From NCBI RefSeq assembly GCF_016862635.1, contig NZ_BONI01000015.1, positions 1 through 64,000 of the forward strand: a DNA stretch of 64,000 bases. The letters are read 5' to 3'. The position numbers and the translations under genes are program-made. Positions 1 through 64,000 of the stretch are shown here, piece after piece; position 1 is the first letter of the stretch; every line of letters starts with the position of its first letter. The DNA is from Catellatospora coxensis. Lineage in GTDB: Bacteria > Actinomycetota > Actinomycetes > Mycobacteriales > Micromonosporaceae. Under the pieces are notes generated by a model. That model searched no databases and was not told the DNA's origin. It saw only the letters and a list, made by a program, of their open reading frames with translations.

Positions 1-28
1 GATGCTCTATCCGTTGAGCTACGGGCGC
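1..28 (-). tRNA. tRNA-Arg, 5' part only (window edge)
   Basis: Reading the minus strand from 28, the bases GCGCCCGTAGCTCAACGG form a 7-nt acceptor strand followed by a D-arm start. From memory, this beginning is characteristic of actinobacterial tRNA-Arg(ACG). The anticodon lies outside the window, so the amino-acid assignment rests on this resemblance only. It is followed on the same strand by tRNA-Ser after a 55-nt spacer. Confidence 0.75.
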
Positions 29-83
29 TTGGTGCGGGATCAGCATACACGGCCGGATTCCCGGTCGTTCAGGTGGTCCTGCG

Positions 84-174
84 CGGAGGCTCCGGGATTC
101 GAACCCGGGAGGGGCTTTAAGACCCCAACCGCATTAGCAGTGCGGCGCCATAGACCGAACTAGGCGAAGCCTCC
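84..174 (-). tRNA. tRNA-Ser(GCU)
   Basis: A complete class II tRNA on the minus strand. The acceptor GGAGGCT pairs with AGCCTCC, followed by a G discriminator. The T-arm carries GGGATTCGAACCC (as read on the plus strand). The anticodon loop CTGCTAA gives anticodon GCU, which reads AGC/AGU serine codons. A long variable arm, as expected for serine, makes it about 91 nt. No CCA is encoded. Confidence 0.95.
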
Positions 175-318
175 TTGGCGGTCCGCGGGTTTCCCCGATG
201 ACCACCGACGCAGAAGAATACCGTGCCCCCACGGCCTTGAGCAAAACGGATACCGTGTCGCGCACGGGGACTTCCCCGCGCTGTGTTCATCCCCTCCTTC
301 TCACCAGTCGAGGACCAC

Positions 319-2622
319 ATGCGCAGGACACCACTGCGCCGGGTCGGACTCGTGCTGCTCGCCGCGACGATCGCCACCATGGGGTTGTCCGCGCCTGCCC
401 ACGCCGACCCGGACACCGGCACCATCACCGGACACCTCACCTACAACGGCCAGCCCGTCGCCGACGCCCAGGTCTACGCCTCGGGCGACGGATGGGGCGT
501 GGCCACCACCGACGCGACCGGACGGTACGAGATCACCGGGCTGGTGCCCGGCCCGTACGTAGTCCAGTTCCAGGCCGCGGGCCACCCGGAGCAGTACGCC
601 CACAACGCCCGCAGCTGGGACGAGGCGGCCCAGATCCCGGTCACCGCCGGGGGCGTCACCACGGCCGACGAGGCGCTGCTCCCGCACGGCAGCATCACCG
701 GCCGCATGGTCGACGCCGACGGCAACGGGCTCAGCGCGTGGGTCACCGCGCAGAGCGAGACCGGCCTGAGCTCGTCCGTCTGGACCTCGGACGGCAACTA
801 CACGCTCGGCGTGCACGCCGGCCGCTACCAGGTGCAGTTCCAGTTCGGCAACGGCACCTCCCAGTGGGCGTACGGCAAGCGCGACAACGGCGACGCCACG
901 TTCTTCGACGTCGCCGTCGGCCAGACGGTCACCGTGAACGACACCAAACTGCCGACCGGCGGCATCGCCGGCCGGATCACCGCCGCTGACGGCGGGCCCG
1001 CCGCGAACGCCGAGGTCCAGCTGTTCGGGACCGACGGCAACTACGGCCCGCACACGTACACCGACGCCGACGGCGCGTACCTCATCGACGGCGTGTTCGT
1101 CGGCGACTGGCGGGTGCGCGTGACCCGCGAGTCCGGCCTGCAGCAGTGGTACCCGAACGTGTGGACCGAGCAGGCCGCCGGGGCCGTCGCGGTGACGGCC
1201 GGCAGCGTGCGCACGGTGAACCAGCAGCTGCTGCCGACCGGCTCGATCTCCGGGCACTTCACCGAGGCGGGCGGCAACGGCCTGGCCGACGTGCAGGTCG
1301 GCCTGCAGTACGCCGACGGCAACTGGCTGGACGCCTCGACGACCACGGACGCCGACGGCGGCTACTCGTTCCCCGAGCTGCCCGCCGCCCAGTTCGTGGT
1401 GCGGTTCGACGGCGGGAACGGCGTCGACCAGTGGGCGCACGGCAAGACCAGCTTCGGCGCCGCCGACCGGGTCACCGTCACGGCCGGCCAGAACATCGTG
1501 GTCGACGACGTCAAGCTGCCCAGCGGCAGCCTGCGGGTGACGGCCAAGAACGCGCTCACCGGAGCCACCATCGACACGTTCTCGGTGTACGTCGGCATCC
1601 ACTCGGCGGACACCGACAACGGCGTGGCCACCATCGCCGACCTGCGGGCCGGGGACTACCTGGTGCGCTCGTGGGCCGCCGGCTACGCGTCGGCGGACGT
1701 CCCGGTCACCATCACCGCGGGCCAGCAGTCCTCGATCACGCTCCTGCTGACCCCGCAGGCCAAGCTGATCGCCAAGGTCGTGGACAAGGCGACCGGCCAG
1801 CCGCTGGCCGGCGTCTGCGTCATCACGATCGTGCCGGCCCACCCGACGCTGCCGGACGGTTGCGGCGACCTGACCGGGGCCGACGGCAAGGTCACCCTGA
1901 CCGAGGACCCGGGCAAGGTGCAGCTGTTCGCCTTCCCGGCCGAAGCTCCCGGCTACGGCGCACAGTGGCTCGGCGCCAACGGCGGCACCGGCCTGCAGGG
2001 CCAGGCGCGTGACTTCACCCTCACCGCGGGTCAGACCTTCACCGCGCCCACCATCAAGATGGACAAGGCCGGGACGATCACGGGCAAGGTGACCACCAAG
2101 ACCGGTTCCGTCCAGTACGGTTCGGTCCGGGTGCTCGACGAGGCCTTCAACATCGGCGGCGGGCTCGGCTCGGTCGAGCTCGACTCCGACGGCCGGTACA
2201 CCATCGGCTTCCTCGGGCCGTACCAGTGGCCGCTGCTGTTCAAGGCGCTGGACCACGCTCCGCAGTGGAGCGGCGGCACCGGCAACCGGTTCATCTCCGA
2301 GCGGATCACGGTGACGGCCGGCCAGACCACCACCTACGACTACAAGATGACTCGGGGCAACCTGATCACCGTCAAGATCCCGGGCCTGCTCGACAACGGT
2401 TTCATCGTGGTCGAGAACGCCGCCGCGGGCGACATCTCCGGCGTCGGCTGGACCGAGCAGAACTTCGCCGAGGGGGCGACGTTCCGGGTGCTCGGCCCGC
2501 AGACGGTGAAGATCCGCTGGATCGGCAGCGACGGTTGGACCTGGTGGGGCGGCGCCGATCGGGCGACCGCGACCCCGGTCTCCGTCCCGGCGGGCGGCAA
2601 CACGGTGTTCGTGCTCAGCTGA
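319..2622 (+). CDS. secreted protein of tandem carboxypeptidase-regulatory-like repeats
   Basis: A 767-residue exported protein. Residues 1-29 are a Sec signal peptide (Arg-rich start, hydrophobic core, cleavage after APAHA). The rest is about eight beta-sandwich repeats of 75-95 residues. Each begins with (S/T)I(T/S)G, continues with a TDADGxY segment and often ends VTAG-x-V-LLPTG, like CarboxypepD_reg/SdrD B-type folds. Conserved QWA(Y/H)GK or QQWYP segments recur near the repeat ends. No catalytic domain, LPXTG motif or C-terminal anchor is visible, so it is probably a released surface or matrix structural protein or a carbohydrate binder. The start is set by GAGGA five bases before the ATG at 319. 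A frame extends 36 bases upstream but would precede the signal peptide with a hydrophilic tail. Confidence 0.85.
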   Translation: MRRTPLRRVGLVLLAATIATMGLSAPAHADPDTGTITGHLTYNGQPVADAQVYASGDGWGVATTDATGRYEITGLVPGPYVVQFQAAGHPEQYAHNARSWDEAAQIPVTAGGVTTADEALLPHGSITGRMVDADGNGLSAWVTAQSETGLSSSVWTSDGNYTLGVHAGRYQVQFQFGNGTSQWAYGKRDNGDATFFDVAVGQTVTVNDTKLPTGGIAGRITAADGGPAANAEVQLFGTDGNYGPHTYTDADGAYLIDGVFVGDWRVRVTRESGLQQWYPNVWTEQAAGAVAVTAGSVRTVNQQLLPTGSISGHFTEAGGNGLADVQVGLQYADGNWLDASTTTDADGGYSFPELPAAQFVVRFDGGNGVDQWAHGKTSFGAADRVTVTAGQNIVVDDVKLPSGSLRVTAKNALTGATIDTFSVYVGIHSADTDNGVATIADLRAGDYLVRSWAAGYASADVPVTITAGQQSSITLLLTPQAKLIAKVVDKATGQPLAGVCVITIVPAHPTLPDGCGDLTGADGKVTLTEDPGKVQLFAFPAEAPGYGAQWLGANGGTGLQGQARDFTLTAGQTFTAPTIKMDKAGTITGKVTTKTGSVQYGSVRVLDEAFNIGGGLGSVELDSDGRYTIGFLGPYQWPLLFKALDHAPQWSGGTGNRFISERITVTAGQTTTYDYKMTRGNLITVKIPGLLDNGFIVVENAAAGDISGVGWTEQNFAEGATFRVLGPQTVKIRWIGSDGWTWWGGADRATATPVSVPAGGNTVFVLS

Positions 2623-2641
2623 GCGCACCACCTGCGATGAC

Positions 2642-2675
2642 GGCGGGGCCGGGACGGAGACGTCCCGGCCCCGCC
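2642..2675. terminator. bidirectional hairpin terminator, 15-bp stem
   Basis: Perfect 15-bp stem (2642-2656 with 2661-2675) around a GAGA loop. It sits between two convergent genes 57 bp apart, so it can end transcription from both sides. There is no clear U-tract, as is common in high-GC actinomycetes. Confidence 0.8.
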
Positions 2676-2679
2676 TTCG

Positions 2680-3054
2680 TCATCGCGCGGTGTACCGCCC
2701 GGCCAGCGCGGCGAGCAGCACCCCGCCCGCCATCAGCACGGTGAAGCAGACCCACGCCAACGGCCACGGGTTCGCGTCCGGGGCACGGTGCGTCAGGTAC
2801 GAAACCAGCAGCAGCACCGAGGGCACCCCGGCGGCCAGCGGCATCGACTGCCAGGGTGGCACGCCCGACCGGCCGAGCCACAGTCCCAGCGCCAGCAGCA
2901 CCAGCGTGAACACCACCACCGCCCAGGTGCGCACCGGCGTCGTCTCGATCAGCTCGCCGGGATGCTCCGGCCGGTTGCGCAGGTCCCACGGGATCAGCAG
3001 CAGGTAGGCCGCGCCGGACAGCACCGGGGCGAGCACGGTCGCGAGTGTCCGCAT
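2680..3054 (-). CDS. small four-helix membrane protein of unknown function
   Basis: 124 residues with four predicted transmembrane helices (about residues 4-22, 45-62, 72-88 and 100-119). Loops are short, and one hydrophilic loop (RNRPEHPGELIETTP) sits between helices 1 and 2. No family motif or catalytic residues are recognisable. It starts at ATG 3054, just downstream of the CPBP protease gene on the same strand (34 bp), so the two may be co-transcribed. Function unknown. Confidence 0.7.
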   Translation of the reverse strand: MRTLATVLAPVLSGAAYLLLIPWDLRNRPEHPGELIETTPVRTWAVVVFTLVLLALGLWLGRSGVPPWQSMPLAAGVPSVLLLVSYLTHRAPDANPWPLAWVCFTVLMAGGVLLAALAGRYTAR

Positions 3055-3088
3055 GCCACCATGCTTACCCCGAACCGGCGAAGATCGC

Positions 3089-3886
3089 TCAGATCCAGTC
3101 GAGATGCCTGGCGAGCAGGGCGTATCCGACGAAGGCGACGATGTCGAGCAGGGAGTGCGCGACGATCAGCGGCCCGGTGCGCCGGTAGCGCAGGAAGAAC
3201 AGGGCGAACACCACACCCATGATCGCGTTGCCGACGAACCCGCCGAAGCCCTGGTAGAGGTGGTACGCGCCGCGCAGCAGCGCGCTGGCCGCGATCACCG
3301 CGGGCACGCCCCAGGACAGCTGGCGCAACCGGGTGATCAGGTAGCCGACGACCACCACCTCCTCCAGGATCGCGTTCTGCACCGCGGCCAGCAGCAGCAC
3401 CGGCAGCGCCCACCACACCTCCCCGAGGCCCTCGGCGACGACCGTGGTGTTCAGGCCCAGCTCCCGCGCGGCCACGTAGAGGGCCAGCCCGGGGATGCCG
3501 ATCACGGCGGCCAGCAGCGCTCCGGAGCCGGCGTCGAAGCCGCGGCGGGTCCCGTCGAGTCCGAGCAGGCCGCGCGCCCCGAAGCGGCCGTCCCAGCCGG
3601 GACCGCGGTTGAGCAGGTGGGCCGCGAACAGGGCCGGGACCAGCGCGAAGAAGATACCCGCGAGCTGGAACGCCAGATCGAGCCAGGGACGGTCCGGGGT
3701 GCGGGCGACGTTGAGTTCGGAGGCCTGCTGGTTCAGCGGTACCCGGCGGGTCAGTCTGTCGACGAGGGACAGCCCCGACCACACCGCGGAGTGCCCGAGG
3801 GAGACGCCGAGCAGCAACCAGACCTCGTTGCGCAGGACCGGGCGGGTGGGGGTGGAGATCCCCCGGACGAGCTCTTCAGCAGCCAT
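3089..3886 (-). CDS. CPBP family intramembrane metalloprotease (CAAX/Abi-type)
   Basis: A 265-residue polytopic membrane protein with the three CPBP motifs: paired glutamates in ILEEVVVVGYL, a histidine in LRGAYHLYQG, and a final histidine in IVAHSLLDIVAF. Family members are glutamate/histidine zinc-type intramembrane proteases, often linked in bacteria to bacteriocin self-protection or regulated proteolysis. The substrate here is unknown. Start is ATG 3886 (MAAEELVRG). An upstream in-frame extension runs antisense through the flavohemoglobin gene and is rejected. It is divergent from that gene with 57 bp between them, holding a 19-bp palindrome that may control both. Confidence 0.85.
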   Translation of the reverse strand: MAAEELVRGISTPTRPVLRNEVWLLLGVSLGHSAVWSGLSLVDRLTRRVPLNQQASELNVARTPDRPWLDLAFQLAGIFFALVPALFAAHLLNRGPGWDGRFGARGLLGLDGTRRGFDAGSGALLAAVIGIPGLALYVAARELGLNTTVVAEGLGEVWWALPVLLLAAVQNAILEEVVVVGYLITRLRQLSWGVPAVIAASALLRGAYHLYQGFGGFVGNAIMGVVFALFFLRYRRTGPLIVAHSLLDIVAFVGYALLARHLDWI

Positions 3887-3897
3887 GACACAACAGG

Positions 3898-3916
3898 GTC
3901 GCACAGTCTGTGCGAC
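3898..3916. promoter_or_regulatory. 19-bp perfect palindrome between divergent genes (candidate operator)
   Basis: GTCGCACAGTCTGTGCGAC has two 9-bp arms around a single T. It occupies the middle of the 57-bp gap between the CPBP protease (start 3886) and the flavohemoglobin (start 3944), where both promoters must lie. That makes a shared repressor or activator site the likeliest reading. It is too close to both starts to be a terminator. The binding protein is unknown; NO- or redox-responsive regulators commonly control flavohemoglobins. Confidence 0.6.
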
Positions 3917-3943
3917 GGTCGAACGCGCTGCGTTGACATCGTT

Positions 3944-5062
3944 ATGAACGTGAGCGACCTTCAGCGGCTGTTGAAAGAGAGCTGGACACTTGTCGAGGAA
4001 CAACAGGACAAAGTGGCCGGCTACTTCTACGCGCGGATCTTCCTCAACAATCCGGGCGTGCGGGACATGTTCCCGGTGACGATGGACGTGCAGCGCGCCC
4101 GGCTGCTGGGGGCGATCGTGACCGCCGTGCAGTCCGTCGACGATCCCGACCGGTTCGACGAGTATCTGCGCTCGCTCGGCCGGGACCACCGCAAATTCCA
4201 GGTGGTGCCCGAGCACTACGAGGTGGTCGGCGCGGCGCTGCTGGAGGCCATGCGCACGTTCGCGGGCCCCGAGTGGTCCTACGAGTACGACCAGGCCTGG
4301 CGGGACGCGTACGACGTCATCGCGCGCAAGATGCTCGCGGGCGCCTCGGCCGACAGCAACCCGGCCTGGTGGCACGCGGAGGTCGTCTCGCACGAGCGCC
4401 GCTCCAGCGACATCGCGATGCTGACCGTGCGCCCGTTCCAGCAGCTGGAGTACCGCGCGGGGCAGTACCTGTCGGTCGAGGTGCCCAAGTTCCACCCGCG
4501 GGTGTGGCGCACCTACTCGGTCGCCAACGCGCCGCGCACCGACAACACGATGGACTTCCACGTCCGGGCGCTGGGCGCGGGCTGGGTCTCCGGCGCGCTG
4601 GTGCGCCGGGTGCAGGCCGGCGACCTGGTGCGGCTGGCCGCCCCGATGGGCTCGATGGTGCTGGACCGGCGGTCGACCCGCGACATCGTCTTCGTCGCCG
4701 GCGGCACCGGCCTGTCCCCCATCAAGGCGCTGCTGGAGGACCTGACCACGTTCAACCGCACCCGCTGGGTGCACGTCTTCTTCGGGGCCCGCAACCGCGA
4801 CGACCTGTACGACCTGGCCTCGCTGCAGGAGCTGGCGGCCGCCTACCCGTGGCTGTCCATCGTGCCGGTGTGCAGCGACGACCCGGGCTGGGGCGGCGAG
4901 GAGGGCTCGGTGGCCGACGCGCTGGCGAGGTTCGGCCCGTGGATGGAGCACGACTTCTTCGTCTCCGGCTCGCCGAACATGGTCCGCGGCACGCTGCGCG
5001 CGCTGTCGCAACTGAAGGTGCCGCAGACCCGCATCCGGTACGACGCCTTCAGCGAGCACTGA
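3944..5062 (+). CDS. flavohemoglobin-type globin/ferredoxin-NADP reductase (NO dioxygenase-like)
   Basis: 372 residues in two parts. Residues 1-135 are a globin domain with proximal haem histidine H82 (RDHRKF) and a YFY segment near residues 27-29 at the B10 position. Residues 150-372 are an FAD/NAD(P)H reductase domain with the FAD motif RTYS (189-192) and the nucleotide motif GGTGLSP (253-259). The architecture matches Hmp-like proteins, which oxidise nitric oxide to nitrate with NAD(P)H and O2. The family also includes actinobacterial type II flavohemoglobins of uncertain role, so NO detoxification is inferred. Start is ATG 3944; the long upstream in-frame extension is antisense to the CPBP gene. 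It ends in a strong hairpin. Confidence 0.9.
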   Translation: MNVSDLQRLLKESWTLVEEQQDKVAGYFYARIFLNNPGVRDMFPVTMDVQRARLLGAIVTAVQSVDDPDRFDEYLRSLGRDHRKFQVVPEHYEVVGAALLEAMRTFAGPEWSYEYDQAWRDAYDVIARKMLAGASADSNPAWWHAEVVSHERRSSDIAMLTVRPFQQLEYRAGQYLSVEVPKFHPRVWRTYSVANAPRTDNTMDFHVRALGAGWVSGALVRRVQAGDLVRLAAPMGSMVLDRRSTRDIVFVAGGTGLSPIKALLEDLTTFNRTRWVHVFFGARNRDDLYDLASLQELAAAYPWLSIVPVCSDDPGWGGEEGSVADALARFGPWMEHDFFVSGSPNMVRGTLRALSQLKVPQTRIRYDAFSEH

Positions 5063-5082
5063 GCGCCCGCGTACGTGAGCGG

Positions 5083-5105
5083 AGGCCCGCCTGACCGGCG
5101 GGCCT
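5083..5105. terminator. hairpin terminator between convergent genes
   Basis: 9-bp perfect GC-rich stem (5083-5091 with 5097-5105) with a 5-nt loop, followed on the plus strand by CTTCGTTTCTC. It lies between the convergent flavohemoglobin (ends 5062) and the XRE regulator (ends 5115). Confidence 0.85.
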
Positions 5106-5114
5106 CTTCGTTTC

Positions 5115-6086
5115 TCAGTGCGCCGCGACCACGGGCGGGGCCGAGGTGACGGCGCGGAAGCGCCACTGCAGCTGGAACCGGGCGTTCAGCGACGGGTCCT
5201 CGGTGCGCCAGGTGAACACGGCCCGGTCGCCCTCCAGCTCGCGCACGATCGGGGTGCGCAGCGGGGCCTCCTCGGCCGCCATGGACGTCTCGACGCCCCA
5301 CACCTGCGGGTCGAGCATGGCCGGGAAGCGCATCTGCACCACCAGCCGCCGCGTGGGCAGCCGGACCGCCCGCTCGAACCAGGTGCCCCACTTCAGCTCG
5401 TCGACGCGGTAGCGGTACTCCACGGTGGTCCGCTCGCCCGGGTAGAGCGGGAAGCGGCCGTCGGCGTTCTCGAACAGCAGCCAGATCTCCTTGAACGCGT
5501 CGCGGTCCTGCTTGGCCCGCCACACCATGGGCTCGGCCGCGCCGGGCTCGCCGCAGAACGCCACCAGGTGCAGCTCGTCCAGCCCGAGCGGGTACGCCCG
5601 GTGGTGGGCGTTGGAGCGCTGCGGCTGGCCGGGATAGCGGTCCACCGCCACCCGGATCAGGTAGCGCGTCACCGGCTCGTTGCCCGCGTTGTAGAGGGCG
5701 CGGCGCACGATGACGTGGTAGTCGCCGTCCACGTAGGTCAGCTGGGCTTCCTCCAGCTCGACGACGAGTCCCGTGCCGGGTGGCAGCCACTGGGTGGGCA
5801 CCGCGGGCTCCCTGGTGAGCAGGGTGGCCGGTCCGCGGGCCTGCCTGGCCTCCTCGTACTCCTGGAAGCGCCGCCAGATCGCGCCGCCGGCGTTGAGCAC
5901 GGCCTCGGCCCGGCGGGCGAAGTCCTCGGTCGGCCGATGTCTTCGGCCCTCGATGTGGCTGATGTACGAGGGATCGAACCCCATCCTGCTTGCGAGCTGC
6001 TTCTTGGTCATGCCGCGGTCTATCCGCCACCGGCCGAGCTCGGCGGCGAACGCCTCGACGGCACGTTCCACCGGCGAAACGCTCAT
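5115..6086 (-). CDS. XRE-family helix-turn-helix regulator with C-terminal ligand-type domain
   Basis: 323 residues. Residues about 8-60 form a Cro/CI-type HTH (RGMTKKQLASRMGFDPSYISHIEGRR). The remaining 260 residues form a beta-rich domain that I do not recognise by name; it begins after an EEARQA helix and contains LPPGTGLVVELEEAQLTYVDGDYHV. The protein is probably a DNA-binding sensor or developmental regulator. I chose ATG 6086. An alternative ATG at 6119 has GAGG six bases upstream, but it would add a stretch that looks like untranslated leader. No partner gene is adjacent, and the next gene (6378) is divergent. Confidence 0.75.
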   Translation of the reverse strand: MSVSPVERAVEAFAAELGRWRIDRGMTKKQLASRMGFDPSYISHIEGRRHRPTEDFARRAEAVLNAGGAIWRRFQEYEEARQARGPATLLTREPAVPTQWLPPGTGLVVELEEAQLTYVDGDYHVIVRRALYNAGNEPVTRYLIRVAVDRYPGQPQRSNAHHRAYPLGLDELHLVAFCGEPGAAEPMVWRAKQDRDAFKEIWLLFENADGRFPLYPGERTTVEYRYRVDELKWGTWFERAVRLPTRRLVVQMRFPAMLDPQVWGVETSMAAEEAPLRTPIVRELEGDRAVFTWRTEDPSLNARFQLQWRFRAVTSAPPVVAAH

Positions 6087-6291
6087 GACCCTGCCCCGCT
6101 CCGCTCGGTCATGCCACACCTCGCCCCCTCCTCCGCTCGTCGTGAATCCTCATTCTTCGTGGCCAGAGGACCAGTTAATGAGAACTGCTGATTACCTGAC
6201 AAAAACCTTGACAGGCGATCAAGTGGCCAGGCGGTGCGGGAGTCCGCATAACCGACGCAGAAGTGACACAGCGTGAGTAAACTGACCCTGG

Positions 6292-6310
6292 TCTGGTTAG
6301 CCTAGCCTTA
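6292..6310. promoter_or_regulatory. iron box (DtxR/IdeR/DmdR-type operator)
   Basis: TCTGGTTAGCCTAGCCTTA. Read on the minus strand it matches 15 of 19 positions of the IdeR consensus as I remember it (TTAGGTTAGGCTAACCTAA), including an unbroken GGCTAACC. It lies 68 bp upstream of the FhuF-like gene, whose predicted product handles ferric siderophores, so function and site agree. Iron-replete repression of that gene is the inference. Confidence 0.75.
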
Positions 6311-6377
6311 TCGCGGTACAGTGAGGTCAACCCCGTGTTGGCTGGTGCATGTGCAGGAGAGGATCGGTGAGGATCGA

Positions 6378-7178
6378 GTGCGTACGCTCACGCCTCTCGT
6401 CCTGACCGACGCCCTGCGCCCCCTGACCGTCACGCTCAGTGCGACTCGCCGTCGCATTGGGTTCTCCGCGGTGCACGGGCTCGCCGACCCGCTGCTGGTG
6501 ACCGACGACGAAGGCTGGACACCCGCCTCCCGGTTGCTCGACGGTTCCGCGCTGCCCGCCCTGTTCGACACCGCCGTCCGGCGCTGGGGCGCGGCCCCGC
6601 ACGCCGCCGCGACGCTCGCCTGGAAGTCGTACACCTACTGGGTCGCCATGCCGGCCGTGCTCAGCTGGGCCGCCGCCCGCCGCGTGCCGATCATCGAGAG
6701 CGACCGCACCCTGCTGCGCTTCGGGGGCGACGAGCCGGGCGCGGCCCTGGTGCAGGTCGGCCTGCGCGCGCCCCAGGTCGCGGTGCTGCCCGACGACCCG
6801 CTGGCACACGCCGGCATGCCCGGCATCACCGTGGTGCCCGACGAGACGCTGCTGCTCAAGACGCTGCGCACCAGCCTGCTCGACCAGCACCTCGACCTGC
6901 TGTCCGAGCGCATCCGCGCCGAGGTCAAGGTCGGCCGGCGCACCCTGCTCGGCTCCGTCGCCTCCGGCATCGCGTACGCGGTGCTGCGCAGCGCGCCCGC
7001 CCTGCCCGGCTCGACCGCGGCGAGCACCGCGCAGCAGCTGCTCGACGCGCTGGATCTCGGCGACCTGGTCGACATCAGCGTGGGCGACGGCGGCGAGCCC
7101 GAGGTCCATCGCCGCACCTGCTGCCTGGCGTTCACCCTGCCGCAACCGAAGGTCTGCTCCGGCTGCTGCCTGCGCTGA
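6378..7178 (+). CDS. FhuF-like (2Fe-2S) ferric siderophore reductase
   Basis: 266 residues. The C-terminus has the FhuF signature CC-x10-C-x2-C (C248, C249, C260, C263, plus an extra C264), which in FhuF binds a [2Fe-2S] cluster. The body is alpha-rich and resembles IucA/IucC/FhuF C-terminal-type reductase domains. Family members reduce Fe(III) in hydroxamate siderophores in the cytosol to release iron. The start is GTG 6378, set by GAGG five bases upstream; GTGs at 6321 and 6351 in frame have no such site. An iron box lies upstream, so induction in iron limitation is expected. No siderophore uptake genes are adjacent, so it is a stand-alone reductase. Confidence 0.85.
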   Translation: MRTLTPLVLTDALRPLTVTLSATRRRIGFSAVHGLADPLLVTDDEGWTPASRLLDGSALPALFDTAVRRWGAAPHAAATLAWKSYTYWVAMPAVLSWAAARRVPIIESDRTLLRFGGDEPGAALVQVGLRAPQVAVLPDDPLAHAGMPGITVVPDETLLLKTLRTSLLDQHLDLLSERIRAEVKVGRRTLLGSVASGIAYAVLRSAPALPGSTAASTAQQLLDALDLGDLVDISVGDGGEPEVHRRTCCLAFTLPQPKVCSGCCLR

Positions 7179-7386
7179 CCGCCGCACCGCCTCACGAGTC
7201 GGCTCCGCCGTGCGCCATGACCACGGCACGACTTCGATTCCTATGTAGATGAACAGCGTGAGCTGTCATCTTCGGCTCTCCCCCGGTGATTCACTCCGTA
7301 TCCGAAGGGGTGACGGGAGCTATCGCCGTTCCGAACGAATCGATATGTTGGCATCTCCTATCACTCCTAGTCATGGAGGTGTCACG

Positions 7387-7656
7387 ATGCGCAAGCTTGG
7401 CATCGGCAAGCGGCTCGCCGTCATCGGCGCGGCCACCGTCGCGTTCGCGGGAGCATCGGCGATCGCAGCCACCCCGGCCCACGCCACCCCCGGCGACTGC
7501 AGCGCCTACCTGGCGGCGCAGGGGTTCGGCGGGGTCGAGTTCGGGCTCGCCTGCACCCTGGGCGACCTGTCGTACACCGTCTGCACCACGCAGCTCACCC
7601 TGCTGAGCGTCCCGCCGGCCACAGCCGACGTGGCGTGCCGGCTCGCCGCGGTGTGA
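7387..7656 (+). CDS. small secreted protein with four cysteines
   Basis: 89 residues. A typical actinobacterial signal peptide spans residues 1-33 (MRKLGIGKR start, hydrophobic core, cleavage after TPAHA). The mature form is about 56 residues with cysteines at 38, 56, 66 and 84, enough for two disulfides. The start is firm: GGAGGTG lies five bases before ATG 7387. The mature part is rich in small, hydrophobic residues and has no recognised domain. It is followed by two tandem hairpins, so it is probably a monocistronic unit. It could be a surface peptide, signal or antimicrobial; nothing in the sequence decides this. Confidence 0.8.
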   Translation: MRKLGIGKRLAVIGAATVAFAGASAIAATPAHATPGDCSAYLAAQGFGGVEFGLACTLGDLSYTVCTTQLTLLSVPPATADVACRLAAV

Positions 7657-7670
7657 CGGCCTGAAACGGG

Positions 7671-7705
7671 TGCGGCCCTCGAACATCCTGGGTCCGAGGG
7701 CCGCA
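7671..7705. terminator. hairpin terminator, 11-bp stem
   Basis: TGCGGCCCTCG (7671-7681) pairs perfectly with 7695-7705 across a 13-nt loop, 14 bases after the stop of the small secreted protein. A second hairpin follows at 7726. Confidence 0.75.
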
Positions 7706-7725
7706 CCTCCTCAATGTAAGGGCCG

Positions 7726-7753
7726 GCCCCACCCCGCCGCTGCGGGGTGGGGC
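7726..7753. terminator. second hairpin in tandem, 12-bp stem
   Basis: Perfect 12-bp stem (7726-7737 with 7742-7753) with a CGCT tetraloop, 43 bp before the GTG of the GNAT gene. It may reinforce termination, or form the 5' edge of the next promoter region. Confidence 0.65.
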
Positions 7754-7795
7754 TCCCGCTTGACACGGGCCGACGCCGTCGCGAAAGGATGGGGC

Positions 7796-8416
7796 GTGAG
7801 GACGATCACCACCCCGCCCGCCATCCCCGCCGGAACCCTCGCCGCCCACCCGCAACCGCTGCTCGCCGCCCCGGGCGGCCTGCTCCTGCGGCCCTGGGAG
7901 AACGCGGACGCCGCTGCCTTCCTCGGCGCTTACCAGGACCCCGCCATCCAGCACTGGCACACCCGCCAGCCCCGCTCCGAAGGCCAGGTCCGGGAATGGT
8001 TCGACCAGTACCGGCAGGCCTGGGCCCAGGAGACCGGCGCGAGCTGGGCCGTCACCCGCGATGGCGGCGAGGTGCTGGGGCGCCTGGCCATCGGGTCGGT
8101 GAATCTCGACGACGGCGTCGCGGGCTGCGCCTACTGGGTGCTCCCGGCCGCCCGCGGGGCGGGCGTGGCCTCCCGCGCCCTGACCGCCCTGAGCGGATGG
8201 GCGCTCGGCGAGGCCGGCTTCCACCGGCTGCACCTGGACCACTCGACCCGCAACGAAGCCTCCTGCCGGGTCGCGGTCAAGGCCGGCTTCGCCCTGGAGG
8301 GCACCAAGCGCAGCGACGCCGTGCACTCCGACGGCCGCCACGACATGCACCTGCACGCCCGCATCCGGGGCGACGAGGCTCCAGGCCCGAGCGAACGCCG
8401 AGAGCCGGCGGGCTGA
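7796..8416 (+). CDS. GNAT family N-acetyltransferase (RimJ/RimL-like)
   Basis: 206 residues with a single GNAT fold. LLLRPWENADAAAF marks the first strand and helix. ARGAGVASRAL carries the acetyl-CoA pyrophosphate-binding R-x-x-G-x-A loop, and RNEASCRVAVKAGF is the C-terminal motif of RimJ/RimL-type enzymes. Such proteins acetylate protein N-termini, antibiotics or small amines; the substrate is unknown. The start is GTG 7796, with AAAGGATGGGG just upstream. A frame extends 126 bases further but runs into the two terminator hairpins. The last 18 residues are Pro/Glu/Arg-rich and probably disordered. Confidence 0.85.
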   Translation: MRTITTPPAIPAGTLAAHPQPLLAAPGGLLLRPWENADAAAFLGAYQDPAIQHWHTRQPRSEGQVREWFDQYRQAWAQETGASWAVTRDGGEVLGRLAIGSVNLDDGVAGCAYWVLPAARGAGVASRALTALSGWALGEAGFHRLHLDHSTRNEASCRVAVKAGFALEGTKRSDAVHSDGRHDMHLHARIRGDEAPGPSERREPAG

Positions 8417-8448
8417 ACGATTTCTAGGCAGCGCGCGTTGTCATACGC

Positions 8449-8946
8449 ATGAGATCGCTACCGCCCGACTTCGATGACCGCAACGAGTTCCACCCGGTGT
8501 TCGTTCGCACGGACTACTCCGACGGGGCCGCCTGGCAGGACATGGTAAACAAGCTGAACGACCTGCCGGACGGCTGGGACGGGGAGAACTGGGACGTCGA
8601 CGACATGCCGAAGTATCTGGTGGACGACCCCTCGTGGGACGGCGCCACGGCCGACGACGTGCTGGCGCTGCTCGGCGACGAGACCCCGCTGACGGTCGTC
8701 TTCGTGGCCGACAAGGTGACCATGGTCGATCCCGAGCGCCCGCTGCTGGCGGTGGCCACGCTGGACTCGGACCCCGAGTACGCCCAGGAGGTGACCGAGT
8801 TCGGCCGCGAGTTCCGCATCCTGCCCCGGGAGTCGCACGGCCTGCACGTCAATCTGGAACTGGGGAACATGGACTTCACCGACTGGTCCCGGTCCGCCGC
8901 CGCGGCCCCGGACCGCACCTTCCGCGGCTTCGGCGGCACCGGGTGA
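8449..8946 (+). CDS. DUF6924-like cytosolic protein of unknown function
   Basis: 165 residues, strongly acidic, no signal or membrane segment. It begins LPPDFDDRNEFHPVFVRTDYSDGAAWQDM and has the segment LLGDETPLTVVFVADKVTM, which I associate with the actinobacterial DUF6924 family (start of the form DDSLLVRTDFSDDAAW). The middle third (GWDGENWDVDDMPKYLVDD) is unusually rich in Asp and Trp. No catalytic motif is evident. It sits 32 bp after the GNAT gene and may be co-transcribed. No good ribosome-binding site precedes ATG 8449, so the start is less sure than the frame. Confidence 0.7.
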   Translation: MRSLPPDFDDRNEFHPVFVRTDYSDGAAWQDMVNKLNDLPDGWDGENWDVDDMPKYLVDDPSWDGATADDVLALLGDETPLTVVFVADKVTMVDPERPLLAVATLDSDPEYAQEVTEFGREFRILPRESHGLHVNLELGNMDFTDWSRSAAAAPDRTFRGFGGTG

Positions 8947-9041
8947 GATTCGCCCGCACGACCGGAGAGCCGGGGCTCGTCGTCTCGCCCACGCGGATTT
9001 GGTAAACAGGCACCCTTGTCTCTCACGGAAACGGGGTCACT

Positions 9042-9737
9042 GTGACAGCAACCGACTATGACGACTTTGCCGCCGCCTACGCGGCGTCGAACGAGTCCGG
9101 CCTCTTCAACGCCTACTACGAGCGACCCGCGGTGCTCAGCCTCGCCGGCGACGTCTCGGGCCGCCGGATCCTCGACGCCGGGTGCGGTTCCGGCCCGCTG
9201 ACGGCTGCGCTGCGCGACAAAGGAGCCGTGGTCACCGGCTTCGACAGGAGCGCGGCCATGGTCGACCTGGCCCGCCGGCGGCTCGGCGAGGACGCCGACC
9301 TGCACGTGGCGGATTTGAGCGAGCCGCTGCCGTTCGCCGATGCCGAGTACGACGTCGTCGTGGCGTCCCTGGTCCTGCACTACCTGGAGGACTGGTCTGG
9401 CCCGCTCACCGAGCTGCGTCGCGTGCTGAAGCCAGGCGGTCGCCTGATCTTCTCGACCATGCACCCCACCGGCTATGCGATGGACAACCCCGAGGCCGAC
9501 TACTTCGCGGTCACGAAGTACTCCTGGGACTACGTGATGGACGGCCAGACCGTGTGGCTGACCATGTGGCACAGGCCGCTGCACGCCATGTCGGACGCTT
9601 TCGCCGCTGCCGGGTTCCGCATCGAGACGATCAGCGAGCCGCCCCCTGCTCCGGACACTCCGGCAGAGCTGCTTCCCCCCGACAAGGGCTCCGGGCGCTT
9701 CATGTGTTTCCTGTTCTTCGTCCTTGAGCCCGTCTAG
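9042..9737 (+). CDS. class I SAM-dependent methyltransferase
   Basis: 231 residues. Motif I (ILDAGCGSGPLTAAL, about residues 46-60) binds SAM, the acidic residue of motif II is in VVTGFDRS, and motif IV is in AEYDVVVASLVLHYLEDW. This is the small-molecule Methyltransf_11/25 type, not a DNA or rRNA enzyme. LKPGGRLIFSTMHP is the post-IV strand. The substrate is unknown and no biosynthetic partner is adjacent. The start is GTG 9042 (MTATDYDDFAAAY). A 19-bp terminator hairpin follows directly. Confidence 0.85.
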   Translation: MTATDYDDFAAAYAASNESGLFNAYYERPAVLSLAGDVSGRRILDAGCGSGPLTAALRDKGAVVTGFDRSAAMVDLARRRLGEDADLHVADLSEPLPFADAEYDVVVASLVLHYLEDWSGPLTELRRVLKPGGRLIFSTMHPTGYAMDNPEADYFAVTKYSWDYVMDGQTVWLTMWHRPLHAMSDAFAAAGFRIETISEPPPAPDTPAELLPPDKGSGRFMCFLFFVLEPV

Positions 9738-9748
9738 GAGCCCCGGAC

Positions 9749-9792
9749 AGCTCAGGGCGGGTAGGAAGATCGATTCCTACCCGCCCTGAGCT
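9749..9792. terminator. strong intrinsic terminator, 19-bp stem with T-rich tail
   Basis: A perfect 19-bp stem (9749-9767 with 9774-9792) with a 6-nt loop is followed by TTATTTTC on the plus strand, so it is a classical intrinsic terminator for the methyltransferase gene. It is also positioned to stop read-through from tRNA-Ser on the other strand. Confidence 0.92.
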
Positions 9793-9812
9793 TTATTTTC
9801 GCAGGTTCTCGG

Positions 9813-9899
9813 CGGAGGGTAAGGGATTCGAACCCTTGAAGACATCGCTGCCTTAGTGGTTTTCAAGACCACCGCCATCGGCCACTAGGCGAACCCTCC
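9813..9899 (-). tRNA. tRNA-Ser(UGA)
   Basis: Class II tRNA on the minus strand. The acceptor GGAGGGT pairs with ACCCTCC, followed by a G discriminator. The T-arm is present (GGGATTCGAACCC as read on the plus strand). The anticodon loop CTTGAAA gives UGA, which reads UCA and probably UCG/UCU. The long variable arm agrees with serine. No CCA is encoded. Confidence 0.95.
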
Positions 9900-9974
9900 T
9901 GGCGTATCGCCGACGACCAGTGTGCCAGACGCGCCGCGCGCCCGCCCGGACCGGTCTCGGGGCAAGATGGTCTG

Positions 9975-10946
9975 GTGCACGCGATGACGATCCCCGCCAA
10001 GGGTGAACTTGCCTGGTCAGAGGTCCCCGATCCGGTCCCCGGCGAGGGCGCCGTGCTGATTCGGATCGCCGCCACCGCGGTCAACCGGGCCGACCTGCTG
10101 CAGGTCGCCGGCGTCTACCCACCGCCCCCGGGCGCGCCGCCGTACCCGGGCCTGGAGTGCTCGGGTGTGATCGAGCAGGGGGCCGGGCCGTGGCGGCCGG
10201 GCGACGAGGTGTGCGCGCTGCTCGGCGGGGGCGGGTACGCGGAGCTGGTGGCGGTGGACGCGTCGCACGTGCTGCCGCTGCCGGACGGGGTCGACCTGGT
10301 CACCGCGGGCGGGCTGCCGGAGGTGGCGTGCACGGTGTGGTCGAACCTCACCATGGTCGCCGGGCTGCGGGCCGGGGAGACGGTGCTGATCCACGGCGGT
10401 GGCAGCGGGATCGGCACGTTCGCGATCCAGTACGCCAAGGCGCTGGGGGCGCGGGTGGTGACCACGGCACGGGCGGCCAAGCACGAGCAGCTGCGGGCGC
10501 TGGGCGCGGACGAGTGCCTGGACTACACCGCCGACGACTTCTCGGGCGTCGGGGCGGACGTGATCCTGGACATCATCGGCGCGGCCTACCTGGAGCGCAA
10601 CGTGCAGGCGCTGGCGACGGGCGGCCGGCTGGTCGTGATCGGCCTGCAGGGCGGCGCCAAGGCCGAGATCAACCTGGGTGCCCTGCTGGCCAAGCGGGCG
10701 AGCGTCACGGCGACCGCGCTGCGCTCCCGGCCCGCGGCGGAGAAGGCCGCGATCGTGGCGGGGGTACGGCAGGACGTGTGGCCGCTGCTGGCGTCGGGCG
10801 CGATCCGGCCGGTGGTGGACCGGGTGCTGCCGCTGACCGAGGCGGCCGCCGCGCAGCGGACCGTCTCGGCCAACGAGCACGTCGGCAAGGTGCTGCTGGT
10901 TACTGCTGGGCGGCCTTCGGCACCGGGCGCAGGCGCTCGCGCATGA
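9975..10946 (+). CDS. quinone oxidoreductase, zinc-free MDR family (PIG3-like)
   Basis: 323 residues. The N-terminal GroES-like domain contains VNRADLLQVAGVYPPPPGAPPYPGLE, the hallmark of the PIG3/NAD(P)H:quinone oxidoreductase branch. The Rossmann domain follows with the loop HGGGSGIGTFAIQYAKALGA, which binds NADPH. The structural and catalytic zinc cysteines of alcohol dehydrogenases are missing, as expected here. Family members reduce small quinones. GTG 9975 gives the usual family start (MHAMTIP); ATG 9984 is a close alternative. The last 47 bp overlap the 3' end of the convergent GT2 gene, with no terminator between them. Confidence 0.88.
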   Translation: MHAMTIPAKGELAWSEVPDPVPGEGAVLIRIAATAVNRADLLQVAGVYPPPPGAPPYPGLECSGVIEQGAGPWRPGDEVCALLGGGGYAELVAVDASHVLPLPDGVDLVTAGGLPEVACTVWSNLTMVAGLRAGETVLIHGGGSGIGTFAIQYAKALGARVVTTARAAKHEQLRALGADECLDYTADDFSGVGADVILDIIGAAYLERNVQALATGGRLVVIGLQGGAKAEINLGALLAKRASVTATALRSRPAAEKAAIVAGVRQDVWPLLASGAIRPVVDRVLPLTEAAAAQRTVSANEHVGKVLLVTAGRPSAPGAGARA

Positions 10947-11604
10947 GGATCAGCAGGGCCTCGATCCCGTCCATCGCGGTGATCTTCTTGCCCTCTTCGC
11001 GGGTGCGGGCGGTGTAGCTGATCGGCACCTCGTACGGCCGGTTCTTGCGGCGCAGGAGCTTGCCGGTGACCTCCGCCTCCATGCCGAAGCCCTTGGACTT
11101 GACGTTCAGCGAGCGGTAGAGCTCCAGCGGCATCAGCTTGAAGCAGGTCTCGAGATCGCCGATGTAGGAGTTGAACAGCACGTTGGCGAACAGGGTGACG
11201 CCCTTGTTGCCCATCACGTACCAGAACGAGAACGCGGCGTGCCCGCCGAAGCTGCGGTTGCCGTAGACGACCTTGGCGCGGCCGTCGAGCACCGGGCCGA
11301 GCAGCTTGGGGATGTCCCGCGGGTCGTACTCCAGGTCGGCGTCCAGGATGACCATGTAGTCACCGGTGGCGGACTCGACGGCGGTGCGGATGGCCGCGCC
11401 CTTGCCGGCGTTCTTCGCGTGGTGGAAGGCCTGCAGCCGCGGGTCGTCGCAGTCGCCGAGGATCTCGGCGGTGCGGTCCTTGCTGCCGTCGTTGACCACG
11501 ACGAGCTCGATCTCGCAGGGGTAGTCGACCGCGAGTGCCTGCTTGAGCGCCTCGCCAAGCCGGGCCTCTTCGTTGTAGACCGGCATGAGGATCGATAGCT
11601 TCAC
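10900..11604 (-). CDS. family 2 glycosyltransferase (polyprenyl-phosphate mannosyl/glucosyltransferase type)
   Basis: 234 residues, a GT-A fold without membrane helices. It has LSILMPVYNEE at the N-terminus, VVNDGSKDRT, the nucleotide/metal motif D88-A89-D90 (VILDADLEYDP), and the acceptor helix region SKGFGMEAEVTGKLLRR typical of dolichol-phosphate mannose synthase-like enzymes. These load a sugar from NDP-sugar onto a polyprenyl phosphate at the cytoplasmic membrane face for later transfer to protein or cell wall. The exact sugar is not determinable. ATG 11604 is a clean start. The 3' end overlaps the quinone oxidoreductase gene. Confidence 0.88.
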   Translation of the reverse strand: MKLSILMPVYNEEARLGEALKQALAVDYPCEIELVVVNDGSKDRTAEILGDCDDPRLQAFHHAKNAGKGAAIRTAVESATGDYMVILDADLEYDPRDIPKLLGPVLDGRAKVVYGNRSFGGHAAFSFWYVMGNKGVTLFANVLFNSYIGDLETCFKLMPLELYRSLNVKSKGFGMEAEVTGKLLRRKNRPYEVPISYTARTREEGKKITAMDGIEALLILMRERLRPVPKAAQQ

Positions 11605-11701
11605 AGGGCTCTCCGCTGCTGACGCGTGCTGGACCGGCCGAGTCTAGCCCTTGTGCCGGATCCACGCACATCAGGCGAGGTCAACGCCCTCCGACAAAAA
11701 G

Positions 11702-11745
11702 GAAGGGCACCTTCTTAACGGTATACGTATAGGAAGGTGCCCTTC
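11702..11745. repeat. intergenic palindrome family GAAGGGCACCTTC, copy 1
   Basis: Perfect 13-bp arms (11702-11714 with 11733-11745) around an 18-nt loop. The loop as well as the arms closely resembles the minus strand of the copy at 17613-17654: after CCTTCTTAACGG the two read TATACGTATAG and AATACGTAGAA. A third, diverged copy is at 54427-54502. It lies just downstream of the lipoprotein gene on the minus strand, so it probably acts as its terminator. Confidence 0.8.
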
Positions 11746-11757
11746 ATCACGCGGGAC

Positions 11758-12315
11758 TCAGCGGGCGAGCGGAATGACGATCAGCCGGGCGGTCGGCGTG
11801 TCGCCCTCCTTGGGGCCGGCCAGGGCAACCTGCGCACCGGCCTTCAGCTCGGTGGGCTGGATCGTGGCCCGCTTCTCCACGACCCGCAGCTTCTCACCGT
11901 ACTTCCAGGTCAGGGTGAATCCGTCCGCCGACTTCACGGTGATCGACTCCGTGTCGACGGCGGTGACCACGCCCCGCTGGACGAGTACGGTGACGGGGCC
12001 CTTCTTCGTCTCCACGACGGCCTCGCCGTGCTGCACGTCGCGGCGCAGCGCGACCCGCAGCGCGTGGCGCTTGCGCCAGTTCTGCAGGCGGTCGGCCGGC
12101 TTGTCCTTGGTCCCGGGCGAGGGCGACACGAGCGCGTCGAGTTCGCTCTCGGCGGCGACGAGGTCGTCGGGCGCGACGCCCATCGCGGCGAGCGCCTCGG
12201 CCTCGACCGAGGCGACCAGTTCGGTGGCGGTCGCCGGCAGGTCCGACGGGGCGCAGGCGGTCAGGCCCAGCAGCGCGGACAGGCCCAGGGCGACGGTCAG
12301 GCTGAGTCTTCTCAT
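11758..12315 (-). CDS. lipoprotein with C-terminal DUF5666-like beta domain
   Basis: 185 residues. The signal peptide ends in a lipobox (LLGLTAC, Cys 21), so the mature protein is lipid-anchored outside the membrane. Residues 25-75 are acidic and helical. Residues 90-185 form a small beta-barrel-like domain (AVVETKKGPVTVLVQRGVVTAVDTESITVKSADGFTLTW) resembling DUF5666/OB-like repeats in actinobacterial lipoproteins. It lies 34 bp downstream of the sensor kinase gene on the same strand. It is therefore probably part of that operon and may be an extracytoplasmic accessory or output of the two-component system. Confidence 0.82.
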   Translation of the reverse strand: MRRLSLTVALGLSALLGLTACAPSDLPATATELVASVEAEALAAMGVAPDDLVAAESELDALVSPSPGTKDKPADRLQNWRKRHALRVALRRDVQHGEAVVETKKGPVTVLVQRGVVTAVDTESITVKSADGFTLTWKYGEKLRVVEKRATIQPTELKAGAQVALAGPKEGDTPTARLIVIPLAR

Positions 12316-12349
12316 GACCGCAGCCTGCCGGGCCGCCGCGCGGGCGCGG

Positions 12350-13765
12350 TCAGGCCGAGGTTCGGGGCAGGTAAACCGTGAACCGGGCCCCGCCCTCGGC
12401 CGCGTGACCGGCCTCGATGGCCCCGCCGAGGCGTCGGGCGAGCCCGGCCGCCAGGGCCAGGCCCAGGCCGCTGCCGGTCTGGCGTACGCCCTGGTAGCGC
12501 TGGTGCAGCGCGCCTCGCTGGAAGGCGACGGCGAGGTCGTCGTCGGTGAGGCCGGGTCCCCCGTCGCGGACCTCGATCGCGGTGCGGTCCGGCAGCGGGC
12601 GTACGGCGACCACGATCGGGCGGCCGGGCGGCACCACCCGCAGCGCGTTCTCGACCAGGCCGTCGACGATCTGGCGCAGCCGCAGCGGGTCGGTGTGCGC
12701 CCACACCTCCCCCGCCGGCACCTCGGCGCGCACCGGCACGCCCGCCTGGGCGGCGCGCGGCGCGAAGGCCCGCTCGGCCGAGGTCGCCAGCGACACCAGC
12801 TCGACGTCGGTGAGCTGCACGGCGAAGTCGGCGGCGTCGAGCCGGGCCAGTGACAGCAGGTCCGCGACGAGCCGGTCCAGGCGCTCCGCCTCGGCGAGCA
12901 CGGTCTGCCCGACCTCCTGCGCGCCGTCGGGGCCGACGACGCCGTCGGACAGCGCCTCGGCGTACCCCTTGATGGTGGTCAGCGGGGTGCGCAGCTCGTG
13001 CGAGATGGACAGCAGGAACTCGCGCTGGCGTCCCTCGCTGGTGGCCAGCGCCTCGGCCAGCTCGTTGATCGAGTGGGCGAGCCGCTCCACCTCCTGCGGC
13101 GGCTCCGCGGCCAGGCGTACCGTCCGGTCGCCGGAGCTGAGCCGGGCCGCCGCGGTGGCCGCGTTGCGGATCGGGCGGGCCAGCCTGCGGCCCAGCAGCA
13201 CGCCCGCCAGCACGCCCGCGCCGAGCCCGGCCAGCAGCGGCAGCCACAGGTAACGCAGCACCTGGCGGCTGACCCCGGTGGCGGCGGGCCGGGCCAGCAC
13301 CACGCCGTCGCCGCCGTCGAGCGAGCGGCCCTCCACCATGGAGAGCCGGCCGCCGACCACCGCCAGCCGCTCGCTGACCTTCTTGCCGTCGGCGACCTGC
13401 TGCACCACCCGGGCGGGCAGCCCCGGCCGGTCGGCCGCACCGGACGTGATCAGGTACGCGGTCACGTCGCCGTCGAGCTTGCGCAGCTGCTCGATCAGCC
13501 GGGCGTCCGCGGCCGGGGCCCGCCGCGAGCGCAGCACCTGGGCCACCACATCGGTCTGCGAGGCGAGCCCGTCGCGGGCGGCCTGCTCGGCGGCGCGGGC
13601 GGCCAGCGGCACCGCGACGAGCCCCGTGACCACCAGCGTGATCAGCGCGACGACCACCCCGGCGAGCACGGCGCGAGTGGTCAGCGTGGTGGTGCTGGCG
13701 GTGGGCCGGGGCGGGGCGGCGAGCACCCGGATCGGCACGGTGAGGTCGGCACGGCGGTCAGGCAT
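12350..13765 (-). CDS. HAMP-containing sensor histidine kinase
   Basis: 471 residues. Two membrane helices (about 33-56 and 172-192) flank an extracytoplasmic sensor of about 115 residues, followed by HAMP, then a HisKA domain with H256 in SISHELRTPLTT. The HATPase domain has an N-box (IVDGLVENALR), G1 (EVRDGGPGL) and G2 (GSGLGLALA). It autophosphorylates and passes phosphate to the response regulator whose gene ends inside its start: ATGCCTGA at 13765 gives an 8-bp overlap, so the two are translationally coupled. The signal is unknown. A longer in-frame upstream reading overlaps the regulator extensively and is rejected. Confidence 0.93.
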   Translation of the reverse strand: MPDRRADLTVPIRVLAAPPRPTASTTTLTTRAVLAGVVVALITLVVTGLVAVPLAARAAEQAARDGLASQTDVVAQVLRSRRAPAADARLIEQLRKLDGDVTAYLITSGAADRPGLPARVVQQVADGKKVSERLAVVGGRLSMVEGRSLDGGDGVVLARPAATGVSRQVLRYLWLPLLAGLGAGVLAGVLLGRRLARPIRNAATAAARLSSGDRTVRLAAEPPQEVERLAHSINELAEALATSEGRQREFLLSISHELRTPLTTIKGYAEALSDGVVGPDGAQEVGQTVLAEAERLDRLVADLLSLARLDAADFAVQLTDVELVSLATSAERAFAPRAAQAGVPVRAEVPAGEVWAHTDPLRLRQIVDGLVENALRVVPPGRPIVVAVRPLPDRTAIEVRDGGPGLTDDDLAVAFQRGALHQRYQGVRQTGSGLGLALAAGLARRLGGAIEAGHAAEGGARFTVYLPRTSA

Positions 13766-14438
13766 CGGCGGTGTACCCCACGCCCCGCACCGTGCGCACG
13801 ACGTGCGCGGCCGCCCCGAGCTTCGCCCGCACCTGGGCCACGTGCACGTCGACGGTGCGCGTGCCGCCGTGCGCGGCATACCCCCAGACGGTCGACAGCA
13901 GCTCGTCCCGGGTGTAGACCCGCCCCGGCCGGCTCATCAGATGCGCCAGCAGATCGAATTCGGTGCTGGTCAGCTGCACGGCGACGCCGTCGACGGTGAC
14001 CTCGCGCCGCGCCGGGTCGAGCCGCACCGGCCCGACCACACGGCTGCGATCCGGCTCCGGCGTCCCGCCGGACCGCCGCAACACCGCCTTGAGCCGCGCC
14101 ACCAGCTCCCGAGGGCTGAACGGCTTGGTCAGGTAGTCGTCGGCCCCCAACTCCAGCCCGACGATGCGATCAACCTCGTCATCCCGGGCGGTGAGAAAGA
14201 TGATCGGCACCCAGATGTCCTCGGCCCGCAACCGCCGGCAGATCTCCGTCCCGTCCATCGACGGCAGCGCGATGTCCAGCACACACGCGGCCGGCCGCAA
14301 CCTCCGCGCCGCCGCCAGCCCCGCAGCCCCATCGCCCTCGACCTGCACCCCATACCCGTCACGCTGCAGGTAAAGCCGAATCAGATCAGCAATAGGCCGC
14401 TCGTCCTCAACAACGAGCACCAGCCCCTTCTCACTCAC
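13758..14438 (-). CDS. OmpR-family response regulator
   Basis: 226 residues. The receiver domain (residues 5-118) has acidic pocket E11/D12, phospho-acceptor D55 and lysine K105 in LTKPF. The C-terminal winged helix (about 135-226) has FDLLAHLMSRPGRVYTRDELLSTVWG and a closing VRTVRGVGYTADA. It is the first gene of the regulator-kinase-lipoprotein operon. The start is GTG 14438 (MSEKGLVLVVEDE), with only a weak GGCGG upstream. The leader just before it carries a run of five G tracts on the coding strand, which could fold as a G-quadruplex and affect expression. Confidence 0.92.
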   Translation of the reverse strand: MSEKGLVLVVEDERPIADLIRLYLQRDGYGVQVEGDGAAGLAAARRLRPAACVLDIALPSMDGTEICRRLRAEDIWVPIIFLTARDDEVDRIVGLELGADDYLTKPFSPRELVARLKAVLRRSGGTPEPDRSRVVGPVRLDPARREVTVDGVAVQLTSTEFDLLAHLMSRPGRVYTRDELLSTVWGYAAHGGTRTVDVHVAQVRAKLGAAAHVVRTVRGVGYTADA

Positions 14439-14494
14439 GCCGCCATCATGTCCGACCCATGTACGAACCACGTAAGCCCTCCGCAAACCCTCTA

Positions 14495-14520
14495 CCCCAC
14501 CCCCACCCCCACCCCCACCC
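14495..14520 (-). promoter_or_regulatory. G-quadruplex-forming tract in the 5' leader of the response regulator
   Basis: On the minus (coding) strand five G runs of 3, 5, 5, 5 and 4 are separated by single T bases. Single-nucleotide loops give the most stable class of intramolecular G-quadruplex. It lies 57 bp upstream of the regulator GTG, within the likely promoter or leader. Whether it acts in DNA or mRNA depends on the unknown transcription start. Plain tandem-repeat slippage of CCCCCA is the alternative origin. Confidence 0.6.
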
Positions 14521-14527
14521 AACGCGG

Positions 14528-14602
14528 CGACGATCTTGCGCGAACTGTGGGTGCGACACGCCTTTATCGGGCATATCGACAACAGTTCACGCAAGATCGT
14601 CG
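14528..14602. repeat. long-loop intergenic palindrome family GACGATCTTGCG, copy 1
   Basis: Arms of 21 nt (14528-14548 and 14582-14602) match at 20 positions, with a 33-nt loop. It lies after the 3' end of the minus-strand gene 14638-15159 and before the response regulator. The arm sequence GACGATCTTGCG-x-GAAC recurs at 20392-20465. A terminator role is likely, although the loop is unusually long. Confidence 0.75.
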
Positions 14603-14637
14603 TGATCTTGGCGGGGGAAGGGGGAGAGAGGGGCGGG

Positions 14638-15159
14638 TTAGGCGCCGACGAGGTGGTCGGTGAAGGAGGCGTAGGGGGTGGTGTTGAGGCCGGCGGTGCG
14701 TTGGGCGATGAGCTTGGGTTTGAAGACGTGGGAGAAGAGGGCGTCGAGGTGCCAGACCTGCTTGGGGTGTCCCGCGTGGATCCAGAAGCGCTCCCGGATG
14801 CCGTCGACGGCGGTGGCCGCGAACTCGATGGCCGACAGGCGCGGGTCGGGGTGCCAGGTGACGTTGGCCAGGTGGCGCAGGTCGGTGTTGAGGTGCAGGC
14901 GCAGCCTGCGCAGGATGCGGCTCTCCTGGGTGATGACCAGGCGGCGGTATGTCAGCAGCATCAGGAACTCGCGGCCGAGCGGGCGTTCGGGGCGCAGCGC
15001 GCGGGCGACGAGCACGGTGGCGTCACCGGCTTCGACACAACGGCGGAAGATCGGCATATGCCGGCTGACCGTGGCCATGGGGATGCCGGCCTCGCCGGTG
15101 GCGGGAAGGAACGTACGCGAGAAGACGTCCATGTAAGGAGCAACGACTGCGCGTGACAC
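14638..15159 (-). CDS. conserved-looking protein of unknown function
   Basis: 173 residues, basic, soluble, no signal peptide. The first half is helical (DATVLVARALRPERPLGREFLMLLTYRRLVITQESRILRR). The second half alternates strands (NVTWHPDPRLSAIEFAATAVDGIRERFWIHAG) and ends in a helix, a pattern reminiscent of bacterial PH-like (YokE-type) domains; I cannot confirm that. Start is GTG 15159 with ATG 15132 as an alternative; neither has a good ribosome-binding site. It is separated from the rhomboid gene by 50 bp and may be transcribed with it. Function unknown. Confidence 0.65.
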   Translation of the reverse strand: MSRAVVAPYMDVFSRTFLPATGEAGIPMATVSRHMPIFRRCVEAGDATVLVARALRPERPLGREFLMLLTYRRLVITQESRILRRLRLHLNTDLRHLANVTWHPDPRLSAIEFAATAVDGIRERFWIHAGHPKQVWHLDALFSHVFKPKLIAQRTAGLNTTPYASFTDHLVGA

Positions 15160-15209
15160 ACGTCACGCGAGTCACTCATGCGGTCGATCGCCGCCCGGCT
15201 TCTTCCAGG

Positions 15210-16151
15210 TCAGCGCGTCAGCGAAACGGCCACGGTCACACCCATCAGGCCGAGGAACGTCAGCACCAGCACGGCGGTCTGCACGAGCGTGCGGTTCTCC
15301 CGCGGCGCGTACGCCAGCCCGGCACCCACGATCGCCCCCGTGGCGAGCCCGCCGAGGTGGCCGGCGATGCCGATGCCCGGCACCGTGAAGGAGATCGCCA
15401 CGTTCACCACGATCACCGGGATGATCGCGGACGCGTCCCGGCCCAGCCGTTTCAGCACGAAGAAGTAGATCGCGAACAGGCCGTAGATCGCGGTCGAGGC
15501 GCCCGCCCCGACGCCGCCCCCGCCGAACAGGTAACCGGCGACGTTGCCGCCGATCCCGCAGATCAGGTACGCGGCGGCGAAGCGCACGGGGCCGAGCGCG
15601 GCCTCCAGCGGGCGGCCGAGCACCCACAGCGCCCACATGTTCAGCGCCAGGTGCAGCAGGCCGTAGTGGATGAACATCGCGGTGAACATGCGGTAGTAGG
15701 CACCGTCGTCGACCCCGGTGTAGACCGTGCCGAGCGACGGGTCGGCGCCGAGATAGGGGCCGTCCGGCGCGACGGTCACCGTGGGGCCGAGCACGCCGCC
15801 GAGCCAGTGGATCGCCGTGACGTCGGTGAACAGGCCGCCGACGAAGACCGCGTCCATGCCCGCCAGCAGGATGCCGACCACGAACACGGCCAGGTTGAGG
15901 CCGATCAGCGTCTTGACCACGTAGCCGTGCATGCCCAGCTGGGAGCCGCCGAAGTGGGTGAGGGCCGGGCGCTGCGTACGCCGGCCCTCGGCCACGCACT
16001 CGGGGCAGTGGTGGCCCACCGACGCCGGAATCATGCAATCCGGGCAGATGGGCCGCTCACATCTGCTGCACTTGAGGTACGTCTCCCGCCCCGGGTGGCG
16101 GTAGCAGCTCGGTACGGGCGGCAGGCCACCTTGGGGTGCGGGAGACGTCAT
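15210..16151 (-). CDS. rhomboid intramembrane serine protease with N-terminal zinc finger
   Basis: 313 residues. Residues about 15-55 hold a B-box/RING-like zinc cluster (CYRHPGRETYLKCSRCERPICPDCM...HHCPEC). Six to seven membrane helices follow with the rhomboid elements: ALNMWALWVLG (oxyanion Asn), the serine in GAGASTAIYGLF, and the histidine in GIAGHLGGLATG. Such enzymes cleave membrane protein helices, and the finger-rhomboid arrangement is common in actinobacteria. The start ATG 16151 is only 10 bp after the cyclophilin stop, so the two form an operon. The usual G-x-S-G motif reads G-A-S-T here, which still leaves the serine. Confidence 0.9.
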   Translation of the reverse strand: MTSPAPQGGLPPVPSCYRHPGRETYLKCSRCERPICPDCMIPASVGHHCPECVAEGRRTQRPALTHFGGSQLGMHGYVVKTLIGLNLAVFVVGILLAGMDAVFVGGLFTDVTAIHWLGGVLGPTVTVAPDGPYLGADPSLGTVYTGVDDGAYYRMFTAMFIHYGLLHLALNMWALWVLGRPLEAALGPVRFAAAYLICGIGGNVAGYLFGGGGVGAGASTAIYGLFAIYFFVLKRLGRDASAIIPVIVVNVAISFTVPGIGIAGHLGGLATGAIVGAGLAYAPRENRTLVQTAVLVLTFLGLMGVTVAVSLTR

Positions 16152-16161
16152 GAATGCGAGA

Positions 16162-16686
16162 CTAGCGCTCGATGTCGATTCGCTCGATGACGATCGCGTC
16201 GCGGGGCCGGTCACCGGCGTCGGTCGGCGTGCTGGAGATGGCGTCGACGACCTTCTGCGAGTCCGCGTCCGCGACCTTGCCGAAGATGGTGTGCTTGAAG
16301 TTCAGCCAGTTCGTCGCCCCGGTGGTGATGAAGAACTGCGACCCGTTGGTCTTCGGGCCGGCGTTCGCCATGGCCAGCAGGTAGGGCTCGCTGAAGCTGA
16401 GCTCCGGGTGGAACTCGTCGTCGAAGGTGTATCCCGGGCCACCGCGACCGGTGCCGGTCGGGTCACCAGTCTGGATCATGAATCCGTCGATCACACGGTG
16501 GAACGGCGTGCCGTCGTAGTACGGGCCGGTGATCGGCTGGCCGGTCCGCGGGTCGGTCGCCCCGGCCCTGGTGCCCTCGGCCAGCTCCACGAAGTTCTTC
16601 ACGGTCTTCGGGGCGTGGTTCGGGAAGAGCTCCAGGCGGATGGGACCGGCACTGGTGTGCAGGACGGCGAAACGGGCGTCGGCCAC
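16162..16686 (-). CDS. cyclophilin-type peptidyl-prolyl cis-trans isomerase
   Basis: 174 residues, a single cytosolic cyclophilin domain. [26 protein letters not shown] contains the catalytic Arg and Gln residues, and [15 protein letters not shown] and [11 protein letters not shown] are the other hallmark segments. It catalyses proline isomerisation during folding. The start is GTG 16686, fixed by AGGAG six bases upstream; a long upstream in-frame reading overlaps another gene antisense. It is the first gene of a two-gene unit with the rhomboid protease (10-bp gap), which is a common actinobacterial order. Confidence 0.95.
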
Positions 16687-16908
16687 GGCTGACTCCTGAT
16701 ATTCGAGTGGTTGGTTACCGACAGATTCTCCCATGTGCCCGTTCCGGGTGTGCGATGGCGTCCGGCGAGGCAGGATGGCAGTCAGGGACATGAACGGGGC
16801 GCGCTTTCGCCATGACGGCGCGCCCTGCGATACCACCGCACGGGCGCGGGGGCGCCCGAAGCGATCGGCTGTCCGGCGCGGGGGCGCCGGGCAGGAAGGC
16901 GGGGGAAG

Positions 16909-17586
16909 ATGCTCGGATTTCACAAGAAGACGCGCGGGGAGCTGATGCGCGAGGAAATGGGCCAGAGCTGGGACCATTTCCTGCAGGCGGCGACCCATGC
17001 CGCCAGCGGGGTCGGGGCGTCGTTCGGCCCGACCACCGGACGCATGCGCCGGGTCACCTCGCGCGGCATGGACTCGACGGTGTCCGCACTCGCGCCGCTC
17101 GCCGCGGCGTACCGGGAGGGCGCCGCCGACGCCATCGCCGCCGGCAAGAAGGCCAACGCCAAGGCGCGCAAGCACAAGAAGGGGAGCCACGTGGCACGCA
17201 GTGGGAACACGGGGATGCTGATCGGGCTGCTCGCCGCGGGCGCGGCCGTCGGCATCGCCGGTGCGCTGGTCATGAAGCGCCGCCGCCAGCAGCAGTGGTC
17301 GGAGTACGACCCGAGCCAGGCCCTGGAGTCGATGCGCTCCGAGACCAAGTCGATGACGGACAAGGCCGCCGGCAAGGCCGACACGGTGCTCGACAAGGCC
17401 ACGCACCACACCAGCAAGGCGATGGACAAGACGGCCGACAAGCTGCACGAGGCGGCGTCCTCGGTCCGCGGCGGCCGCGACACCATGAAGTCGAAGATCG
17501 GCGACGCGGCCGAGGCGGCCAACGACGCCACCGACAGTTTCACGTCGAAGTACTCGTCCAGCGGGTCGAAGAACGGCCGCATGTAA
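16909..17586 (+). CDS. single-pass membrane protein with amphipathic coiled-coil tail
   Basis: 225 residues. A soluble N-terminal part (1-95) ends in a Lys/Ala-rich stretch ([21 protein letters not shown]). One membrane helix follows (about 102-121, [20 protein letters not shown]), then a KRRRQQQ stop-transfer. The tail of about 100 residues has repeated Lys/Ala/Asp heptads ([30 protein letters not shown]), resembling apolipoprotein- or YtxH-like envelope stress proteins. GGCGGGGGAAG before ATG 16909 is a good ribosome-binding region. Function unknown; envelope or stress association is an inference. Confidence 0.8.
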
Positions 17587-17612
17587 CCAGCTGCCGCGAC
17601 CTCAGCGTTAAC

Positions 17613-17654
17613 AAGGGCACCTTCTTCTACGTATTCCGTTAAGAAGGTGCCCTT
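17613..17654. repeat. intergenic palindrome family GAAGGGCACCTTC, copy 2
   Basis: 14-bp perfect arms (17613-17626 with 17641-17654) and a 14-nt loop. Its reverse complement matches the copy at 11702 through arms and most of the loop. It lies exactly between the convergent membrane-protein gene (ends 17586) and corA (ends 17664), so a bidirectional terminator role is likely. Confidence 0.85.
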
Positions 17655-17663
17655 CCTTTGGGT

Positions 17664-18827
17664 TCAGAGCCAGCCGGAGCGGCGGAGCATGCGGTAGATG
17701 GCGAAGGAGAGGCCCAGCATCACGGTCAGGACCATGGGGTAGCCGTATTTCCAGTGGGTCTCGGGCATGAAGTCGAAGTTCATGCCGTAGATGCCGGCGA
17801 TGGCGGTCCAGACGGCGGCGATACTCGCCCAGGCGGCGACCTTGCGCATGTCGTTGTTCTGGTCGACGGTCACCTGCGCCAGCCGTGCCTGCATGATCGA
17901 GATCAGCAGGTCGTCGAAGCCGCCCACCTGATCCACCACACGTGCCAGGTGGTCCTGCACGTCCCGGAAGTACTTGCGCAACTCCTTGGAGATCTCGGGG
18001 GTGTCGCCGATCAGCAGCTGCAGCGGCCGCTGCAGGGGCAGCACCGCGCGCTTGAACTCGACCAGTTCCCGCTTGAGCTGGTAGATGCGCTGCATCCGGC
18101 CGCTGGAGTCGCGCGCGAAGACGCTCTCCTCGATCAGGTCGACGTCCTGGCTGATGCCGTCGGCGGCCTCCACGAAGAGGTCGACCACGTGGTCGAGCAC
18201 CCCGTACGCCACCGCCCACGGTCCCTGCTTGAGCAGCTCGGGCCGGGCTTCCAGGTGCTCGCGCACCGGCTTGAGCCGGCAGGCCTCGCCGTGGCGTACG
18301 GAGATCACGAAGTCGGGCCCGATGAAGAGCATGATCTGCCCGGTCTCCACCACCTCGGAGTGCTCGGTCAGCTCCTGGTGCTCGACGTAACGCGCGGCGC
18401 GCATGACCAGGAAGTGCACGTCCCCGAACTGCTCCAGCTTGGGCCGCTGGCCGGCGCTGATGACGTCCTCCACCGCCAGCTCGTGCAGGTCGAACGCCTC
18501 GGCGATGCCGGCCATCTGCTGCTCACCCGGAGCGTGCAGGCCCAGCCAGACGAACGCGCCCCGCTGCCGGCGCGCCTGTGCCAGCGCCGCGCGGTAGTCG
18601 CCGGTCGACGGCTGGCGGATGCCGTCGAGGTAGATGGCGCAGTCCACGATCGCGTCGGCGCGCTCACCAGGCTGCGCCGGCACCTGGCCGGCCTCGGCCT
18701 CGCCGCTCAGCCCGACCAGCCGGCCCATCGCACGGGCGGGGGCGGTGATGGCGCGGGTCAGGCGATCGCCGCGGACGTACGGATTGGCGGATCGTCGGCC
18801 GTTGTCGTCTCGGATGTCGTCAACCAC
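17664..18827 (-). CDS. CorA family magnesium/cobalt transporter
   Basis: 387 residues. A long cytoplasmic N-terminal domain precedes two C-terminal membrane helices. The first ends in the diagnostic YGMNF motif (IAGIYGMNFDFMPE), the selectivity loop of the pentameric CorA channel. The C-terminus is basic (YRMLRRSGWL), as usual. It mediates Mg2+ (or Co2+/Ni2+) uptake. The start is GTG 18827, set by GGAGG five bases upstream; the frame stays open far upstream but without a better start. The first 45 residues are variable. It ends against the palindrome at 17613. Confidence 0.93.
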   Translation of the reverse strand: MVDDIRDDNGRRSANPYVRGDRLTRAITAPARAMGRLVGLSGEAEAGQVPAQPGERADAIVDCAIYLDGIRQPSTGDYRAALAQARRQRGAFVWLGLHAPGEQQMAGIAEAFDLHELAVEDVISAGQRPKLEQFGDVHFLVMRAARYVEHQELTEHSEVVETGQIMLFIGPDFVISVRHGEACRLKPVREHLEARPELLKQGPWAVAYGVLDHVVDLFVEAADGISQDVDLIEESVFARDSSGRMQRIYQLKRELVEFKRAVLPLQRPLQLLIGDTPEISKELRKYFRDVQDHLARVVDQVGGFDDLLISIMQARLAQVTVDQNNDMRKVAAWASIAAVWTAIAGIYGMNFDFMPETHWKYGYPMVLTVMLGLSFAIYRMLRRSGWL

Positions 18828-19225
18828 GATCGCCTCCTTCGCCGGGTCGCCGACCGCCGGAGACTCCTCAGACAGGCTACTTGGGCGGCCGGACCGGCAC
18901 GGACTCCCGTGATCGTGAGTGGACTCGGCGCGGCGGGAGACAAAGAGGCGCCGGGTGGACCACGTGCCGCTATCGGGGGGAATGCGGCTCGGTCCACCCG
19001 GCGCCGGAACGCCACCCGGGGTGGGGGGTGGGTGACGCTCCTTTTTCATTGGGGGCGGGGGCAATGCGGGCGGGGGCCCCACGCGCCACGAGGTCTCGAT
19101 CCTCGGTCGGCGACAGGCGCCCGACGCATTGTGATCCTCGTAACCTCGCGAGGGGAACCCCACCCGTGCCCGATCCGACTGTCAGAAATACGACAGAATA
19201 GCCGTCGGATATCCGAACCGGGGGA
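18828..19225. other. 398-bp non-coding region upstream of corA
   Basis: No convincing gene on either strand. It contains a 15-bp perfect inverted repeat (18947-18961 with 18991-19005) with a 29-nt loop, probably the terminator of the upstream aminotransferase gene, which reads toward it. It also holds a G-rich stretch near 19045-19075. The corA promoter must lie in the 18828-18945 part. No Mg2+-sensing (M-box/ykoK) structure could be recognised by eye. Confidence 0.6.
18947..19005. terminator. 15-bp inverted repeat with long loop
   Basis: GGCGCCGGGTGGACC pairs perfectly with 18991-19005 across 29 nt. It lies 220 bp beyond the stop of the aminotransferase gene (minus strand) and about 120 bp before corA, so it may end the former transcript. 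The long loop resembles the other palindromes in this window. Confidence 0.6.
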
Positions 19226-20320
19226 TCAACCGCGAACGGCGTCGATGGCCTCGGCGAGCCGGCGTACACCCTCGTCGATCTGGTCCACGGTGACCGCGCT
19301 GAACGCGAGCCGCAGCGCGTTCTCGCCGCCTTCCAGCAGGAAGTCCGAACCCTTCACCACGGCCACGCCGCGCTCGGCGGCGGCCGGCAGCAGCTTGTCG
19401 ACGTGTACGTCGGCGGGCAGCTCGATCCAGAGGAAGTAGCCGCCGTCGGGCTCGGTGAACGAGACCCCGTCGATCCGCTTGCGCAGCGACTCCGCCAGCA
19501 CGGTGGCCCGCTCGGCCAGCGCGGCGCTGACCGTGGCCACCGAACGCTCGATGTCGCCGGAGGCGCAGAACTCGTACACGATGCCCTGCGCGACCTGGCC
19601 CGCCGAGATGTACAGGTTCGTGGCCTTGCCCGCGATCGCGTCGATCAGGCCCTTGTCACCGACCAGGTAACCGACCCGGACACCCGGGCAGACGGTCTTG
19701 GTGAAGGAGCTGGCGTGCACCACGACACCCGCGTTGTCCAGCGACAGCATCGTCGGCAGCGCCTCGCCGCGGAAGCGGATGTCGACGTACGGGTCGTCCT
19801 CGAAGATCGTGAAGCCGTACTCCTGCGCCAGCGCGAGCAGCTCGTGCCGCTTGGCCTCGGACAGAGTCACGCCCGCCGGGTTCTGGTAGTTCGGGATGAT
19901 GTGCGCGAGCTTCGGCCGCACGCCCGACTCCAGCAGCGCGCGCAGCTCCGCGGTGTCGATGCCGTCCGGGTGCAGCGTGACCTGGTGCACGACCGCGCCG
20001 AGGTTCTTCAGGTTCAGCAGGGTCCGGTCGTAGGTCGGCTTCTCCACCACGACGTGGTCACCGGGCTGTACGAGGTGATTGAAGAGGAACGCGTCGGCCT
20101 GCAGGGACCCGTTGGTGATCAGCACCTGGTCGGCGGACACCCCGTGCTTGGCCGCGATCCACTTGCGGAGCGGGCCGTAGCCGTAGGAGTTGCCGTACGC
20201 GGTGAGGCCGGCCGGGTCGTTGGCGAAGGCGCGGACAGCCGCGGCGCTGAGCCCTTCGACATCGACGATGTCGAGGCTCGGAGCGCCCCGGGCGAACGAG
20301 ATGAGCTGCTCGGCGGTCAT
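19226..20320 (-). CDS. PLP-dependent aminotransferase, class I (2-aminoadipate/LysN-like)
   Basis: 364 residues, fold type I. PLP lysine K208 lies in SSFTKTVCPGVRVGY; NYQNPAGV and DDPYVD supply the other cofactor contacts. Sequence style and length match the MocR/LysN/2-aminoadipate transaminase subgroup, which use 2-oxoglutarate and aromatic or aliphatic amino acids. There is no GntR HTH, so it is an enzyme, not a MocR regulator. ATG 20320 starts MTAEQLISFARGAPS directly at the substrate-proximal arm. The physiological substrate is unknown, and no pathway partner is adjacent. Confidence 0.88.
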   Translation of the reverse strand: MTAEQLISFARGAPSLDIVDVEGLSAAAVRAFANDPAGLTAYGNSYGYGPLRKWIAAKHGVSADQVLITNGSLQADAFLFNHLVQPGDHVVVEKPTYDRTLLNLKNLGAVVHQVTLHPDGIDTAELRALLESGVRPKLAHIIPNYQNPAGVTLSEAKRHELLALAQEYGFTIFEDDPYVDIRFRGEALPTMLSLDNAGVVVHASSFTKTVCPGVRVGYLVGDKGLIDAIAGKATNLYISAGQVAQGIVYEFCASGDIERSVATVSAALAERATVLAESLRKRIDGVSFTEPDGGYFLWIELPADVHVDKLLPAAAERGVAVVKGSDFLLEGGENALRLAFSAVTVDQIDEGVRRLAEAIDAVRG

Positions 20321-20391
20321 GTTGAACAGGTTAGTGCGCCCGAAATGCGAGAACGCTCCACCCGCCCCTTCGTGTCATCCGCCTTGATCAC

Positions 20392-20465
20392 GACGAACCT
20401 TGCGGGAACCGGGGCCGAACGCCGGAAACAGGCGTGCGTCACCCGCGGTTCCCCGCAAGATCGTC
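20392..20465. repeat. long-loop intergenic palindrome family GACGATCTTGCG, copy 2
   Basis: Arms about 20392-20411 and 20446-20465 pair with one or two offsets (CTTGCGGG with CCCGCAAG at the core). The right arm read in reverse begins GACGATCTTGCG, as at 14528. It follows the stop of the CBS gene (20474, minus strand), so it is probably its terminator. Confidence 0.65.
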
Positions 20466-20473
20466 AAAGGCGG

Positions 20474-20908
20474 TCAGACGGAGGCGGCGGCCTCGGCGCG
20501 GCGCAGCGCCCAGACACGCATCAGGTCGCGCACCGAGATGATGCCGAGCACCTCGTCGCCGTCGAGCACGACCAGGTGGCGGAACCCGCCCCGGGCCATC
20601 GCCATGGCGGCCTCTTCAAGGCTCCAGTGCGGCGCGGCGTAGACGACGTCCCAGGTGATGTGGTTGGCGCACTGCTCCACATCCGGGTCGAGGCCCGAGC
20701 CGATGGCGTTGAGGACGTCGCGCTCGGTCATGATGCCCAGGCCCTCGCCGTCCGGGTCTATCACGATCGCGGAGCCCACCCGGCGCATCGCCATCAACTG
20801 GGCCGCCTGGCGCAATGTGTGCTGCGGACCGACCATCAGGACCGGCTTGCTCATCGCCTCACGAACGTGCATCGCGTGCTGCGCCTGTGCAGCGTTAGCC
20901 ATATGCAA
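20474..20908 (-). CDS. stand-alone tandem CBS-domain protein
   Basis: 144 residues, essentially one Bateman module. CBS1 (about 15-75) has MSKPVLMVGPQHTLRQAAQLMAMRRVGSAIVID and MTERDVLNAI. CBS2 (about 80-140) has ITWDVVYAAPHWSLEEAAMAMARGGFRHLVV and GIISVRDLMRVW. Such proteins bind adenosine nucleotides and modulate other enzymes or channels; stand-alone copies in actinobacteria are often hypoxia/stress-linked (Hrp1-like). ATG 20908 has AGGGG seven bases upstream, so it is preferred over ATG 20902. It is divergent from the lipid-headgroup-like operon. Confidence 0.88.
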   Translation of the reverse strand: MHMANAAQAQHAMHVREAMSKPVLMVGPQHTLRQAAQLMAMRRVGSAIVIDPDGEGLGIMTERDVLNAIGSGLDPDVEQCANHITWDVVYAAPHWSLEEAAMAMARGGFRHLVVLDGDEVLGIISVRDLMRVWALRRAEAAASV

Positions 20909-21087
20909 TCACCCCTTCGGAACGCAACCCCATTGAAACGCACCGTACGGACATCTTGGGCGAGGTTGAGGGCAACTCACAAGACTTGTTATAGGTCGCG
21001 GCTTGTGCTGGCTCGGCCGCCACGCTCGGGTGCAGTAGCCTTCACCAGCGACGCAACACCTCCATACCCCCCTCGAAGGAGCCACTG

Positions 21088-21837
21088 ATGATCGGGATGG
21101 TGCTGGCCGCGGGCGCTGGACGCCGGCTGCGCCCCTACACCGACACGCTGCCCAAGGCCCTGGTGCCGGTGGACGGCGAAACGACGATCTTCGACATCGC
21201 GCTGCGCAATCTGGCGAAGGTCGGGCTCACCGAGATCGTGGTCGTGGTGGGCTACCGCGCCGAGGCCGTCGAAGCCCGCCAGGCGGCCCTGGAGGAGAAG
21301 TACGGCGTCACCCTCACGCTCGTGCACAACGACAAGGCCGAGGAGTGGAACAACGCGTACTCCCTCTGGCTCGCGCGCGAGCACTTCGCCCGGGGCGTGC
21401 TGCTGGTCAACGGCGACACCGTGCACCCGGTCTCGGTCGAGCACACCCTGCTGGCCGCCGCGGAGGCCGCCGAGCACGCCGACGCGGGCATCGTGCTGGC
21501 GCTCGACGACCACAAGACGCTCGCCGACGAGGAGATGAAGGCGATCTTCACCGCGGACGGCCGCCTGGAGAAGATCACCAAGCTGATGGACCCGGCCACC
21601 GCGCACGGCGAGTACATCGGCGCGACGCTGATCCGCCCCGAGGCCGCCGTGGCGCTGGCCGACGCGCTGCGGACCACCTTCGAGCGGGACCCCAACCTCT
21701 ACTACGAGGACGGCTACCAGGAGCTGGCGAACCGGGGCGGCGTCATCCGGGGCGCGTCGATCGGGCAGATCGCCTGGGTCGAGGTCGACAACCACGACGA
21801 CCTGGCCCGCGCGCGGGAGATCGCATGCCACTACTGA
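21088..21837 (+). CDS. sugar/polyol-phosphate nucleotidyltransferase (cytidylyltransferase-like)
   Basis: 249 residues, a GT-A-type nucleotidyltransferase. The N-terminal signature is GAGRRLRPYTDTLPKALVPV (loop residues 9-16, K23), and the metal Asp is D110 in LVNGDTVHP. The short length and the segment HNDKAEEWNNAYSLWLA resemble LicC phosphocholine and inositol-1-phosphate cytidylyltransferases more than hexose-1-phosphate uridylyltransferases. I infer that it makes a CDP-activated alcohol for the CDP-alcohol phosphotransferase two genes downstream. AAGGAG six bases before ATG 21088 sets the start. The stop overlaps the next start by 13 bp. Confidence 0.85.
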   Translation: MIGMVLAAGAGRRLRPYTDTLPKALVPVDGETTIFDIALRNLAKVGLTEIVVVVGYRAEAVEARQAALEEKYGVTLTLVHNDKAEEWNNAYSLWLAREHFARGVLLVNGDTVHPVSVEHTLLAAAEAAEHADAGIVLALDDHKTLADEEMKAIFTADGRLEKITKLMDPATAHGEYIGATLIRPEAAVALADALRTTFERDPNLYYEDGYQELANRGGVIRGASIGQIAWVEVDNHDDLARAREIACHY

Positions 21838-22895
21838 CCCGTTCGGTGCAGACCCCGCTGAGCATCGACGTCCGGCGGGGCGCCGTCGCGGGCCTGGCCT
21901 CGCTGCTGGCCGACCGGCGCATCTCGGCCGGCGGCGACGTCGCGGTCGTGGTCGGCCCCGGCCAGGGCGAGCGGATCGTCGACCTGATCGGCCCCTCGCT
22001 GGACCGAGCCGAGTTCATCAACATCGAGGGCGGCACCCTCGAATCGGCGCTCGACCTCGGGCAGCGACTGCGCGGGCGCAACTACGACGCGGTGGTGGGC
22101 ATCGGCGGCGGCCGGACCATCGACACCACGAAGTACGCGGCCTCGCGGTACGGCATACCGATGGTCAGCGTGGCGACCAGCCTCGCCAACGACGGCATCG
22201 CCTCCCCCATCGCCACCCTCGACCACGACGGCGGACGGCCGTCCTACGGCGTGCACATCCCGCTGGCCGTGGTCGTGGACCTCGACTTCGTCGAGGCGGG
22301 GCCGGACCGGCAGACCCGCTCCGGCATCGGCGAGACGCTGAGCAACGTCAGCGCCATCGCCGACTGGGAGCTGGCGCACCGGGTACGCGGCGAGCCCGTC
22401 GACGGGCTCGCGGTGGCGATGGCCCGCTCCGGAGCCGAGGCGGTGATCAACCACCCGGGCGACGCCACCGACGACGTCTTCGTGACGCTGCTCGCCGAGG
22501 CCCTGATCACGACCGGTCTGGCCATGGCCATCTGCGGCACCTCGCGCCCGTCCAGCGGCGGCTGCCACGAGATCTCACACGCGCTGGACATCCTCCGGCC
22601 GGGCACCGCGGCGCACGGCGAGCAGTGCGGTGTCGGCGCGCTGTTCTGCACCTACCTGCGGGCGTCCGTGGACAAGGTGCACGAGGCCCGGTTCGCCCAG
22701 CTCAGCGCGTGCCTGAAGCGGCACGGGCTGCCGCGTACGCCGGCCGACCTCGGGATCAGCGACGAGGAGTTCGTCGCCGCGGTCGAGTTCGCCCCGCGGA
22801 CCCGGCCCGACCGGTACACCATCCTCGAACATCTCGACCTCAGCCGCGACGAGCTGGCCGAGCGGGTGGCAGACTACGCGGATGCCGTCCACTGA
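21825..22895 (+). CDS. glycerol-1-phosphate-dehydrogenase-like iron-containing alcohol dehydrogenase
   Basis: 356 residues of the AraM/EgsA-GldA superfamily. The NAD loop is GIGGGRTIDTTK (G94-G96), and metal ligands H248 (GCHEISH) and H264 (AAHGEQ) are present. In characterised G1P dehydrogenases the third ligand is the Asp of a GD motif after G-I/F-G; here the site reads GIGETLSN (E170). That marks a sub-branch whose substrate may not be dihydroxyacetone phosphate. The likely role is to make a polyol or alcohol phosphate for CDP activation by the upstream product. It starts inside the previous gene (13-bp overlap) and ends inside the next (14-bp overlap), so the three are translationally coupled. 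Confidence 0.83.
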   Translation: MPLLTRSVQTPLSIDVRRGAVAGLASLLADRRISAGGDVAVVVGPGQGERIVDLIGPSLDRAEFINIEGGTLESALDLGQRLRGRNYDAVVGIGGGRTIDTTKYAASRYGIPMVSVATSLANDGIASPIATLDHDGGRPSYGVHIPLAVVVDLDFVEAGPDRQTRSGIGETLSNVSAIADWELAHRVRGEPVDGLAVAMARSGAEAVINHPGDATDDVFVTLLAEALITTGLAMAICGTSRPSSGGCHEISHALDILRPGTAAHGEQCGVGALFCTYLRASVDKVHEARFAQLSACLKRHGLPRTPADLGISDEEFVAAVEFAPRTRPDRYTILEHLDLSRDELAERVADYADAVH

Positions 22896-23586
22896 CACGC
22901 TGACCACACCCCCGCCCCGGGTCGCCGACTTCTACGCGGTGAACCGGGGCGGCGGACTGTTCTCCGAGGCGTTCAGCCAGCGCCTCGGCGCGGTGTTCGC
23001 GCTGGTCGCGGCCCGTACCGGGCTCAAGCCGACCCACCTCACCCTGCTCAACCTGGTCATCGGCATCGCCGTGTCGGTGGTCCTGGTGCTGCGCGCCCAG
23101 GACGGCACCGCCGCGATCACCCCGCTGTACGGGCTGCTCGCCCTGGTCGGCTGGCAGGTGGCGTACTCGCTGGACTGCGCCGACGGGCAGCTCGCCCGGG
23201 TGACCGACCAGCGCAGCCCGGCCGGTGCCCGGATCGACATCCTGTGCGACGTGGCGTCGCAGATCCTGCTGGTCACCGCCCTGGTGGCGGTGGCCCGGCC
23301 GCCGCTGTGGCTGGGCGCGCTGTTCGCCGGCTCCTGGATGGTCAACCTCGTGACCAGCGTGCTCGCCAGCCAGGGCGACGCGAACTCGATGATGACCTCG
23401 ACATCGCTGCCGGTGCGCATCGTGAAACTCATCCGCGACTACGGCGCGGTCATCTTCGTGGCCGGCCTGGTGCTGACCCTCGCCCCGGCGCTGACGATCT
23501 GGTTCGTGGCCGCGTTCACCGTGGTCAACTTCGGCTTCCTCCTGGCCAGCATCACCTTCACGGCTCGTACGGCACTCCGCGGCTGA
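22882..23586 (+). CDS. CDP-alcohol phosphatidyltransferase family enzyme
   Basis: 234 residues with about six membrane helices. It contains the complete family signature D-x2-D-G-x2-A-R-x8-G-x3-D-x3-D (D98, D101, G102, A105, R106, G115, D119, D123). Such enzymes displace CMP from a CDP-alcohol or CDP-diacylglycerol to form phospholipids or soluble phosphodiesters such as di-myo-inositol phosphate. With a cytidylyltransferase and a G1P-dehydrogenase-like enzyme in one overlapping operon, it should join a CDP-polyol to a lipid or alcohol acceptor. The product is not predictable from sequence. Start ATG 22882. Confidence 0.88.
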   Translation: MPSTDTLTTPPPRVADFYAVNRGGGLFSEAFSQRLGAVFALVAARTGLKPTHLTLLNLVIGIAVSVVLVLRAQDGTAAITPLYGLLALVGWQVAYSLDCADGQLARVTDQRSPAGARIDILCDVASQILLVTALVAVARPPLWLGALFAGSWMVNLVTSVLASQGDANSMMTSTSLPVRIVKLIRDYGAVIFVAGLVLTLAPALTIWFVAAFTVVNFGFLLASITFTARTALRG

Positions 23587-23601
23587 CTCGTTAGAACCAT
23601 A

Positions 23602-23627
23602 GTTCTTAGAACCACACCTCTAAGAAC
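23602..23627. terminator. A/T-rich hairpin after the CDP-alcohol operon
   Basis: GTTCTTAGA (23602-23610) pairs perfectly with TCTAAGAAC (23619-23627) across 8 nt, 16 bp after the operon stop. A further TTAGAAC half-copy lies just upstream (23591-23597), so alternative pairings exist. Confidence 0.65.
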
Positions 23628-23635
23628 CTCAGCCT

Positions 23636-23712
23636 TGATCGTTCGAGTTGCCTGGCACCTGTGCGTGTCTTGCGCCCGCATTCGCACATGTGCCAGGCAA
23701 GTCCGACGATCA
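23636..23712. repeat. long intergenic palindrome, 30-nt arms
   Basis: Arms 23636-23665 and 23683-23712 match at 26 of 30 positions around a 17-nt loop; TTGCCTGGCAC is the core. It lies between the convergent CDP-alcohol operon and the GT4 gene. The outer end of the right arm overlaps the last codons of the GT4 gene (stop 23710-23712). It is probably a bidirectional terminator, and larger than any other in the window. Confidence 0.7.
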
Positions 23713-24873
23713 TGAGCGACGGTGCGCGAGCGACTCGTAGACCGCGAGGAGCTGGCTGGTGACGACGTCGGGGTGGAAGGTGTCGAGGTAGCGGCGGCGG
23801 GCCACGTCGGTGAGGGTGGGGGCGGCCTTGAGAGCGTCGGGCAGGGCGGCGGCCCAGTCGTCGACGGTCGGCGGGACCGCGAACCCGGCCGTGTCGATCA
23901 GGTACGGGATGCCGCCGAGGTTGGTGCCGAGCACCGGCCGGCCGTTGGCCAGCGCCTCGATGATCGCGGTCGGCAGCACGTCGTGCCAGGTCGACGGCAC
24001 GGCCACCATCGCCGAGGTACGCAGCGCGGCACGTACCCCCATGCGGTCCATCGGGCCGAGGTATTCGACGTCGGCCCGCTCCGCGGCCACCTGCTCGGCC
24101 AGGCCGCGCAGCTCGCCGTCACCGGCGATGCGCAGGCGGCCCAGCGACCCGTCCGGGTGCCGCCGCCACGCGTCGAGCAGCAGGCCGAGCCCCTTCTCGG
24201 GGGACAGCCGGGCGGCGAAGAGCAGCCCGTCCCCCGCGGTGATCGGCGGCGGGCCCGGGTCCTCGACCGCGTTCGGCTTGACCGTGATCTGGGCGTCGGT
24301 GATGCCGTAGTCGCGCAGGTGCCCGGCGATGGCCTCGGTCAGCGCGATGTACCGGTCCACCGAGCGCCAGGTCGACCGGTGCACCGCCAGCGTGGTCGCC
24401 ATGATCGCGCTCTGCGCGGTGGAGCCGCGGTAGCACTTGTGCTTGATCGCGGGCAGCGCGAACGCCTTGCCCCGGCACTCGTGGCAGGCGTGGCCGTCGC
24501 GGAAGTACAGGCCGGGCGCGCACACCTGGCGGTAGTTGTGCACGGTCTGCACCACCGGCACGCCGTGCGCGTGCGCGGTGCGCACCACCCAGGGCGAGAG
24601 CAGCGGGTACGGGTTGTGCAGGTGCAGCACGTCCGGGCGCTCCGCCCGCAGCAGCCGGGCCAGGTCCTTCTGCGCCGCCGGGGCCCAGATCGGGGAGATC
24701 GGCAGCAGCGCCTTCTGCGCGGCCGACAGCGACGGGATGTCGTCCGAGCTGCGCAGGAACGGCAGCACGGTGACCCCGGCCGCCTCCAGCTGCGCCATCT
24801 CCAGGTCGACGATGATGTTCTCGCCCGAGGGCAGCTCGGAGCGGTACCGATTGTGGGCGACGACGACCTTCAA
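23710..24873 (-). CDS. family 4 glycosyltransferase with internal cysteine cluster
   Basis: 387 residues, GT-B fold. The N-terminal acceptor domain (VVVAHNRYRSELPSGENI, LHLHNPYPLLSPWV) carries a CHECRG...HKCYRG cysteine cluster near residues 130-150, as in many exopolysaccharide GT4s. The C-terminal donor domain has LFAARLSPEKGLGLLLDAW and the E-x7-E region PTAIIEALANGRPVLG. It uses an NDP-sugar with retention, probably for a surface glycan; the polyprenyl glycosylphosphotransferase at 25887 is a plausible pathway partner. I prefer TTG 24873 (AGGA five bases upstream); ATG 24903 has no ribosome-binding site and would leave only 20 bp to divergent fpg. Confidence 0.85.
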   Translation of the reverse strand: MKVVVAHNRYRSELPSGENIIVDLEMAQLEAAGVTVLPFLRSSDDIPSLSAAQKALLPISPIWAPAAQKDLARLLRAERPDVLHLHNPYPLLSPWVVRTAHAHGVPVVQTVHNYRQVCAPGLYFRDGHACHECRGKAFALPAIKHKCYRGSTAQSAIMATTLAVHRSTWRSVDRYIALTEAIAGHLRDYGITDAQITVKPNAVEDPGPPPITAGDGLLFAARLSPEKGLGLLLDAWRRHPDGSLGRLRIAGDGELRGLAEQVAAERADVEYLGPMDRMGVRAALRTSAMVAVPSTWHDVLPTAIIEALANGRPVLGTNLGGIPYLIDTAGFAVPPTVDDWAAALPDALKAAPTLTDVARRRYLDTFHPDVVTSQLLAVYESLAHRRS

Positions 24874-24923
24874 CGGTTTCCTGCTCTCTGCTCGGCTGAC
24901 CATAGAACGGTAGCGTTAGCCCC

Positions 24924-25778
24924 GTGCCCGAGTTGCCCGAGGTGGAGGCGCTCGCCGCGTACCTGCGTGAGCGAGCGGTCGGCCGGCGCGTCGAGCGGGT
25001 CGACGTGTCTGCGATCAGCGCCCTGAAGACGTTCGACCCGCCCCTGTCCGCGACCCGCGGGCTGACGATCACCGGCGCCGGCCGGCACGGCAAGTTTCTC
25101 GACATCGAGCTCGGGGACCTGCACCTGGTGATCCACCTGGCCCGCGCGGGCTGGCTGCACTACCGCGACGCGCTGCCGGACACCCTGCTCAAGCCGGGCA
25201 GCGGGCCGATCGCGCTGCGGGTGCGCCTGGACGACGGGTCGGGCTTCGACCTGACCGAGGCCGGCACCCGCAAGAAGCTCTCCGCGTATCTGGTGACCGA
25301 CGTGAACCAGGTGCCCGGCATCGCCCGGCTCGGGCCGGACGCGCTGGGCCTGGACCTGGCCGGGCTGACCGAGCTGCTGCGCCCCCTCAACTCCCAGATC
25401 AAGGGGGTGCTGCGGGACCAGCAGGTGCTCTCGGGGATCGGCAACGCGTACTCCGACGAGATCCTGCACGTGGCGCGGCTGTCGCCGTACGCGCGGGCGG
25501 ACCGGCTGACGCCCGAGCAGCTGGAGAGCCTGCACAGCGCGATCCAGCAGGTGCTGACGGAGGCGCTGGAGCGCTCGGTCGGACAGAAGGCGGCCACGCT
25601 GAAGTCGGAGAAGCGGGCCGGCCTGCGGGTACACGGGCGAACCGGGCAGCCGTGCCCGGTCTGCGGCGATACGGTGCGTGAGGTGTCGTTCGCCGATTCC
25701 AGCCTGCAGTACTGCCCTACCTGCCAAACCGGTGGAAAACCGCTCGCAGACCGCCGACTTTCCAAACTCCTGCGCTAG
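24924..25778 (+). CDS. Fpg/Nei family DNA glycosylase/AP lyase
   Basis: 284 residues. The N-terminus MPELPEVEAL supplies the catalytic P2 and E3, which fixes the GTG start at 24924. K57 lies in GRHGKF. The helix-two-turn-helix includes LSGIGNAYSDEIL. A C-terminal zinc finger has C244, C247, C264 and C267. The enzyme excises oxidised bases (8-oxoguanine or FapyG) and cleaves the abasic site. Details such as the shortened linker place it in the actinobacterial second Fpg/Nei group rather than the rnc-linked mutM. It is divergent from GT4 and its immediate neighbours are not repair genes. Confidence 0.92.
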   Translation: MPELPEVEALAAYLRERAVGRRVERVDVSAISALKTFDPPLSATRGLTITGAGRHGKFLDIELGDLHLVIHLARAGWLHYRDALPDTLLKPGSGPIALRVRLDDGSGFDLTEAGTRKKLSAYLVTDVNQVPGIARLGPDALGLDLAGLTELLRPLNSQIKGVLRDQQVLSGIGNAYSDEILHVARLSPYARADRLTPEQLESLHSAIQQVLTEALERSVGQKAATLKSEKRAGLRVHGRTGQPCPVCGDTVREVSFADSSLQYCPTCQTGGKPLADRRLSKLLR

Positions 25779-25886
25779 TGTCACGCACAGCCCAGTTCGT
25801 ATAGTGTCCCGGTCCTGGGGTGTTCGGACGCATCGGCAACACGGTGTCTCCGCTAACCCCGGACAAACCATGCGAGACTGAACGTT

Positions 25887-27554
25887 GTGGGCGACACCCG
25901 TCCTGCCGCACGTTCCGACCGCAGGGCTGCAGCACCTGCCGGCGCCACCGGGCAGGAACGTGACGCACGGGAGGACCCAGGTGAGGTGACGACGAGCCTG
26001 AAGCACCCGACCACCGTGCCCAAGCGGTCGAACGTCCCGGATTACGTAGCCGACCGATACGAGTTGCCCCCAGTGCCGAAGACCAACGGCGTCGCCCGCA
26101 ACGCGTTCGCGCGGGGCACCGCGCGCCGCGCCCGCTGGCACCGGCCGTACATCCTCTGCCTGGTCATCGGTGACCTGCTCTGCGCCATGGCGGCGAGCTG
26201 GACCGCGATCTCGCAGTTCTCGATCAACCGGGTCACTTCTGGTTTCGACCAGATCGTGCAGTTCCAGCTGGTCGCGTACGGCATCATGCCGTTGATCTGG
26301 TTGCTGCTGCTCTGGGGCAACGGCGCGTACGACCGGCGCGTGATCGGTCTGGGCACCGACGAGTTCAAGCGGGTCTTCCGCGCGACCATCGCGGTCGCGG
26401 CGACCGTGTCCTTCCTCGCCTTCGGTTTCCAGAAGGCCGGCCAGGACGAGGGCCTGTCCCGCGGCACCGTCGGCTTCGTGATCATCGCCGCGATGGCGTA
26501 CATCTTCGGCATGCGCCTGCTGGCCCGCCGCGCGCTGTACGTCGTGCGCCGCCGGGGCAGGCTGGCCACGTACCGGATGCTGCTGATCGGCTCACTGCCG
26601 GAGACGCTGTTCGTGTACAAGGTCGTCTCGCGCAACCCGAAGGCCGGGCTGGTGCCCGTTGCCATCCACCTGTCCGAGCACCTGCCGGCCTCGCGCCGCG
26701 CGCAGGCCCCGGTGCCGGTGCACTACGGGCGCGACCTCGTCGACCTCGTGCACGAGCTGCGCGCCGACACCATCGCGGTGTGCGGCTCGGCCGGCGCGGA
26801 ACCCGACGAGCTGCGCCGCCTCGCCTGGCAGCTGGAGGGCACCGGCATCGACCTGGTGGTCGCGCCGCAACTCACCGACATCGCCGGGCCCCGGGTGCAC
26901 ATCCGCCCGATCGAGGGCCTGCCGCTGCTGCACGTCGAGGAGCCGAAGCTCTCCGGCATGGCCTGGCTGGCCAAGAACCTGCTGGATCGGATCGCCGCCT
27001 TCTTCGGCCTGGTGCTGCTCGCCCCGCTGCTGCTGGTGATCTCGCTGGCCATCTCGATCACCGATCGCGGCCCGGCGTTCTTCCGGCAGCTGCGGGTCGG
27101 CCACGAGGGCCGGGTGTTCAAGGTGTGGAAGTTCCGCACCATGTACACCGACGCCGAGGAGCGCAAGAGCAAGCTCGAAGCCCAGAACGAGGGCGACGGC
27201 ATGCTCTTCAAGATCCGCGACGATCCGCGGGTCACCCCGGTCGGGCGCTTCCTGCGGGCCAGCTCGATCGACGAGCTGCCCCAGCTGATCAACGTGCTCA
27301 AGGGCGAGATGTCGCTGGTCGGGCCGCGTCCGCTGCCCGCTGACGACGGCGACTACCTCGGCGACGTGCGCCGCCGGCTGCTGGTGCGGCCCGGCATGAC
27401 CGGCCTGTGGCAGGTCTCCGGCCGCTCCGACCTGAGCTGGGACGAGGCGGTCCGGCTGGACCTCTACTACGTCGACAACTGGTCCCTGGCGTACGACCTG
27501 AGCATCCTGTGGCGCACCGTCGGTGTCGTGCTCCAGCGCAAGGGCGCGTACTGA
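25887..27554 (+). CDS. polyprenyl glycosylphosphotransferase (WbaP/EpsE-type sugar transferase)
   Basis: 555 residues. A disordered N-terminus (1-85) precedes four membrane helices (about 90-215), a Rossmann-like CoA-binding domain (230-360), one more helix (about 370-393) and the catalytic bacterial sugar transferase domain. The latter has FRQLRVGHEGRVFKVWKFRTM, SSIDELPQLINVLKGEMSLVGPRP and RPGMTGLWQVSGRS. It moves a sugar-1-phosphate from NDP-sugar to undecaprenyl phosphate, starting exopolysaccharide or glycan repeat assembly. Start GTG 25887 is the longest sensible one; GTG 25986 is an alternative preceded by AGGTGAG. No polymerase or flippase is nearby. Confidence 0.9.
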   Translation: MGDTRPAARSDRRAAAPAGATGQERDAREDPGEVTTSLKHPTTVPKRSNVPDYVADRYELPPVPKTNGVARNAFARGTARRARWHRPYILCLVIGDLLCAMAASWTAISQFSINRVTSGFDQIVQFQLVAYGIMPLIWLLLLWGNGAYDRRVIGLGTDEFKRVFRATIAVAATVSFLAFGFQKAGQDEGLSRGTVGFVIIAAMAYIFGMRLLARRALYVVRRRGRLATYRMLLIGSLPETLFVYKVVSRNPKAGLVPVAIHLSEHLPASRRAQAPVPVHYGRDLVDLVHELRADTIAVCGSAGAEPDELRRLAWQLEGTGIDLVVAPQLTDIAGPRVHIRPIEGLPLLHVEEPKLSGMAWLAKNLLDRIAAFFGLVLLAPLLLVISLAISITDRGPAFFRQLRVGHEGRVFKVWKFRTMYTDAEERKSKLEAQNEGDGMLFKIRDDPRVTPVGRFLRASSIDELPQLINVLKGEMSLVGPRPLPADDGDYLGDVRRRLLVRPGMTGLWQVSGRSDLSWDEAVRLDLYYVDNWSLAYDLSILWRTVGVVLQRKGAY

Positions 27555-27565
27555 CGAAGACCTGA

Positions 27566-27603
27566 GAGACGGCCGGGCAGCCTGCGGGCGGCCTGGCCGT
27601 CTC
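27566..27603. terminator. hairpin terminator between convergent genes
   Basis: GAGACGGCC (27566-27574) pairs with GGCCGTCTC (27595-27603), with extra inner pairing of GGC and GCC. It separates the convergent glycosylphosphotransferase (ends 27554) and Uma2 gene (ends 27609). Confidence 0.78.
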
Positions 27604-27608
27604 GCTGT

Positions 27609-28175
27609 TCAGGCGAAGATCTCGGTCAGATCCAGCTGGTACGGGAACGGCGCGGTCCCGCTCATCGAGTCGGTGCGCTTCTCCTCGACGAGGTAGCCAC
27701 CCGAGCCAGGCTTTGTCAGCACCAGAACCTCCTCCGCCCGAGGGTCAACGATCCAATACTCGATCACCCCGAGCGTGGCGTAGCCGTGGCGCTTGATCAC
27801 AAGATCGTTGCTCGGGTTGCTGGGGGAAACGACCTCGATCACGAGTTTCGCCGCGGCCGGCGGCAGTGCTGTCACTGTTGTGCCGAGCAGATTCGCGTCG
27901 AAGACAACGACGTCGGGAATGAAGTAGGACGTCCCGTCATGCCTCAGCACACCCAGGTTCTCTCCGACCACGATGTTTGGCGGAGCTTGCTTCTCCAATG
28001 CGCGGCGTAGCCGGTAAAGCGTGGTGAAGTGCGGCATGGGGGGTGCCGGAGTCACGATCAGGCTCCCGTCAAGGATCTCGTACCGGTAGCCGTCGTCGGG
28101 AGTGTCGAGGAGATCCTCGAACTGCCAGGCGCGCAGCGGCTGAGGCCGGAGCAGCGGATGGGTCATCGTTGTCAC
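27609..28175 (-). CDS. Uma2 family protein (DUF820, PD-(D/E)XK nuclease-like fold)
   Basis: 188 residues. The core is IPDVVVF, then LVIEVVSPSN and a lysine in IKRHGYA, then GVIEYWIVDPR, which matches the DUF820/Uma2 restriction-endonuclease-like fold with the acidic and lysine residues in place. The family is abundant in actinobacteria and cyanobacteria. Biochemical activity is unproven for most members, and some occur next to mobile elements; none is seen here. GTG 28175 has GAGG four bases upstream; ATG 28166 is the alternative. Function unknown beyond fold. Confidence 0.87.
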   Translation of the reverse strand: MTTMTHPLLRPQPLRAWQFEDLLDTPDDGYRYEILDGSLIVTPAPPMPHFTTLYRLRRALEKQAPPNIVVGENLGVLRHDGTSYFIPDVVVFDANLLGTTVTALPPAAAKLVIEVVSPSNPSNDLVIKRHGYATLGVIEYWIVDPRAEEVLVLTKPGSGGYLVEEKRTDSMSGTAPFPYQLDLTEIFA

Positions 28176-28361
28176 CCGTCCTCTCTATCGGTGCCTGTGT
28201 GACATCTCCAGAGTGCAGCACGAATCTGCGGTGAGGAAGCTTCCCCAGGTCAAATGAGCGACGCTATGCGACCGCGGCGATGCGCTCGAACCGGTCCCGC
28301 GCACAAGTCCTTCACAACTGGGACTGAGGTTGAGCACAGGTGGCCGCTACAGTCCCTGGTC

Positions 28362-29039
28362 ATGAGTGAACGTCGGGTCCTGGTGGTGGAGGACGATCCC
28401 ACCATCGCCGGGTCGGTGATCGCCCGGTTGCGGGCCGAGGGTTTCGCGGTGGCGCACGCCGGGACGGGGCCCGCTGCCGTGGAGGCCGCGGGGCGGCTGA
28501 AGCCGGATCTGATCGTGCTGGATCTGATGCTGCCGGGCTTCGACGGGCTGGAGGTCTGCCGCCGGGTGCAGGCGCAGCGGCCGGTGCCGGTGCTCATGCT
28601 GACCGCCCGCGACGACGAGAACGACCTGCTGGTCGGGCTGGCCGTGGGCGCGGACGACTACCTCACCAAGCCGTTCTCGATGCGGGTGCTCGCCGCCCGG
28701 GTGCACGCGCTGCTGCGCCGGGCCGACCGGTCCACCGCGCCGGACGCGCCGATCAAGCTGGGTCCCCTGGAGATCATCCGTTCCGAGCGCCGGGTGCGCC
28801 GGGACGGGGCCGAGGCGCACCTGACCCCGACCGAGTACGACCTGCTGGTGTACCTCGCCGAGCGGCACCGGTCGGTGCTGCCGCGGGAGCGGCTGCTGGC
28901 CGAGATCTGGGGCTGGGCCGAGGGCTACGGCACCCGCACGGTCGATTCCCACATCAAGGCGCTGCGCCGCAAGCTGGGTGCCGACCTGATTCGCACGGTG
29001 CACGGTGTCGGATACGCCCTGGAAGCCGAAACTCAGTGA
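28362..29039 (+). CDS. OmpR-family response regulator
   Basis: 225 residues. The receiver has D54 as phospho-acceptor (LIVLDLMLPGFDG), E10/D11/D12 in the acidic pocket and K103 in LTKPFS. The DNA-binding winged helix carries LTPTEYDLLVYLAERHRSVLPRERLLAEIWG and the ending IRTVHGVGYAL. It starts at ATG 28362 and overlaps the next gene by 4 bp (GTGA), so regulator and kinase are coupled. Targets may include the membrane protein gene whose start overlaps the kinase end. Confidence 0.93.
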   Translation: MSERRVLVVEDDPTIAGSVIARLRAEGFAVAHAGTGPAAVEAAGRLKPDLIVLDLMLPGFDGLEVCRRVQAQRPVPVLMLTARDDENDLLVGLAVGADDYLTKPFSMRVLAARVHALLRRADRSTAPDAPIKLGPLEIIRSERRVRRDGAEAHLTPTEYDLLVYLAERHRSVLPRERLLAEIWGWAEGYGTRTVDSHIKALRRKLGADLIRTVHGVGYALEAETQ

Positions 29040-30190
29040 TCGAACGCGTCCTCGACTGGCTCACCCACCCCATGTACCGGGTGCTGGGTCCGCTGATCGT
29101 GCTGTCCAACCGGGTGCTGGACCGACTGCCCCGCCCGCTCGACCCGTTCCGGTCGATCAAGCTGAAGCTGGCCATCCTGCTCGGCATCTCCGGCGCGACC
29201 GGCCTGCTGGTGTTCTGGGGCCGGCTCGGGTTCGTCAACTGGCCGGTCGCCATCTCCGCCGCCCTGGTCGGGCTGATCACGCTGCAGGTGCTGGCCCACG
29301 GCATGACCAAGCCGCTGCGCGAGATGACCGCGGCGGCGCGGGCGATGGCCCGCGGCGACTACAGCCGCCGGGTGCGCGCCACCAGCCGGGACGAGGTGGG
29401 CGAGCTGGCCCGCGCGTTCAACCTGATGGCCGCCGACCTCGCGGCCAGCGACCAGCAGCGGCGTGAGCTGATCGCGAACGTGTCGCACGAGCTGCGTACG
29501 CCGATCACCGCGCTGCACGGGGTGCTGGAGAACATCGTCGACGGCATCAGCGAGCCCGACCCGGTCACGCTGCGCACCGCGCTGGCGCAGACCGAGCGGC
29601 TGTCCCGCCTGGTGACCGAGCTGCTCGACCTGTCGAAGGTCGACGCGGGCGCGGCGACGCTGCGCCGGGAGCCGATGCCGGTCGCGGAGTTCCTGGCCCG
29701 GGTGGTCGAGGAGGCGAGCCTGAACGCCCCGGCGACCCGGTTCCGGCTGCACGACGTCATCCCGCACACGATCAGCGCCGACCCGGCGCGGCTGCACCAG
29801 GTCTTCGCGAACCTGCTGGAGAACGCGGCCCGGCACAGCCCGGCCGGCGGGCTGGTCACCGTCAGCGCCCGCCCGACCGGCACGCAGACCGTCTTCGAGG
29901 TGCTCGACCAGGGGGTGGGCATCGCGCCCGCCCTCCGGGAACGGGTCTTCGAGCGTTTCACCCGGGGCAAGAGCGCCGAGTCGTCCGACGGCGGCACCGG
30001 ACTCGGCCTCGCCATCGCCCGCTGGGCGGTGGAGCTGCACCACGGCACGATCGCGATCGTCGACCCGCCCGGCGGGACCGGCTGCCGCGTACGCATCACC
30101 CTGCCCCAGAAGTCCATACCTCATCAGTCGCCCGCAGAAGTCGGAGCCAACGATGTCAGACACCTCTCCGGACACCCCAGCGCAGCCTGA
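29036..30190 (+). CDS. HAMP sensor histidine kinase with reduced sensor domain
   Basis: 384 residues. Two membrane helices (about 43-61 and 70-88) are separated by only about 8 residues, so there is practically no extracytoplasmic sensor; sensing is likely intramembrane or through a partner. Next come HAMP (about 89-140), HisKA with H151 (NVSHELRTPIT), and HATPase with VFANLLENAARHS, VLDQGVGIAP and GTGLGLAIARW. Short-loop kinases often pair with a membrane-protein neighbour, and here the downstream gene encodes a large polytopic protein that overlaps by 38 bp. That protein is therefore a candidate signal partner. Confidence 0.92.
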   Translation: MIERVLDWLTHPMYRVLGPLIVLSNRVLDRLPRPLDPFRSIKLKLAILLGISGATGLLVFWGRLGFVNWPVAISAALVGLITLQVLAHGMTKPLREMTAAARAMARGDYSRRVRATSRDEVGELARAFNLMAADLAASDQQRRELIANVSHELRTPITALHGVLENIVDGISEPDPVTLRTALAQTERLSRLVTELLDLSKVDAGAATLRREPMPVAEFLARVVEEASLNAPATRFRLHDVIPHTISADPARLHQVFANLLENAARHSPAGGLVTVSARPTGTQTVFEVLDQGVGIAPALRERVFERFTRGKSAESSDGGTGLGLAIARWAVELHHGTIAIVDPPGGTGCRVRITLPQKSIPHQSPAEVGANDVRHLSGHPSAA

Positions 30191-31946
30191 CGGCTCATCG
30201 CCGCCCGAGTCGTCGCCACCGGCCGCGGAGGCGAGCCCGTCCGCGAGTTCGGACGCGCAGGTCACGGCGACCGAGCAGGCACCGGCTGCCGAAACGTGGA
30301 CTGCACCGGACCCCGCCCCGGCGACGGCCGCGGAGAGCACCGCCGCTCCGGCCAAGGCCGCCACCCCGGCCCCAGCAGCTGCGGCGGCGACCGCGGTGCC
30401 CCCGCAGACGTACCCGGCCGAGATGGCGCGGTTCTCGCCGCTGCCGCCGCCACCGCCCGGCTTCCTGCAGGCCCGCTGGCAGGGTCCGGACTACGCCGGC
30501 GGCCCTGCCGCCTGGATCGCTGCGCTGGTCGGCGGCCTGGCCACCGCCATCGCGCTGCCACTGAGTCGCCCCGGCATCGGCTGGCTGCTGGTGGGTCTGG
30601 TCATGACGGGCGCGGTCTGGCACGCGGCGCGGTTCGGCCCGAAGCCTGACACGGCGCTGGAGCGCTGGATCCGGGTCGGCTGGGCGGTGCTCGCCGTGGC
30701 GCTGCTGTCCGTCGGCACCTTCCGCAACCTGGGCTGGATCTTCGTCTTCTGCGTGCTCGGCGCGATCGCCTGCGGTTCGCTGGCGGTGGCGGGCGGGCAC
30801 TCGGTGCGAGCCGTCGTCGTCGGCGCGATGGCCGTGCCGCTGGCGTTCTTCCGGGCCATCCCGTGGCTGGGCCGGGGCGCTCGCGCCTGGCAGCAGACGC
30901 GGGAGAGGAGCGGCACCGCGGGCCGCGTGGTGCTGTCGCTGATCGTGACGTTCGTGCTGCTGGTCGTCTTCGGCGCGCTGTTCGCCTCGGCTGACGCCGC
31001 GTTCGCGACCCTGCTGGGCGACATCCTGCCCGAGCTCAACGCCCGCGCGATCTTCCGTGGCGTGCTGTACACGCTGATCGGCGGCCTGATCACCGCCGGT
31101 GCGATCTTCACGGTGCTGGCCCCGCCGGACCTGTCCGGGCTGGAGCGGCCCGCGGCGCGGCGCATCGGCCGCATCGAGGTGGCGCTGCCGCTGGGCGGCC
31201 TGGTGCTGCTGTTCGGCGCGTTCGTCGTGGTGCAGCTGCGCTTCTTCTTCGGCGACAAGGCCTACATCCAGAAGACCAGCGGGCTGACCTTCTCGGAGTA
31301 CGCGGTGCAGGGCTTCAACCAGCTGCTCGTGGTGACCCTGCTGACCCTGATCGTCATCGGGCTGGTGTCACGCTGGGCGGTGAAGGAGACCCGGCAGGAC
31401 CGGATCCTGCTGCGTACCCTGCTCGGCGCGCTCGTGCTGCTGAGCATGGTGATCGTCGGCTCCGCGGCCTGGCGCATGTGGCTCTACCAGAACACCTACG
31501 GCTGGACCCGGGAGCGGCTGTTCTTCGGCTCGGTCGAGCTCTACCTGGGCGGCGTGTTCATCCTGATCGCGCTGGCCGGGTGGAAGCTGCGGGCCGCCTG
31601 GTTCCCGCGGGCTGCGGTGGCCGGCTTCGCCGGGCTGCTGCTGTTCCTGGGTGCCGCGAACCCCGAGCACTTCATCGCCGAGCAGAACGTCGAGCGCTTC
31701 CAGAAGCTCGACTTCTGGTACCTGCGGGCGCTCGGCCCGGACGCGGTACCCGCTCTCGCGGAGCTGCCGGAGCCCTACCGCAGCTGCGCGCTGAGCTGGG
31801 TGATCCGCGACCTGAAGGCCGACCCGGATCAGTGGTACTCGTGGAACCTCGGCCGCGCCCAGGCCGCCGAGCAGCTGAAGGACATGTACATCCTGCCCGC
31901 CCGCCAGTCCTGCAACGAGTCCGACCGGCTCAACGCGAGCAAGTGA
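30153..31946 (+). CDS. DUF4153/DUF4173-like polytopic membrane protein
   Basis: 597 residues. A Ser/Pro/Ala-rich disordered N-terminus (1-90) precedes about 12 membrane helices and a soluble C-terminal segment (LRALGPDAVPALAELPEPYRSCALSWVIRDLKADPDQWYSWNLGRAQA). The helix pattern and motifs such as FGALFASADAAFATLL match DUF4153/DUF4173, a family with no assigned activity. It starts at ATG 30153, inside the kinase gene, so its translation depends on the two-component operon. A sensor partner or output of that kinase is the inference. Confidence 0.8.
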   Translation: MSDTSPDTPAQPDGSSPPESSPPAAEASPSASSDAQVTATEQAPAAETWTAPDPAPATAAESTAAPAKAATPAPAAAAATAVPPQTYPAEMARFSPLPPPPPGFLQARWQGPDYAGGPAAWIAALVGGLATAIALPLSRPGIGWLLVGLVMTGAVWHAARFGPKPDTALERWIRVGWAVLAVALLSVGTFRNLGWIFVFCVLGAIACGSLAVAGGHSVRAVVVGAMAVPLAFFRAIPWLGRGARAWQQTRERSGTAGRVVLSLIVTFVLLVVFGALFASADAAFATLLGDILPELNARAIFRGVLYTLIGGLITAGAIFTVLAPPDLSGLERPAARRIGRIEVALPLGGLVLLFGAFVVVQLRFFFGDKAYIQKTSGLTFSEYAVQGFNQLLVVTLLTLIVIGLVSRWAVKETRQDRILLRTLLGALVLLSMVIVGSAAWRMWLYQNTYGWTRERLFFGSVELYLGGVFILIALAGWKLRAAWFPRAAVAGFAGLLLFLGAANPEHFIAEQNVERFQKLDFWYLRALGPDAVPALAELPEPYRSCALSWVIRDLKADPDQWYSWNLGRAQAAEQLKDMYILPARQSCNESDRLNASK

Positions 31947-31951
31947 TCCAC

Positions 31952-31989
31952 GCCTGCCCGTCGCCTCTCGCGAGGGGCGACGGGCAGGC
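31952..31989 (+). terminator. hairpin terminator, 14-bp stem
   Basis: GCCTGCCCGTCGCC (31952-31965) pairs perfectly with 31976-31989, and the loop itself contains CTCGCGAG. It follows the two-component operon stop by 5 bp and ends 23 bp before the ABC ATPase GTG. Confidence 0.85.
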
Positions 31990-32012
31990 ACCGCGCGTCT
32001 ACAGTCGGACGC

Positions 32013-32768
32013 GTGATCGAGGACAGCGCGTTCGCCCTGCAGGGGCTCGTCAAGAGGTTCGACACCAAGGTCGCCGTGGACGGCGTGGACCTCGCCGTGC
32101 CGGCGGGCTCGTTCTTCGGCCTGCTCGGGCCGAACGGAGCCGGTAAGACCACCACCCTGTCCATGGCCGTCGGCCTGCTGCGGCCGGACGCCGGGCGGGC
32201 GCTGGTGCTCGGTCACGACGTGTGGCAGGACCCGGTCCGGGCCAAGTCGCTGATCGGCGTGATGCCCGACGGCGTACGCCTCTTCGACCGGCTCGACGGC
32301 ACCGAGCTGCTCACGTACCAGGGCCTGCTGCGTGGCATGGCGCCCGACGTCATCGACGCCCGGGTCACCGAGCTGCTGGACGTGCTGGCGCTGACCGATG
32401 CCGGGCGCACCCTGGTCATCGACTACTCGGCCGGCATGAAGAAGAAGATCGCGCTGGCCTGCGCGCTGCTGCACGCGCCCCGGCTGCTGGTGCTCGACGA
32501 ACCGTTCGAAGCCGTCGACCCGGTCAGCGGCGCGGCCATCCGCGACATCCTCACCCGCTACGTCGCCGGCGGCGGCACCGTCATCTTCTCCAGCCACGTC
32601 CTGGAGGTGGTGGAGCGGCTGTGCACCCACGTCGCGATCATGGCGAACGGCCGGATCAGCACCGTCGGCACCCTCGACGCGGTACGCGACGGGCGCTCCC
32701 TGGAGGAGGCGTTCGTCGCGGTGGTCGGCGGGCGCACCTCGACCGGCTCGGAGCTGTCATGGCTCTGA
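32013..32768 (+). CDS. ABC transporter ATP-binding protein with atypical signature motif
   Basis: 251 residues. Walker A is GPNGAGKT (39-46), Walker B is LLVLDEP (158-164), and the switch His is in FSSHVLEVVERL. The signature motif is YSAGM (138-142) in place of LSGGQ; the Ser and the second Gly are kept. Membership in the CcmA/DrrA-like exporter class follows from its size and from the adjacent permease. Start GTG 32013. Its stop overlaps the permease start (ATGGCTCTGA, 10 bp), so the pair is coupled. The substrate is unknown. Confidence 0.9.
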   Translation: MIEDSAFALQGLVKRFDTKVAVDGVDLAVPAGSFFGLLGPNGAGKTTTLSMAVGLLRPDAGRALVLGHDVWQDPVRAKSLIGVMPDGVRLFDRLDGTELLTYQGLLRGMAPDVIDARVTELLDVLALTDAGRTLVIDYSAGMKKKIALACALLHAPRLLVLDEPFEAVDPVSGAAIRDILTRYVAGGGTVIFSSHVLEVVERLCTHVAIMANGRISTVGTLDAVRDGRSLEEAFVAVVGGRTSTGSELSWL

Positions 32769-34366
32769 CCTTCGCCCGCCTGAAGCTGCGGGTGCTGCGC
32801 AACGGCTTCCGCGGCCGCCCCGGCAAGATCGCGCTGTTCGTGATCGGCCTGCTCTGCGCGCTGGGCTACGGATCGATGGCGGCGCTGTTCTTCCTGGTCC
32901 CGTACCTGCCCGACGGGCCGGACTGGGCAGCGGTGATCCCCGCGTTCGGCGGGACCGCGCTGGTGCTCGGCTGGATCCTGATGCCGCTGGTCTGGTTCGG
33001 CGTCGACGAGACCCTGGAACCCGGCCGCTTCGCAATGCTGCCGCTGCCCCGGACCGTGCTGCTGCGCGGGCTGCTGATCGCGGCGCTGCTGGGGGTGCCC
33101 GCGTTCGGCACCCTGCTGGCGACCTCCGGCCTGGCCATCGGCGCGGGCATCGCCGGGGGCCCGCTGCCGGCCGTGGTCGCCGCCGTCGGCGTGCTGCTCG
33201 GGCTGCTGCTGTGTGTGGTGGTGAGCCGGGCCGTGACCAGCGGGTTCTCCCGTGCGCTGCGGTCGCGACGGACCCGCGACCTGGCCGCGGTGGTGCTCGC
33301 GGTGCTCGCCGCGTCGCTGGGACCGCTGCAGTTCCTGCTCACCTCGGGGGCGCAGCAGGTCGGCACGCAGCGCCTGGCCGCCCTCGCCGACGTGCTCGGC
33401 TGGACCCCGCTGGCGGCACCGTACGTGGTGGGCCTCGACGCGGTGCAGGGGCGCTGGGCGGCGGTCGCCGTGCGGCTGGCCGTCACCGTGGTGACGATCC
33501 TGCTGCTGGCGTGGTGGTGGTCGCGGTCGCTGGAGTCGGCGATGGTCGGCACGGCCGGGGGTGGCGAGGTCCGGGTGCGGGCGGCCACCGGCGCCCCGGT
33601 CGCCCGGTTCTTCGGGCGGGCCCGGCAGCCGCGCACCGCGTACGGCGCGATGGTGGTCCGTGAGCTGCGCTACTGGGTGCGCGACGTGCGGCGGCGGGCC
33701 AGCCTGATCACGTTCGCGGTGATCGGGGTGTTCCTGCCGGTGGTCATGAACCTCGGCCCGGGCGCCGGCGGCAACGCCGTCGCGCAGGGTGTGAACGGCG
33801 GCTCCATGGTGCTGGTCGGCGCGCTGGCCGGGCTCGGCATCGCGAACCAGTTCGGCTACGACGGCACGGCGTACGCGATGCACGTGGTGTCCGGGGTGCC
33901 GGGCCGGCTGGAGCTGCGGGCCAGGACGGTGGCGTACTCCTGGTACATCGTGCCGCTGCTGCTCGGCCTCGCCGTGCTCAACGCGGTGCTGCGCGGGGAC
34001 CTGCTGCTGCTCCCGGTCATGGTCGGCACCCTGTTCGCCGCGTACGGCACCGGGCTGGCCTGCGCGATGCACGTGTCGGTGTGGGCGGCGTACTCCCTGC
34101 CGGAGAACCAGAACCCGTTCGCGATCAACACGGGCACCGGCGTGGCGAAGAGTTTCCTGGCCATGGCGGCGTGGCTCGCGGGCATGGTGCTGGCGCTGCC
34201 GGTGCTGCTGCTGGTGCTGCTCGGCGGGTCGGTCGGGGCGGTGCTCGCGCTGCCGGTCGGGCTGGCGTACGCGGCCGGCGCGATCTGGCTCGGCCTGCTC
34301 ACCGCCGGTGACATCCTCGACCACCGGCAACCCGAGCTGCTGGCGGCGATCACCCCGCGAACATGA
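32759..34366 (+). CDS. ABC transporter permease, about 12-helix type
   Basis: 535 residues with about 12 membrane helices in two halves (about 25-230 and 310-525), joined by a cytoplasmic loop (SLESAMVGTAGGGEVRVRAATG). This is the large ABC-2-like permease type found as a two-gene exporter in actinobacteria. It has no extracytoplasmic binding protein, so export or membrane remodelling is likelier than import. It starts at ATG 32759 inside the ATPase gene. No self-resistance or biosynthetic genes are adjacent to reveal the cargo. Confidence 0.87.
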   Translation: MALTFARLKLRVLRNGFRGRPGKIALFVIGLLCALGYGSMAALFFLVPYLPDGPDWAAVIPAFGGTALVLGWILMPLVWFGVDETLEPGRFAMLPLPRTVLLRGLLIAALLGVPAFGTLLATSGLAIGAGIAGGPLPAVVAAVGVLLGLLLCVVVSRAVTSGFSRALRSRRTRDLAAVVLAVLAASLGPLQFLLTSGAQQVGTQRLAALADVLGWTPLAAPYVVGLDAVQGRWAAVAVRLAVTVVTILLLAWWWSRSLESAMVGTAGGGEVRVRAATGAPVARFFGRARQPRTAYGAMVVRELRYWVRDVRRRASLITFAVIGVFLPVVMNLGPGAGGNAVAQGVNGGSMVLVGALAGLGIANQFGYDGTAYAMHVVSGVPGRLELRARTVAYSWYIVPLLLGLAVLNAVLRGDLLLLPVMVGTLFAAYGTGLACAMHVSVWAAYSLPENQNPFAINTGTGVAKSFLAMAAWLAGMVLALPVLLLVLLGGSVGAVLALPVGLAYAAGAIWLGLLTAGDILDHRQPELLAAITPRT

Positions 34367-34454
34367 GGTGTTCACCTACGAATCGTCGGCTGGTGGCGCA
34401 GCTCACCGAATAATCGTTGGAGTTAGCAGGGCTCCATACGATGTAATAGTTGGT

Positions 34455-34598
34455 ATGAGCATCATGAAGAAGATGCGGACGCGGAGCCGCAGCGCCGAGC
34501 AGATCCACCTCGAGCGCACCCACGCCGAGCGCGCGCAGCGTCGCCGCGCCGCGGAACTCGGTGACCCCATGGCAGCCGTGTTCGTCCGCCTGCACTGA
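34455..34598 (+). CDS. small basic protein of unknown function (47 residues)
   Basis: MSIMKKMRTRSRSAEQIH... gives a 47-residue, strongly charged, probably helical peptide: the middle is rich in Arg, Glu and Ala (ERTHAERAQRRRAAELGD) and the end is hydrophobic (MAAVFVRLH). Its own strong terminator hairpin follows 24 bp after the stop, which supports it being a real gene. There is no clear ribosome-binding site before ATG 34455 or ATG 34464, so translation could be leaderless or start at the second. I do not recognise a family. Confidence 0.6.
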   Translation: MSIMKKMRTRSRSAEQIHLERTHAERAQRRRAAELGDPMAAVFVRLH

Positions 34599-34622
34599 AA
34601 CTTTTCTCCTCCTCCAAGAGCG

Positions 34623-34662
34623 TTGCGGCCCCTGTCGCGCCATCCGGCGACAGGGGCCGCAA
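34623..34662 (+). terminator. strong hairpin terminator, 16-bp stem
   Basis: Perfect 16-bp stem (34623-34638 with 34647-34662), 8-nt loop, placed after the 47-residue gene and 167 bp before the next gene. Confidence 0.88.
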
Positions 34663-34829
34663 TGTGTTCCCGGCCGTGACTGGCCAAGCGATGTGAACCC
34701 ACCTCCCGTATTCCGGTCGCGCGGGAGTACCGGTACGGTGGGCACGGCCGCCACCCCTCGGCTCATGACCCCTGCGTTGTTTCCGCGCGGCGTCTCCAGG
34801 GCTGGCGAGAGAGAAGGAGGCGTGCGCGT

Positions 34830-37112
34830 ATGACGTCCGAGGCACCGCAGCAGCCCGGCTGGCCGCCGGCTGACGCAGCCGAGCGCAAGAGCGGATTCGG
34901 CCTGTTCGAGGCGCCGCCGGCACCCGACGAGTTCCCGGTGTTCACCCCGTACGGCAGCGCGCCGGAGGAGTCGTTCCCGCCGGACTCGGTCGCCGACCAG
35001 GCCCCGCCCGCGTTCAGCGGCTTCCCGGCCGAGCCCGCGGCCGCCGCGCCGGCCGGCGACGGAGCGCCGTACGTGCCGGCCCCGGCCGTCGTGCCGATCC
35101 CCGGCGTACGCCACGAGATGTCGTCGTCGTTCGCGGCGCACGAGCCCTTCGTCACCTCGACGCCCCCCGCGGAACCCGACTGGTCGACGCCGCAGGCGCA
35201 GCCGGAGTGGGCCGCGGCGCAGGACTGGTCCACGCCCGCCGCCGAGCAGCCGTGGCAGGCCGAGCCCGCCCCCGCCGAGCAGCCCTGGCAGTCGGCCGCC
35301 GCCGCGCCCGCCGCTGAGCCGGCCTGGCCCGACTACTCCGACTTCAGCAAGCCGCAGGAGCAGCCGCCGGCCGCGCCCGCCTTCGAACCGGCCCCGGCCG
35401 AGCCCGCCACCGCGTCGGGCTCCTGGGCCGCGTTCGCCGCGGGCGAGTCGCCCAAGCCCAGCGCACCGGCCGGCCCGTGGACCCCGCCGCCCGCAGTCGC
35501 CGCGCTGATGGACCCCGAGCCGGAGGCCCCGGCGGCACCGGCCTACGAGCCGCCGCCCGCGTACGAGCCGGCCCCGCCGCCGTACGAGCCCGCGCCGTAC
35601 ACGCCGACCTCGTCGTACGAGCCCGCGCCGTCGCCGTCGTACGAACCGGCTTCGTCCTACGAGCCGTCGCCGTCGTACGAGCCGTCGCCGTCGCACGAGT
35701 CCGCCTCGTCTTACGAGCCCGCGCCGTCGCCGTCGTACGAGCCTGCCTCGTCCTACGAGCCCGCGCCGTCGCCGTCGTACGAGCCTGCCTCGTCCTACGA
35801 GCCCGCGCCGTCGCCGTCGTACGAACCGGCTTCGTCCTACGAACCCGCGCCGTCGTACGAACCCGCGTCGTCCTACGAGCCCGCACCGTCGTACGAGCCC
35901 GCACCGGCGGCTCCCGCGTACGAGCCCGTCGCGGCCGCTGCCCCGGTGAGCCCGCCGCCGAGCGCCGGTCCGGTCAGCTCGCCGCCCGCGCCGACGACGC
36001 CGGTCAGCACGCCGCCCGCCATCCCGGTCACGCCGCCGCCGTCGGTCGCGCGCGCCTCGGCCGGGGTCGCCTCGGTCTCGGTGCCGACCGCGAGCCGGGT
36101 GAGCCCCGCCGAGGACGTTTCCGCCGCGATGCCCAAGCCCCAGGGCCGGGTGTACGGCTCTGCCGCCGTGTCCGCGCCCGCCGAGGAGGCTCCGGCCGCC
36201 GCGCCGGTGTCACCGCCTCCCCCGCCGCCGGCGCAGCCCGCAGCCGGACCCGCGCGGGCCACCGCCAGGGTGACCGTGCCCAGTGCCCAGCCCGTTCCGG
36301 CCGAGCAGCAGGCCGCCCCGCCGATCGCCCGCTCGTCCACGGTGTACGGTGCGCCGGCCCGCCCGGCCGAGCAGCCCGCTCCGCCCGCTCCCGAGCAGGC
36401 CGCGCCGCAGGGTGGCGCTTCCCCGCTGGCCCAGCGCCAGCCCCGCCAGCACGCGTTCGGTGACCTGCTCCAGCCCGCCGGAGCTCCTCCGGCGGCCGCT
36501 GCGGCGCCCCCGGCCGCCCCGCCTGCTCCGGCCGGCCCGCCGCCCTCGGTGTACGGCAACCCGCCCTCGACCCCGCCCGGCCCGCCGCAGCGTGCCCCGA
36601 TGCAGCCGCCGGCCCGGCCGGCCGGTCCCCCGCCCGGTGCGGGCATCGTGCCCGGGCAGCGCCCGCCGATGGACTCGCCGCCGCCGCTGGCGCAGGACCA
36701 GTCGAAGTTCGACAAGTTCAAGCCCGAGGAGACCGGCACCGGCGCCCTGGAGATCAAGCCGGTCCGCACCGGCCGCGTGATCGTCATGGTGGTGGTCGGC
36801 TGCGCACTGCTGCTGGCGCTCGCCTTCGGTGTCCTGATCGGCGCGCAGAAGCTGCTCGGCGGCGAGGACCCGGCTCCGGCGTTCGGGGTCGGCGACTGCC
36901 TCAAGCAGTCGGGCGACGTGGCCGTCGCGGCCGCGTGCACGGAGCCGCAGACGTACAAGGTCGTCTCGGTCGCCGGCAGCAAGGACGAGTGCGACAAGAC
37001 GCAGCCGCACGTCACCGTCGACAGCAAGGTGCTGTGCCTGGCGCCGAACTCCGCCGAGGGCGGCCAGCCGTCCACGGCTCCGTCGGAGCCCGCGGCCACG
37101 CCGACCCCGTGA
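34830..37112 (+). CDS. proline-rich membrane-anchored protein, LppU/SCO3897-like C-terminus
   Basis: 760 residues. The first 640 are a disordered Pro/Ala/Glu-rich arm, including a repetitive Ser-Tyr-Glu-Pro-Ala tract (about 239-366) and several PPPP runs. A single membrane helix follows (about 648-670, VIVMVVVGCALLLALAFGVLIG), then a C-terminal extracytoplasmic domain of about 80 residues with four cysteines (GDCLKQSGD...AACTEPQTYKVV...DECDK...VLCLAPN), as in LppU/SCO3897-type proteins. The N-terminus is cytoplasmic, so the arm is an intracellular scaffold and the Cys domain faces out. GGAGG nine bases before ATG 34830 sets the start. Function unknown. Confidence 0.8.
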   Translation: MTSEAPQQPGWPPADAAERKSGFGLFEAPPAPDEFPVFTPYGSAPEESFPPDSVADQAPPAFSGFPAEPAAAAPAGDGAPYVPAPAVVPIPGVRHEMSSSFAAHEPFVTSTPPAEPDWSTPQAQPEWAAAQDWSTPAAEQPWQAEPAPAEQPWQSAAAAPAAEPAWPDYSDFSKPQEQPPAAPAFEPAPAEPATASGSWAAFAAGESPKPSAPAGPWTPPPAVAALMDPEPEAPAAPAYEPPPAYEPAPPPYEPAPYTPTSSYEPAPSPSYEPASSYEPSPSYEPSPSHESASSYEPAPSPSYEPASSYEPAPSPSYEPASSYEPAPSPSYEPASSYEPAPSYEPASSYEPAPSYEPAPAAPAYEPVAAAAPVSPPPSAGPVSSPPAPTTPVSTPPAIPVTPPPSVARASAGVASVSVPTASRVSPAEDVSAAMPKPQGRVYGSAAVSAPAEEAPAAAPVSPPPPPPAQPAAGPARATARVTVPSAQPVPAEQQAAPPIARSSTVYGAPARPAEQPAPPAPEQAAPQGGASPLAQRQPRQHAFGDLLQPAGAPPAAAAAPPAAPPAPAGPPPSVYGNPPSTPPGPPQRAPMQPPARPAGPPPGAGIVPGQRPPMDSPPPLAQDQSKFDKFKPEETGTGALEIKPVRTGRVIVMVVVGCALLLALAFGVLIGAQKLLGGEDPAPAFGVGDCLKQSGDVAVAAACTEPQTYKVVSVAGSKDECDKTQPHVTVDSKVLCLAPNSAEGGQPSTAPSEPAATPTP
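35706..35831 (+). repeat. three tandem 42-bp coding repeats (Ser-Tyr-Glu-Pro-Ala units)
   Basis: Units 35706-35747, 35748-35789 and 35790-35831 are nearly identical at DNA level; each encodes SSYEPAPSPSYEPA. Related degenerate units extend the tract from about 35544 to 35925. DNA identity higher than needed for the protein suggests recent expansion by slippage or unequal recombination, so copy number may vary between strains. Confidence 0.9.
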
Positions 37113-37136
37113 CGACGGCGTACCCGTAACGAGCGA

Positions 37137-37166
37137 AAGGCCCTGTGGCACTGACCACAGGGCCTT
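37137..37166 (+). terminator. intrinsic terminator, 12-bp stem
   Basis: AAGGCCCTGTGG pairs perfectly with CCACAGGGCCTT (37155-37166) around CACTGA, followed by CTATTTCG. It ends the proline-rich protein gene and lies 45 bp before the MFS gene. Confidence 0.88.
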
Positions 37167-37211
37167 CTATTTCGTTCGCCCGGCGTCACACCCGCACAGC
37201 ACACTGGCCGC

Positions 37212-38495
37212 ATGTTGCGCGACGCCCTGCCCGCGAGGCCCGAAGCACGCCGGATGCTCGTCGGCACCCTCTTCTCCGCGCTGGGCCGAGGGCTGACGCT
37301 GCCGTTCCTGTTCATCTACCTGACCGAGGTGCGGCACCTCTCCGGCACCACGGTCGGCCTGCTCATCGGCTGGTTCGGCCTGCTCACCCTCGCGGTCGCG
37401 CCGCTGTCGGGCTCGCTGATCGACCGGTTCGGCGCGCGCCGGGTGGTCATGCCCGCGCTGCTCATCGAGGCGGTCGGCGTCGGCTCGCTGGCCCTGGTCG
37501 GCACCACCTGGCAGGCGGCGGTGGCGCTGACGCTGAGCGGCCTGGGCGCGTCGACGATCTGGGCCGGCATGAACACGGTCTTCACCTCGATCACCGGCGA
37601 GCAGGAGCGGCAGCGGGTCTTCGGCCTCCAGTTCGCCCTGCTCAACCTGGGCATCGGCATCGGCTCGGCGACCGCGGGCAGCATCGTGGACACCGCCCGG
37701 CCGGGCACCTTCCAGCTGATCTACGTGCTCGACATGTTCTGCTACGCGGGGCCGTTCCTGATCCTGCTGTCCATGCCGAAGGTGGGCCGGCGGCTGGTCG
37801 AGACGCCGACCGTGACCGAGAGCGGCCGCAAGCGGGGATACGCCGAGGTGCTGCGGCACAAGCCCTTCCGCCGCCTGATGATCTTCAGTGTGCTGCTGAC
37901 CGTGTCCGGCTACGCCCAGCTGGAGGTCGGCTTCACCGGCTTCGCGACCAAGATCGCGGGGGTCACCCCGCAGATCATCGGGTACTCGTTCACCGCCAAC
38001 ACGGTCGTCATCGTGCTGGCGCAGCTGCTGGTCATCAAGAAGCTGCAGGGCCGCAGCCGCAGCCGGGCGCTGGCCGCGGTCGGCGGCGTGTTCGGCACGG
38101 CGTGGCTGGTGCTCGGCCTGGCCGGCTACATCGACGGCAGCAACGTGGTCCTCAGCGCCGCGATCGTGATCCTGTTCGGCGCGATCTTCGCGGTCGGCGA
38201 GACGATGCTCTCCCCGGTGAGCCCCGCCCTGGTCAACGTGCTCGCCACGGACGAGCTGCGCGGCCGCTACAACGCGCTCTCCTCGATGGTGTGGGGCATG
38301 TCCGCGATCGTCGCCCCGGTCAGCGCCGGGCCGCTGCTCGGTGCAGGGCTCGGCGGCGTGTGGATCGTCCTGGTCGCCGCGGGCACGATCGCCGCGTCGC
38401 TGGTGGCCCTGTCGCTGCACAAGCTGATCACGCCGGAGCAGGACGGCCGGACCGCCACCACCGCGCCGGGCGTGCTGGAGCCCGCTCCGGCCTGA
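37212..38495 (+). CDS. major facilitator superfamily transporter
   Basis: 427 residues with 12 predicted helices. The loop 2-3 motif is present as GLLTLAVAPLSGSLIDRFGARRVV (family motif A: G-x3-D-R-x-G-x-R-R), and the central loop (about 195-225) is cytoplasmic. It resembles drug/metabolite efflux permeases (YajR/MdtH-like). No substrate-specific motif is visible, and no regulator or biosynthesis genes are adjacent. ATG 37212 begins MLRDALPARPEARRMLVG just before helix 1. It is followed by the NHLRC2-like gene after 71 bp. Confidence 0.88.
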   Translation: MLRDALPARPEARRMLVGTLFSALGRGLTLPFLFIYLTEVRHLSGTTVGLLIGWFGLLTLAVAPLSGSLIDRFGARRVVMPALLIEAVGVGSLALVGTTWQAAVALTLSGLGASTIWAGMNTVFTSITGEQERQRVFGLQFALLNLGIGIGSATAGSIVDTARPGTFQLIYVLDMFCYAGPFLILLSMPKVGRRLVETPTVTESGRKRGYAEVLRHKPFRRLMIFSVLLTVSGYAQLEVGFTGFATKIAGVTPQIIGYSFTANTVVIVLAQLLVIKKLQGRSRSRALAAVGGVFGTAWLVLGLAGYIDGSNVVLSAAIVILFGAIFAVGETMLSPVSPALVNVLATDELRGRYNALSSMVWGMSAIVAPVSAGPLLGAGLGGVWIVLVAAGTIAASLVALSLHKLITPEQDGRTATTAPGVLEPAPA

Positions 38496-38566
38496 CCGCG
38501 CGGCGGTAGGGCACGTCACCACCCCGCCCCTGCGTCGGCCGCCCCATGATCGGGCAGAATGGCGGT

Positions 38567-40372
38567 ATGCGGGTACGGGCGCCGGAGCTGCGCGGACGAG
38601 GCTGGTTGAACACCGGCGGCAAGGACCTCAAGCTGGCCGACCTGCGCGGCCGCATCGTGATCCTGGACTTCTGGACCTTCTGCTGCATCAACTGCCTGCA
38701 CGTGCTCGACGAGCTGCGCCCGCTCGAGGAGAAGTACGCCGACGTGCTGGTGATCATCGGGGTGCACTCGCCGAAGTTCGAGCACGAGCGGGACGCGGAC
38801 GCGCTGGCCGCCGCGGTGGAGCGGTACGGCGTGGACCACCCGGTGCTCGACGACCCGGACATGGACATGTGGCAGCAGTACGCCGCCAAGGCCTGGCCGA
38901 CGCTCTCGGTGATCGACCCCGAGGGTTACGTGGTGGCGAACATGGCCGGCGAGGGCCACGCCGAAGGGCTGCGCCGCCTGCTGGACGAGCTGATCGCCGT
39001 ACACGAGGCGAAGGGCACGCTGCACCGCGGCGACGGCCCGTTCGTGCCCCCGCCGCCCAGCGACACCCTGCTGCGCTTCCCGGGCAAGGCGCTGCCGCTG
39101 CCCGACGGCACCGTGCTCGTCTCCGACTCGGCCCGGCACAGCCTCGCCGTCCTCGACCAGGACCTGTCGGCGGTGCTGCGCCGCGTCGGCACGGGCGGGC
39201 GCGGGCGTGCCGACGGCGGCCCGGCCGAGGCGAGCTTCTCCGAGCCGCAGGGCCTGTGCCTGCTGCCCGCCGACATCGCGGCGCGCGTCGGCTACGACGT
39301 CGTCGTCGCGGACACGGTGAACCACCTGCTGCGTGGCGTACGCCTGAGCGACCTGGCCGTGACGACCGTGGCCGGCACCGGTCGGCAGTGGCGCTCCAGC
39401 CTGGACGACCACGCCCACGACGCCCGGTCCATGGACCTGTCGTCGCCGTGGGACGTCGCCTGGTACGACGGCAAGGTGATCGTCGCCATGGCGGGCACGC
39501 ACACGCTGTGGTGGTTCGACCCGGTGAAGCGGACCGTCGGCCTGTACGCGGGCACCACCGTCGAGGCGCTGCGCGACGGCGCGCTGGACCAGGTGTGGAT
39601 GGCCCAGCCGTCCGGCCTGTCCACCTCGCCCGACGGCCGCAGGCTGTGGCTGGCCGACTCGGAGACCAGCGCGCTGCGCTGGATCGAGGACGGGCAGCTG
39701 CACACCGCCGTCGGGCAGGGCCTGTTCGACTTCGGGCACGTGGACGGACCGGCCGACCAGGCACTGCTGCAGCACCCGCTCGGCGTGTGCGCGCTGCCCG
39801 ACGGCTCGGTGCTGATCGCGGACACGTACAACGGCGCGGTCCGGCGCTGGCAGGACGGCACGGTGTCCACCGTCGACAGCGGCCTGGCCGAGCCCAGCGA
39901 CGTCGTGCTCGACGCGGCCGGCAACGTGATCGTGGTCGAGTCGGCCGCGCACCGGCTGGTCCGGCTCGCCCCCGCGGCGGCCGGCGTGGTCGACGGCGGG
40001 CGGCACAAGGTCGAGCGGCCGCCGTCGCCGCTGGCCCCGGGCACGGTCACGCTGGACGTCATCTTCACCCCCGCGCCGGGCCAGAAGCTGGACCGCAGCT
40101 TCGGCGACCCGACCAGGCTGGAGGTGTCCGCCTCCCCCGCCGAGCTGCTGCTGGAGGGCGCCGGGGTGACCACCGACCTGTCCCGCAAGCTGGTCCTCAA
40201 CCCGGCCGTGCCGCAGGGCGTGCTCCAGGTCGTGGCCCAGGCCGCGACCTGCGACGCCGACGCCGAGTTCCCGGCCTGCCACCTCACCCGCCAGGACTGG
40301 GGCGTCCCCGTCGTCATCACCCCCGACGCCCCCGACCGCCTCCCCCTGATCCTCCGCGGCCTCGACGCCTAG
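38567..40372 (+). CDS. NHLRC2-like protein: thioredoxin-like domain plus NHL beta-propeller
   Basis: 601 residues, soluble. Residues 1-150 form an AhpC/TSA-Trx-like domain with a CxxC pair (FWTFCCINCLHVL, C40 and C43). Residues about 165-470 contain NHL repeats (GTVLVSDSARHSLAVL, DVVVADTVNHLLRGV, RLWLADSETSALRW, SVLIADTYNGAVRRW). A C-terminal beta domain follows. The arrangement is that of human NHLRC2 and its widespread bacterial homologues, whose activity is not settled; redox or scaffold roles are proposed. I chose ATG 38567; ATG 38546 adds seven residues. Its TAG stop shares CTAG with the convergent pxpA stop. Confidence 0.88.
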   Translation: MRVRAPELRGRGWLNTGGKDLKLADLRGRIVILDFWTFCCINCLHVLDELRPLEEKYADVLVIIGVHSPKFEHERDADALAAAVERYGVDHPVLDDPDMDMWQQYAAKAWPTLSVIDPEGYVVANMAGEGHAEGLRRLLDELIAVHEAKGTLHRGDGPFVPPPPSDTLLRFPGKALPLPDGTVLVSDSARHSLAVLDQDLSAVLRRVGTGGRGRADGGPAEASFSEPQGLCLLPADIAARVGYDVVVADTVNHLLRGVRLSDLAVTTVAGTGRQWRSSLDDHAHDARSMDLSSPWDVAWYDGKVIVAMAGTHTLWWFDPVKRTVGLYAGTTVEALRDGALDQVWMAQPSGLSTSPDGRRLWLADSETSALRWIEDGQLHTAVGQGLFDFGHVDGPADQALLQHPLGVCALPDGSVLIADTYNGAVRRWQDGTVSTVDSGLAEPSDVVLDAAGNVIVVESAAHRLVRLAPAAAGVVDGGRHKVERPPSPLAPGTVTLDVIFTPAPGQKLDRSFGDPTRLEVSASPAELLLEGAGVTTDLSRKLVLNPAVPQGVLQVVAQAATCDADAEFPACHLTRQDWGVPVVITPDAPDRLPLILRGLDA

Positions 40373-41103
40373 GGCAGGAAGGGCCGGAGGCGCACGTCTG
40401 CGTATTGGAGGGCCTCGCGGACGGCGCGGGCCAGGGCGACCGCGCCGGGGGTGTCGCCGTGCAGGCAGATGGAGTCGACGGCGTGCGGGAGCACGGTGCC
40501 GTCGAGGGCGATGACCCGCTGGTCGACCGCCATCAGCAGGGCGCGGGCCACCACCTCCTCCTGGTCGGTGATGACCGCGCCGGGCTTGCTGCGCGGGAGC
40601 AGGGTGCCGTCGGCCCGGTAGGCGCGGTCGGCGAAGCCCTCCGCGTACACCGGCACGACCGCGTCCCCGGCCGCGGTGGCCAGCGGCGAGCCGGGCGCGC
40701 ACAGCACCGGCAGGCCGGTCGCCTGCGCGGCCTCGACGATCGCGTCGATGTGCGCGGTCGCGTGGTAGAGCGCGCCGTGGGGTTTGAGGTAACGCACCCG
40801 GGCGCCCTCGGCCGCGGCCAGCGCCTGCAGCGCCCCGACCTGGTAGATGATCTCGTCGCGGAGCTGGTCGAGGTCGTACTCGATGAATCTGCGGCCGAAG
40901 CCGGCCAGGTCGCGGTAGCCGACCTGCGCGCCCACCGCGACGCCCTGCCGGGCGGCCAGCTGGCAGGTGCGGCGCATGGTCGCCGCGTCCCCGGCGTGGA
41001 AGCCGCAGGCGACGTTGGCACTGGTCACCAGGTCGAGCAGGGCCTCGTCGTCACCGAGTTCCCAGCGGCCGAAACCCTCACCGAGATCAGCGTTGAGATC
41101 CAT
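40369..41103 (-). CDS. pxpA: 5-oxoprolinase subunit A (LamB/YcsF family)
   Basis: 244 residues. MDLNADLGEGFGRWELGDDE and VTSANVACGFHAGD are the family signatures; YLKPHGALYH and ICLHGDTPGAVALA complete the active-site set. PxpA with PxpB and PxpC forms the ATP-dependent bacterial 5-oxoprolinase, which opens pyroglutamate to glutamate. It is last in the pxpB-pxpC-pxpA operon and overlaps pxpC by 17 bp, so translation is coupled. The stop overlaps the convergent neighbour by 4 bp (CTAG) with no room for a terminator. Confidence 0.95.
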   Translation of the reverse strand: MDLNADLGEGFGRWELGDDEALLDLVTSANVACGFHAGDAATMRRTCQLAARQGVAVGAQVGYRDLAGFGRRFIEYDLDQLRDEIIYQVGALQALAAAEGARVRYLKPHGALYHATAHIDAIVEAAQATGLPVLCAPGSPLATAAGDAVVPVYAEGFADRAYRADGTLLPRSKPGAVITDQEEVVARALLMAVDQRVIALDGTVLPHAVDSICLHGDTPGAVALARAVREALQYADVRLRPFLP

Positions 41104-42016
41104 AGAGGAACACAGTAGTGCCTGGACGCGCCTGCGCGAGCAGCCCGAGATCGGCGGGGTGCACCACCCCGACGACCGGGTAGCCGCCGGTGGTCGGGTG
41201 GTCGGCGAGGAACACCAGCGGCCGGCCGTCGCCGGGCACCTGGATCGCCCCGGCGAGCAGCCCTTCGCTGGGCAGTTCCCCGGTCACCGCCCGGGTCAGC
41301 GGCGGCCCGTCCAGCCGCACCCCGATCCGGTCACCCTGGCCCACCGTGTACCCGTTGCGCAGCAGCTCACCAGGGTCGGCGAACCAGTCGTCACGTGGCC
41401 CGAGCCGCACCCGCAACCGGATCTCGTCCGCGGGCGCGGACACCGGCACGAAGTCGACCGCGAGCGGTCCCGCGCCGCCGGCCACGGCCGAGCCCGGTGC
41501 GCCACGCCCTGCTGCCTGGCCGGACGGCACACCGGCCGGCGCTCGCTCGACGCCGGGGCCCGCCTGGCCGACGGGAAGCGTCTGGCCCGCGTGCAGCGGT
41601 TCGGGGCCGATGCCGGAAAGCGTGTCGGTGCTGCGCGAGCCGAGCACCCCCGGAACCGCGATGCCGCCCGACACGGCGAGGTAACTGCGGATACCGTGAC
41701 GCGGCGGTCCGATCTCGACGCACGAGCCTGCGGACAGCCCGAAGGCGACCCCGTAGGGCGTCGGGCGGCCGTCGACCGTCACCGGGGCGGGCGCGCCGGT
41801 AAGCGCGCACCAGACGGACACGTGCGCCCGCAGGACCCCGCCGCCGTAGGTGAATTCGATCCCGGCGCAGCTCTCGGGATTGCCGACGAGCCGGTTGGCC
41901 AGCCGCAGCGCCGCCGGGTCGAGCGCGCCTGACCGGGACACCCCGAGTTCGGCGTAGCCGGCCCGGCCCAGGTCCTGCACCGTGGCCAGCGGACCTGGCC
42001 TCAGCACCTCAAGCAT
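41087..42016 (-). CDS. pxpC: 5-oxoprolinase subunit C (biotin-dependent carboxyltransferase-like)
   Basis: 309 residues of the AHS2/KipA-like family. LEVLRPGPLATVQDLGRAGYAELGVSRSGALD is the classic start, and GLLAGAIQVPGDGRPLVFLADHPTTGGYPVVGVV the classic end. Between them is an unusual Gly/Pro/Ala-rich insertion (about 155-190, PGVERAPAGVPSGQAAGRG) of probably disordered sequence. It works with PxpB and PxpA in 5-oxoproline cleavage. It overlaps pxpB by 8 bp and pxpA by 17 bp. Confidence 0.93.
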   Translation of the reverse strand: MLEVLRPGPLATVQDLGRAGYAELGVSRSGALDPAALRLANRLVGNPESCAGIEFTYGGGVLRAHVSVWCALTGAPAPVTVDGRPTPYGVAFGLSAGSCVEIGPPRHGIRSYLAVSGGIAVPGVLGSRSTDTLSGIGPEPLHAGQTLPVGQAGPGVERAPAGVPSGQAAGRGAPGSAVAGGAGPLAVDFVPVSAPADEIRLRVRLGPRDDWFADPGELLRNGYTVGQGDRIGVRLDGPPLTRAVTGELPSEGLLAGAIQVPGDGRPLVFLADHPTTGGYPVVGVVHPADLGLLAQARPGTTVFLYGSQR

Positions 42017-42587
42017 CGACGAACCTCACCAGGGTGCCCGGCGTGAGCAGCGCGGGCGGATCGCGGTCGAGGTCGAACAGGACCAGCTCGGTGCGGCCGA
42101 CCAGCTGCCAGCCGCCGGGCGAGCTGCGCGGATAGATTCCGGCGTACGGCCCCGCGAGCGCCACCGATCCGGCCGGCACCCGGGCCCGCGGGCTGGCCAG
42201 CCGGGGCAGCCACCGGCACTCCGGCAGCCCGGTCAGATAGCCGAACCCGGGCGCGAACCCGCAGAACGCGACCGTGAACCCGGTCTCCCGGAGCACCTGC
42301 GCCGGGTCGGCCCGCCACGCCGCTGCCACGGTGTCGCGGTCGGGCCCGTCCCAGTGCACCGGCACGTCCACCCGGGACGGTGGCGGGGGCGGTGCGGCCT
42401 CGGGTGCGAGATCCGTCCAGCGCGGCTCGCCCCGCACCCCGCGCAGCAGCACGGTGCGCGCCGCGGGCACGATCTCCTCGCAGGTCAGCTCGCCGCGCTC
42501 GCGGGCGGCGCGCAGCGCGCGGAACCACGCCGCCGGGTCGTCGACCTCCAGCAGCAGCGAGTCCCAGCCGTACTTCCTGACCAGCAC
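42009..42587 (-). CDS. pxpB: 5-oxoprolinase subunit B (AHS1/KipI family)
   Basis: 192 residues. VRKYGWDSLLLEV is the usual beginning, then VDVPVHWDGPDRDTVAA and TVAFCGFAPGFGYLTGLP, the conserved AHS1 core, and AGPYAGIYPRSSPGGWQLVGRT. With PxpC it forms the KipI/KipA-like part of 5-oxoprolinase. GTG 42587 gives the family-typical N-terminus. An ATG at 42659 in frame would overlap the divergent TrhA start and is less likely. First gene of the operon; promoters of it and of the divergent gene share the 70-bp gap. Confidence 0.9.
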   Translation of the reverse strand: MLVRKYGWDSLLLEVDDPAAWFRALRAARERGELTCEEIVPAARTVLLRGVRGEPRWTDLAPEAAPPPPPSRVDVPVHWDGPDRDTVAAAWRADPAQVLRETGFTVAFCGFAPGFGYLTGLPECRWLPRLASPRARVPAGSVALAGPYAGIYPRSSPGGWQLVGRTELVLFDLDRDPPALLTPGTLVRFVDA

Positions 42588-42657
42588 GACGCAGATGTTA
42601 CCGGCCTCACCCGCTTGGGCTACGCGCCAGTAACCTACGGTGCCGTAGCCTAGGGGC

Positions 42658-43338
42658 ATGACCGACACGGCCGCCCCGCGACGTCTGCGCCCCGTCGACA
42701 TCGGCAAGCCCCGGATGCGCGGCTGGCTGCACGCGTACGCCTTCTTCGTCGCCCTGGTCTGCGGCGTCGTGCTGGTGTCCATCGCCGCGTTCCGGCCCGG
42801 CGGCACACCCGTGACCAGCGTGGCGGTCTACAGCCTCACCGTGTGCGGGCTGTTCGGCGTCAGCGGGCTCTACCACCGGCGGGTCTGGAGCGAGCGCGGC
42901 TACCAGCTCATGCGGCGGCTCGACCACGCCATGATCTTCGTCTTCATCGCGGGCACGTACACCCCGTTCTGCCTGCTCCTGCTGCCGTCCGGGAAGGCCG
43001 CGCTGCTGCTGGCACTGGTCTGGGCGGGCGCGCTGGGCGGGGCGGCCATGTCGCTGATCTGGCCGCACGCGCCGCGCTGGGTCTCCGCCCCGCTCTACCT
43101 CGCCCTGGGCTGGGTCGCCGTCGCCGTGCTGCCCGACATCCTGCGCAACGGCGGCGTCACCGCCCTGGTCCTCCTGCTGGTCGGCGGCCTGGCCTACAGC
43201 GTCGGCGCGGTCTTCTACGCGCTGCGCCGCCCCAACCCGTGGCCCGAGGTCTTCGGCCACCACGAGTTCTTCCACGCCTGCACCCTGCTGGCCGCCATCT
43301 CCCACCACATCGCCATCTACTTCGCCCTCTTCGCCTGA
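42658..43338 (+). CDS. trhA: PAQR family membrane protein TrhA (hemolysin III)
   Basis: 226 residues with seven helices. It has the three conserved PAQR motifs: SGLYHRRVW (S-x3-H), RRLDHAMIFVFIAGTYTPFC and GHHEFFHACTLLAAISHHIA. The His/Asp set forms the zinc site of the ceramidase-like superfamily. Bacterial TrhA maintains membrane fluidity rather than acting as a haemolysin. ATG 42658 is the start. A perfect 22-bp palindrome follows at 43352, between it and the convergent phosphatase gene. Confidence 0.92.
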   Translation: MTDTAAPRRLRPVDIGKPRMRGWLHAYAFFVALVCGVVLVSIAAFRPGGTPVTSVAVYSLTVCGLFGVSGLYHRRVWSERGYQLMRRLDHAMIFVFIAGTYTPFCLLLLPSGKAALLLALVWAGALGGAAMSLIWPHAPRWVSAPLYLALGWVAVAVLPDILRNGGVTALVLLLVGGLAYSVGAVFYALRRPNPWPEVFGHHEFFHACTLLAAISHHIAIYFALFA

Positions 43339-43351
43339 CCCCCTCACCTGC

Positions 43352-43414
43352 CGCAACTCTTAAGGAGTCGCGGCCTTGACGACCCCCGAACACCGCGACT
43401 CCTTAAGAGTTGCG
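43352..43414. repeat. intergenic palindrome family GCAACTCTTAA-AGTCGCGG, copy 1
   Basis: Perfect 22-bp arms (43352-43373 and 43393-43414) with a 19-nt loop, between convergent trhA and the SixA-like gene. The arm is the same as that at 57285-57345 except for the bases just after CTTAA (GG here, AA there). The loops are unrelated. The arms begin CGCAACTC and end GTCGCGG. Probably a bidirectional terminator built from a dispersed repeat. Confidence 0.9.
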
Positions 43415-43450
43415 CGCGGGGTGGGGGTCGGCGCCGGGGTGGAGGTCGGG

Positions 43451-43972
43451 TCAGGCGCGGGCGGTGTGGGCGGCGACGAGTTTGGCGGTGTCGGTGTCGG
43501 GCCAGTCGGTTTCGGGTTGGTGGACGGCTATGCCGCAGGTGCGCAGGCCGTCGGAGTCGACCTCGCCACCGCCCGCGTCGAGCTGTGCGGAGAGCTGGGA
43601 GATGGTCGGGTTGTGCCCGATGACCAGGACCGTGCGGAACTCGGGTTCCACTTCCCGGATGAGGGCGAGCAGCTCGTCGGGCGAGCCTTCGTACAGCCGG
43701 CGCTCGTAGCGGACCACCGGCGACCCGGCGCCGGCCAGCGCGACCGCGACCGAGTGCCAGGTCTGGCGGGTGCGCCTGGCCGGTGAGCAGAGCACCAGGT
43801 CGGGCACGTAGCCGTGGTTGACCATCCAGGCCCCGGCCGCGGCCGCGTCGGCGTGGCCGCGGTCGGTCAGCGGGCGGTCGGTGTCGGCCAGGCCCGCAGG
43901 GCGGTCGGCCTTGGCGTGACGCAGCAGCACCAGAGTGCGTGGGCGCGTTCCGGCGCCGGACAGCGGGGCCAT
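43451..43972 (-). CDS. SixA-like histidine phosphatase
   Basis: 173 residues, one phosphoglycerate-mutase-like domain. TLVLLRHAKAD carries the RHG-type catalytic segment as RHA, as in SixA, and VLVIGHNPTI provides the second histidine; LVLCSPARRTRQTW is the conserved arginine region. SixA proteins dephosphorylate phosphohistidine, for example on phosphotransfer proteins. The target is unknown here. ATG 43972 starts MAPLSGAG; the frame continues upstream without a better start. Confidence 0.88.
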   Translation of the reverse strand: MAPLSGAGTRPRTLVLLRHAKADRPAGLADTDRPLTDRGHADAAAAGAWMVNHGYVPDLVLCSPARRTRQTWHSVAVALAGAGSPVVRYERRLYEGSPDELLALIREVEPEFRTVLVIGHNPTISQLSAQLDAGGGEVDSDGLRTCGIAVHQPETDWPDTDTAKLVAAHTARA

Positions 43973-44057
43973 GAGCTCAGCTTGCCGCAAGCGGCGCGGT
44001 TGCGCATCCCAACTTCGGCGATAACCACCCGGGCACCCGGCTGACCGGCGCAGACGG

Positions 44058-44093
44058 GAACGGCGCCCCCTGCGTGCGGAGGGGACGCCGTTC
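44058..44093 (-). terminator. hairpin terminator after the acyl-CoA dehydrogenase gene
   Basis: GAACGGCG (44058-44065) pairs with CGCCGTTC (44086-44093); after one mismatch CCCCT (44067-44071) pairs with AGGGG (44080-44084). It sits 52 bp beyond the stop of the minus-strand acyl-CoA dehydrogenase. Confidence 0.78.
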
Positions 44094-44144
44094 ACCTATT
44101 CGTGGGATGGGTGCGGGGCGCGGCCGGGGCCGCACCCCGTGGGG

Positions 44145-45980
44145 TCAGAAGGAGGCCTCGTCCAGGTCCATGGCGTCGAGCGTGGCCAGCTCGACGATGC
44201 GCCGGTCGGAGCCCAGCCGCGGCAGCACCTCGCGCGAGAAGAAGCGCGCGGTGGCCACGACACCGGTGTAGAACGCCTGGTCGGTGCCGGGCTCACCGGA
44301 CAGCTTGCGCAGCGCGACCTCGGCGCGGCGCAGCAGCAGCCAGCCGACGACCAGGTCGCCGATGGCGAGCAGCAGGCGGCGCGAGTGCAGGCCGACCTTG
44401 TACAGCGCCCGCGGGTCGTCGCCCTGCGACTCGGCCAGCCAGCCGGTGAACGTGCCGAGCATCGCCTGCACGTCGCCGAGGGCGGCGGCCAGCGACGCGC
44501 GCTCCTCCTTGAGCTGGCCGTTGCCGGCCTCGTTGGTGAGGAACTCCTGGATCTCCCCGGCGACCGACATCAGGGCCCGGCCGTTGTCCCGCACGATCTT
44601 GCGGAAGACCAGGTCGAGGCTCTGAATCGCGGTGGTGCCCTCGTACAGCGAGTCGATCTTCGCGTCGCGGACGTACTGCTCCAGCGGGTAGTCCTGCAGG
44701 AAGCCCGAACCGCCGAAGATCTGCAGCGACTCGGAGCCGAGCAGCTCGAACGCACGCTCGGAGCCGCAGCCCTTGACCAGCGGCAGCAGGAAGTCGTTGA
44801 TCTTCGAGGCCCGCTTGGCGGCCTTCTCGTCCCCGGCGGCGGTCGCGATCGACACCCGGTCCTGCCAGTACGCCGTGTACGCGACCAGCGCGCGCAGGCC
44901 CTCGGCGTACGACTTCTGCAGCAGCAGCGAGCGGCGTACGTCCGGGTGGTGGGTGATGGCGACGCGCGGCGCGCTCTTGTCCGTCATCTGCAGCAGGTCG
45001 GCGCCCTGCACGCGCTCCTTGGCGTAGGACAGCGCGTTGAGGTAGCCGGTCGACAGCGTCGCGATGGCCTTGGTGCCGACCATCATCCGGGCGTTCTCGA
45101 TGATGAGGAACATCTGCCGGATGCCCTCGTGCACCTCGCCGACCAGCCAGCCCTTGGCCGGCACGCCGTGCCCGCCGAAGGTGGTCTCGCAGGTCGTGGA
45201 GACCTTGATGCCCATCTTGTGCTCGACGTTGGTGACGAAGACGCCGTTGCGCTCGCCCAGCTCGCCCGTCTCGGCGTCGAAGTGGAACTTCGGCACCACG
45301 AACAGCGACAGGCCCTTGGTGCCCGCAGCGCCGCCCTCGGGACGGGCCAGCACGTAGTGGATGATGTTGTCGGACATGTCGTGCTCGGCCGAGGTGATGA
45401 AGCGCTTCACGCCCTCGATGTGCCAGGAGCCGTCCTCCTGCTTGACCGCCTTGGTGCGGCCCGCGCCCACGTCCGAGCCCGCGTCGGGCTCGGTGAGCAC
45501 CATCGTCGAGCCCCACTTCTTGTCGACGAACAGCTCGGCCCACTTCTTCTGCTCGTCGGTGCCCTCCAGGAAGAGCACGTGCGCGAACGAGGGGCCGGAG
45601 CCGAACATCCAGACCGGCGCGTTCGAGCCCAGCACCAGCTCGGCGAAGGCCCAGGTCAGGGTGCGCGGGGCGGAGCTGCCACCGAGGGCGGGCGGCAGGT
45701 CCAGGCGCCAGAACTCCGAGTCCATCCAGGTCTGGAAGGACTGCTTGAAGCTCTCCGGCATGGTCACGGTGTAGTTCGCCGGGTCGTACACCGGCGGGTT
45801 GCGGTCGGCGTCGGCGTAGCTAGCGGCCAGGTCGACGCGCGCCATGCGGTCGATCTCGCTCAGCACGCTGCGCGCGGTGTCCGCGTCGACCTCGGTGAAG
45901 GGTCCCTCGCCGAAGGGCGTGTCGAAGACCTCGAACAGGTTGAACTCAAGATCCCGCAAGTTGCTCTGGTAGTGGCTCAT
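44145..45980 (-). CDS. acyl-CoA dehydrogenase, long FadE5/AidB-like type
   Basis: 611 residues, about 200 longer than classical acyl-CoA dehydrogenases, with a helical N-terminal domain (1-75) and an extra C-terminal domain (about 470-611), the layout of mycobacterial FadE5. FAD contacts lie in [15 protein letters not shown] (160-174) and [16 protein letters not shown] (420-435). The catalytic base is E447 in [11 protein letters not shown]. It oxidises acyl-CoA to enoyl-CoA with electrons to ETF. The start ATG 45980 is preceded by two TTAC-N6-GTAA boxes at 46005 and 46030, so TetR-type repression by a fatty-acid regulator is likely. Confidence 0.92.
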
Positions 45981-46004
45981 TCTTCCCGCCCTCAGCGCAT
46001 TCAG

Positions 46005-46043
46005 TTACCGACCAGTAAGTACGACTGTATTACTCGTCAGTAA
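46005..46043. promoter_or_regulatory. paired TTAC-N6-GTAA boxes (candidate TetR-family operators)
   Basis: TTACCGACCAGTAA (46005-46018) and TTACTCGTCAGTAA (46030-46043) are two near-palindromes with centres 25 bp apart. The second has perfect TTACT/AGTAA arms. They lie 25-63 bp upstream of the acyl-CoA dehydrogenase start, over its probable promoter. Related TTAC...GTAA sites are known for actinobacterial TetR-type lipid regulators. The regulator itself is not adjacent. Confidence 0.65.
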
Positions 46044-46248
46044 CCATCGGCAAGCGAACTGCCGAGAAGTTCACATCACAACCAGGTGAAACTTCACCAG
46101 TTATCCGCCCGGCGCCTTGCGGACATAGTGAATAAAACGGACACAAGCAAGGCACCACGCCGGGGTGCCGCAACCTTTGCGCATCGACGTCGTTCTTCCG
46201 GGTGACGCGCGGGCACCCTCGCCCCGCCCGCCACAGGGGAGGAAGAAA

Positions 46249-46383
46249 ATGATCGAGAACCTGCGCAAGCTGATGTTCGAGCCGCGCTACCCGGTCCGCT
46301 ACATCGGCCGCCACCGGGCCCCGAGCGCGCTGCCCTCGCTGACGCTGACGGTGCGCCGCAACCGCACGACCTCGGTCGCCTAG
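46249..46383 (+). CDS. small basic protein (44 residues), unknown function
   Basis: MIENLRKLMFEPRYPVRYIG... gives a 44-residue peptide of net strong positive charge (eight Arg, one Lys against two Glu). The beginning is a short amphipathic helix, and the C-terminus is extended and Arg-rich (LTVRRNRTTSVA). A very good ribosome-binding site (GGGGAGGAAG) lies before ATG 46249, which makes it a convincing gene despite its length. The stop TAG shares CTAG with the stop of the convergent phosphatase gene. No family recognised; RNA, DNA or membrane association is possible. Confidence 0.72.
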   Translation: MIENLRKLMFEPRYPVRYIGRHRAPSALPSLTLTVRRNRTTSVA

Positions 46384-47507
46384 TTCGTCGCGCCCAGTTC
46401 CCAGCTCGGCACCGGGGACAGGGTGGGCTGGGACGGGCCCGCGTACTCCATCAGGATCAGCGCGATGTCGTCGTCGAGCCGGTTGTGCACCCATTCCAGC
46501 AGCGCCGACTCGACCGAGGCCAGGCCGTCGCCGACGGTGCCGTGGCCGAGCAGCTTCCAGGCCCGCTCGGTGATCGGGAAGAACTCGCCGTCGCGCCGCG
46601 CCTCGGCCAGGCCGTCGGTCAGCAGCAGCAGCCGGTCGCCGGGCTCCAGCCGCTCCACGCGGCTGCGCACCACCGGCATGAACCCCAGCGGCGGCGCCGG
46701 CGAGGGCGGATCAAGGGTGATCACCTCGCCGCGCCGGATCAGGATCGGCGCGGGGTGGCCGCAGTTGACGATCGTCAGCGTGCCGCCGCGCTCCTCGACC
46801 AGGCACGCGGTGACGAAGTCCTCGTCGCCCACGCTGCGGGCCACGGCCCGGTCCAGGTCGGCGACGATGGCGCGCAGGTCGGCCCGCTCGAAGGCGACAT
46901 GGCGGTACGAGCCCAGCACGATGCTCGCCGTACGGACCGCGTCCAGGCCCTTGCCCCGCACATCACCGATGATCATACGCACGCCGTACGGGGTGTCCAG
47001 CGCCTCGTACAGGTCGCCGCCGATGTCGGCCGCGGCGGTCGCGGAGATGTACCGGCCCGCCACCGCCAGCGTGCCCACCTTCGGGCCCAGTGGGCGCAGC
47101 ACCGCCTGCTGGGCGATGGTGGCGAGCTTGGCCAGCTCGGCGATGCGCTCGGCCTGCCGCTGCCGGACCACCGCCACCAGCGCCGCGATGCCCGTCGCCA
47201 GACCGATGCCGATCACGTTGATGAACGCCGACAGATCGTCCTGGCTCATGCCGAAGAAGGCGAAGACCGTGCCGACCGCCGTCGCGACACCGCCCGCGAG
47301 CAGCACCGCCTGCCACGGCGCGAACACCGCGGCGAGGAAGGGCACGGTCGCCATCAGGCCGACGAAGCGCGCCTCGCGGCCGTCTGCCAGCTCCACCGCG
47401 CTGATCAAGAAGAGCAGCACGAAGGCCGCGCCGAGTCCGGCGCGGAATCCAGGGCTTAGCGGGCGGCCGCCCGACAGGGCAAGTGGAATGCGTACGGCAA
47501 CCAGCAT
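46380..47507 (-). CDS. membrane-anchored PP2C/SpoIIE-type serine/threonine phosphatase
   Basis: 375 residues. Four N-terminal helices (about 20-115) precede a short linker and a SpoIIE/PP2C domain (about 140-360) with metal-binding acidic residues in ADIGGDLYEA, IIGDVRGKGLDAV and LTDGLAEARRDGEFF. Proteins of this class dephosphorylate anti-sigma-factor antagonists in partner-switching pathways. No anti-sigma gene is adjacent, and the membrane part may sense envelope signals. It starts at ATG 47507. Its end overlaps the 44-residue gene by 4 bp. Confidence 0.9.
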   Translation of the reverse strand: MLVAVRIPLALSGGRPLSPGFRAGLGAAFVLLFLISAVELADGREARFVGLMATVPFLAAVFAPWQAVLLAGGVATAVGTVFAFFGMSQDDLSAFINVIGIGLATGIAALVAVVRQRQAERIAELAKLATIAQQAVLRPLGPKVGTLAVAGRYISATAAADIGGDLYEALDTPYGVRMIIGDVRGKGLDAVRTASIVLGSYRHVAFERADLRAIVADLDRAVARSVGDEDFVTACLVEERGGTLTIVNCGHPAPILIRRGEVITLDPPSPAPPLGFMPVVRSRVERLEPGDRLLLLTDGLAEARRDGEFFPITERAWKLLGHGTVGDGLASVESALLEWVHNRLDDDIALILMEYAGPSQPTLSPVPSWELGATN

Positions 47508-47668
47508 GCCTGATCAACTCCGCCACACCGCTCAGATTGTCTCGTCGGCGGACCGCATTCTGTACGGTCGGACGAGACGCTCTTTCACGATTTTTCAGAA
47601 ACTGTTTGGCTGGTTTTGGAAACAGGCAGCGTGCGCCGGATCTCCGCCGAACGCAGGCGCGTCGGCCC

Positions 47669-48247
47669 TCAGGCGGTCGGCCAGGTGCGCCAGTTGAGAT
47701 ACGAGCGCGACGCCGTCGGGCCGCGCTGGCCCTGATACCGCGAGCCGTTCACGCTGGAGCCGTACGGGTGCTCGGCCTCCGACGACAGCCGCAGCACGCA
47801 CAGCTGGCCGATCTTCATGCCCGGCCAGAGCCGGATCGGCAGCGTCGCCACATTGGACAGCTCCAGCGTCACGTGCCCGGAGAAACCCGGGTCGATGAAG
47901 CCCGCCGTCGAGTGCGTCAGCAGGCCCAGCCGGCCCAGGCTCGACTTGCCCTCCAGCCGCGCCGCGAGCTGGTTGCCGAGGGTGACCACCTCGAGCGTGG
48001 AGGCGAGCACGAACTCGCCCGGGTGCAGCACGAACGGCTGCCCGTCCTGCACCTCGACCATCGTCGTCAGCTCGTCCTGCTGCTCGGCCGGGTCGATGTG
48101 CGTGTACAGGTGGTTGTTGAACACCCGGAACAGGCGGTCCAGCCGGACGTCGATGCTCGACGGCTGCACCAGGCTCGGCTCGAACGGCTCCAGCTGCAGC
48201 TGGCCGGACTTGATCTCGGCCACCAGGTCCCGGTCGGAAAGCAACAC
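47669..48247 (-). CDS. dcd: dCTP deaminase
   Basis: 192 residues, the usual length. [22 protein letters not shown] opens the family; [18 protein letters not shown] carries the substrate-binding segment KSSLGR (101-106); [19 protein letters not shown] contains the catalytic E129. It converts dCTP to dUTP (in some actinobacteria directly to dUMP) for thymidylate synthesis. GTG 48247 gives the exact family start; an upstream in-frame extension is not conserved-looking. The flanking intergenic region holds a LexA box nearer the divergent gene. Confidence 0.94.
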
Positions 48248-48394
48248 GCAGGCGAGCCTACCGTCCCCGGCATGCCCCTTCGCCGCCGCGGCCCACCCGA
48301 ACGGCCGGAATTCTGCACTCCCACGCAGGCCACGAGGGCTTCTTCCGGCATCGATCACTCGATAGGGGACGCACCGCGTGTCTCGATGGCGCAC

Positions 48395-48410
48395 TAGAAC
48401 ATGTGTTCGA
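48395..48410. promoter_or_regulatory. SOS box (mycobacterial-type LexA site)
   Basis: TAGAACATGTGTTCGA matches the actinobacterial LexA consensus TCGAAC-N4-GTTCGA at all but one of the 12 defined bases. It overlaps a possible -10 (GATAAA, 48409-48414), and the flavin-binding protein ATG follows at 48424. The spacing fits LexA repression of a nearly leaderless transcript. The divergent dcd start is 148 bp away, so its control is less likely. Confidence 0.72.
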
Positions 48411-48423
48411 TAAAGTCCACCCC

Positions 48424-48930
48424 ATGGCAACCTGGACCGAATTCGCCGCCGCCACACCGTGGCTGGCCTCGTCGATCCGTGCCCTGCTGCACCAGTACGG
48501 GCCGGGCATGGGCTACCTGGCGACCGTACGGGCCGACGGCGGGCCACGGGTGCACCCCGTCTCCCCCATCGTCACCGACGAGGGTCTCTACTGCTTCGTG
48601 ATCGACTCACCGAAGCGGCGCGACCTCGAACGCGACGGGCGCTACGCCCTGCACGCCTTCCCCGCCGAGGACAGCGACGTCGAGGCGTACGTCAGCGGCC
48701 GCGCCCACCCCGTCACCAGCATCGCCACCGTCGAGCACCTCGCCCGTAGTCACCGGGCCGCGCCCACCCTCGACTGGCGGCTCTACGAACTCACCGTCGA
48801 GTCGGCGCTGCTGCACCGGCACGAGGCGGGCGCACACCCGCACACCTGGCGCGACCCGGCGGCGGGCAGGAGCGGGCCGGCGCACGAACGCCGGCCCCGC
48901 AAACCGTTCCTGCAGCTCGTGGCCGCGTAG
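48424..48930 (+). CDS. pyridoxamine 5'-phosphate oxidase family (flavin/F420-binding split barrel) protein
   Basis: 168 residues, a split-barrel fold. [31 protein letters not shown] is the typical first beta-hairpin; [19 protein letters not shown] follows. Members bind FMN, F420 or haem and act on small molecules; this one cannot be assigned further. The start ATG 48424 lies 13 bases after a near-perfect SOS box; ATG 48403 lies inside the box and is rejected. DNA-damage induction is therefore likely. A GC-rich hairpin lies in its last codons (48872-48900). tRNA-Gly follows. Confidence 0.85.
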
Positions 48931-49005
48931 GCGAAAGCCGTGGCGAACTGCCGCGGTTACCTACGTGCACGCGACCCGTGACGTCAGGTACAGTGGTGGC
49001 CGCTC

Positions 49006-49079
49006 GCGGGTGTAGTTCAATGGCAGAACATCAGCTTCCCAAGCTGACAGTGAGGGTTCGATTCCCTTCACCCGCTCCA
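49006..49079 (+). tRNA. tRNA-Gly(CCC), CCA encoded
   Basis: The acceptor GCGGGTG pairs with CACCCGC. Anticodon loop TTCCCAA gives CCC, the T-loop GGTTCGATTCC is normal, and the discriminator T precedes an encoded CCA (49077-49079). Its 3' end is copied with one mismatch at 49915-49934, suggesting use as an integration site. Confidence 0.95.
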
Positions 49080-49307
49080 CACGAGGATGCCCAGGTCGGA
49101 AGCGATTCCGCGCCTGGGCTTTCGTTTGCTCCAGCATCCACGATGATCTAGCAGGCCATCCAGGGCCACTGCCTCGTCACGGCTCCGCCCGCGACCGCGC
49201 CATGAGCCACCATGGATCAGGGTGAACGTGGGCACGCGACGGTGCCCGCTCGTCGGATGGCGCCAAGCACCAGCGTGCGAGATCGCAGTCCGATGGCAGC
49301 GCGGGAA

Positions 49308-49742
49308 CTACGACGGCCTCATGACAGCCGCCGGCTCCAAGCGGATCACCTGGCCGGTCCAGCAGTCCGCGACTTCCGTCGCGATTTCAGCCCCGCAGCC
49401 GCAGACGAGGTTAGGACCGTCGATGCCGGAGGGGCCGCAACAGCCGACCCGGCGAAGAACATCAGGATGCGCGCGCCGCACCAGCAGATCGTCAGGGTTG
49501 ATCAAAACTGTGCACGAAGGACCGGCCGAGATCAGCCAGTGATCGTTCGTGGCGTGCGGAACGAACGGAGGGCCGTACGGATCCGGATCGACAGCGAACA
49601 TGCCCCGTGCTAGCCATGGCGGGCATGTTTGCCCCGGTTCAAGATCACAGGGTGCTGTCGGCTCGGACAGCTCCTGAAAAGGCACCTCACTAAGTTCTTC
49701 GGTGAGTACCTCCCTGCACCGAAGGCAGACGAAGACCGTCAT
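49308..49742 (-). CDS. conserved cysteine-rich protein of unknown function
   Basis: 144 residues. An N-terminal zinc-ribbon-like C-x2-C (FVCLRCREVL), then GMFAVDPDPYGPPFVPH, ILINPDDLLVRR-type and VGCCGPSGIDGPNLVCGCGAEIATEVADCW motifs. I recall similar proteins across actinobacteria, but with no function. Eight cysteines suggest structural metal. It reads toward tRNA-Gly, and both flanks (49080-49307 and 49743-49972) lack other genes. It lies between the tRNA and a partial copy of the tRNA 3' end, so it may have come in on a small element or be all that is left of one. Confidence 0.75.
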   Translation of the reverse strand: MTVFVCLRCREVLTEELSEVPFQELSEPTAPCDLEPGQTCPPWLARGMFAVDPDPYGPPFVPHATNDHWLISAGPSCTVLINPDDLLVRRAHPDVLRRVGCCGPSGIDGPNLVCGCGAEIATEVADCWTGQVIRLEPAAVMRPS

Positions 49743-49914
49743 CGCGCAACCCTCCTCCGGCCCAGGACATGTCGCACCAGGATAAACGCCAGGCCATCCG
49801 CAGCCTCGAGCCTGTGTGACGGAGGGGTCATCCAGACCGCTCGGGTCCGCGTTCCAGCAGACGGGCCGAGGTCAGAGACCTTGATCTGGCCGACTCTCAG
49901 GCTGCCGGTGAGTC

Positions 49915-49934
49915 CGATTCCCTTCACGCGCTCC
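49915..49934 (+). repeat. partial duplicate of the tRNA-Gly 3' end (att-like)
   Basis: CGATTCCCTTCACGCGCTCC differs by one base from tRNA-Gly positions 49059-49078. Similarity extends weakly upstream (GTGAG before it, GCTG before that). A 3'-tRNA duplicate is what integration into the tRNA gene leaves. The 840-860 bp between the copies holds one plausible gene (49308-49742) and no integrase. Confidence 0.6.
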
Positions 49935-49972
49935 CTCCGGCTGTGCCTGCCTGCCCATTGGTACGGTCTGCC

Positions 49973-50470
49973 ATGTCCTTCTTCTGGCGTGACAGCGCCG
50001 ACGCGTTCGCCGATGTGCTGCGGCGGCACGGCGTCGAGCCCGATGCGGTCGCCGACGTGGAGGCTGCCTGGCAGTCGTTCACCGAATTCCTGCAGACGGA
50101 GGTCAGCGGAACAGACGCCGATGGCGATGCCGACGGCTTCATCGTTCAGTGGGGTCGCAACCAATGGACCGACGGCCTGCCCTCGCTGAACTTCACGCGA
50201 CAGTTCGCAGTCTCCACCGACGGGCCCGATGACCCGTACCCGGTGTACTGGCAACTCAATCTTGAGATGTGCTTCAGCGATCACGCCGAGTTCGCCGGGA
50301 TGGACGAGCTGAACACCCAGGACACGGACTTCAGCTTCAGCGCCGTCGGACCGGAACGCCTCGCCGATCTCGCTGAAGCGCGCGCGGAGGTCGACCAGTA
50401 CCGACAACTGCGTGCGATGTGGCGTACGAAGCCCGTCAGCAGCAAGCTGACCTTCGAAGGAGTCTGCTGA
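49973..50470 (+). CDS. acidic protein of unknown function
   Basis: 165 residues, soluble, acidic. It begins MSFFWRDSADAFADVLRRHGVEPDAV (helical) and continues with a beta-rich middle (FIVQWGRNQWTDGLPSLNFTRQFAVS, YPVYWQLNLEMCFSD) and a final helix. It resembles small actinobacterial hypothetical or immunity-like proteins in style, but I cannot place it in a family. ATG 49973 is chosen; the frame runs upstream through the tRNA-like repeat. It is convergent with the AlkD-like gene, 19 bp apart. Confidence 0.65.
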   Translation: MSFFWRDSADAFADVLRRHGVEPDAVADVEAAWQSFTEFLQTEVSGTDADGDADGFIVQWGRNQWTDGLPSLNFTRQFAVSTDGPDDPYPVYWQLNLEMCFSDHAEFAGMDELNTQDTDFSFSAVGPERLADLAEARAEVDQYRQLRAMWRTKPVSSKLTFEGVC

Positions 50471-50489
50471 GCTGCTCCTGGCGCCTGCC

Positions 50490-51161
50490 CTACCTGTCCT
50501 GCTGCCGGCGCACCATCTCGTTGATCCAGCTGGGGGCGAACGGGGACGTGCAGTTCGGCGGGGTCGGGTAGTCCTTGAGGACCTCCAGGCGCTCGCCGAT
50601 GTCGAGCGCGCGGGCGCGGTGCTCGGGGTGCTCGATGCCGATCTGGGCCAGGCAGTGGTTCATCGCCCACTGCAGGCGGTCCGGGGCGTCCTTCATCTCC
50701 GCCTCGATGGTGTCGAGCAGCCCCGGCAGGTCGAGTCCTTCGGGCTTCTTCGCCACGCGATCGGTGGTCAGCGCCCAGCCGGCGCTGGCGACCACGGGAT
50801 CCGGGTCGGCGAACCAGGCCGCCCGCAGCTCTTCGGCGTGCGGGCTCTTCTTCACGACGTAGTTGACGAGCCAGTCGTGTACCTTCGGGGTGCGCGCCTC
50901 GCGCAGCATGGCGTCCAGGTCGGCACGCTCGAACGCCTTCGGGCGGCAGATCAGGAGCGCCACCAGCCGCGCCGCGGTGTCGCCGGTGTCCCAGAGCCGC
51001 CGGGAGAGCTCCTGCTGCGTCTTCAGCCGCTTCGCGAGGTCGCGCAGCTTGCCGAGGTTCACGCCGTGGTCGTCGCCGTGCTTCTCGTTCACCTGGCGTG
51101 CCTTGGGGTCTTCGAGCGCCGCCAGCTCGGCCATCACCTCGGCCACCGTCGTCTCGGCCAC
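50490..51161 (-). CDS. AlkD-like HEAT-repeat DNA alkylation repair protein
   Basis: 223 residues, all-alpha. It starts AEVMAELAALEDPKARQVNEKHGDDHGVNLGKLRDLAKRL, the AlkD/AlkC family opening, and has repeated HEAT-like helices including DWLVNYVVKKSPHAEELRAAWF, ADPDPVVASAGWALTTDRV and DRLQWAMNHCLAQIGIEHP. Family DNA glycosylases remove positively charged or bulky alkyl bases without base flipping. Some close members are not glycosylases, so activity is inferred. ATG 51161 start. It ends 19 bp from the stop of the convergent hypothetical gene. Confidence 0.87.
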   Translation of the reverse strand: MAETTVAEVMAELAALEDPKARQVNEKHGDDHGVNLGKLRDLAKRLKTQQELSRRLWDTGDTAARLVALLICRPKAFERADLDAMLREARTPKVHDWLVNYVVKKSPHAEELRAAWFADPDPVVASAGWALTTDRVAKKPEGLDLPGLLDTIEAEMKDAPDRLQWAMNHCLAQIGIEHPEHRARALDIGERLEVLKDYPTPPNCTSPFAPSWINEMVRRQQDR

Positions 51162-51255
51162 GTCGGTCTCCTGTCCGTCACGGGGGAACTTCAGCTACGA
51201 GGAAAGCACGGTCCACCAGGTGATCCGCAAGCGCATGGGCCGAACGCCAGGATGG

Positions 51256-51603
51256 TCACCGGCCCGCCGGGGTGGAGTTGTCGTGGCAGTAGGGCGTGGT
51301 GGGCACGCCGGGCGGGGCGGTGTCGGTGGCGAAGCCGGTCGCGAACGCGGCTGCCAGGAGGAGTACGCCGACGAGCGCGCCGAGCGCCACGTCGCGGGAC
51401 TTCGGCGAGTCCGTCTCGAAGAGCGTGGACACGCTGCCCAGGAAGACGATGAACCACGGGACGACGCCGAGGAACGCGGCGCTGAGATACCAGGCCTGTG
51501 CGCAGTTGCCGAACTGCGACCGGTCCACCAGGAACATCACCAGCGCCGGTGACAGTCCGGCCAGGACACCCAGACCTCCGCGCAGCCACCTCGACGCCCC
51601 CAT
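51256..51603 (-). CDS. small membrane protein of unknown function
   Basis: 115 residues with three predicted helices (about 8-26, 38-58, 75-92). A short C-terminal extracytoplasmic tail (TDTAPPGVPTTPYCHDNSTPAGR) has one Cys, with another Cys in the loop after helix 1. No family motif recognised. It stands 43 bp from the start of the lipoprotein gene at 51647 on the same strand and may be part of that unit. Confidence 0.62.
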   Translation of the reverse strand: MGASRWLRGGLGVLAGLSPALVMFLVDRSQFGNCAQAWYLSAAFLGVVPWFIVFLGSVSTLFETDSPKSRDVALGALVGVLLLAAAFATGFATDTAPPGVPTTPYCHDNSTPAGR

Positions 51604-51646
51604 GGGGGGACGCTACGACATCCGCGCGGACTCGTGGGGGCGGCCG

Positions 51647-52252
51647 TCAGGCCACCGAAGCCTCCAGGGCCGCCCGGATGCGGTGGAACTCCGCCTCGAT
51701 CTGCGCGGCCGGCTTCTTGTACGTGAACACCACGACGCCGAGGACGGTGTCCGTGGCCCAGGCGCACACCGGGAAGTCGGCGCCGCCGCCGTCGGCCAGG
51801 CCGCATTCGATCTCGGCGGCCGGTCCGACGGCGTCGACGCTGACCGTCCGGCCCACGGTCAGCCCGGGATTGCGCAGGCCGGCGACGGGACGCAGCGATT
51901 CGAGCGCGGTGACGAGGGCTGCCTGCCGGTCCGCGACCTGCGTCGCCACCACCCCGGCCAGCACGGTCTCCTTACCGCCGACGATCTTGTACGCCGCCCC
52001 GACGGCGGACTCGGCCTCCGGGAAGGTGCGTGCGAGCGCAGCCTGCAGGTCCTTGCCCCAGTCCTCCTTGTCGGCGACGAGCATCATCCGCTTGCCGTCC
52101 AGGTCGAGGGGCAGTGCCACGTGGCGAGCGGACGGCGACGGCGAGGCCGCGACCGACGGTTCTGCCACGGACGGCGAGCACGCGGCGCCCAGAGCGGCGA
52201 TCGCGCTGAGGGCTGCGGCGCATACGCCGATCCGGAAGACGGCGCGGGTCAT
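51647..52252 (-). CDS. secreted lipoprotein of unknown function
   Basis: 201 residues. Signal peptide with lipobox LGAAC (Cys 25), then a Ser/Pro/Ala linker (SPSVAEPSVAASPSPSARH), then an alpha/beta domain (KRMMLVADKEDWGKDLQAAL, VLAGVVATQVADRQAAL, VLGVVVFTYKKPAAQIEAEFHRIRAAL). The mature form is lipid-linked outside the membrane. No enzymatic motif seen. It begins at ATG 52252, 71 bp downstream of the polysaccharide deacetylase gene on the same strand. Confidence 0.75.
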   Translation of the reverse strand: MTRAVFRIGVCAAALSAIAALGAACSPSVAEPSVAASPSPSARHVALPLDLDGKRMMLVADKEDWGKDLQAALARTFPEAESAVGAAYKIVGGKETVLAGVVATQVADRQAALVTALESLRPVAGLRNPGLTVGRTVSVDAVGPAAEIECGLADGGGADFPVCAWATDTVLGVVVFTYKKPAAQIEAEFHRIRAALEASVA

Positions 52253-52323
52253 GGGCTGCTCCGATCACGAGTGGTGGCCGGAGCGTACGGGACATCGATC
52301 GCCGGTGTGGTCCCCCGTCCAGG

Positions 52324-53199
52324 TCAGCCGGCGAGCACCTCGGACAGGGTGGCCGGCTTGAGGCCGCGCTCGGCCAGGCCCTTGAGGATGTGCGGCAGGG
52401 CCTCGTCGGTGAACCGGGCGTTGGCCTCGGTGACGTGCAGGATGATCACGGAGCCGGGCTTGACCTTCTTGAGCACGGCGTTCACGATCGGCCGCCAGTC
52501 GGTGGCGAACGGGTCGCCGCTGACGACATCGCCGTCGACGACGGTCAGGCCGAGCGGGGACATGGCGCGCAGCGCCGCCCGGTCGTGGCACAGGCCGGGG
52601 AAGCGGAAGTAGCGGGTCTGGCGTCCGCCGTACCGCTCGATGATTTTGAAGGTCTTCGCGACGTCCTCGGTCATCGCGGCCGCGGGGATGCGCGGCAAGG
52701 TGTAGCAGTCGGCGGTGAAGGCCTGGTGGCCGTAGGTGTGGTTGGCCAGTTCGAAGCGCGGGTTGCGGGCGAGGCGTTCGGTCAGCTCGGGGTAGCGCTG
52801 GACCCACTTGCCCGTCAGGAAGAAGGTGGCCGGGATCTTGTCGTGCTCCAGCATCTCGATGATCCGGACGTTCGCGTACGACTTGACGCGGCCGCTCTTG
52901 AGCTGGGCGAGCATGCTGTCGGTCATGTCCGCGTCGAAGGTGAGCGCGACGAGGTCACCGGTGCGCGGCCCGTGGTTCACCACCGGCGGCAGCAGGCCGG
53001 GCTTGGTCTGGCCGGGCCGTCCCGGCCGAGCGCTCGGTGACGCGGACGGGCTCGGCGTCACCGACGGAGCCGGCGTGGCCGATGCGGGGGCACTGCTCGG
53101 GGATGCGGCCACGAAGGCAGGTTTGTCCGTTTCTGCACCGCATGCGGCCACTAGGAAGACTGCAGCGAGCAGCGCGGGTACAGCCGAGGGGAGGCGCAC
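52324..53199 (-). CDS. lipid-anchored polysaccharide deacetylase (NodB homology domain)
   Basis: 291 residues. Lipobox LVAAC (Cys about 20) is followed by a Pro/Ser/Ala linker (about 25-70) and a NodB domain: TFDADMTD (catalytic Asp, D of motif 1), ELANHTYGHQA (zinc HxxxH, motif 2), YFRFPGL (motif 3) and SVIILHVTEA (motif 5). It probably removes N-acetyl or O-acetyl groups from cell-wall or exopolysaccharide. The start is GTG 53199 (MRLPSAVPALLAAVFLVAAC); a longer upstream frame would bury the signal peptide. Confidence 0.9.
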   Translation of the reverse strand: MRLPSAVPALLAAVFLVAACGAETDKPAFVAASPSSAPASATPAPSVTPSPSASPSARPGRPGQTKPGLLPPVVNHGPRTGDLVALTFDADMTDSMLAQLKSGRVKSYANVRIIEMLEHDKIPATFFLTGKWVQRYPELTERLARNPRFELANHTYGHQAFTADCYTLPRIPAAAMTEDVAKTFKIIERYGGRQTRYFRFPGLCHDRAALRAMSPLGLTVVDGDVVSGDPFATDWRPIVNAVLKKVKPGSVIILHVTEANARFTDEALPHILKGLAERGLKPATLSEVLAG

Positions 53200-53249
53200 G
53201 CGGCAATGATCGCAGCAAGCGGGCCGCCCGCGCCGCCCCTCCCCGGAAC

Positions 53250-53687
53250 TCAGCGCAGCAGGCTGCTCGCGATCTCGCGGCCCTGCGGGGTCCACGGCGC
53301 GGGGCGGCCGGTGCGATCCATCTTGACCATGACCCGGCGGCCGTCGGCGAAGACGGTGCCGCCGTCCTCGGACAGGAAGCGGAAGCCGTAGACGGCGCTG
53401 GTCTCGCCCATCGAGTCCAGCCAGAAGTGGACCAGGATCGGGCCGGTGCCGCGTACCGGTGCGTGGTAGGTGATGGTGAACTCGCGCACCGCGGCGATCA
53501 TGTCGGGGCTGCTCGGCACGCCGTCGCGGAAGCCGTAGCCGTGCTCGGCCCAGAACTCCGACATGGCCCGCTCCAGGATCAGCGCGTAGCGGGCGTTGTG
53601 CATGATGCCGACGATGTCGAGGTCGTCGATATGGACGACGGCCCGGCGGACCGTGCCGGTGGTGGTGTCGAGCGTGGCGGTGGTCAT
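53250..53687 (-). CDS. acyl-CoA thioesterase, hotdog fold (4HBT)
   Basis: 145 residues with a single hotdog domain. VHIDDLDIVGIMHNARYALILERA carries the catalytic Asp/His-type segment of 4-hydroxybenzoyl-CoA thioesterase-like enzymes. VREFTITYHAPVRGTGPILVHFWLDSMG and VFADGRRVMVKMD complete the fold. It hydrolyses an acyl- or aryl-CoA. It follows the TetR gene by 10 bp on the same strand and is therefore probably its co-transcribed target. ATG 53687 start; the longer frame overlaps the TetR gene. Confidence 0.88.
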   Translation of the reverse strand: MTTATLDTTTGTVRRAVVHIDDLDIVGIMHNARYALILERAMSEFWAEHGYGFRDGVPSSPDMIAAVREFTITYHAPVRGTGPILVHFWLDSMGETSAVYGFRFLSEDGGTVFADGRRVMVKMDRTGRPAPWTPQGREIASSLLR

Positions 53688-53697
53688 CTGGGGCCTT

Positions 53698-54327
53698 TCA
53701 GTCGTACGGCAGCAGGTCGGGGTCGGTGGCGAGGCCGCGCAGGCGGGCGAGCACGGCCTGGCGGGCGTCGTCGAGGCTGCGGGCCAGCAGGCGCGAGTGC
53801 AGCAGCGCCGCGACCCCGGCCGCGTCGACCTCGAAGGCCAGCCGCCGGGGCACCGTGTCGGCGGGCAGCTCGCCCAGCTCGACGGCCTCGGTGACGAGCC
53901 GCTCCAGCAGCGTGATCCACTCGGCGAGCACCTCGGCGAGCCGGTCGGGCACCGTGCCGGTGCGGCCGGTGGACTCGAACTCGGCGATGGCGAAGAAGCA
54001 GCCGCCGGGGAGGACCCGCTCGCTGTAGAAGGCCAGGCGCGACTCGTGCAGCGCGAACAGGCGGCGCAGGCCGCGCGGTCGGTCCAGGGCCGGGCCGACG
54101 ACACGGCGGGCCCACTGGTCGCGGGCGTGCTCGATCGCGGCGAGCTGCAGTTCCTCCTTGGAGGACCAGTGCGCGAAGAGCCCTGACTTGCTGACGTGCA
54201 ACCGGTCGGCGAGCTGGCCCAGGGACAGGCCGTCGAGCCCTGCCTCGCTGGCCAGCGCCACGGCGGCGTCGAGCACCGTGGTGCGGGTGCGCTCGCCGCG
54301 GGCCAGCCGCCCGTCCGTTCCGGTCAT
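53698..54327 (-). CDS. TetR/AcrR family transcriptional regulator
   Basis: 209 residues. N-terminal HTH (about 12-60): RTTVLDAAVALASEAGLDGLSLGQLADRLHVSKSGLFAHWSSKEEL. The C-terminal ligand domain contains VLPGGCFFAIAEFES, as in the TetR_C_11-like group that is found near acyl-CoA enzymes. It heads a two-gene operon with the thioesterase. A perfect GACCGATCGGTC palindrome 20 bp upstream and an AT-rich TTTTTAATAG -10-like segment suggest autorepression. ATG 54327 start. Confidence 0.9.
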   Translation of the reverse strand: MTGTDGRLARGERTRTTVLDAAVALASEAGLDGLSLGQLADRLHVSKSGLFAHWSSKEELQLAAIEHARDQWARRVVGPALDRPRGLRRLFALHESRLAFYSERVLPGGCFFAIAEFESTGRTGTVPDRLAEVLAEWITLLERLVTEAVELGELPADTVPRRLAFEVDAAGVAALLHSRLLARSLDDARQAVLARLRGLATDPDLLPYD

Positions 54328-54346
54328 GGAGCCAGGCTATTAAAAA

Positions 54347-54358
54347 GACCGATCGGTC
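54347..54358. promoter_or_regulatory. GACCGATCGGTC palindrome (TetR autoregulatory operator candidate)
   Basis: A perfect 12-bp palindrome, 20 bp upstream of the TetR-gene start, next to an A-rich stretch that on the minus strand reads TCTTTTTAATAG and may include the -10. Such ACCG-N2-CGGT-type centres are usual for TetR repressors. Repression of the TetR-thioesterase pair is inferred. Confidence 0.68.
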
Positions 54359-54426
54359 GTACGGTTTTGTGAGACGACTCACCAGTTCGGCGCCCATCGC
54401 CGCAGCTCAGCCCAGCCGCGATGATG

Positions 54427-54502
54427 GGAAGGGCACCTTCTACAACGCGGAGCGTTGAGCCGAGCTGCTCGTCTCGCTGACGCGAGCCGACGATGCCCTT
54501 CC
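54427..54502. repeat. intergenic palindrome family GAAGGGCACCTTC, diverged copy 3
   Basis: GGAAGGGCA (54427-54435) pairs with TGCCCTTCC (54494-54502). The first arm continues CCTTCTACAACG, close to copies 1 and 2 (CCTTCTTAACG). The 58-nt interior folds into its own hairpins, for example CAACG-CGGAG-CGTTG (54443-54457). It stands at the 3' end of the NAD-kinase-like gene on the minus strand, as expected for a terminator with a branched head. Confidence 0.72.
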
Positions 54503-54506
54503 TTCG

Positions 54507-55409
54507 TCAGGGGACGACGAGGGTGAGGTGGCGGGTGCCGGTGGCGATGGTGATGCGCTGGCCCCAGGCCAGGACGAGGTGGTCGGACTCGACGCCGTCG
54601 GCGAAGGCGACCAGGCGCTCGCTCTCGCTGGTCAGGGTGAGGCGCTGGCCGGAGCCGACGCGGCCGGCGGTGAGGCGTGCGCCGGTGGCCGGTGAGGGCC
54701 AGGCTTCGCGGACGAACCAGCACAGCTCGGACGCGTCCGGGCCGGGCAGGGTGTCGGCCAGGTCGCGCATCAGGGCCACCGACGCGCACCAGCCGGTGGC
54801 GCCCGTGCCGGTGCCGACCAGTACGCCCGACGAGGAGTGCCGTTCCTGCTCGCCCTGTGGCGTGGTGAGCAGGTAGCGGGAGGACTGGTGGGTCTGGTGG
54901 CCGATGTAGATCTCGTTGAGGCCGGCGAGCTGCTGGCCGTCATCGAGCGTGGCCACGGCCATCGCGCGCGACTGCGTGGCGGCGCGGCCGGCGAGCACCG
55001 CGGGCAGCAGGCCTGCCACGTCGCGGGCGGCGAAGCGGGCCAGCACGCCGGGGTTGCGTTCGGGCTCGGGGTTCACGCCGAGCACCGGCTGCCCGGCCAG
55101 ATACTTCGCCGCGTTCGCGACCAGGCCGTCCTGCCCGACGGTGACCACGATGTCCTCCGGCGCGAACAGGAACCGGGACAGGTCGTCGCGGTGCACCTGC
55201 CCGCGCCGCCAGTCCGCGGGCAGGGCGGCGCTGACCGTGGCCAGCGCCGCCTCCTGCGCGGCGTGCCGCGCCTCCACCTCGGCGATCTCCCTCCCCCGTT
55301 CCTTCAGGAAGTACGCCGCGGCGGCGCGCGTGCCGTGCCGGCCCAGCAGCTCGTCGAGCTCGCTGCGCCGGGACACCACGACCACCCGGGGAGCCAGCGT
55401 CGCGCTCAT
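54507..55409 (-). CDS. NAD-kinase-like protein with altered GGDGT motif
   Basis: 300 residues. The C-terminal two-thirds follow the NAD kinase fold. DIVVTVGQDGLVANAAKYL stands in place of the GGDGT loop (the Asp is kept, G and T are changed). PVLGVNPEPERNPG matches the region after it. LNEIYIGHQTHQSSRYLL corresponds to the NE motif, and SSGVLVGTGTGATGWCASVA to the TPTGSTAY phosphate-binding segment. It may be a kinase of NAD or another substrate, or a pseudo-kinase. GGAGG precedes ATG 55409 at a short spacing. It follows the SPFH gene by 48 bp and ends in the palindrome at 54427. Confidence 0.75.
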   Translation of the reverse strand: MSATLAPRVVVVSRRSELDELLGRHGTRAAAAYFLKERGREIAEVEARHAAQEAALATVSAALPADWRRGQVHRDDLSRFLFAPEDIVVTVGQDGLVANAAKYLAGQPVLGVNPEPERNPGVLARFAARDVAGLLPAVLAGRAATQSRAMAVATLDDGQQLAGLNEIYIGHQTHQSSRYLLTTPQGEQERHSSSGVLVGTGTGATGWCASVALMRDLADTLPGPDASELCWFVREAWPSPATGARLTAGRVGSGQRLTLTSESERLVAFADGVESDHLVLAWGQRITIATGTRHLTLVVP

Positions 55410-55457
55410 GCTTCCTCCTCGCTCCGCCTGTCCATGATCCGCTCCCGCATGCCTCGC

Positions 55458-56495
55458 TCAGCGGTCCGACGGGCCCGCGCCGAAGCGCGAGAGCAGGCCG
55501 GTGACCACGTCGGGCGTGACGGTGAGCTGGCCGATCTCCGGGAGCTGGCCGGCCAGCTCGCGCAGCGCCAGGCCCTGCAGCACCTCGGGCGACAGGTCCC
55601 GGTATGCCGCGAGCTTGGCTGCCTCGGCCTCGCCTTCGGCGACGCCGATCGCCCGTACGCCCGCGGCCTTGGCCTCGGCGAGCAGCTGCTCCTTCTCCGC
55701 CTCGGCGGCGTTGAGCAGCTTCTCGCGCTCGGCGCGGCCCTGCGCCTCGACGAGCTGCGCCGCGGCGACGAGTTCGGCCTTGCGGCGGGTGTTGGCGCCG
55801 TTCTGCTCGACGAGCTGCTGCTCGCGCCGGGCCAGCTCGATCTTGTTCTGGAGCTCGTTCTCGGCGATGCCGCGCTCCTGCTCGACGGCCTGCGCGCGGC
55901 GGGCGAAGGTGGCCCGGTCGGCCTCGACCTGCACCGCCTCCCGGGTCGGGGTCTGCAGCGCGCGCTCCAGCTCCGGCTCCGGCCGGATCGCCACCACGCG
56001 GGCGCTGACCACCTGGACGCCCAGGTCGGTCAGGCGCGGCTCGGCGCCCAGCGCGGCCGACACCGCCTCGCGCACCGCGGCGACCTCGCTCAGCGCCTCG
56101 GCCAGCGGCAGCCGGGTCAGCAGGTCCAGCGCGGGCTGCTGGGCCAGCTCGGCGAGCAGGGTGGCGATCTGGTCGAGCGGGCGGGCCCGCGCGGTGCCCA
56201 GGTAGGGATCGATCGAGAAGTCCAGCCGGCCGACCGCGACGGCGGGGTCGGCCACCCGGTAGGTCACCGTGGCCTGCACGGTGACGTCGGTGAAGTCGCT
56301 GGTGCGGGCGTGGAACAGCAGCGGCAGCTCGCGGTCGTCGACCGGCACCTCGCTGAGCACGGCGGTGAGCGGGCGGTACCAGAAGGCCAGGCCGATGCCC
56401 TCCCGCTTGGCCCGGCCGCGGACGCTGTGGCGCACCCAGTTCGTCGGCGTGCTGCGCAGGTGGCGCAGGAAGAAGCGCTTGGACACGTCAGCCAT
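55458..56495 (-). CDS. SPFH/band-7 domain protein without N-terminal membrane helix
   Basis: 345 residues. An SPFH domain (about 35-200) is followed by a long Ala/Glu/Arg coiled coil (about 200-300), then a short C-terminal domain (LSPEVLQGLALRELAGQLPEIGQLTVTPDVVTGLL). The flotillin-like fold is clear, but the usual hydrophobic N-terminus is absent (MADVSKRFFLRHLRSTPTNW), so it may bind a membrane peripherally or oligomerise in the cytosol. AAGGAG ten bases before ATG 56495. It is the first gene of the unit with the NAD-kinase-like gene, divergent from the Nudix/winged-helix gene. Confidence 0.88.
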   Translation of the reverse strand: MADVSKRFFLRHLRSTPTNWVRHSVRGRAKREGIGLAFWYRPLTAVLSEVPVDDRELPLLFHARTSDFTDVTVQATVTYRVADPAVAVGRLDFSIDPYLGTARARPLDQIATLLAELAQQPALDLLTRLPLAEALSEVAAVREAVSAALGAEPRLTDLGVQVVSARVVAIRPEPELERALQTPTREAVQVEADRATFARRAQAVEQERGIAENELQNKIELARREQQLVEQNGANTRRKAELVAAAQLVEAQGRAEREKLLNAAEAEKEQLLAEAKAAGVRAIGVAEGEAEAAKLAAYRDLSPEVLQGLALRELAGQLPEIGQLTVTPDVVTGLLSRFGAGPSDR

Positions 56496-56534
56496 CGTGA
56501 TCGTTCTCCTTCGGAGGATTCCCCGGTCCCTTTT

Positions 56535-56549
56535 TCGTCATGATGACGA
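56535..56549. promoter_or_regulatory. TCGTCATGATGACGA palindrome in the divergent SPFH-Nudix promoter region
   Basis: Two 7-bp arms around one central base. A further TCGTCA half-site lies at 56569-56574. The whole control region between the SPFH start (56495) and the Nudix-wHTH start (56592) is only 96 bp, so the site can control both. As the Nudix protein has an NrtR-like DNA-binding domain, it is the natural candidate binder (inference). Confidence 0.68.
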
Positions 56550-56591
56550 TAAGCTTCGTGATACATTCTCGTCAAGGTGGTGATAAATCAG

Positions 56592-57269
56592 ATGGCCGAC
56601 TATCCGGCGTTCTCCGTCACAGCCGATCTGGTGGTGCTGACGGTGCAGGACAACGAGATGCGGGTGCTGCTGGTGCGCCGGGGCATCGAGCCCTACCGGG
56701 GGCAGTGGGCGCTACCCGGCGGTTTCGTGCTGCCTGACGAGGACCTCGACGCGGCCGCCGCCCGGGAGCTGCGCGAGGAGACCGGGCTGACCGCCCCGGT
56801 AGGCCACCTGGAGCAGCTGGCCAGTTACGGCGCGCCCGGACGGGACCCGCGCGGCCGGGTGGTGACCGTGGCGTACCTGGCGCTGCTGCCCCACCTGCCC
56901 GCCCCGGTCGCGGGCAGCGACGCGGAGGGCGCGGCCTGGACGGCGCTACCGGTCGCGGAGCTGGCCTTCGATCACGCGCGCATCCTGGCCGACGGGGTGG
57001 AGCGCGCCCGCGCCAAGCTGGAGTACTCCCCGCTGGCGACGGCGTTCTGCCCGCCCGAGTTCACCATCAGCGAGCTGCGGGAGGTCTACGAGACGGTCTG
57101 GGGCGCCCGGCTCGACCCCCGCAACTTCCACCGCAAGGTGACTGGCACGCCCGGCTTCATCGAGCCCGTGGGCCGCAGCATCGCCGCCGAACGCGGCCGC
57201 CCCGCCCAGCTCTTCCGCCGCGGCCCCGCCCGCCTTCTCCACCCACCCATGCTCCGCCCCACCCCCTGA
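56592..57269 (+). CDS. Nudix domain-winged helix protein (NrtR-like regulator or hydrolase)
   Basis: 225 residues. The Nudix domain (1-135) has a complete box: G-x5-E-x7-RELREETGL in GGFVLPDEDLDAAAARELREETGL. The C-terminal part (about 150-205) contains FTISELREVYETVWGARLDPRNFHRKVTG, the winged-helix signature of NrtR, the ADP-ribose-responsive repressor of NAD genes. With an intact Nudix box it could also hydrolyse ADP-ribose or a related compound. GGTGGTGAT, matching the anti-Shine-Dalgarno with one change, sits seven bases before ATG 56592 and fixes the start. It is divergent from the SPFH-NAD-kinase-like pair. Confidence 0.85.
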   Translation: MADYPAFSVTADLVVLTVQDNEMRVLLVRRGIEPYRGQWALPGGFVLPDEDLDAAAARELREETGLTAPVGHLEQLASYGAPGRDPRGRVVTVAYLALLPHLPAPVAGSDAEGAAWTALPVAELAFDHARILADGVERARAKLEYSPLATAFCPPEFTISELREVYETVWGARLDPRNFHRKVTGTPGFIEPVGRSIAAERGRPAQLFRRGPARLLHPPMLRPTP

Positions 57270-57284
57270 CCGCCCACCCCTGCC

Positions 57285-57345
57285 GCAACTCTTAAAAAGT
57301 CGCGGCCTCGGAGCGTGTCCGAAGCCGCGACTTTTTAAGAGTTGC
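57285..57345. repeat. intergenic palindrome family GCAACTCTTAA-AGTCGCGG, copy 2
   Basis: 27-nt arms (57285-57311 and 57319-57345) with one mismatch and a 7-nt loop. It shares the arm core with the copy at 43352-43414, and here too sits between two convergent genes (Nudix-wHTH and NlpC/P60). Probably a bidirectional terminator. Confidence 0.9.
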
Positions 57346-57370
57346 CCCGAGAGGGGTGAGGGCGGAGTGG

Positions 57371-58375
57371 TCAGGAGGGGCGGCCGAAGCTGTGGATGGG
57401 GGCGGCGTCCATGCGGCGCATGGCGATGGGTTTGCCCGTTTGGGAGGCGTGGACGATCCAGCCGTTGCCGGCGTACATGCCGACGTGGTGCAGGTCGCTG
57501 TAGTAGAAGACGAGGTCGCCGGGTTTGAGGTCGGCGCGGCTGACGGACTTCACGGCGGCGCGCTGGGATCTGGCGTTGTGCGGCAGGGAGACGCCCGCCT
57601 GGGCCCAGGCGGCCTTGGTCAGCCCGGAGCAGTCGAAGGTGCTCGGGCCGTCGTCGCCCCAGCCGTACATCTTGCCGATCTGGCGGCAGGCGAACTGGAC
57701 CGCCTTGCCGGCCGGGCCGCCGGGGTACGCCGTCGGGCAGGGCACGGGGGCGAGCTCACCGGTGCCGGCACCGCTGCCGTACGCCTGGAGCCGCAGCTTG
57801 TTCAGCTTCGAGATCTCCGCCTCGATGGCCTTGGTCCGTGACCCCTGCTCGGCCTCGGTTTTGGCGAGCTGCGCGATCGTCTCGTCCAGCGGCTGCTTCA
57901 CCGCGTCCAATGCCGCCTTGGCGGTGAGGGTGTCGGCGATGCGGGCCTTCTTGTCGTGGGCGAGCTGATCGAGCACGACGAGCCGCTTCGCCATGACGCC
58001 GGCGTCACCGCTGCTGAGGAACGCGTTGACCTGGGCCAGGGTGCCGCCGCGGTAGAGCTGGTCGGCGAGCACGCCGATGCGCGTCCGGGTGGCCTGCACC
58101 TGCAGCTCCAGGGGAGCGAGCTGGGCCTCCAGTTCGCCGGCCTTCTTGCGCTGCTTGGCCAGCTTCGCCTTGGTGGCGTTGTGCTCCTCGATGACCGGTT
58201 CGAGCTTGGCCCACTGCTCGTCGATCTGCTTCTCGATCTCGGCGGGCGTCGGGGCCGCGTGGGCCTGTGCCGCGGGCGCGAGCAGAGCGAGCAGGACGAC
58301 GGCGGCCGTCAGCAGGCCGCGGCGTATTCGTGGTGCGCTGGGAAGCCCCGCGTGGGGCCGATTATGGCTACACAC
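57371..58375 (-). CDS. secreted NlpC/P60 endopeptidase with coiled-coil domain (RipA/Cwl-like), paralogue 1
   Basis: 334 residues. Signal peptide (1-41, cleavage after AHAAP-type site), then a coiled coil (about 45-200, long helical ERK/AQ-rich segment with LADQLYRGGTLAQVNAFLSSGD in the middle), a short linker, and an NlpC/P60 domain with catalytic C249 (FDCSGLT), H297 (HHVGMY) and H309 (HAS). It cleaves D-iGlu-mDAP or similar stem-peptide bonds in peptidoglycan. The coiled coil resembles autoinhibitory RipA-type helices. GTG 58375 start; no c-di-AMP riboswitch was visible upstream. Confidence 0.9.
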   Translation of the reverse strand: MCSHNRPHAGLPSAPRIRRGLLTAAVVLLALLAPAAQAHAAPTPAEIEKQIDEQWAKLEPVIEEHNATKAKLAKQRKKAGELEAQLAPLELQVQATRTRIGVLADQLYRGGTLAQVNAFLSSGDAGVMAKRLVVLDQLAHDKKARIADTLTAKAALDAVKQPLDETIAQLAKTEAEQGSRTKAIEAEISKLNKLRLQAYGSGAGTGELAPVPCPTAYPGGPAGKAVQFACRQIGKMYGWGDDGPSTFDCSGLTKAAWAQAGVSLPHNARSQRAAVKSVSRADLKPGDLVFYYSDLHHVGMYAGNGWIVHASQTGKPIAMRRMDAAPIHSFGRPS

Positions 58376-58446
58376 GGGGATTCACGTTAGGCAAGACCGT
58401 TACAAGAACGCAATTCCGTCGATGCGGTCGCGTGTCACCAGGGCGT

Positions 58447-59274
58447 CTATCCGATCGCGACGAACAGGTCGTCGAGCGTGCCATGGAACTGGTCGTTGTT
58501 CGGGGCGACGCCCTTGCCGCCGATACGCAGCGGGGCGTCGTTGGAGATGTTCAGGTCGGCCGGGATGGTGGCCTCGCCCTGCGCCACGCCGTCCACGGTG
58601 ATGCGCAGGACGGCGCCGTCACGCGCGCATTCGACGGTGTGCCAGCGGCCGTCGGCGATCCCCTGCGTCGCCTGCGCGACGTGGATGACGTTCTTGCCGT
58701 TCTGCGGACCGGCCACGACGCAGGAGGGCATGCCCTGAGCGCCGTCGACCTGCAGCTTGAACTGCGTACCGAACTGCGAGTAGCCCTTCTGCAGCACGTT
58801 CGCGCCCTTGGCCGTCTCCTCGGGGGCCATCAGCACCGCCGCGCCCCAGCGGAAGGCGCGCAGGCCGGGGTTGAGCGCCGGATTCGCGCCGGCGTCGAGG
58901 ATCGCGCGCGGGCACTGCTTGTCGTCCTTGCTCGCGCACGGGCCGGGGAAGCGCACCGCGAAGTCGCCGTCGCGCGGCACGAGCGACACGTCCCCGCCGG
59001 TCTGGCTCTCCTCGCGTACGGCGAGGGTGCCGGCGTCCGAGCCGACCACGCGGGCCTGTTCCAGTCCGTTCGCGAAGTCGAACACCACGCCCTCGCTGAC
59101 GGCCTGGGCGGACGGGCTCGGCGCGGCCGCACTCGGGCTGGGAGCGGCGGAGGGCGACGCCGGGGTCGCGGTCGGCGGCTCGGGCTCGTCGCCGGTCAGC
59201 CGCACCACCAGAACCGTGCCGAGCACGGCCAGCAGTACCAGTCCGGCAATGATCGCGGGCCACTTGAATCGCAT
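58447..59274 (-). CDS. membrane-anchored LamG/concanavalin-like sandwich protein
   Basis: 275 residues. One N-terminal helix (about 6-24, FKWPAIIAGLVLLAVLGTVLV), a Pro/Ser/Ala linker (about 28-60), then a jelly-roll domain (about 65-275) with the LamG-type ending NDQFHGTLDDLFVAIG and strands such as GEATIPADLNISNDAPLRIGG. It most likely binds a cell-surface glycan or protein outside the membrane; no catalytic acids of glucanases are evident. ATG 59274 start. It is divergent from the amidase gene and lies in a peptidoglycan hydrolase group. Confidence 0.8.
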   Translation of the reverse strand: MRFKWPAIIAGLVLLAVLGTVLVVRLTGDEPEPPTATPASPSAAPSPSAAAPSPSAQAVSEGVVFDFANGLEQARVVGSDAGTLAVREESQTGGDVSLVPRDGDFAVRFPGPCASKDDKQCPRAILDAGANPALNPGLRAFRWGAAVLMAPEETAKGANVLQKGYSQFGTQFKLQVDGAQGMPSCVVAGPQNGKNVIHVAQATQGIADGRWHTVECARDGAVLRITVDGVAQGEATIPADLNISNDAPLRIGGKGVAPNNDQFHGTLDDLFVAIG

Positions 59275-59362
59275 TCGCTCATATTTACCAGAGCGGCGGC
59301 ATGCCCGGACACCCGGTGAACAGCCGTAGCACCTGGCGGAACGGCCCATCCGGGCGATGAAG

Positions 59363-59399
59363 AATAGTTTCATATCGGCAACGCGTATCGGTAACTATT
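59363..59399. promoter_or_regulatory. AATAGTT-N23-AACTATT inverted repeat in a divergent promoter region
   Basis: Two 7-bp AT-rich arms, separated by 23 bp, in the gap between the divergent LamG gene (start 59274) and the amidase gene (start 59458). It could be an operator or the two -10 regions of opposed promoters. No riboswitch or known box is recognised. Confidence 0.45.
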
Positions 59400-59457
59400 G
59401 ACTAACCGTACGGCCGAGGGCAGGGTGACCGCATCGGACAGTCGAAGGGAGCCGTAC

Positions 59458-61431
59458 GTGTCACCCCGAATCCCCCTGCGCCGGCTGGCGCTGCTCACCG
59501 CGGTGGGTCTGGGGCTCGGCGCCGGCATCACGCCGGTGGCCGCCCAGGCCGAGTCGCCACCCACCAGGCAGGCCGACTACCTGGCGGCCGCCCAGGAATA
59601 CGGTGTACCCGTGGACGTGCTGCTGGGCGTCTCCTATCTGGAGTCCCGCTGGGACGCCAACGCGGGCACGCCCAGCACCTCGGGCGGCTACGGCCCGATG
59701 CATCTCACCGACGCGGCGTACGTCGCCGCGCTGGCTCCGGCCGCCGAGCCGGAGTCCGAGCCCGCCCCCGAGGAGGACTCCCGGGGTGACGACAGCCGTC
59801 CGAAGGCGGCCGGGCACCCCGACGGCGCCCCGGCTCCGGCCGAGGCGGCGCTGCGCACCCTGCCCGCCGCGGCGGAGCTGACCGGCCTGCCGGCCGAGAC
59901 GCTGCGCACCGACCCGGTCGCGAACATCCGCGGCGGAGCCGCGCTGCTGGCCTCGTACCAGCAGGAACTGAACGCGCCGCAGGGCGCGGACACCGACCCG
60001 GCGGCCTGGTACGGCGCGGTCGCCCGCTACTCCGGCGCGGACAGCGAGCAGGCCGCGGCGGCGTTCGCCGACGAGGTGTACGCGACGCTGCGCGACGGTG
60101 TCGCCCGCACCACCGACGAGGGGCACGCGCTGAGCCTGAACGCCAAGTCGGTCACCCCCGTCAAGGACTGGCTGATCCGGCTCGGCCTGCGCAAGCTGGC
60201 CCGGCCCGACGGCATCGAGTGCCCGCTCGACATCTCCTGCGAGTCGCTGCCCGCGCCGTACGAGGCGTTCGGCGACGGCGACTACGGCAACCACGACAAG
60301 GGCAACCGGCCGCAGTCGCAGCGCATCGAGTACATCGTCATCCACGACACCGAGGCCAGCTGGGCGACGACCCTGAAGCTGGTCGCCGACCCGACGTACG
60401 TCAGCTGGCACTACTCGCTGCGCTCGGTCGACGGGCACATCGCCCAGCACGTGAAGGCCAAGGACGTCGGCTGGCACGCGGGCAACTGGTACGTCAACGC
60501 CAAGTCCATCGGCCTGGAGCACGAGGGCTTCGCGGCGCAGGGCAGCTGGTACACCGAGGCGCTCTACCGCACCTCGGCGAAGCTGGTCCGGCACCTCGCC
60601 CTGCGGCTGGGCATCCCGCTGGACCGCGAGCACATCATCGGCCACGACAACGTGCCCGGCACCATCACCTCCACGGTCGCCGGCATGCACTGGGACCCGG
60701 GCCCGTACTGGGACTGGTCGCACTACTTCGACCTGCTCAAGGCCCCGTTCCGCGGGCTGCCGGAGCCGCTGGCCGGCCACGCCGGGCTGGTCACCGTGAA
60801 CCCCGACTTCGCCACCAACAAGCCGGCGTTCACCGGCTGCACCGGCGCGGCGAGCAACCCGTGCCCGCTGCGTTCCAGCTCGTCGGTCATCCTGCGCAGC
60901 GCGCCCGACCTGACCGCCCCGCTGATCCGCGACCCGGGCCGGTGCGGCACGAAGGCGAGCACCATGGTGGTCAGCGACCACTGCGCACGGGCCTCGGCGG
61001 GCCAGACGTACGCCGTGGCCGAGCGGGCCGGGGAGTGGACCGCGATCTGGTACCTCGGCCAGAAGGCCTGGTTCCGCAACGCCGACGCCGGACCGCTGTG
61101 GAACGTCGGGTTCGTGGTCGAGCCGAAGCCGGGCCTGGCGAGCATCCCGGTGTTCGGCCGGGCCTACCCGGAGGCGGCGGCCTACCCGGCCGGCGTGCCC
61201 GCACAGGCGGTCAGCCCGCTGGCGCAGTACACGATCACGGCTGGGCAGCGCTACGCGGCCGGGCCGGTGCTGAACGGCGAGTACTACCGCGCCACCACGT
61301 TCGACTGGTCGGCCCCGGGTGACGGCACCGTCATCCGCGGCGAGCAGCAGTACGTGCAGATCCAGTTCGGCCAGCGCATCGCGTACGTGCTGCGCGCCGA
61401 CGTGGTGCTGAAGCCGGCCGTGTCGTTCTGA
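59458..61431 (+). CDS. secreted N-acetylmuramoyl-L-alanine amidase with lysozyme-like N-terminal region
   Basis: 657 residues. Signal peptide (1-31, VAAQA cleavage) starting at GTG 59458, with AGGGAG six bases upstream. Residues 35-220 contain a transglycosylase-like start (QEYGVPVDVLLGVSYLESRW) with a large insertion rich in Pro/Glu. The PGRP/amidase_2 domain (about 280-425) has zinc ligand H296 (IVIHDTEAS), H411 and D413 (MHWDPGPYW), and H355 and H396 nearby. The C-terminal part (430-657) has two SH3-like repeats. It cleaves the MurNAc-L-Ala bond and possibly glycan chains. Terminator follows. Confidence 0.88.
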   Translation: MSPRIPLRRLALLTAVGLGLGAGITPVAAQAESPPTRQADYLAAAQEYGVPVDVLLGVSYLESRWDANAGTPSTSGGYGPMHLTDAAYVAALAPAAEPESEPAPEEDSRGDDSRPKAAGHPDGAPAPAEAALRTLPAAAELTGLPAETLRTDPVANIRGGAALLASYQQELNAPQGADTDPAAWYGAVARYSGADSEQAAAAFADEVYATLRDGVARTTDEGHALSLNAKSVTPVKDWLIRLGLRKLARPDGIECPLDISCESLPAPYEAFGDGDYGNHDKGNRPQSQRIEYIVIHDTEASWATTLKLVADPTYVSWHYSLRSVDGHIAQHVKAKDVGWHAGNWYVNAKSIGLEHEGFAAQGSWYTEALYRTSAKLVRHLALRLGIPLDREHIIGHDNVPGTITSTVAGMHWDPGPYWDWSHYFDLLKAPFRGLPEPLAGHAGLVTVNPDFATNKPAFTGCTGAASNPCPLRSSSSVILRSAPDLTAPLIRDPGRCGTKASTMVVSDHCARASAGQTYAVAERAGEWTAIWYLGQKAWFRNADAGPLWNVGFVVEPKPGLASIPVFGRAYPEAAAYPAGVPAQAVSPLAQYTITAGQRYAAGPVLNGEYYRATTFDWSAPGDGTVIRGEQQYVQIQFGQRIAYVLRADVVLKPAVSF

Positions 61432-61449
61432 CGCGTCCGGCGGAACAGG

Positions 61450-61480
61450 AAGGGCTCCCCGCGAACGGCGGGGAGCCCTT
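61450..61480. terminator. hairpin terminator, 13-bp stem
   Basis: AAGGGCTCCCCGC (61450-61462) pairs perfectly with 61468-61480 around a 5-nt loop, 18 bp after the amidase stop and 15 bp before the convergent NlpC/P60 stop. Confidence 0.88.
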
Positions 61481-61495
61481 CTCCATGCTGAGAGG

Positions 61496-62488
61496 TCAGT
61501 AGGCCCGGCGGTAGCCGGCGACCGGCATGACGTCGATGTACTGCATCCGCACCACGTCTCCGGTGTGCGGGGCGTGCACCATCACCCGGCGGCCGTTGAC
61601 CGTGCCGACGTACATGCCCACGTGGTGCAGGTCGCCGTAGAAGAAGACCAGGTCGCCGACCGCGGGCGTGGTCACCTTCGTCGTCTCGCCCCACTGGTCC
61701 TTGGTGTAGTGGGTGAGGCTGACGCCCGCCTTCGCGTACGCCCACTGGGTCAGGCCGGAGCAGTCGAAGCTGCCCGGACCGGCCGCGCCCCACACGTACG
61801 GCTTGCTGATCTGCTTGCAGGCCCACGACGCGGCGGTCTGGCCCTTGCCGGAGCCCATCTGCGCCGGGCAGGCCGCGCCGATCTTCAGCGAGCCGCCGGA
61901 GCCGCCGGTGCCGTACGCCTGCGTCCGCAGCTTCTGCAGGCGGCTCATCTCGCCCTCGATGACCTTCTTCTTCGCGGCCAGGTCGGCGTCCTTGAGCTTC
62001 TGGTCCGCGATGGCCTTGTCGAGCGTGGCCTTCTCGCCGTCGTACTTGGCCTTCGCCTCGGAGGTGGCCGAGATCTGCTCCTGCTTACCGTGAGCGATCT
62101 GCTGCAGCATCATCAGCTGGTCCGCGAACTGCTTCGGCGAGCCGCTGCTCAGCAGCGCGTTCACCTCGGCGCTGCGGCCGCCCTTGTAGTACTCGGCGGC
62201 GATGACGCCGACCCGGGTCCGGGTCACCTCGACGGTCAGCCGCAGCGGCTGCAGCTTCGTCTCCAGGCCAGCGGCCTTCTTCTGCAGCTTGACCAGCTCG
62301 CTGTGGACCTTGTTGTAGTCCTCGACCAGCGGCTCGAGCTTCTCCCACGTCTTGGCGATCTCGGCCTCGATCTCGCTGATCGACGGCTCGGCGTGCGCGG
62401 GCAGGGCCGGCGCGACGCCGACGAGCAGGGCTGCGACCAGCACAAGCGCACGGGTGAGCGAGCGCGACGCGGTACGGAGGGGGGTCAC
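61496..62488 (-). CDS. secreted NlpC/P60 endopeptidase with coiled-coil domain, paralogue 2
   Basis: 330 residues, collinear with the 57371-58375 product. Signal peptide (1-33, ALPAHAEP cleavage region), coiled coil (about 35-190) with the same IxVLxxxYYKGGxxxxVNALLSSGS-like insertion, then the NlpC/P60 domain with C243 (FDCSGLT), H289 and H305. The start is GTG 62488, set by GGAG five bases upstream. The two proteins share a pattern (for instance the SVSEIEKE-type start of the coil), so they are a duplicated pair with probably distinct timing or placement. Confidence 0.9.
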   Translation of the reverse strand: MTPLRTASRSLTRALVLVAALLVGVAPALPAHAEPSISEIEAEIAKTWEKLEPLVEDYNKVHSELVKLQKKAAGLETKLQPLRLTVEVTRTRVGVIAAEYYKGGRSAEVNALLSSGSPKQFADQLMMLQQIAHGKQEQISATSEAKAKYDGEKATLDKAIADQKLKDADLAAKKKVIEGEMSRLQKLRTQAYGTGGSGGSLKIGAACPAQMGSGKGQTAASWACKQISKPYVWGAAGPGSFDCSGLTQWAYAKAGVSLTHYTKDQWGETTKVTTPAVGDLVFFYGDLHHVGMYVGTVNGRRVMVHAPHTGDVVRMQYIDVMPVAGYRRAY

Positions 62489-62765
62489 CGGAACTCCTTT
62501 TCCGCCGACCGCGACCGGTGGAGCAGGGGTGAACCGGGCCGCGGTGTCCGGGGCGGGGTCGCGAGGGGTCACAACCCGGCGTACGCACCAGACGGTCACC
62601 AACCCTAGAAAACAAGGTGAGCCGGTTTCAAGCCGGAACCGAGACAACTTCGCTGAGCTGCCCCGATGTCACTCAGCGTGCCTCGAAAAGTTCGCTTCAC
62701 GCCGCCGCCGACAGCCGCGCTGACCTGCGCAGGCGTCGGCGGCGGTCACGCACCGTCAGGACGCG
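62489..62765. other. 277-bp non-coding region upstream of NlpC/P60 paralogue 2, with hairpins
   Basis: No gene on either strand. It contains an 11-bp perfect stem (62702-62712 with 62735-62745), which is the likely terminator of the CNNM gene ending at 62766; a CGCTGAG/CTCAGCG stem (62651-62657 with 62672-62678); and a CCGG-TTTCAAG-CCGG hairpin (62622-62636). The last two could belong to the leader of the NlpC gene. No known riboswitch could be recognised by eye. Confidence 0.55.
62702..62745 (-). terminator. hairpin terminator of the CNNM/CBS gene, 11-bp stem
   Basis: CCGCCGCCGAC (62702-62712) pairs perfectly with 62735-62745 across 22 nt, 20 bp beyond the stop of the minus-strand CNNM/CBS gene. 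Confidence 0.7.
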
Positions 62766-63776
62766 TCATACCGCCGGGGCCATGATGGCGTTGAGCACAT
62801 CGTCGAGCGTCACCACACCCACCGGCAGCTGGCCCTCGCTCACCAGCACGATGTGCCGCCGCTCGCGGCGCATCGACAGCAGCAGCTCGGCCAGCGAACG
62901 GTCCGGCGGCACGATCGCCAGCGGCCGGACCAGCTCACCCGGGATCGGCTCGCGGCGGCTCGCGCCCTCCAGCCCGATCACGTCCTTGATGTGCACGAAG
63001 CCCAGCACCCGCCGGGTGCCGCGGGCCACCACCGGGAACCGGGACCGGCCGGTGCGGGTCGCCAGCACCTCCAGCGTGGCCGGTGAGGTGTCGTCGGTGA
63101 CGATGGTGACCGCCGACCACGGCCGCAGCGCGTCCGCGGCGGTGCGCTGGTGCAGCGCCAGCGCGCCCGCGATCCGGGCGTGCTGCTCCGGGTCCAGCAG
63201 GCCCTCGGTGTGCGCCTGCTGCACGAGGCCCGCCAGCTCCTCGGCGGTGAACACGGTCTTCACCGCGTCCGCGGCCTCGACCCGCCACAGCCGCAGCACC
63301 TTCCGCGACGCCCACTTCATCGCCACCAGCAGCGGCTTGGTGGCGATGCAGAACGCCAGCATCGGCGGGCCCAGCCAGAGCACACTGCCTTCCGGCCCGG
63401 CCAGGGTGATGTTCTTCGGCACCATCTCGCCGATCACCGTGTGCAGGAAGACGACGATGAGCAGGGCCAGCACGAAGGCGATCGGGTGCTGCATCTTCGG
63501 GGGCAGGCCGAGCGCGTGGATCGCGGGCTCGATGAAGTTGGCCAGCGCCGGCTCCGCGATGGCGCCGAGCGCCAGCGAGCACAGCGTGATGCCCAGCTGG
63601 GCGCCGGCGATCATCAACGGGATCTGGTTCATCGCGGACAGCGCCCAGGCCGCCGGGCGCGAGTGCTGCGCCTTCGGCTCGATGACGGTACGCCGGGAGG
63701 CGATCAGCGCGAACTCCGCGCCGACGAAGAACGCGTTGCCCAGCAGCAGCGCCGCGGTGATCAGCAGCTCACTCAT
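62766..63776 (-). CDS. CNNM/CorC-like transporter with CBS pair (hemolysin family), copy 2 of a tandem pair
   Basis: 336 residues. DUF21/CNNM membrane domain (1-185) with three to four helices and the motifs AEFALIASRRT, MIAGAQLGITLCSLALGAIAEP and VVFLHTVIGEMVPKNI. The CBS pair (about 200-335) has RSRFPVVARG and GVVTLDDVL. CNNM proteins export or sense Mg2+ and other divalent cations. Its start overlaps the upstream homologue by 8 bp, so the two are translationally coupled. It lacks the C-terminal CorC_HlyC domain, which the upstream gene has. Complementary partners are likely. Confidence 0.9.
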   Translation of the reverse strand: MSELLITAALLLGNAFFVGAEFALIASRRTVIEPKAQHSRPAAWALSAMNQIPLMIAGAQLGITLCSLALGAIAEPALANFIEPAIHALGLPPKMQHPIAFVLALLIVVFLHTVIGEMVPKNITLAGPEGSVLWLGPPMLAFCIATKPLLVAMKWASRKVLRLWRVEAADAVKTVFTAEELAGLVQQAHTEGLLDPEQHARIAGALALHQRTAADALRPWSAVTIVTDDTSPATLEVLATRTGRSRFPVVARGTRRVLGFVHIKDVIGLEGASRREPIPGELVRPLAIVPPDRSLAELLLSMRRERRHIVLVSEGQLPVGVVTLDDVLNAIMAPAV

Positions 63777-64000
63777 CGTCGTCGCCCGCCAGCCGGACCA
63801 GCCGCACCTGCTCCACCCGGTGCCGGTCCATCTCCACCACGGTGAACTCCCAGTCGTTGGCGACCAGGGCGTCGCCGACCACCGGGATCCGGCCCAGCTC
63901 CGCCATCAGGTATCCGCCCAGCGTCTCGTACGGGCCCTCGGGCAGCCGGAACCCGGTCTGCTCGTCCAGCTCGTCCTCGCGTAGCATCCCGTCGACCAGC
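63769..64000 (-). CDS. CNNM/CorC-like hemolysin family protein, C-terminal part (window edge)
   Basis: The visible 76 codons (from 64000 down to the stop at 63769) are a CorC_HlyC domain: GFRLPEGPYETLGGYLMAELGRIPVVGD, then DWEFTVVEMDRHRVEQVRLVRL. The N-terminal DUF21 and CBS parts lie outside the window; the frame is open to the edge, so the ATG at 63987 is not taken as the start. It precedes its homologue with an 8-bp overlap. Confidence 0.82.
   Translation of the reverse strand, partial: LVDGMLREDELDEQTGFRLPEGPYETLGGYLMAELGRIPVVGDALVANDWEFTVVEMDRHRVEQVRLVRLAGDDDE

Follow-up and report, generated by a model that had tools for sequence, protein, structure and literature searches.

In the NrtR family of repressors, the arabinose sensor AraR carries a glycine at the position of Arg98 in SoNrtR, and the Nudix box of MsNrtR is degenerate and inactive, as given in the available portions of the respective reports (PMC4666351 and PMC6800001). 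In canonical NAD kinases D189 contacts NAD from the neighbouring subunit, according to the accessible part of PMC8553519. A 2019 phylogeny describes the mitochondrial NADK clade, in the sections available, as being of unknown provenance (PMC6675116). With respect to SPFH proteins, the main text of Hinderhofer 2009 (PMC2636767) contains no words beginning with kinase, Nudix or NAD. Here we describe a three-gene unit, common to several phyla and apparently undescribed, that brings relatives of these proteins together. No description of the unit, or of its SPFH subfamily, was found in the literature searched, which agrees with an earlier sequence-only reading of the DNA that knew of no described system with these three parts.

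Organization of the locus

The window analysed is a 64,000-nucleotide stretch of the Catellatospora coxensis genome (contig NZ_BONI01000015.1, positions 1 to 64,000). In this window an SPFH/Band 7 gene (55458..56495, minus strand, 345 aa) lies 48 bp upstream of an NADK2-type kinase-like gene (54507..55409, minus strand, 300 aa). A gene encoding a Nudix domain and an NrtR-type winged helix (56577..57269, plus strand, 230 aa counted from the GTG) is on the opposite strand; its likely start is the ATG at 56592, giving a 96-bp gap to the SPFH gene. All three open reading frames, and the gaps of 48 and 96 bp, are as the sequence-only reading had drawn them. A candidate terminator, a 20-bp perfect inverted repeat with T/A runs that was recognized by eye, is located 3′ of the Nudix gene (57287..57343).

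The window SPFH protein scores 55.6 bits against Pfam Band_7 (cut-off 23.6), and its C-terminal part is charged and helical. No membrane segment, N-terminal or other, was found in this protein, whose highest 19-residue Kyte-Doolittle mean is 1.07, consistent with the earlier view that it lacks a membrane helix.

A conserved three-gene unit

The putative Nudix repressor, the predicted SPFH scaffold and the odd NAD-kinase relative constitute a conserved three-gene unit. Of 128 distinct loci (kinase scores of at least 200 bits, with four duplicates, L038, L045, L089 and the window versus L004, taken out), 127 have the SPFH gene immediately preceding that of the kinase, the remaining locus being at a contig end. 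The Nudix-wHTH gene is present in 96 of these loci, divergent in 85 and on the same strand in 11; none was found in the other 32, some of which have short flanks. The proposal that the three genes form one module is thus borne out by gene neighbourhoods that are linked rather than scattered. A reciprocal query of the plasmid collection with the SPFH protein also returned 57 records from nearly the same genera as the kinase search, the two sets being compared by genus. In the phylum of G440 the three genes form operons with a different gene order. An SPFH-kinase fusion was also considered and dropped, as no single ORF in the locus sets searched matched both models.

Members of the module occur in Actinomycetota, Pseudomonadota, one Treponema plasmid and one further phylum, probably Planctomycetota (the assignment of G440 is taken from L115). 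This breadth is drawn from plasmids and from two draws of genomes because the scan of relatives' genomes covered the nearest 80 of 553 relatives. Distribution is patchy: in the even draw of Actinomycetota 12 of 296 genomes, one of them partial, have a kinase match, a count to be read with the fact that in the draws only part of the first-look candidates were scored for most genomes. The plasmid collection holds 57 records with a kinase match, two of which are 4-Mb Proteus records. The wider draw gave 39 strong and 31 intermediate matches, and 20 loci of each were fetched; set A3 uses 16 of the 20 intermediate loci, L172, L173, L179 and L187 being left out for their long open frames. Locus L082 is not counted as Acidobacteriota, since the places returned for its phylum match ones from the Actinomycetota draw. 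Overall, what the sequence-only reading had observed is real, and larger in extent than that reading had it.

Putative operators at the divergent promoters

Two 21-bp putative operators with the pattern TTATCGTCANNNTGACGANAA are located 34 bp apart in the window: operator B on the SPFH side (56532..56552, TTATCGTCATCATGACGAAAA on the minus strand) and operator A on the Nudix side (56566..56586, TTATCACCACCTTGACGAGAA on the minus strand). The sequence-only reading had reported a 15-bp palindrome and a half-site. The palindrome (56535-56549) is indeed present and is the core of operator B; the half-site proved to be the second, degenerate 21-bp operator. With up to three mismatches the pattern gives four matches (two places, both strands), versus a mean of 0.01 in 100 shuffles. 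Upstream of orthologues the palindrome is conserved in the actinobacterial set, and that form is found only there; lineages outside this set have other candidate sites or no recognized ones. With duplicates included, two sites are present in 76 of the 98 loci that have a Nudix gene; of the 82 two-site loci, 60 have a spacing of 34 bp and 10 a spacing of 33 bp.

The site follows the module across genomes. At no more than one mismatch it was found in 43 of 151 genomes (the source genome included), while a reversed-pattern control gave none. Among the 61 genomes scored for both features, the site occurs in 18 of 22 with the kinase gene versus 1 of 39 without it (p ~1e-10). In two genomes (G065 and G090) the regulator gene lies apart from the SPFH-kinase operon and an operator is present at both places; in a third (G028) an operator is present at the regulator, and none within four mismatches at the SPFH-kinase pair, which again lies apart. 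No recognized operator was found in 23 of 33 loci without a Nudix gene. Twenty operator-bearing regions were retrieved from relatives, 16 of which carry SPFH, kinase or Nudix genes; the sites at L130, L131, L133 and L134 are unexplained or due to chance, as none of these genes is there.

Away from the module, the source genome has no operator at up to two mismatches; sites with three mismatches are on contigs C2, C31 and C89. Therefore no NAD-synthesis gene was seen to share this control, and neither a wide NrtR regulon nor the control of NAD synthesis established for NrtR is observed in the source genome at this threshold. The regulator appears to be dedicated to its own locus.

The regulator retains two of the ADP-ribose contacts of SoNrtR

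The window regulator exceeds the Pfam cut-offs for both NUDIX (80.4 bits, cut-off 21.1) and NrtR_WHD (53.5 bits, cut-off 27), and the Nudix box is intact in it and in 63 of 68 module regulators; the intact box and NrtR-type winged helix previously claimed for this protein are both confirmed. Against the NCBIfam NtrR equivalog model the protein scores 136.3 bits, which does not reach the cut-off of 400. The Proteus module regulator shares 73% identity with the chain in PDB entry 3gz5, presumably SoNrtR. Two of the residues with which SoNrtR contacts ADP-ribose, Arg41 and Arg98, are kept in all 68 module regulators, and the 35 of 68 rows that align at Phe15 have an aromatic residue at this position. 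The 64 non-proteobacterial rows, the actinobacterial ones among them, lack Asn43 and Lys76, with I, E, V, A and C the most frequent residues at the Asn43 position; Tyr10 lies beyond the stretch compared. The reading of the module regulator as NrtR-like, with putative operators at its own locus, is supported.

Among solved structures the kinase-like protein is closest to mitochondrial NADK2

Judged by its sequence, the module kinase is not a canonical NAD kinase. The window protein scores 18.9 bits against Pfam NAD_kinase (PF01513), below the cut-off of 25.5, and GGDGT is GQDGL; the GGDG motif and the region II residues D189 and Y202 (canonical region II is D189, T200 and Y202 in Mtb numbering) are absent, and the catalytic Asp and NE/D motif are present. 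Across the SPFH-linked family, in which 5 of 128 rows have a gap at the second position of GGDG, the other 123 have Q (115), P (7) or R (1) there, and the following Thr is Leu; among the sequences examined for comparison, all 9 canonical or cytosolic and all 16 SSG-type ones have the second Gly. Because the change is family-wide, a canonical NAD kinase with a sporadic mutation or local decay is ruled out. The loss of GGDGT noted in the sequence-only reading is thus real; what that reading took for an alteration of one protein is a family trait, in which the catalytic Asp is retained. With Gln at the second Gly and Leu at the following Thr, donor binding may be changed or lost. Other active-site positions are strongly conserved: the catalytic-base Asp (D94) in 123 of 123 rows with a letter, N165 in 125 of 125 with E or D next to it in all 125 (E166 in the window protein), T205 in 125 of 128, and S194 and W207 in all 128. 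The Ser that takes the place of D189 is shared by the SPFH-linked family (128/128), NADK2 and the bacterial SSG proteins (16/16), the canonical or cytosolic enzymes having Asp (9/9), while Trp for Y202 is found in the SPFH-linked family (128/128) and NADK2 and in only 2 of 16 bacterial SSG rows.

Kinship to NAD kinases, as claimed from the sequence, is significant by sequence comparison, although the nearest solved relative is not the ordinary bacterial enzyme: the best match of the kinase in the PDB is human mitochondrial NADK2 (6e-21), the next non-NADK2 entry being at 5e-7. In trees that include a single, incomplete NADK2 sequence, the module kinases, NADK2 and the bacterial SSG NAD kinases group apart from canonical and cytosolic enzymes (support 100/96), and constraining cytosolic and mitochondrial eukaryotic NAD kinases together is rejected (p 0.0001 and 0.0004 in the two trees). 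The first tree, which included the outlier L169 and in which L207 and L208 covered 12% of columns, placed the module kinases as sister to NADK2 (98/88). In the second, which left out L169, 1yt5 and L002, used lengthened L207 and L208 and carries a long-branch warning, a tree constrained to group NADK2 with the bacterial SSG proteins could not be rejected (p 0.24); SSG_L171, at 29% identity, is the row most similar to NADK2.

Proposed function and alternatives

The best explanation of the whole, which we favour tentatively and at slightly under an even chance, is a nucleotide kinase of the NADK2 type, scaffolded by the SPFH protein, whose repression is lifted by a signal of NAD breakdown. The Nudix-wHTH protein would act as an NrtR-type repressor, binding both 21-bp palindromes in the divergent intergenic region to shut off its own gene as well as the SPFH-kinase operon, as suggested by the conserved sites, their co-occurrence with the kinase gene and the two split cases. 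A nucleotide from NAD breakdown, most likely ADP-ribose in view of the contact residues and of SoNrtR, would release the repressor, and the actinobacterial repressors, with their intact Nudix box, could hydrolyse the signal themselves and so reset. The SPFH protein, which has no membrane helix, may oligomerize into a ring or cage and, given the strict linkage, hold the kinase. The latter would be an enzyme of the NADK2 type, altered in its phosphate loop, that phosphorylates NAD(H) or a close relative and thereby supplies a local pool of NADP(H) type during stress.

It is doubtful, though worth real weight, that the kinase-like protein is instead a pseudo-enzyme, an NAD(P)(H)-binding subunit of the SPFH assembly that serves as sensor or effector and transfers no phosphoryl group. 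Most members have GQDGL for GGDGT with other active-site residues still conserved, and the source genome has two canonical NAD kinases above the Pfam cut-off; however, the catalytic-base Asp, the NE/D motif and the Thr show no or almost no variation among the 128 distinct members, which argues against this reading because a dead enzyme need not keep its base. We consider it unlikely that the kinase acts on a different substrate, for example ADP-ribose or a sugar nucleotide, so that the unit clears or marks an NAD-derived metabolite. The changed phosphate loop, the ADP-ribose type of regulator and the Ser that replaces D189, the residue with which canonical enzymes reach NAD across the subunit boundary, are consistent with such an activity, but NADK2, an NAD kinase according to the available part of PMC8553519, has the same Ser, and the 12 PDB sequences that match the module kinase are named NAD or NADH kinases, one being a putative kinase. 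A defence unit, directed against phages or carried by plasmids, that changes the NAD pool upon infection would fit the patchy occurrence in Actinomycetota and the plasmid records, but is highly improbable and was dropped: phage records gave 0 matches, no match in viral contigs was confirmed, and PADLOC has no model for the kinase or SPFH protein, recognizing only the Nudix protein through a candidate model (PDC-S07, 4e-7). That the genes are chance neighbours with unrelated roles has a negligible probability, for although the Nudix gene can be elsewhere in the genome, the linkage counts refute this reading for the SPFH-kinase pair, and the co-occurrence of operator and kinase gene and the reordered three-gene operons also oppose it.

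Comparison with known systems

The three-gene unit gives an SPFH subfamily a strictly linked partner gene, defines an NAD-kinase subfamily by sequence and operon, and provides mitochondrial NADK2, whose clade is of unknown provenance in the 2019 phylogeny, with bacterial relatives. It looks like a regulated device that handles NAD-type nucleotides; a regulator that sensed ADP-ribose and also hydrolysed it would be a self-resetting metabolite switch. More speculatively, and in our estimate improbable as a complete scenario, the mitochondrial NADK2 clade may have come from prokaryotic kin represented by the SPFH-linked kinases together with the free-standing SSG NAD kinases of bacteria. In this scenario the module would produce NADP(H) on a scaffold, under a repressor that detects ADP-ribose and also degrades it, and would be the bacterial equivalent of compartmental NADP supply, with an SPFH assembly in the place of an organelle. 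NADK2 does not figure among the matches listed in a literature search for it with prohibitins.

The module SPFH protein resembles HflK/C and other SPFH proteins in its Band_7 domain (best PDB match HflK, 2e-5), but the window protein has no membrane segment and its partner is a kinase-like gene. Like NrtR-family repressors (SoNrtR, MsNrtR, NdnR and the AraR branch), the module regulator combines a Nudix domain with a PF21906 winged helix, has a palindrome at its own promoter and keeps Arg41 and Arg98; it differs in that its Nudix box is intact, in contrast to the MsNrtR box as described in the partial source above, and in its predicted target, which is the SPFH-kinase pair and not NAD synthesis. 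With canonical NAD kinases (PpnK/NadK) the module kinase shares the catalytic Asp, the NE/D motif and the region II Thr, but its GGDG is broken, D189 is Ser, Y202 is Trp and its Pfam score is below the cut-off. Its best solved relative is human mitochondrial NADK2 (C5orf33; PDB 7n29 and 7r4j), of the eukaryotic 'mito' NADK clade, with which it shares S at Mtb D189, G at P196 and W at Y202; the pairwise alignment also shows a common DPER that follows the nucleotide loop and a common RE close to the C-terminus. NADK2, for which we know of no SPFH or Nudix partner gene, differs in having GGDGT where the module family has GQDGL, and Lys at T200.

Organization and occurrence of the three-gene unit

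The open reading frames of the window confirm the placing of three genes proposed in the sequence-only reading. The gene for a NAD-kinase-like protein (54507-55409) and an SPFH gene (55458-56495), separated by 48 bp, lie on the minus strand, and a gene encoding a Nudix protein with a winged helix (Nudix-wHTH; 56577-57269, plus strand) is divergent from the pair. In Pfam searches the SPFH protein matched Band_7 (55.6 bits) and the Nudix protein both NUDIX (80.4 bits) and NrtR_WHD (53.5 bits), each over its cut-off; the kinase-like protein matched NAD_kinase at 18.9 bits, under the cut-off of 25.5. An inverted repeat of 20 bp, perfect and with T/A runs, was read from the sequence at 57287-57343; it lies in the gap that separates the Nudix gene from an NlpC/P60 gene and is likely a two-way terminator.

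Relatives of the kinase at >50% identity occur in 22 of 61 genomes, the C. coxensis genome counted, while three more of these genomes contain weak matches only. The plasmid collection contributed 57 records, 42 of them from Rhizobium and the remainder from Streptomyces, Kitasatospora, Roseomonas, Cupriavidus, Methylomonas, Proteus (two records of 4 Mb), Providencia, Moraxella, Acinetobacter, Treponema and two uncultured sources. At least 553 stretches of GTDB contigs encode a relative. An even draw of Actinomycetota gave a match in 12 of 296 genomes, one of them partial, and in a second phylum (that of genome G440, probably Planctomycetota) 68 of 294 genomes had a match at 1e-8; 39 matches were counted as strong (at ~1e-79 or below) and 31 as intermediate. 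In the genome draw, one metagenome-assembled genome titled Acidobacteria (L082) behaves like a member of the Actinomycetota; its title is probably wrong or outdated.

The neighbourhood search bears out the three-gene unit. After removal of duplicates there were 128 distinct loci: the genome relatives together with the window gave 22, the plasmid collection 9, GTDB 77 (drawn from the best 80 of at least 553 stretches) and the G440 phylum 20. The SPFH gene is directly upstream of the kinase gene in 127; in the remaining locus, L200, the contig ends there. The fetched stretch includes a Nudix gene at 96 loci; in 85 of these the gene is divergent, and the other 11 have it on the strand of the pair, one of them (L032) ~4 kb off. 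The order Nudix-SPFH-kinase on one strand is found in 9 of the 20 G440-phylum loci. A reciprocal plasmid search with the SPFH protein likewise returned 57 records; compared by genus, the two sets are nearly the same.

Loci L035 and L036 belong to Proteus mirabilis NZ_OL790811.1 and plasmid pHHV216. In the Proteus module the neighbours are tet(J) and a gene of the TetR family. Plasmid pHHV216 has a kinase-like gene and a truncated piece of SPFH next to tetR-tet(H), and part of the module therefore seems to travel with this resistance determinant.

Predicted operators

Intergenic regions of the family loci contain two 21-bp palindromes, with the consensus TTATCGTCANNNTGACGANAA from 175 site matches. 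In the window these are site B (56532-56552), which has the palindrome noticed earlier at its core, and site A (56566-56586), where the element previously taken for a half-site is present as a second operator. The expectation that the palindrome would recur upstream of orthologues holds for most loci: among 98 with a Nudix gene (duplicates counted), 76 have two sites, 7 have one and 15 have none. Five of these 15 are loci of the plasmid collection, proteobacterial or from Treponema, and ten come from the G440 phylum. For the 33 loci whose stretch lacks a Nudix gene (duplicates counted) the corresponding figures are 6, 4 and 23. Among 82 two-site loci (duplicates counted), 60 have their sites spaced by 34 bp and 10 by 33 bp.

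At ≤1 mismatch the operator was found in 43 of 151 genomes and a reversed-pattern control in none of them. Across the 61 genomes common to both searches, a site is present in 18 of the 22 that have the kinase gene versus 1 of the 39 that lack it (p ~1e-10). This one genome (G012) has two sites, and at one of them lie a Nudix gene and an SPFH frame that is incomplete. A search of the C. coxensis genome at ≤2 mismatches revealed no operator away from the module, and at three mismatches there are matches on contigs C2, C31 and C89. Two genomes (G065 and G090) carry the Nudix gene away from the SPFH-kinase pair, with an operator at both places. Gene and pair are also apart in G028, which has an operator at the Nudix gene (C480) and none at ≤4 mismatches at the pair (C235; L017, L045), and so gives no support to joint control. 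In five of the nine same-strand operons of the G440 phylum the Nudix gene is preceded by another palindrome, ATATATGC-N5-GCATATAT or a close variant, a count made without a chance control; its letters differ from those of the actinobacterial-type operator, but the arm-spacer geometry is the same. The stretches fetched for four loci (L130, L131, L133 and L134) contain none of the module genes; their operator-like palindromes, at 1 mismatch, may be chance occurrences or extra targets.

Relation of the kinase to NADK2

A 16-sequence profile of the SPFH-linked kinases detected human mitochondrial NADK2 at 6e-21 and no canonical enzyme better than 5e-7, and with the canonical NAD kinase of C. coxensis as query NADK2 was found at just 5e-4. 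The intermediate matches of the G440 phylum are stand-alone kinases, here the SSG group, which mostly keep GGDGT and have the S-S-G motif of the SPFH-linked kinases. The flanks fetched for 20 SSG-group loci showed no SPFH gene; at one of these loci (L183) a Nudix-wHTH gene immediately precedes the kinase gene. The SSG-group profile ranked NADK2 first (5.7e-31, versus 1.6e-22 for the best canonical enzyme), and in the G439 phylum, taken as Actinomycetota, eight SPFH-linked kinases were top-ranked among the matches listed. In 10 of 21 genomes searched, which may be incomplete, PF01513 matches nothing but an SSG-group kinase (L170-L188), which is therefore suggested to be the housekeeping NAD kinase of those ten.

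Trees place the SSG group, the SPFH-linked kinases and NADK2 apart from canonical and cytosolic enzymes (support 100/96); they include one mitochondrial sequence, which is incomplete, and the tool warned of long branches and unusual residue composition. Constraining eukaryotic cytosolic and mitochondrial enzymes together was rejected in two trees (p 0.0001 and 0.0004), which speaks against the sister-clade picture of PMC6675116. Joining NADK2, represented by that incomplete sequence, with the SSG group was not rejected (p 0.24). A NADK2-like outlier (L169:2983-3855), in which GGDN replaces GGDG and the residue corresponding to Y202 (Mycobacterium tuberculosis numbering) is Trp, is on a long branch near the SPFH-linked kinases.

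Proposed mechanism

The replacement of GGDGT by GQDGL, read earlier as an alteration of the window protein, is present but is, in the family alignment, the signature of the whole family and not a mutation. The invariant base Asp and the NE/D motif argue for an enzyme, and our tentative preference is for an active scaffolded kinase. The analysis establishes the unit, its predicted operators and the pattern of residues; beyond these, the Nudix protein would repress the module, with ADP-ribose as the putative signal, and the SPFH protein may contact the kinase, which would itself be catalytically active. Gln in the phosphate loop points to a changed donor or a sensor; a sensor is nevertheless less likely than an active kinase given the same Asp and NE/D motif. 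Action on another substrate is slightly less likely again.

Comparison with known systems

The open literature searched, to which most subscription papers do not belong, contained no paper with both 'SPFH' and 'NAD kinase' and, among the papers listed, no description of an NrtR/SPFH/NAD kinase or SPFH/Nudix/kinase unit; within that literature the module is apparently new. The C. coxensis genome encodes a second Nudix-wHTH protein (L209:3672-4403, contig C14), ≤61% identical to module-type regulators, whose neighbours by eye are an adenylosuccinate synthetase-like protein and a protein that may be a kinase and has a J-like domain.

We take the 3gz5 chain to be the NrtR-family regulator SoNrtR, which is supported, not proven, because five of six SoNrtR residues map to the printed chain at one constant offset; Tyr10, the sixth, is beyond the printed stretch. 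The six residues are those quoted in PMC4666351. Arg41 and Arg98 (SoNrtR numbering) are present in all 68 regulators examined. Lys76 occurs only in the four proteobacterial regulators, three of which also have Asn43, and is replaced in the other 64 by a Glu that is part of the intact Nudix box. AraR, an arabinose sensor of the same family, has Gly in place of Arg98 (PMC4666351), and the Arg98 of the module regulators thus argues for a nucleotide as the probable effector. In the regulator tree AraR is on a long branch beside L201 and L206 of the G440 phylum (support 94/95), so a sugar effector is possible in that lineage. MsNrtR is described in PMC6800001 as degenerate and inactive, in contrast to the module regulators, 63 of 68 of which have a strict Nudix box.
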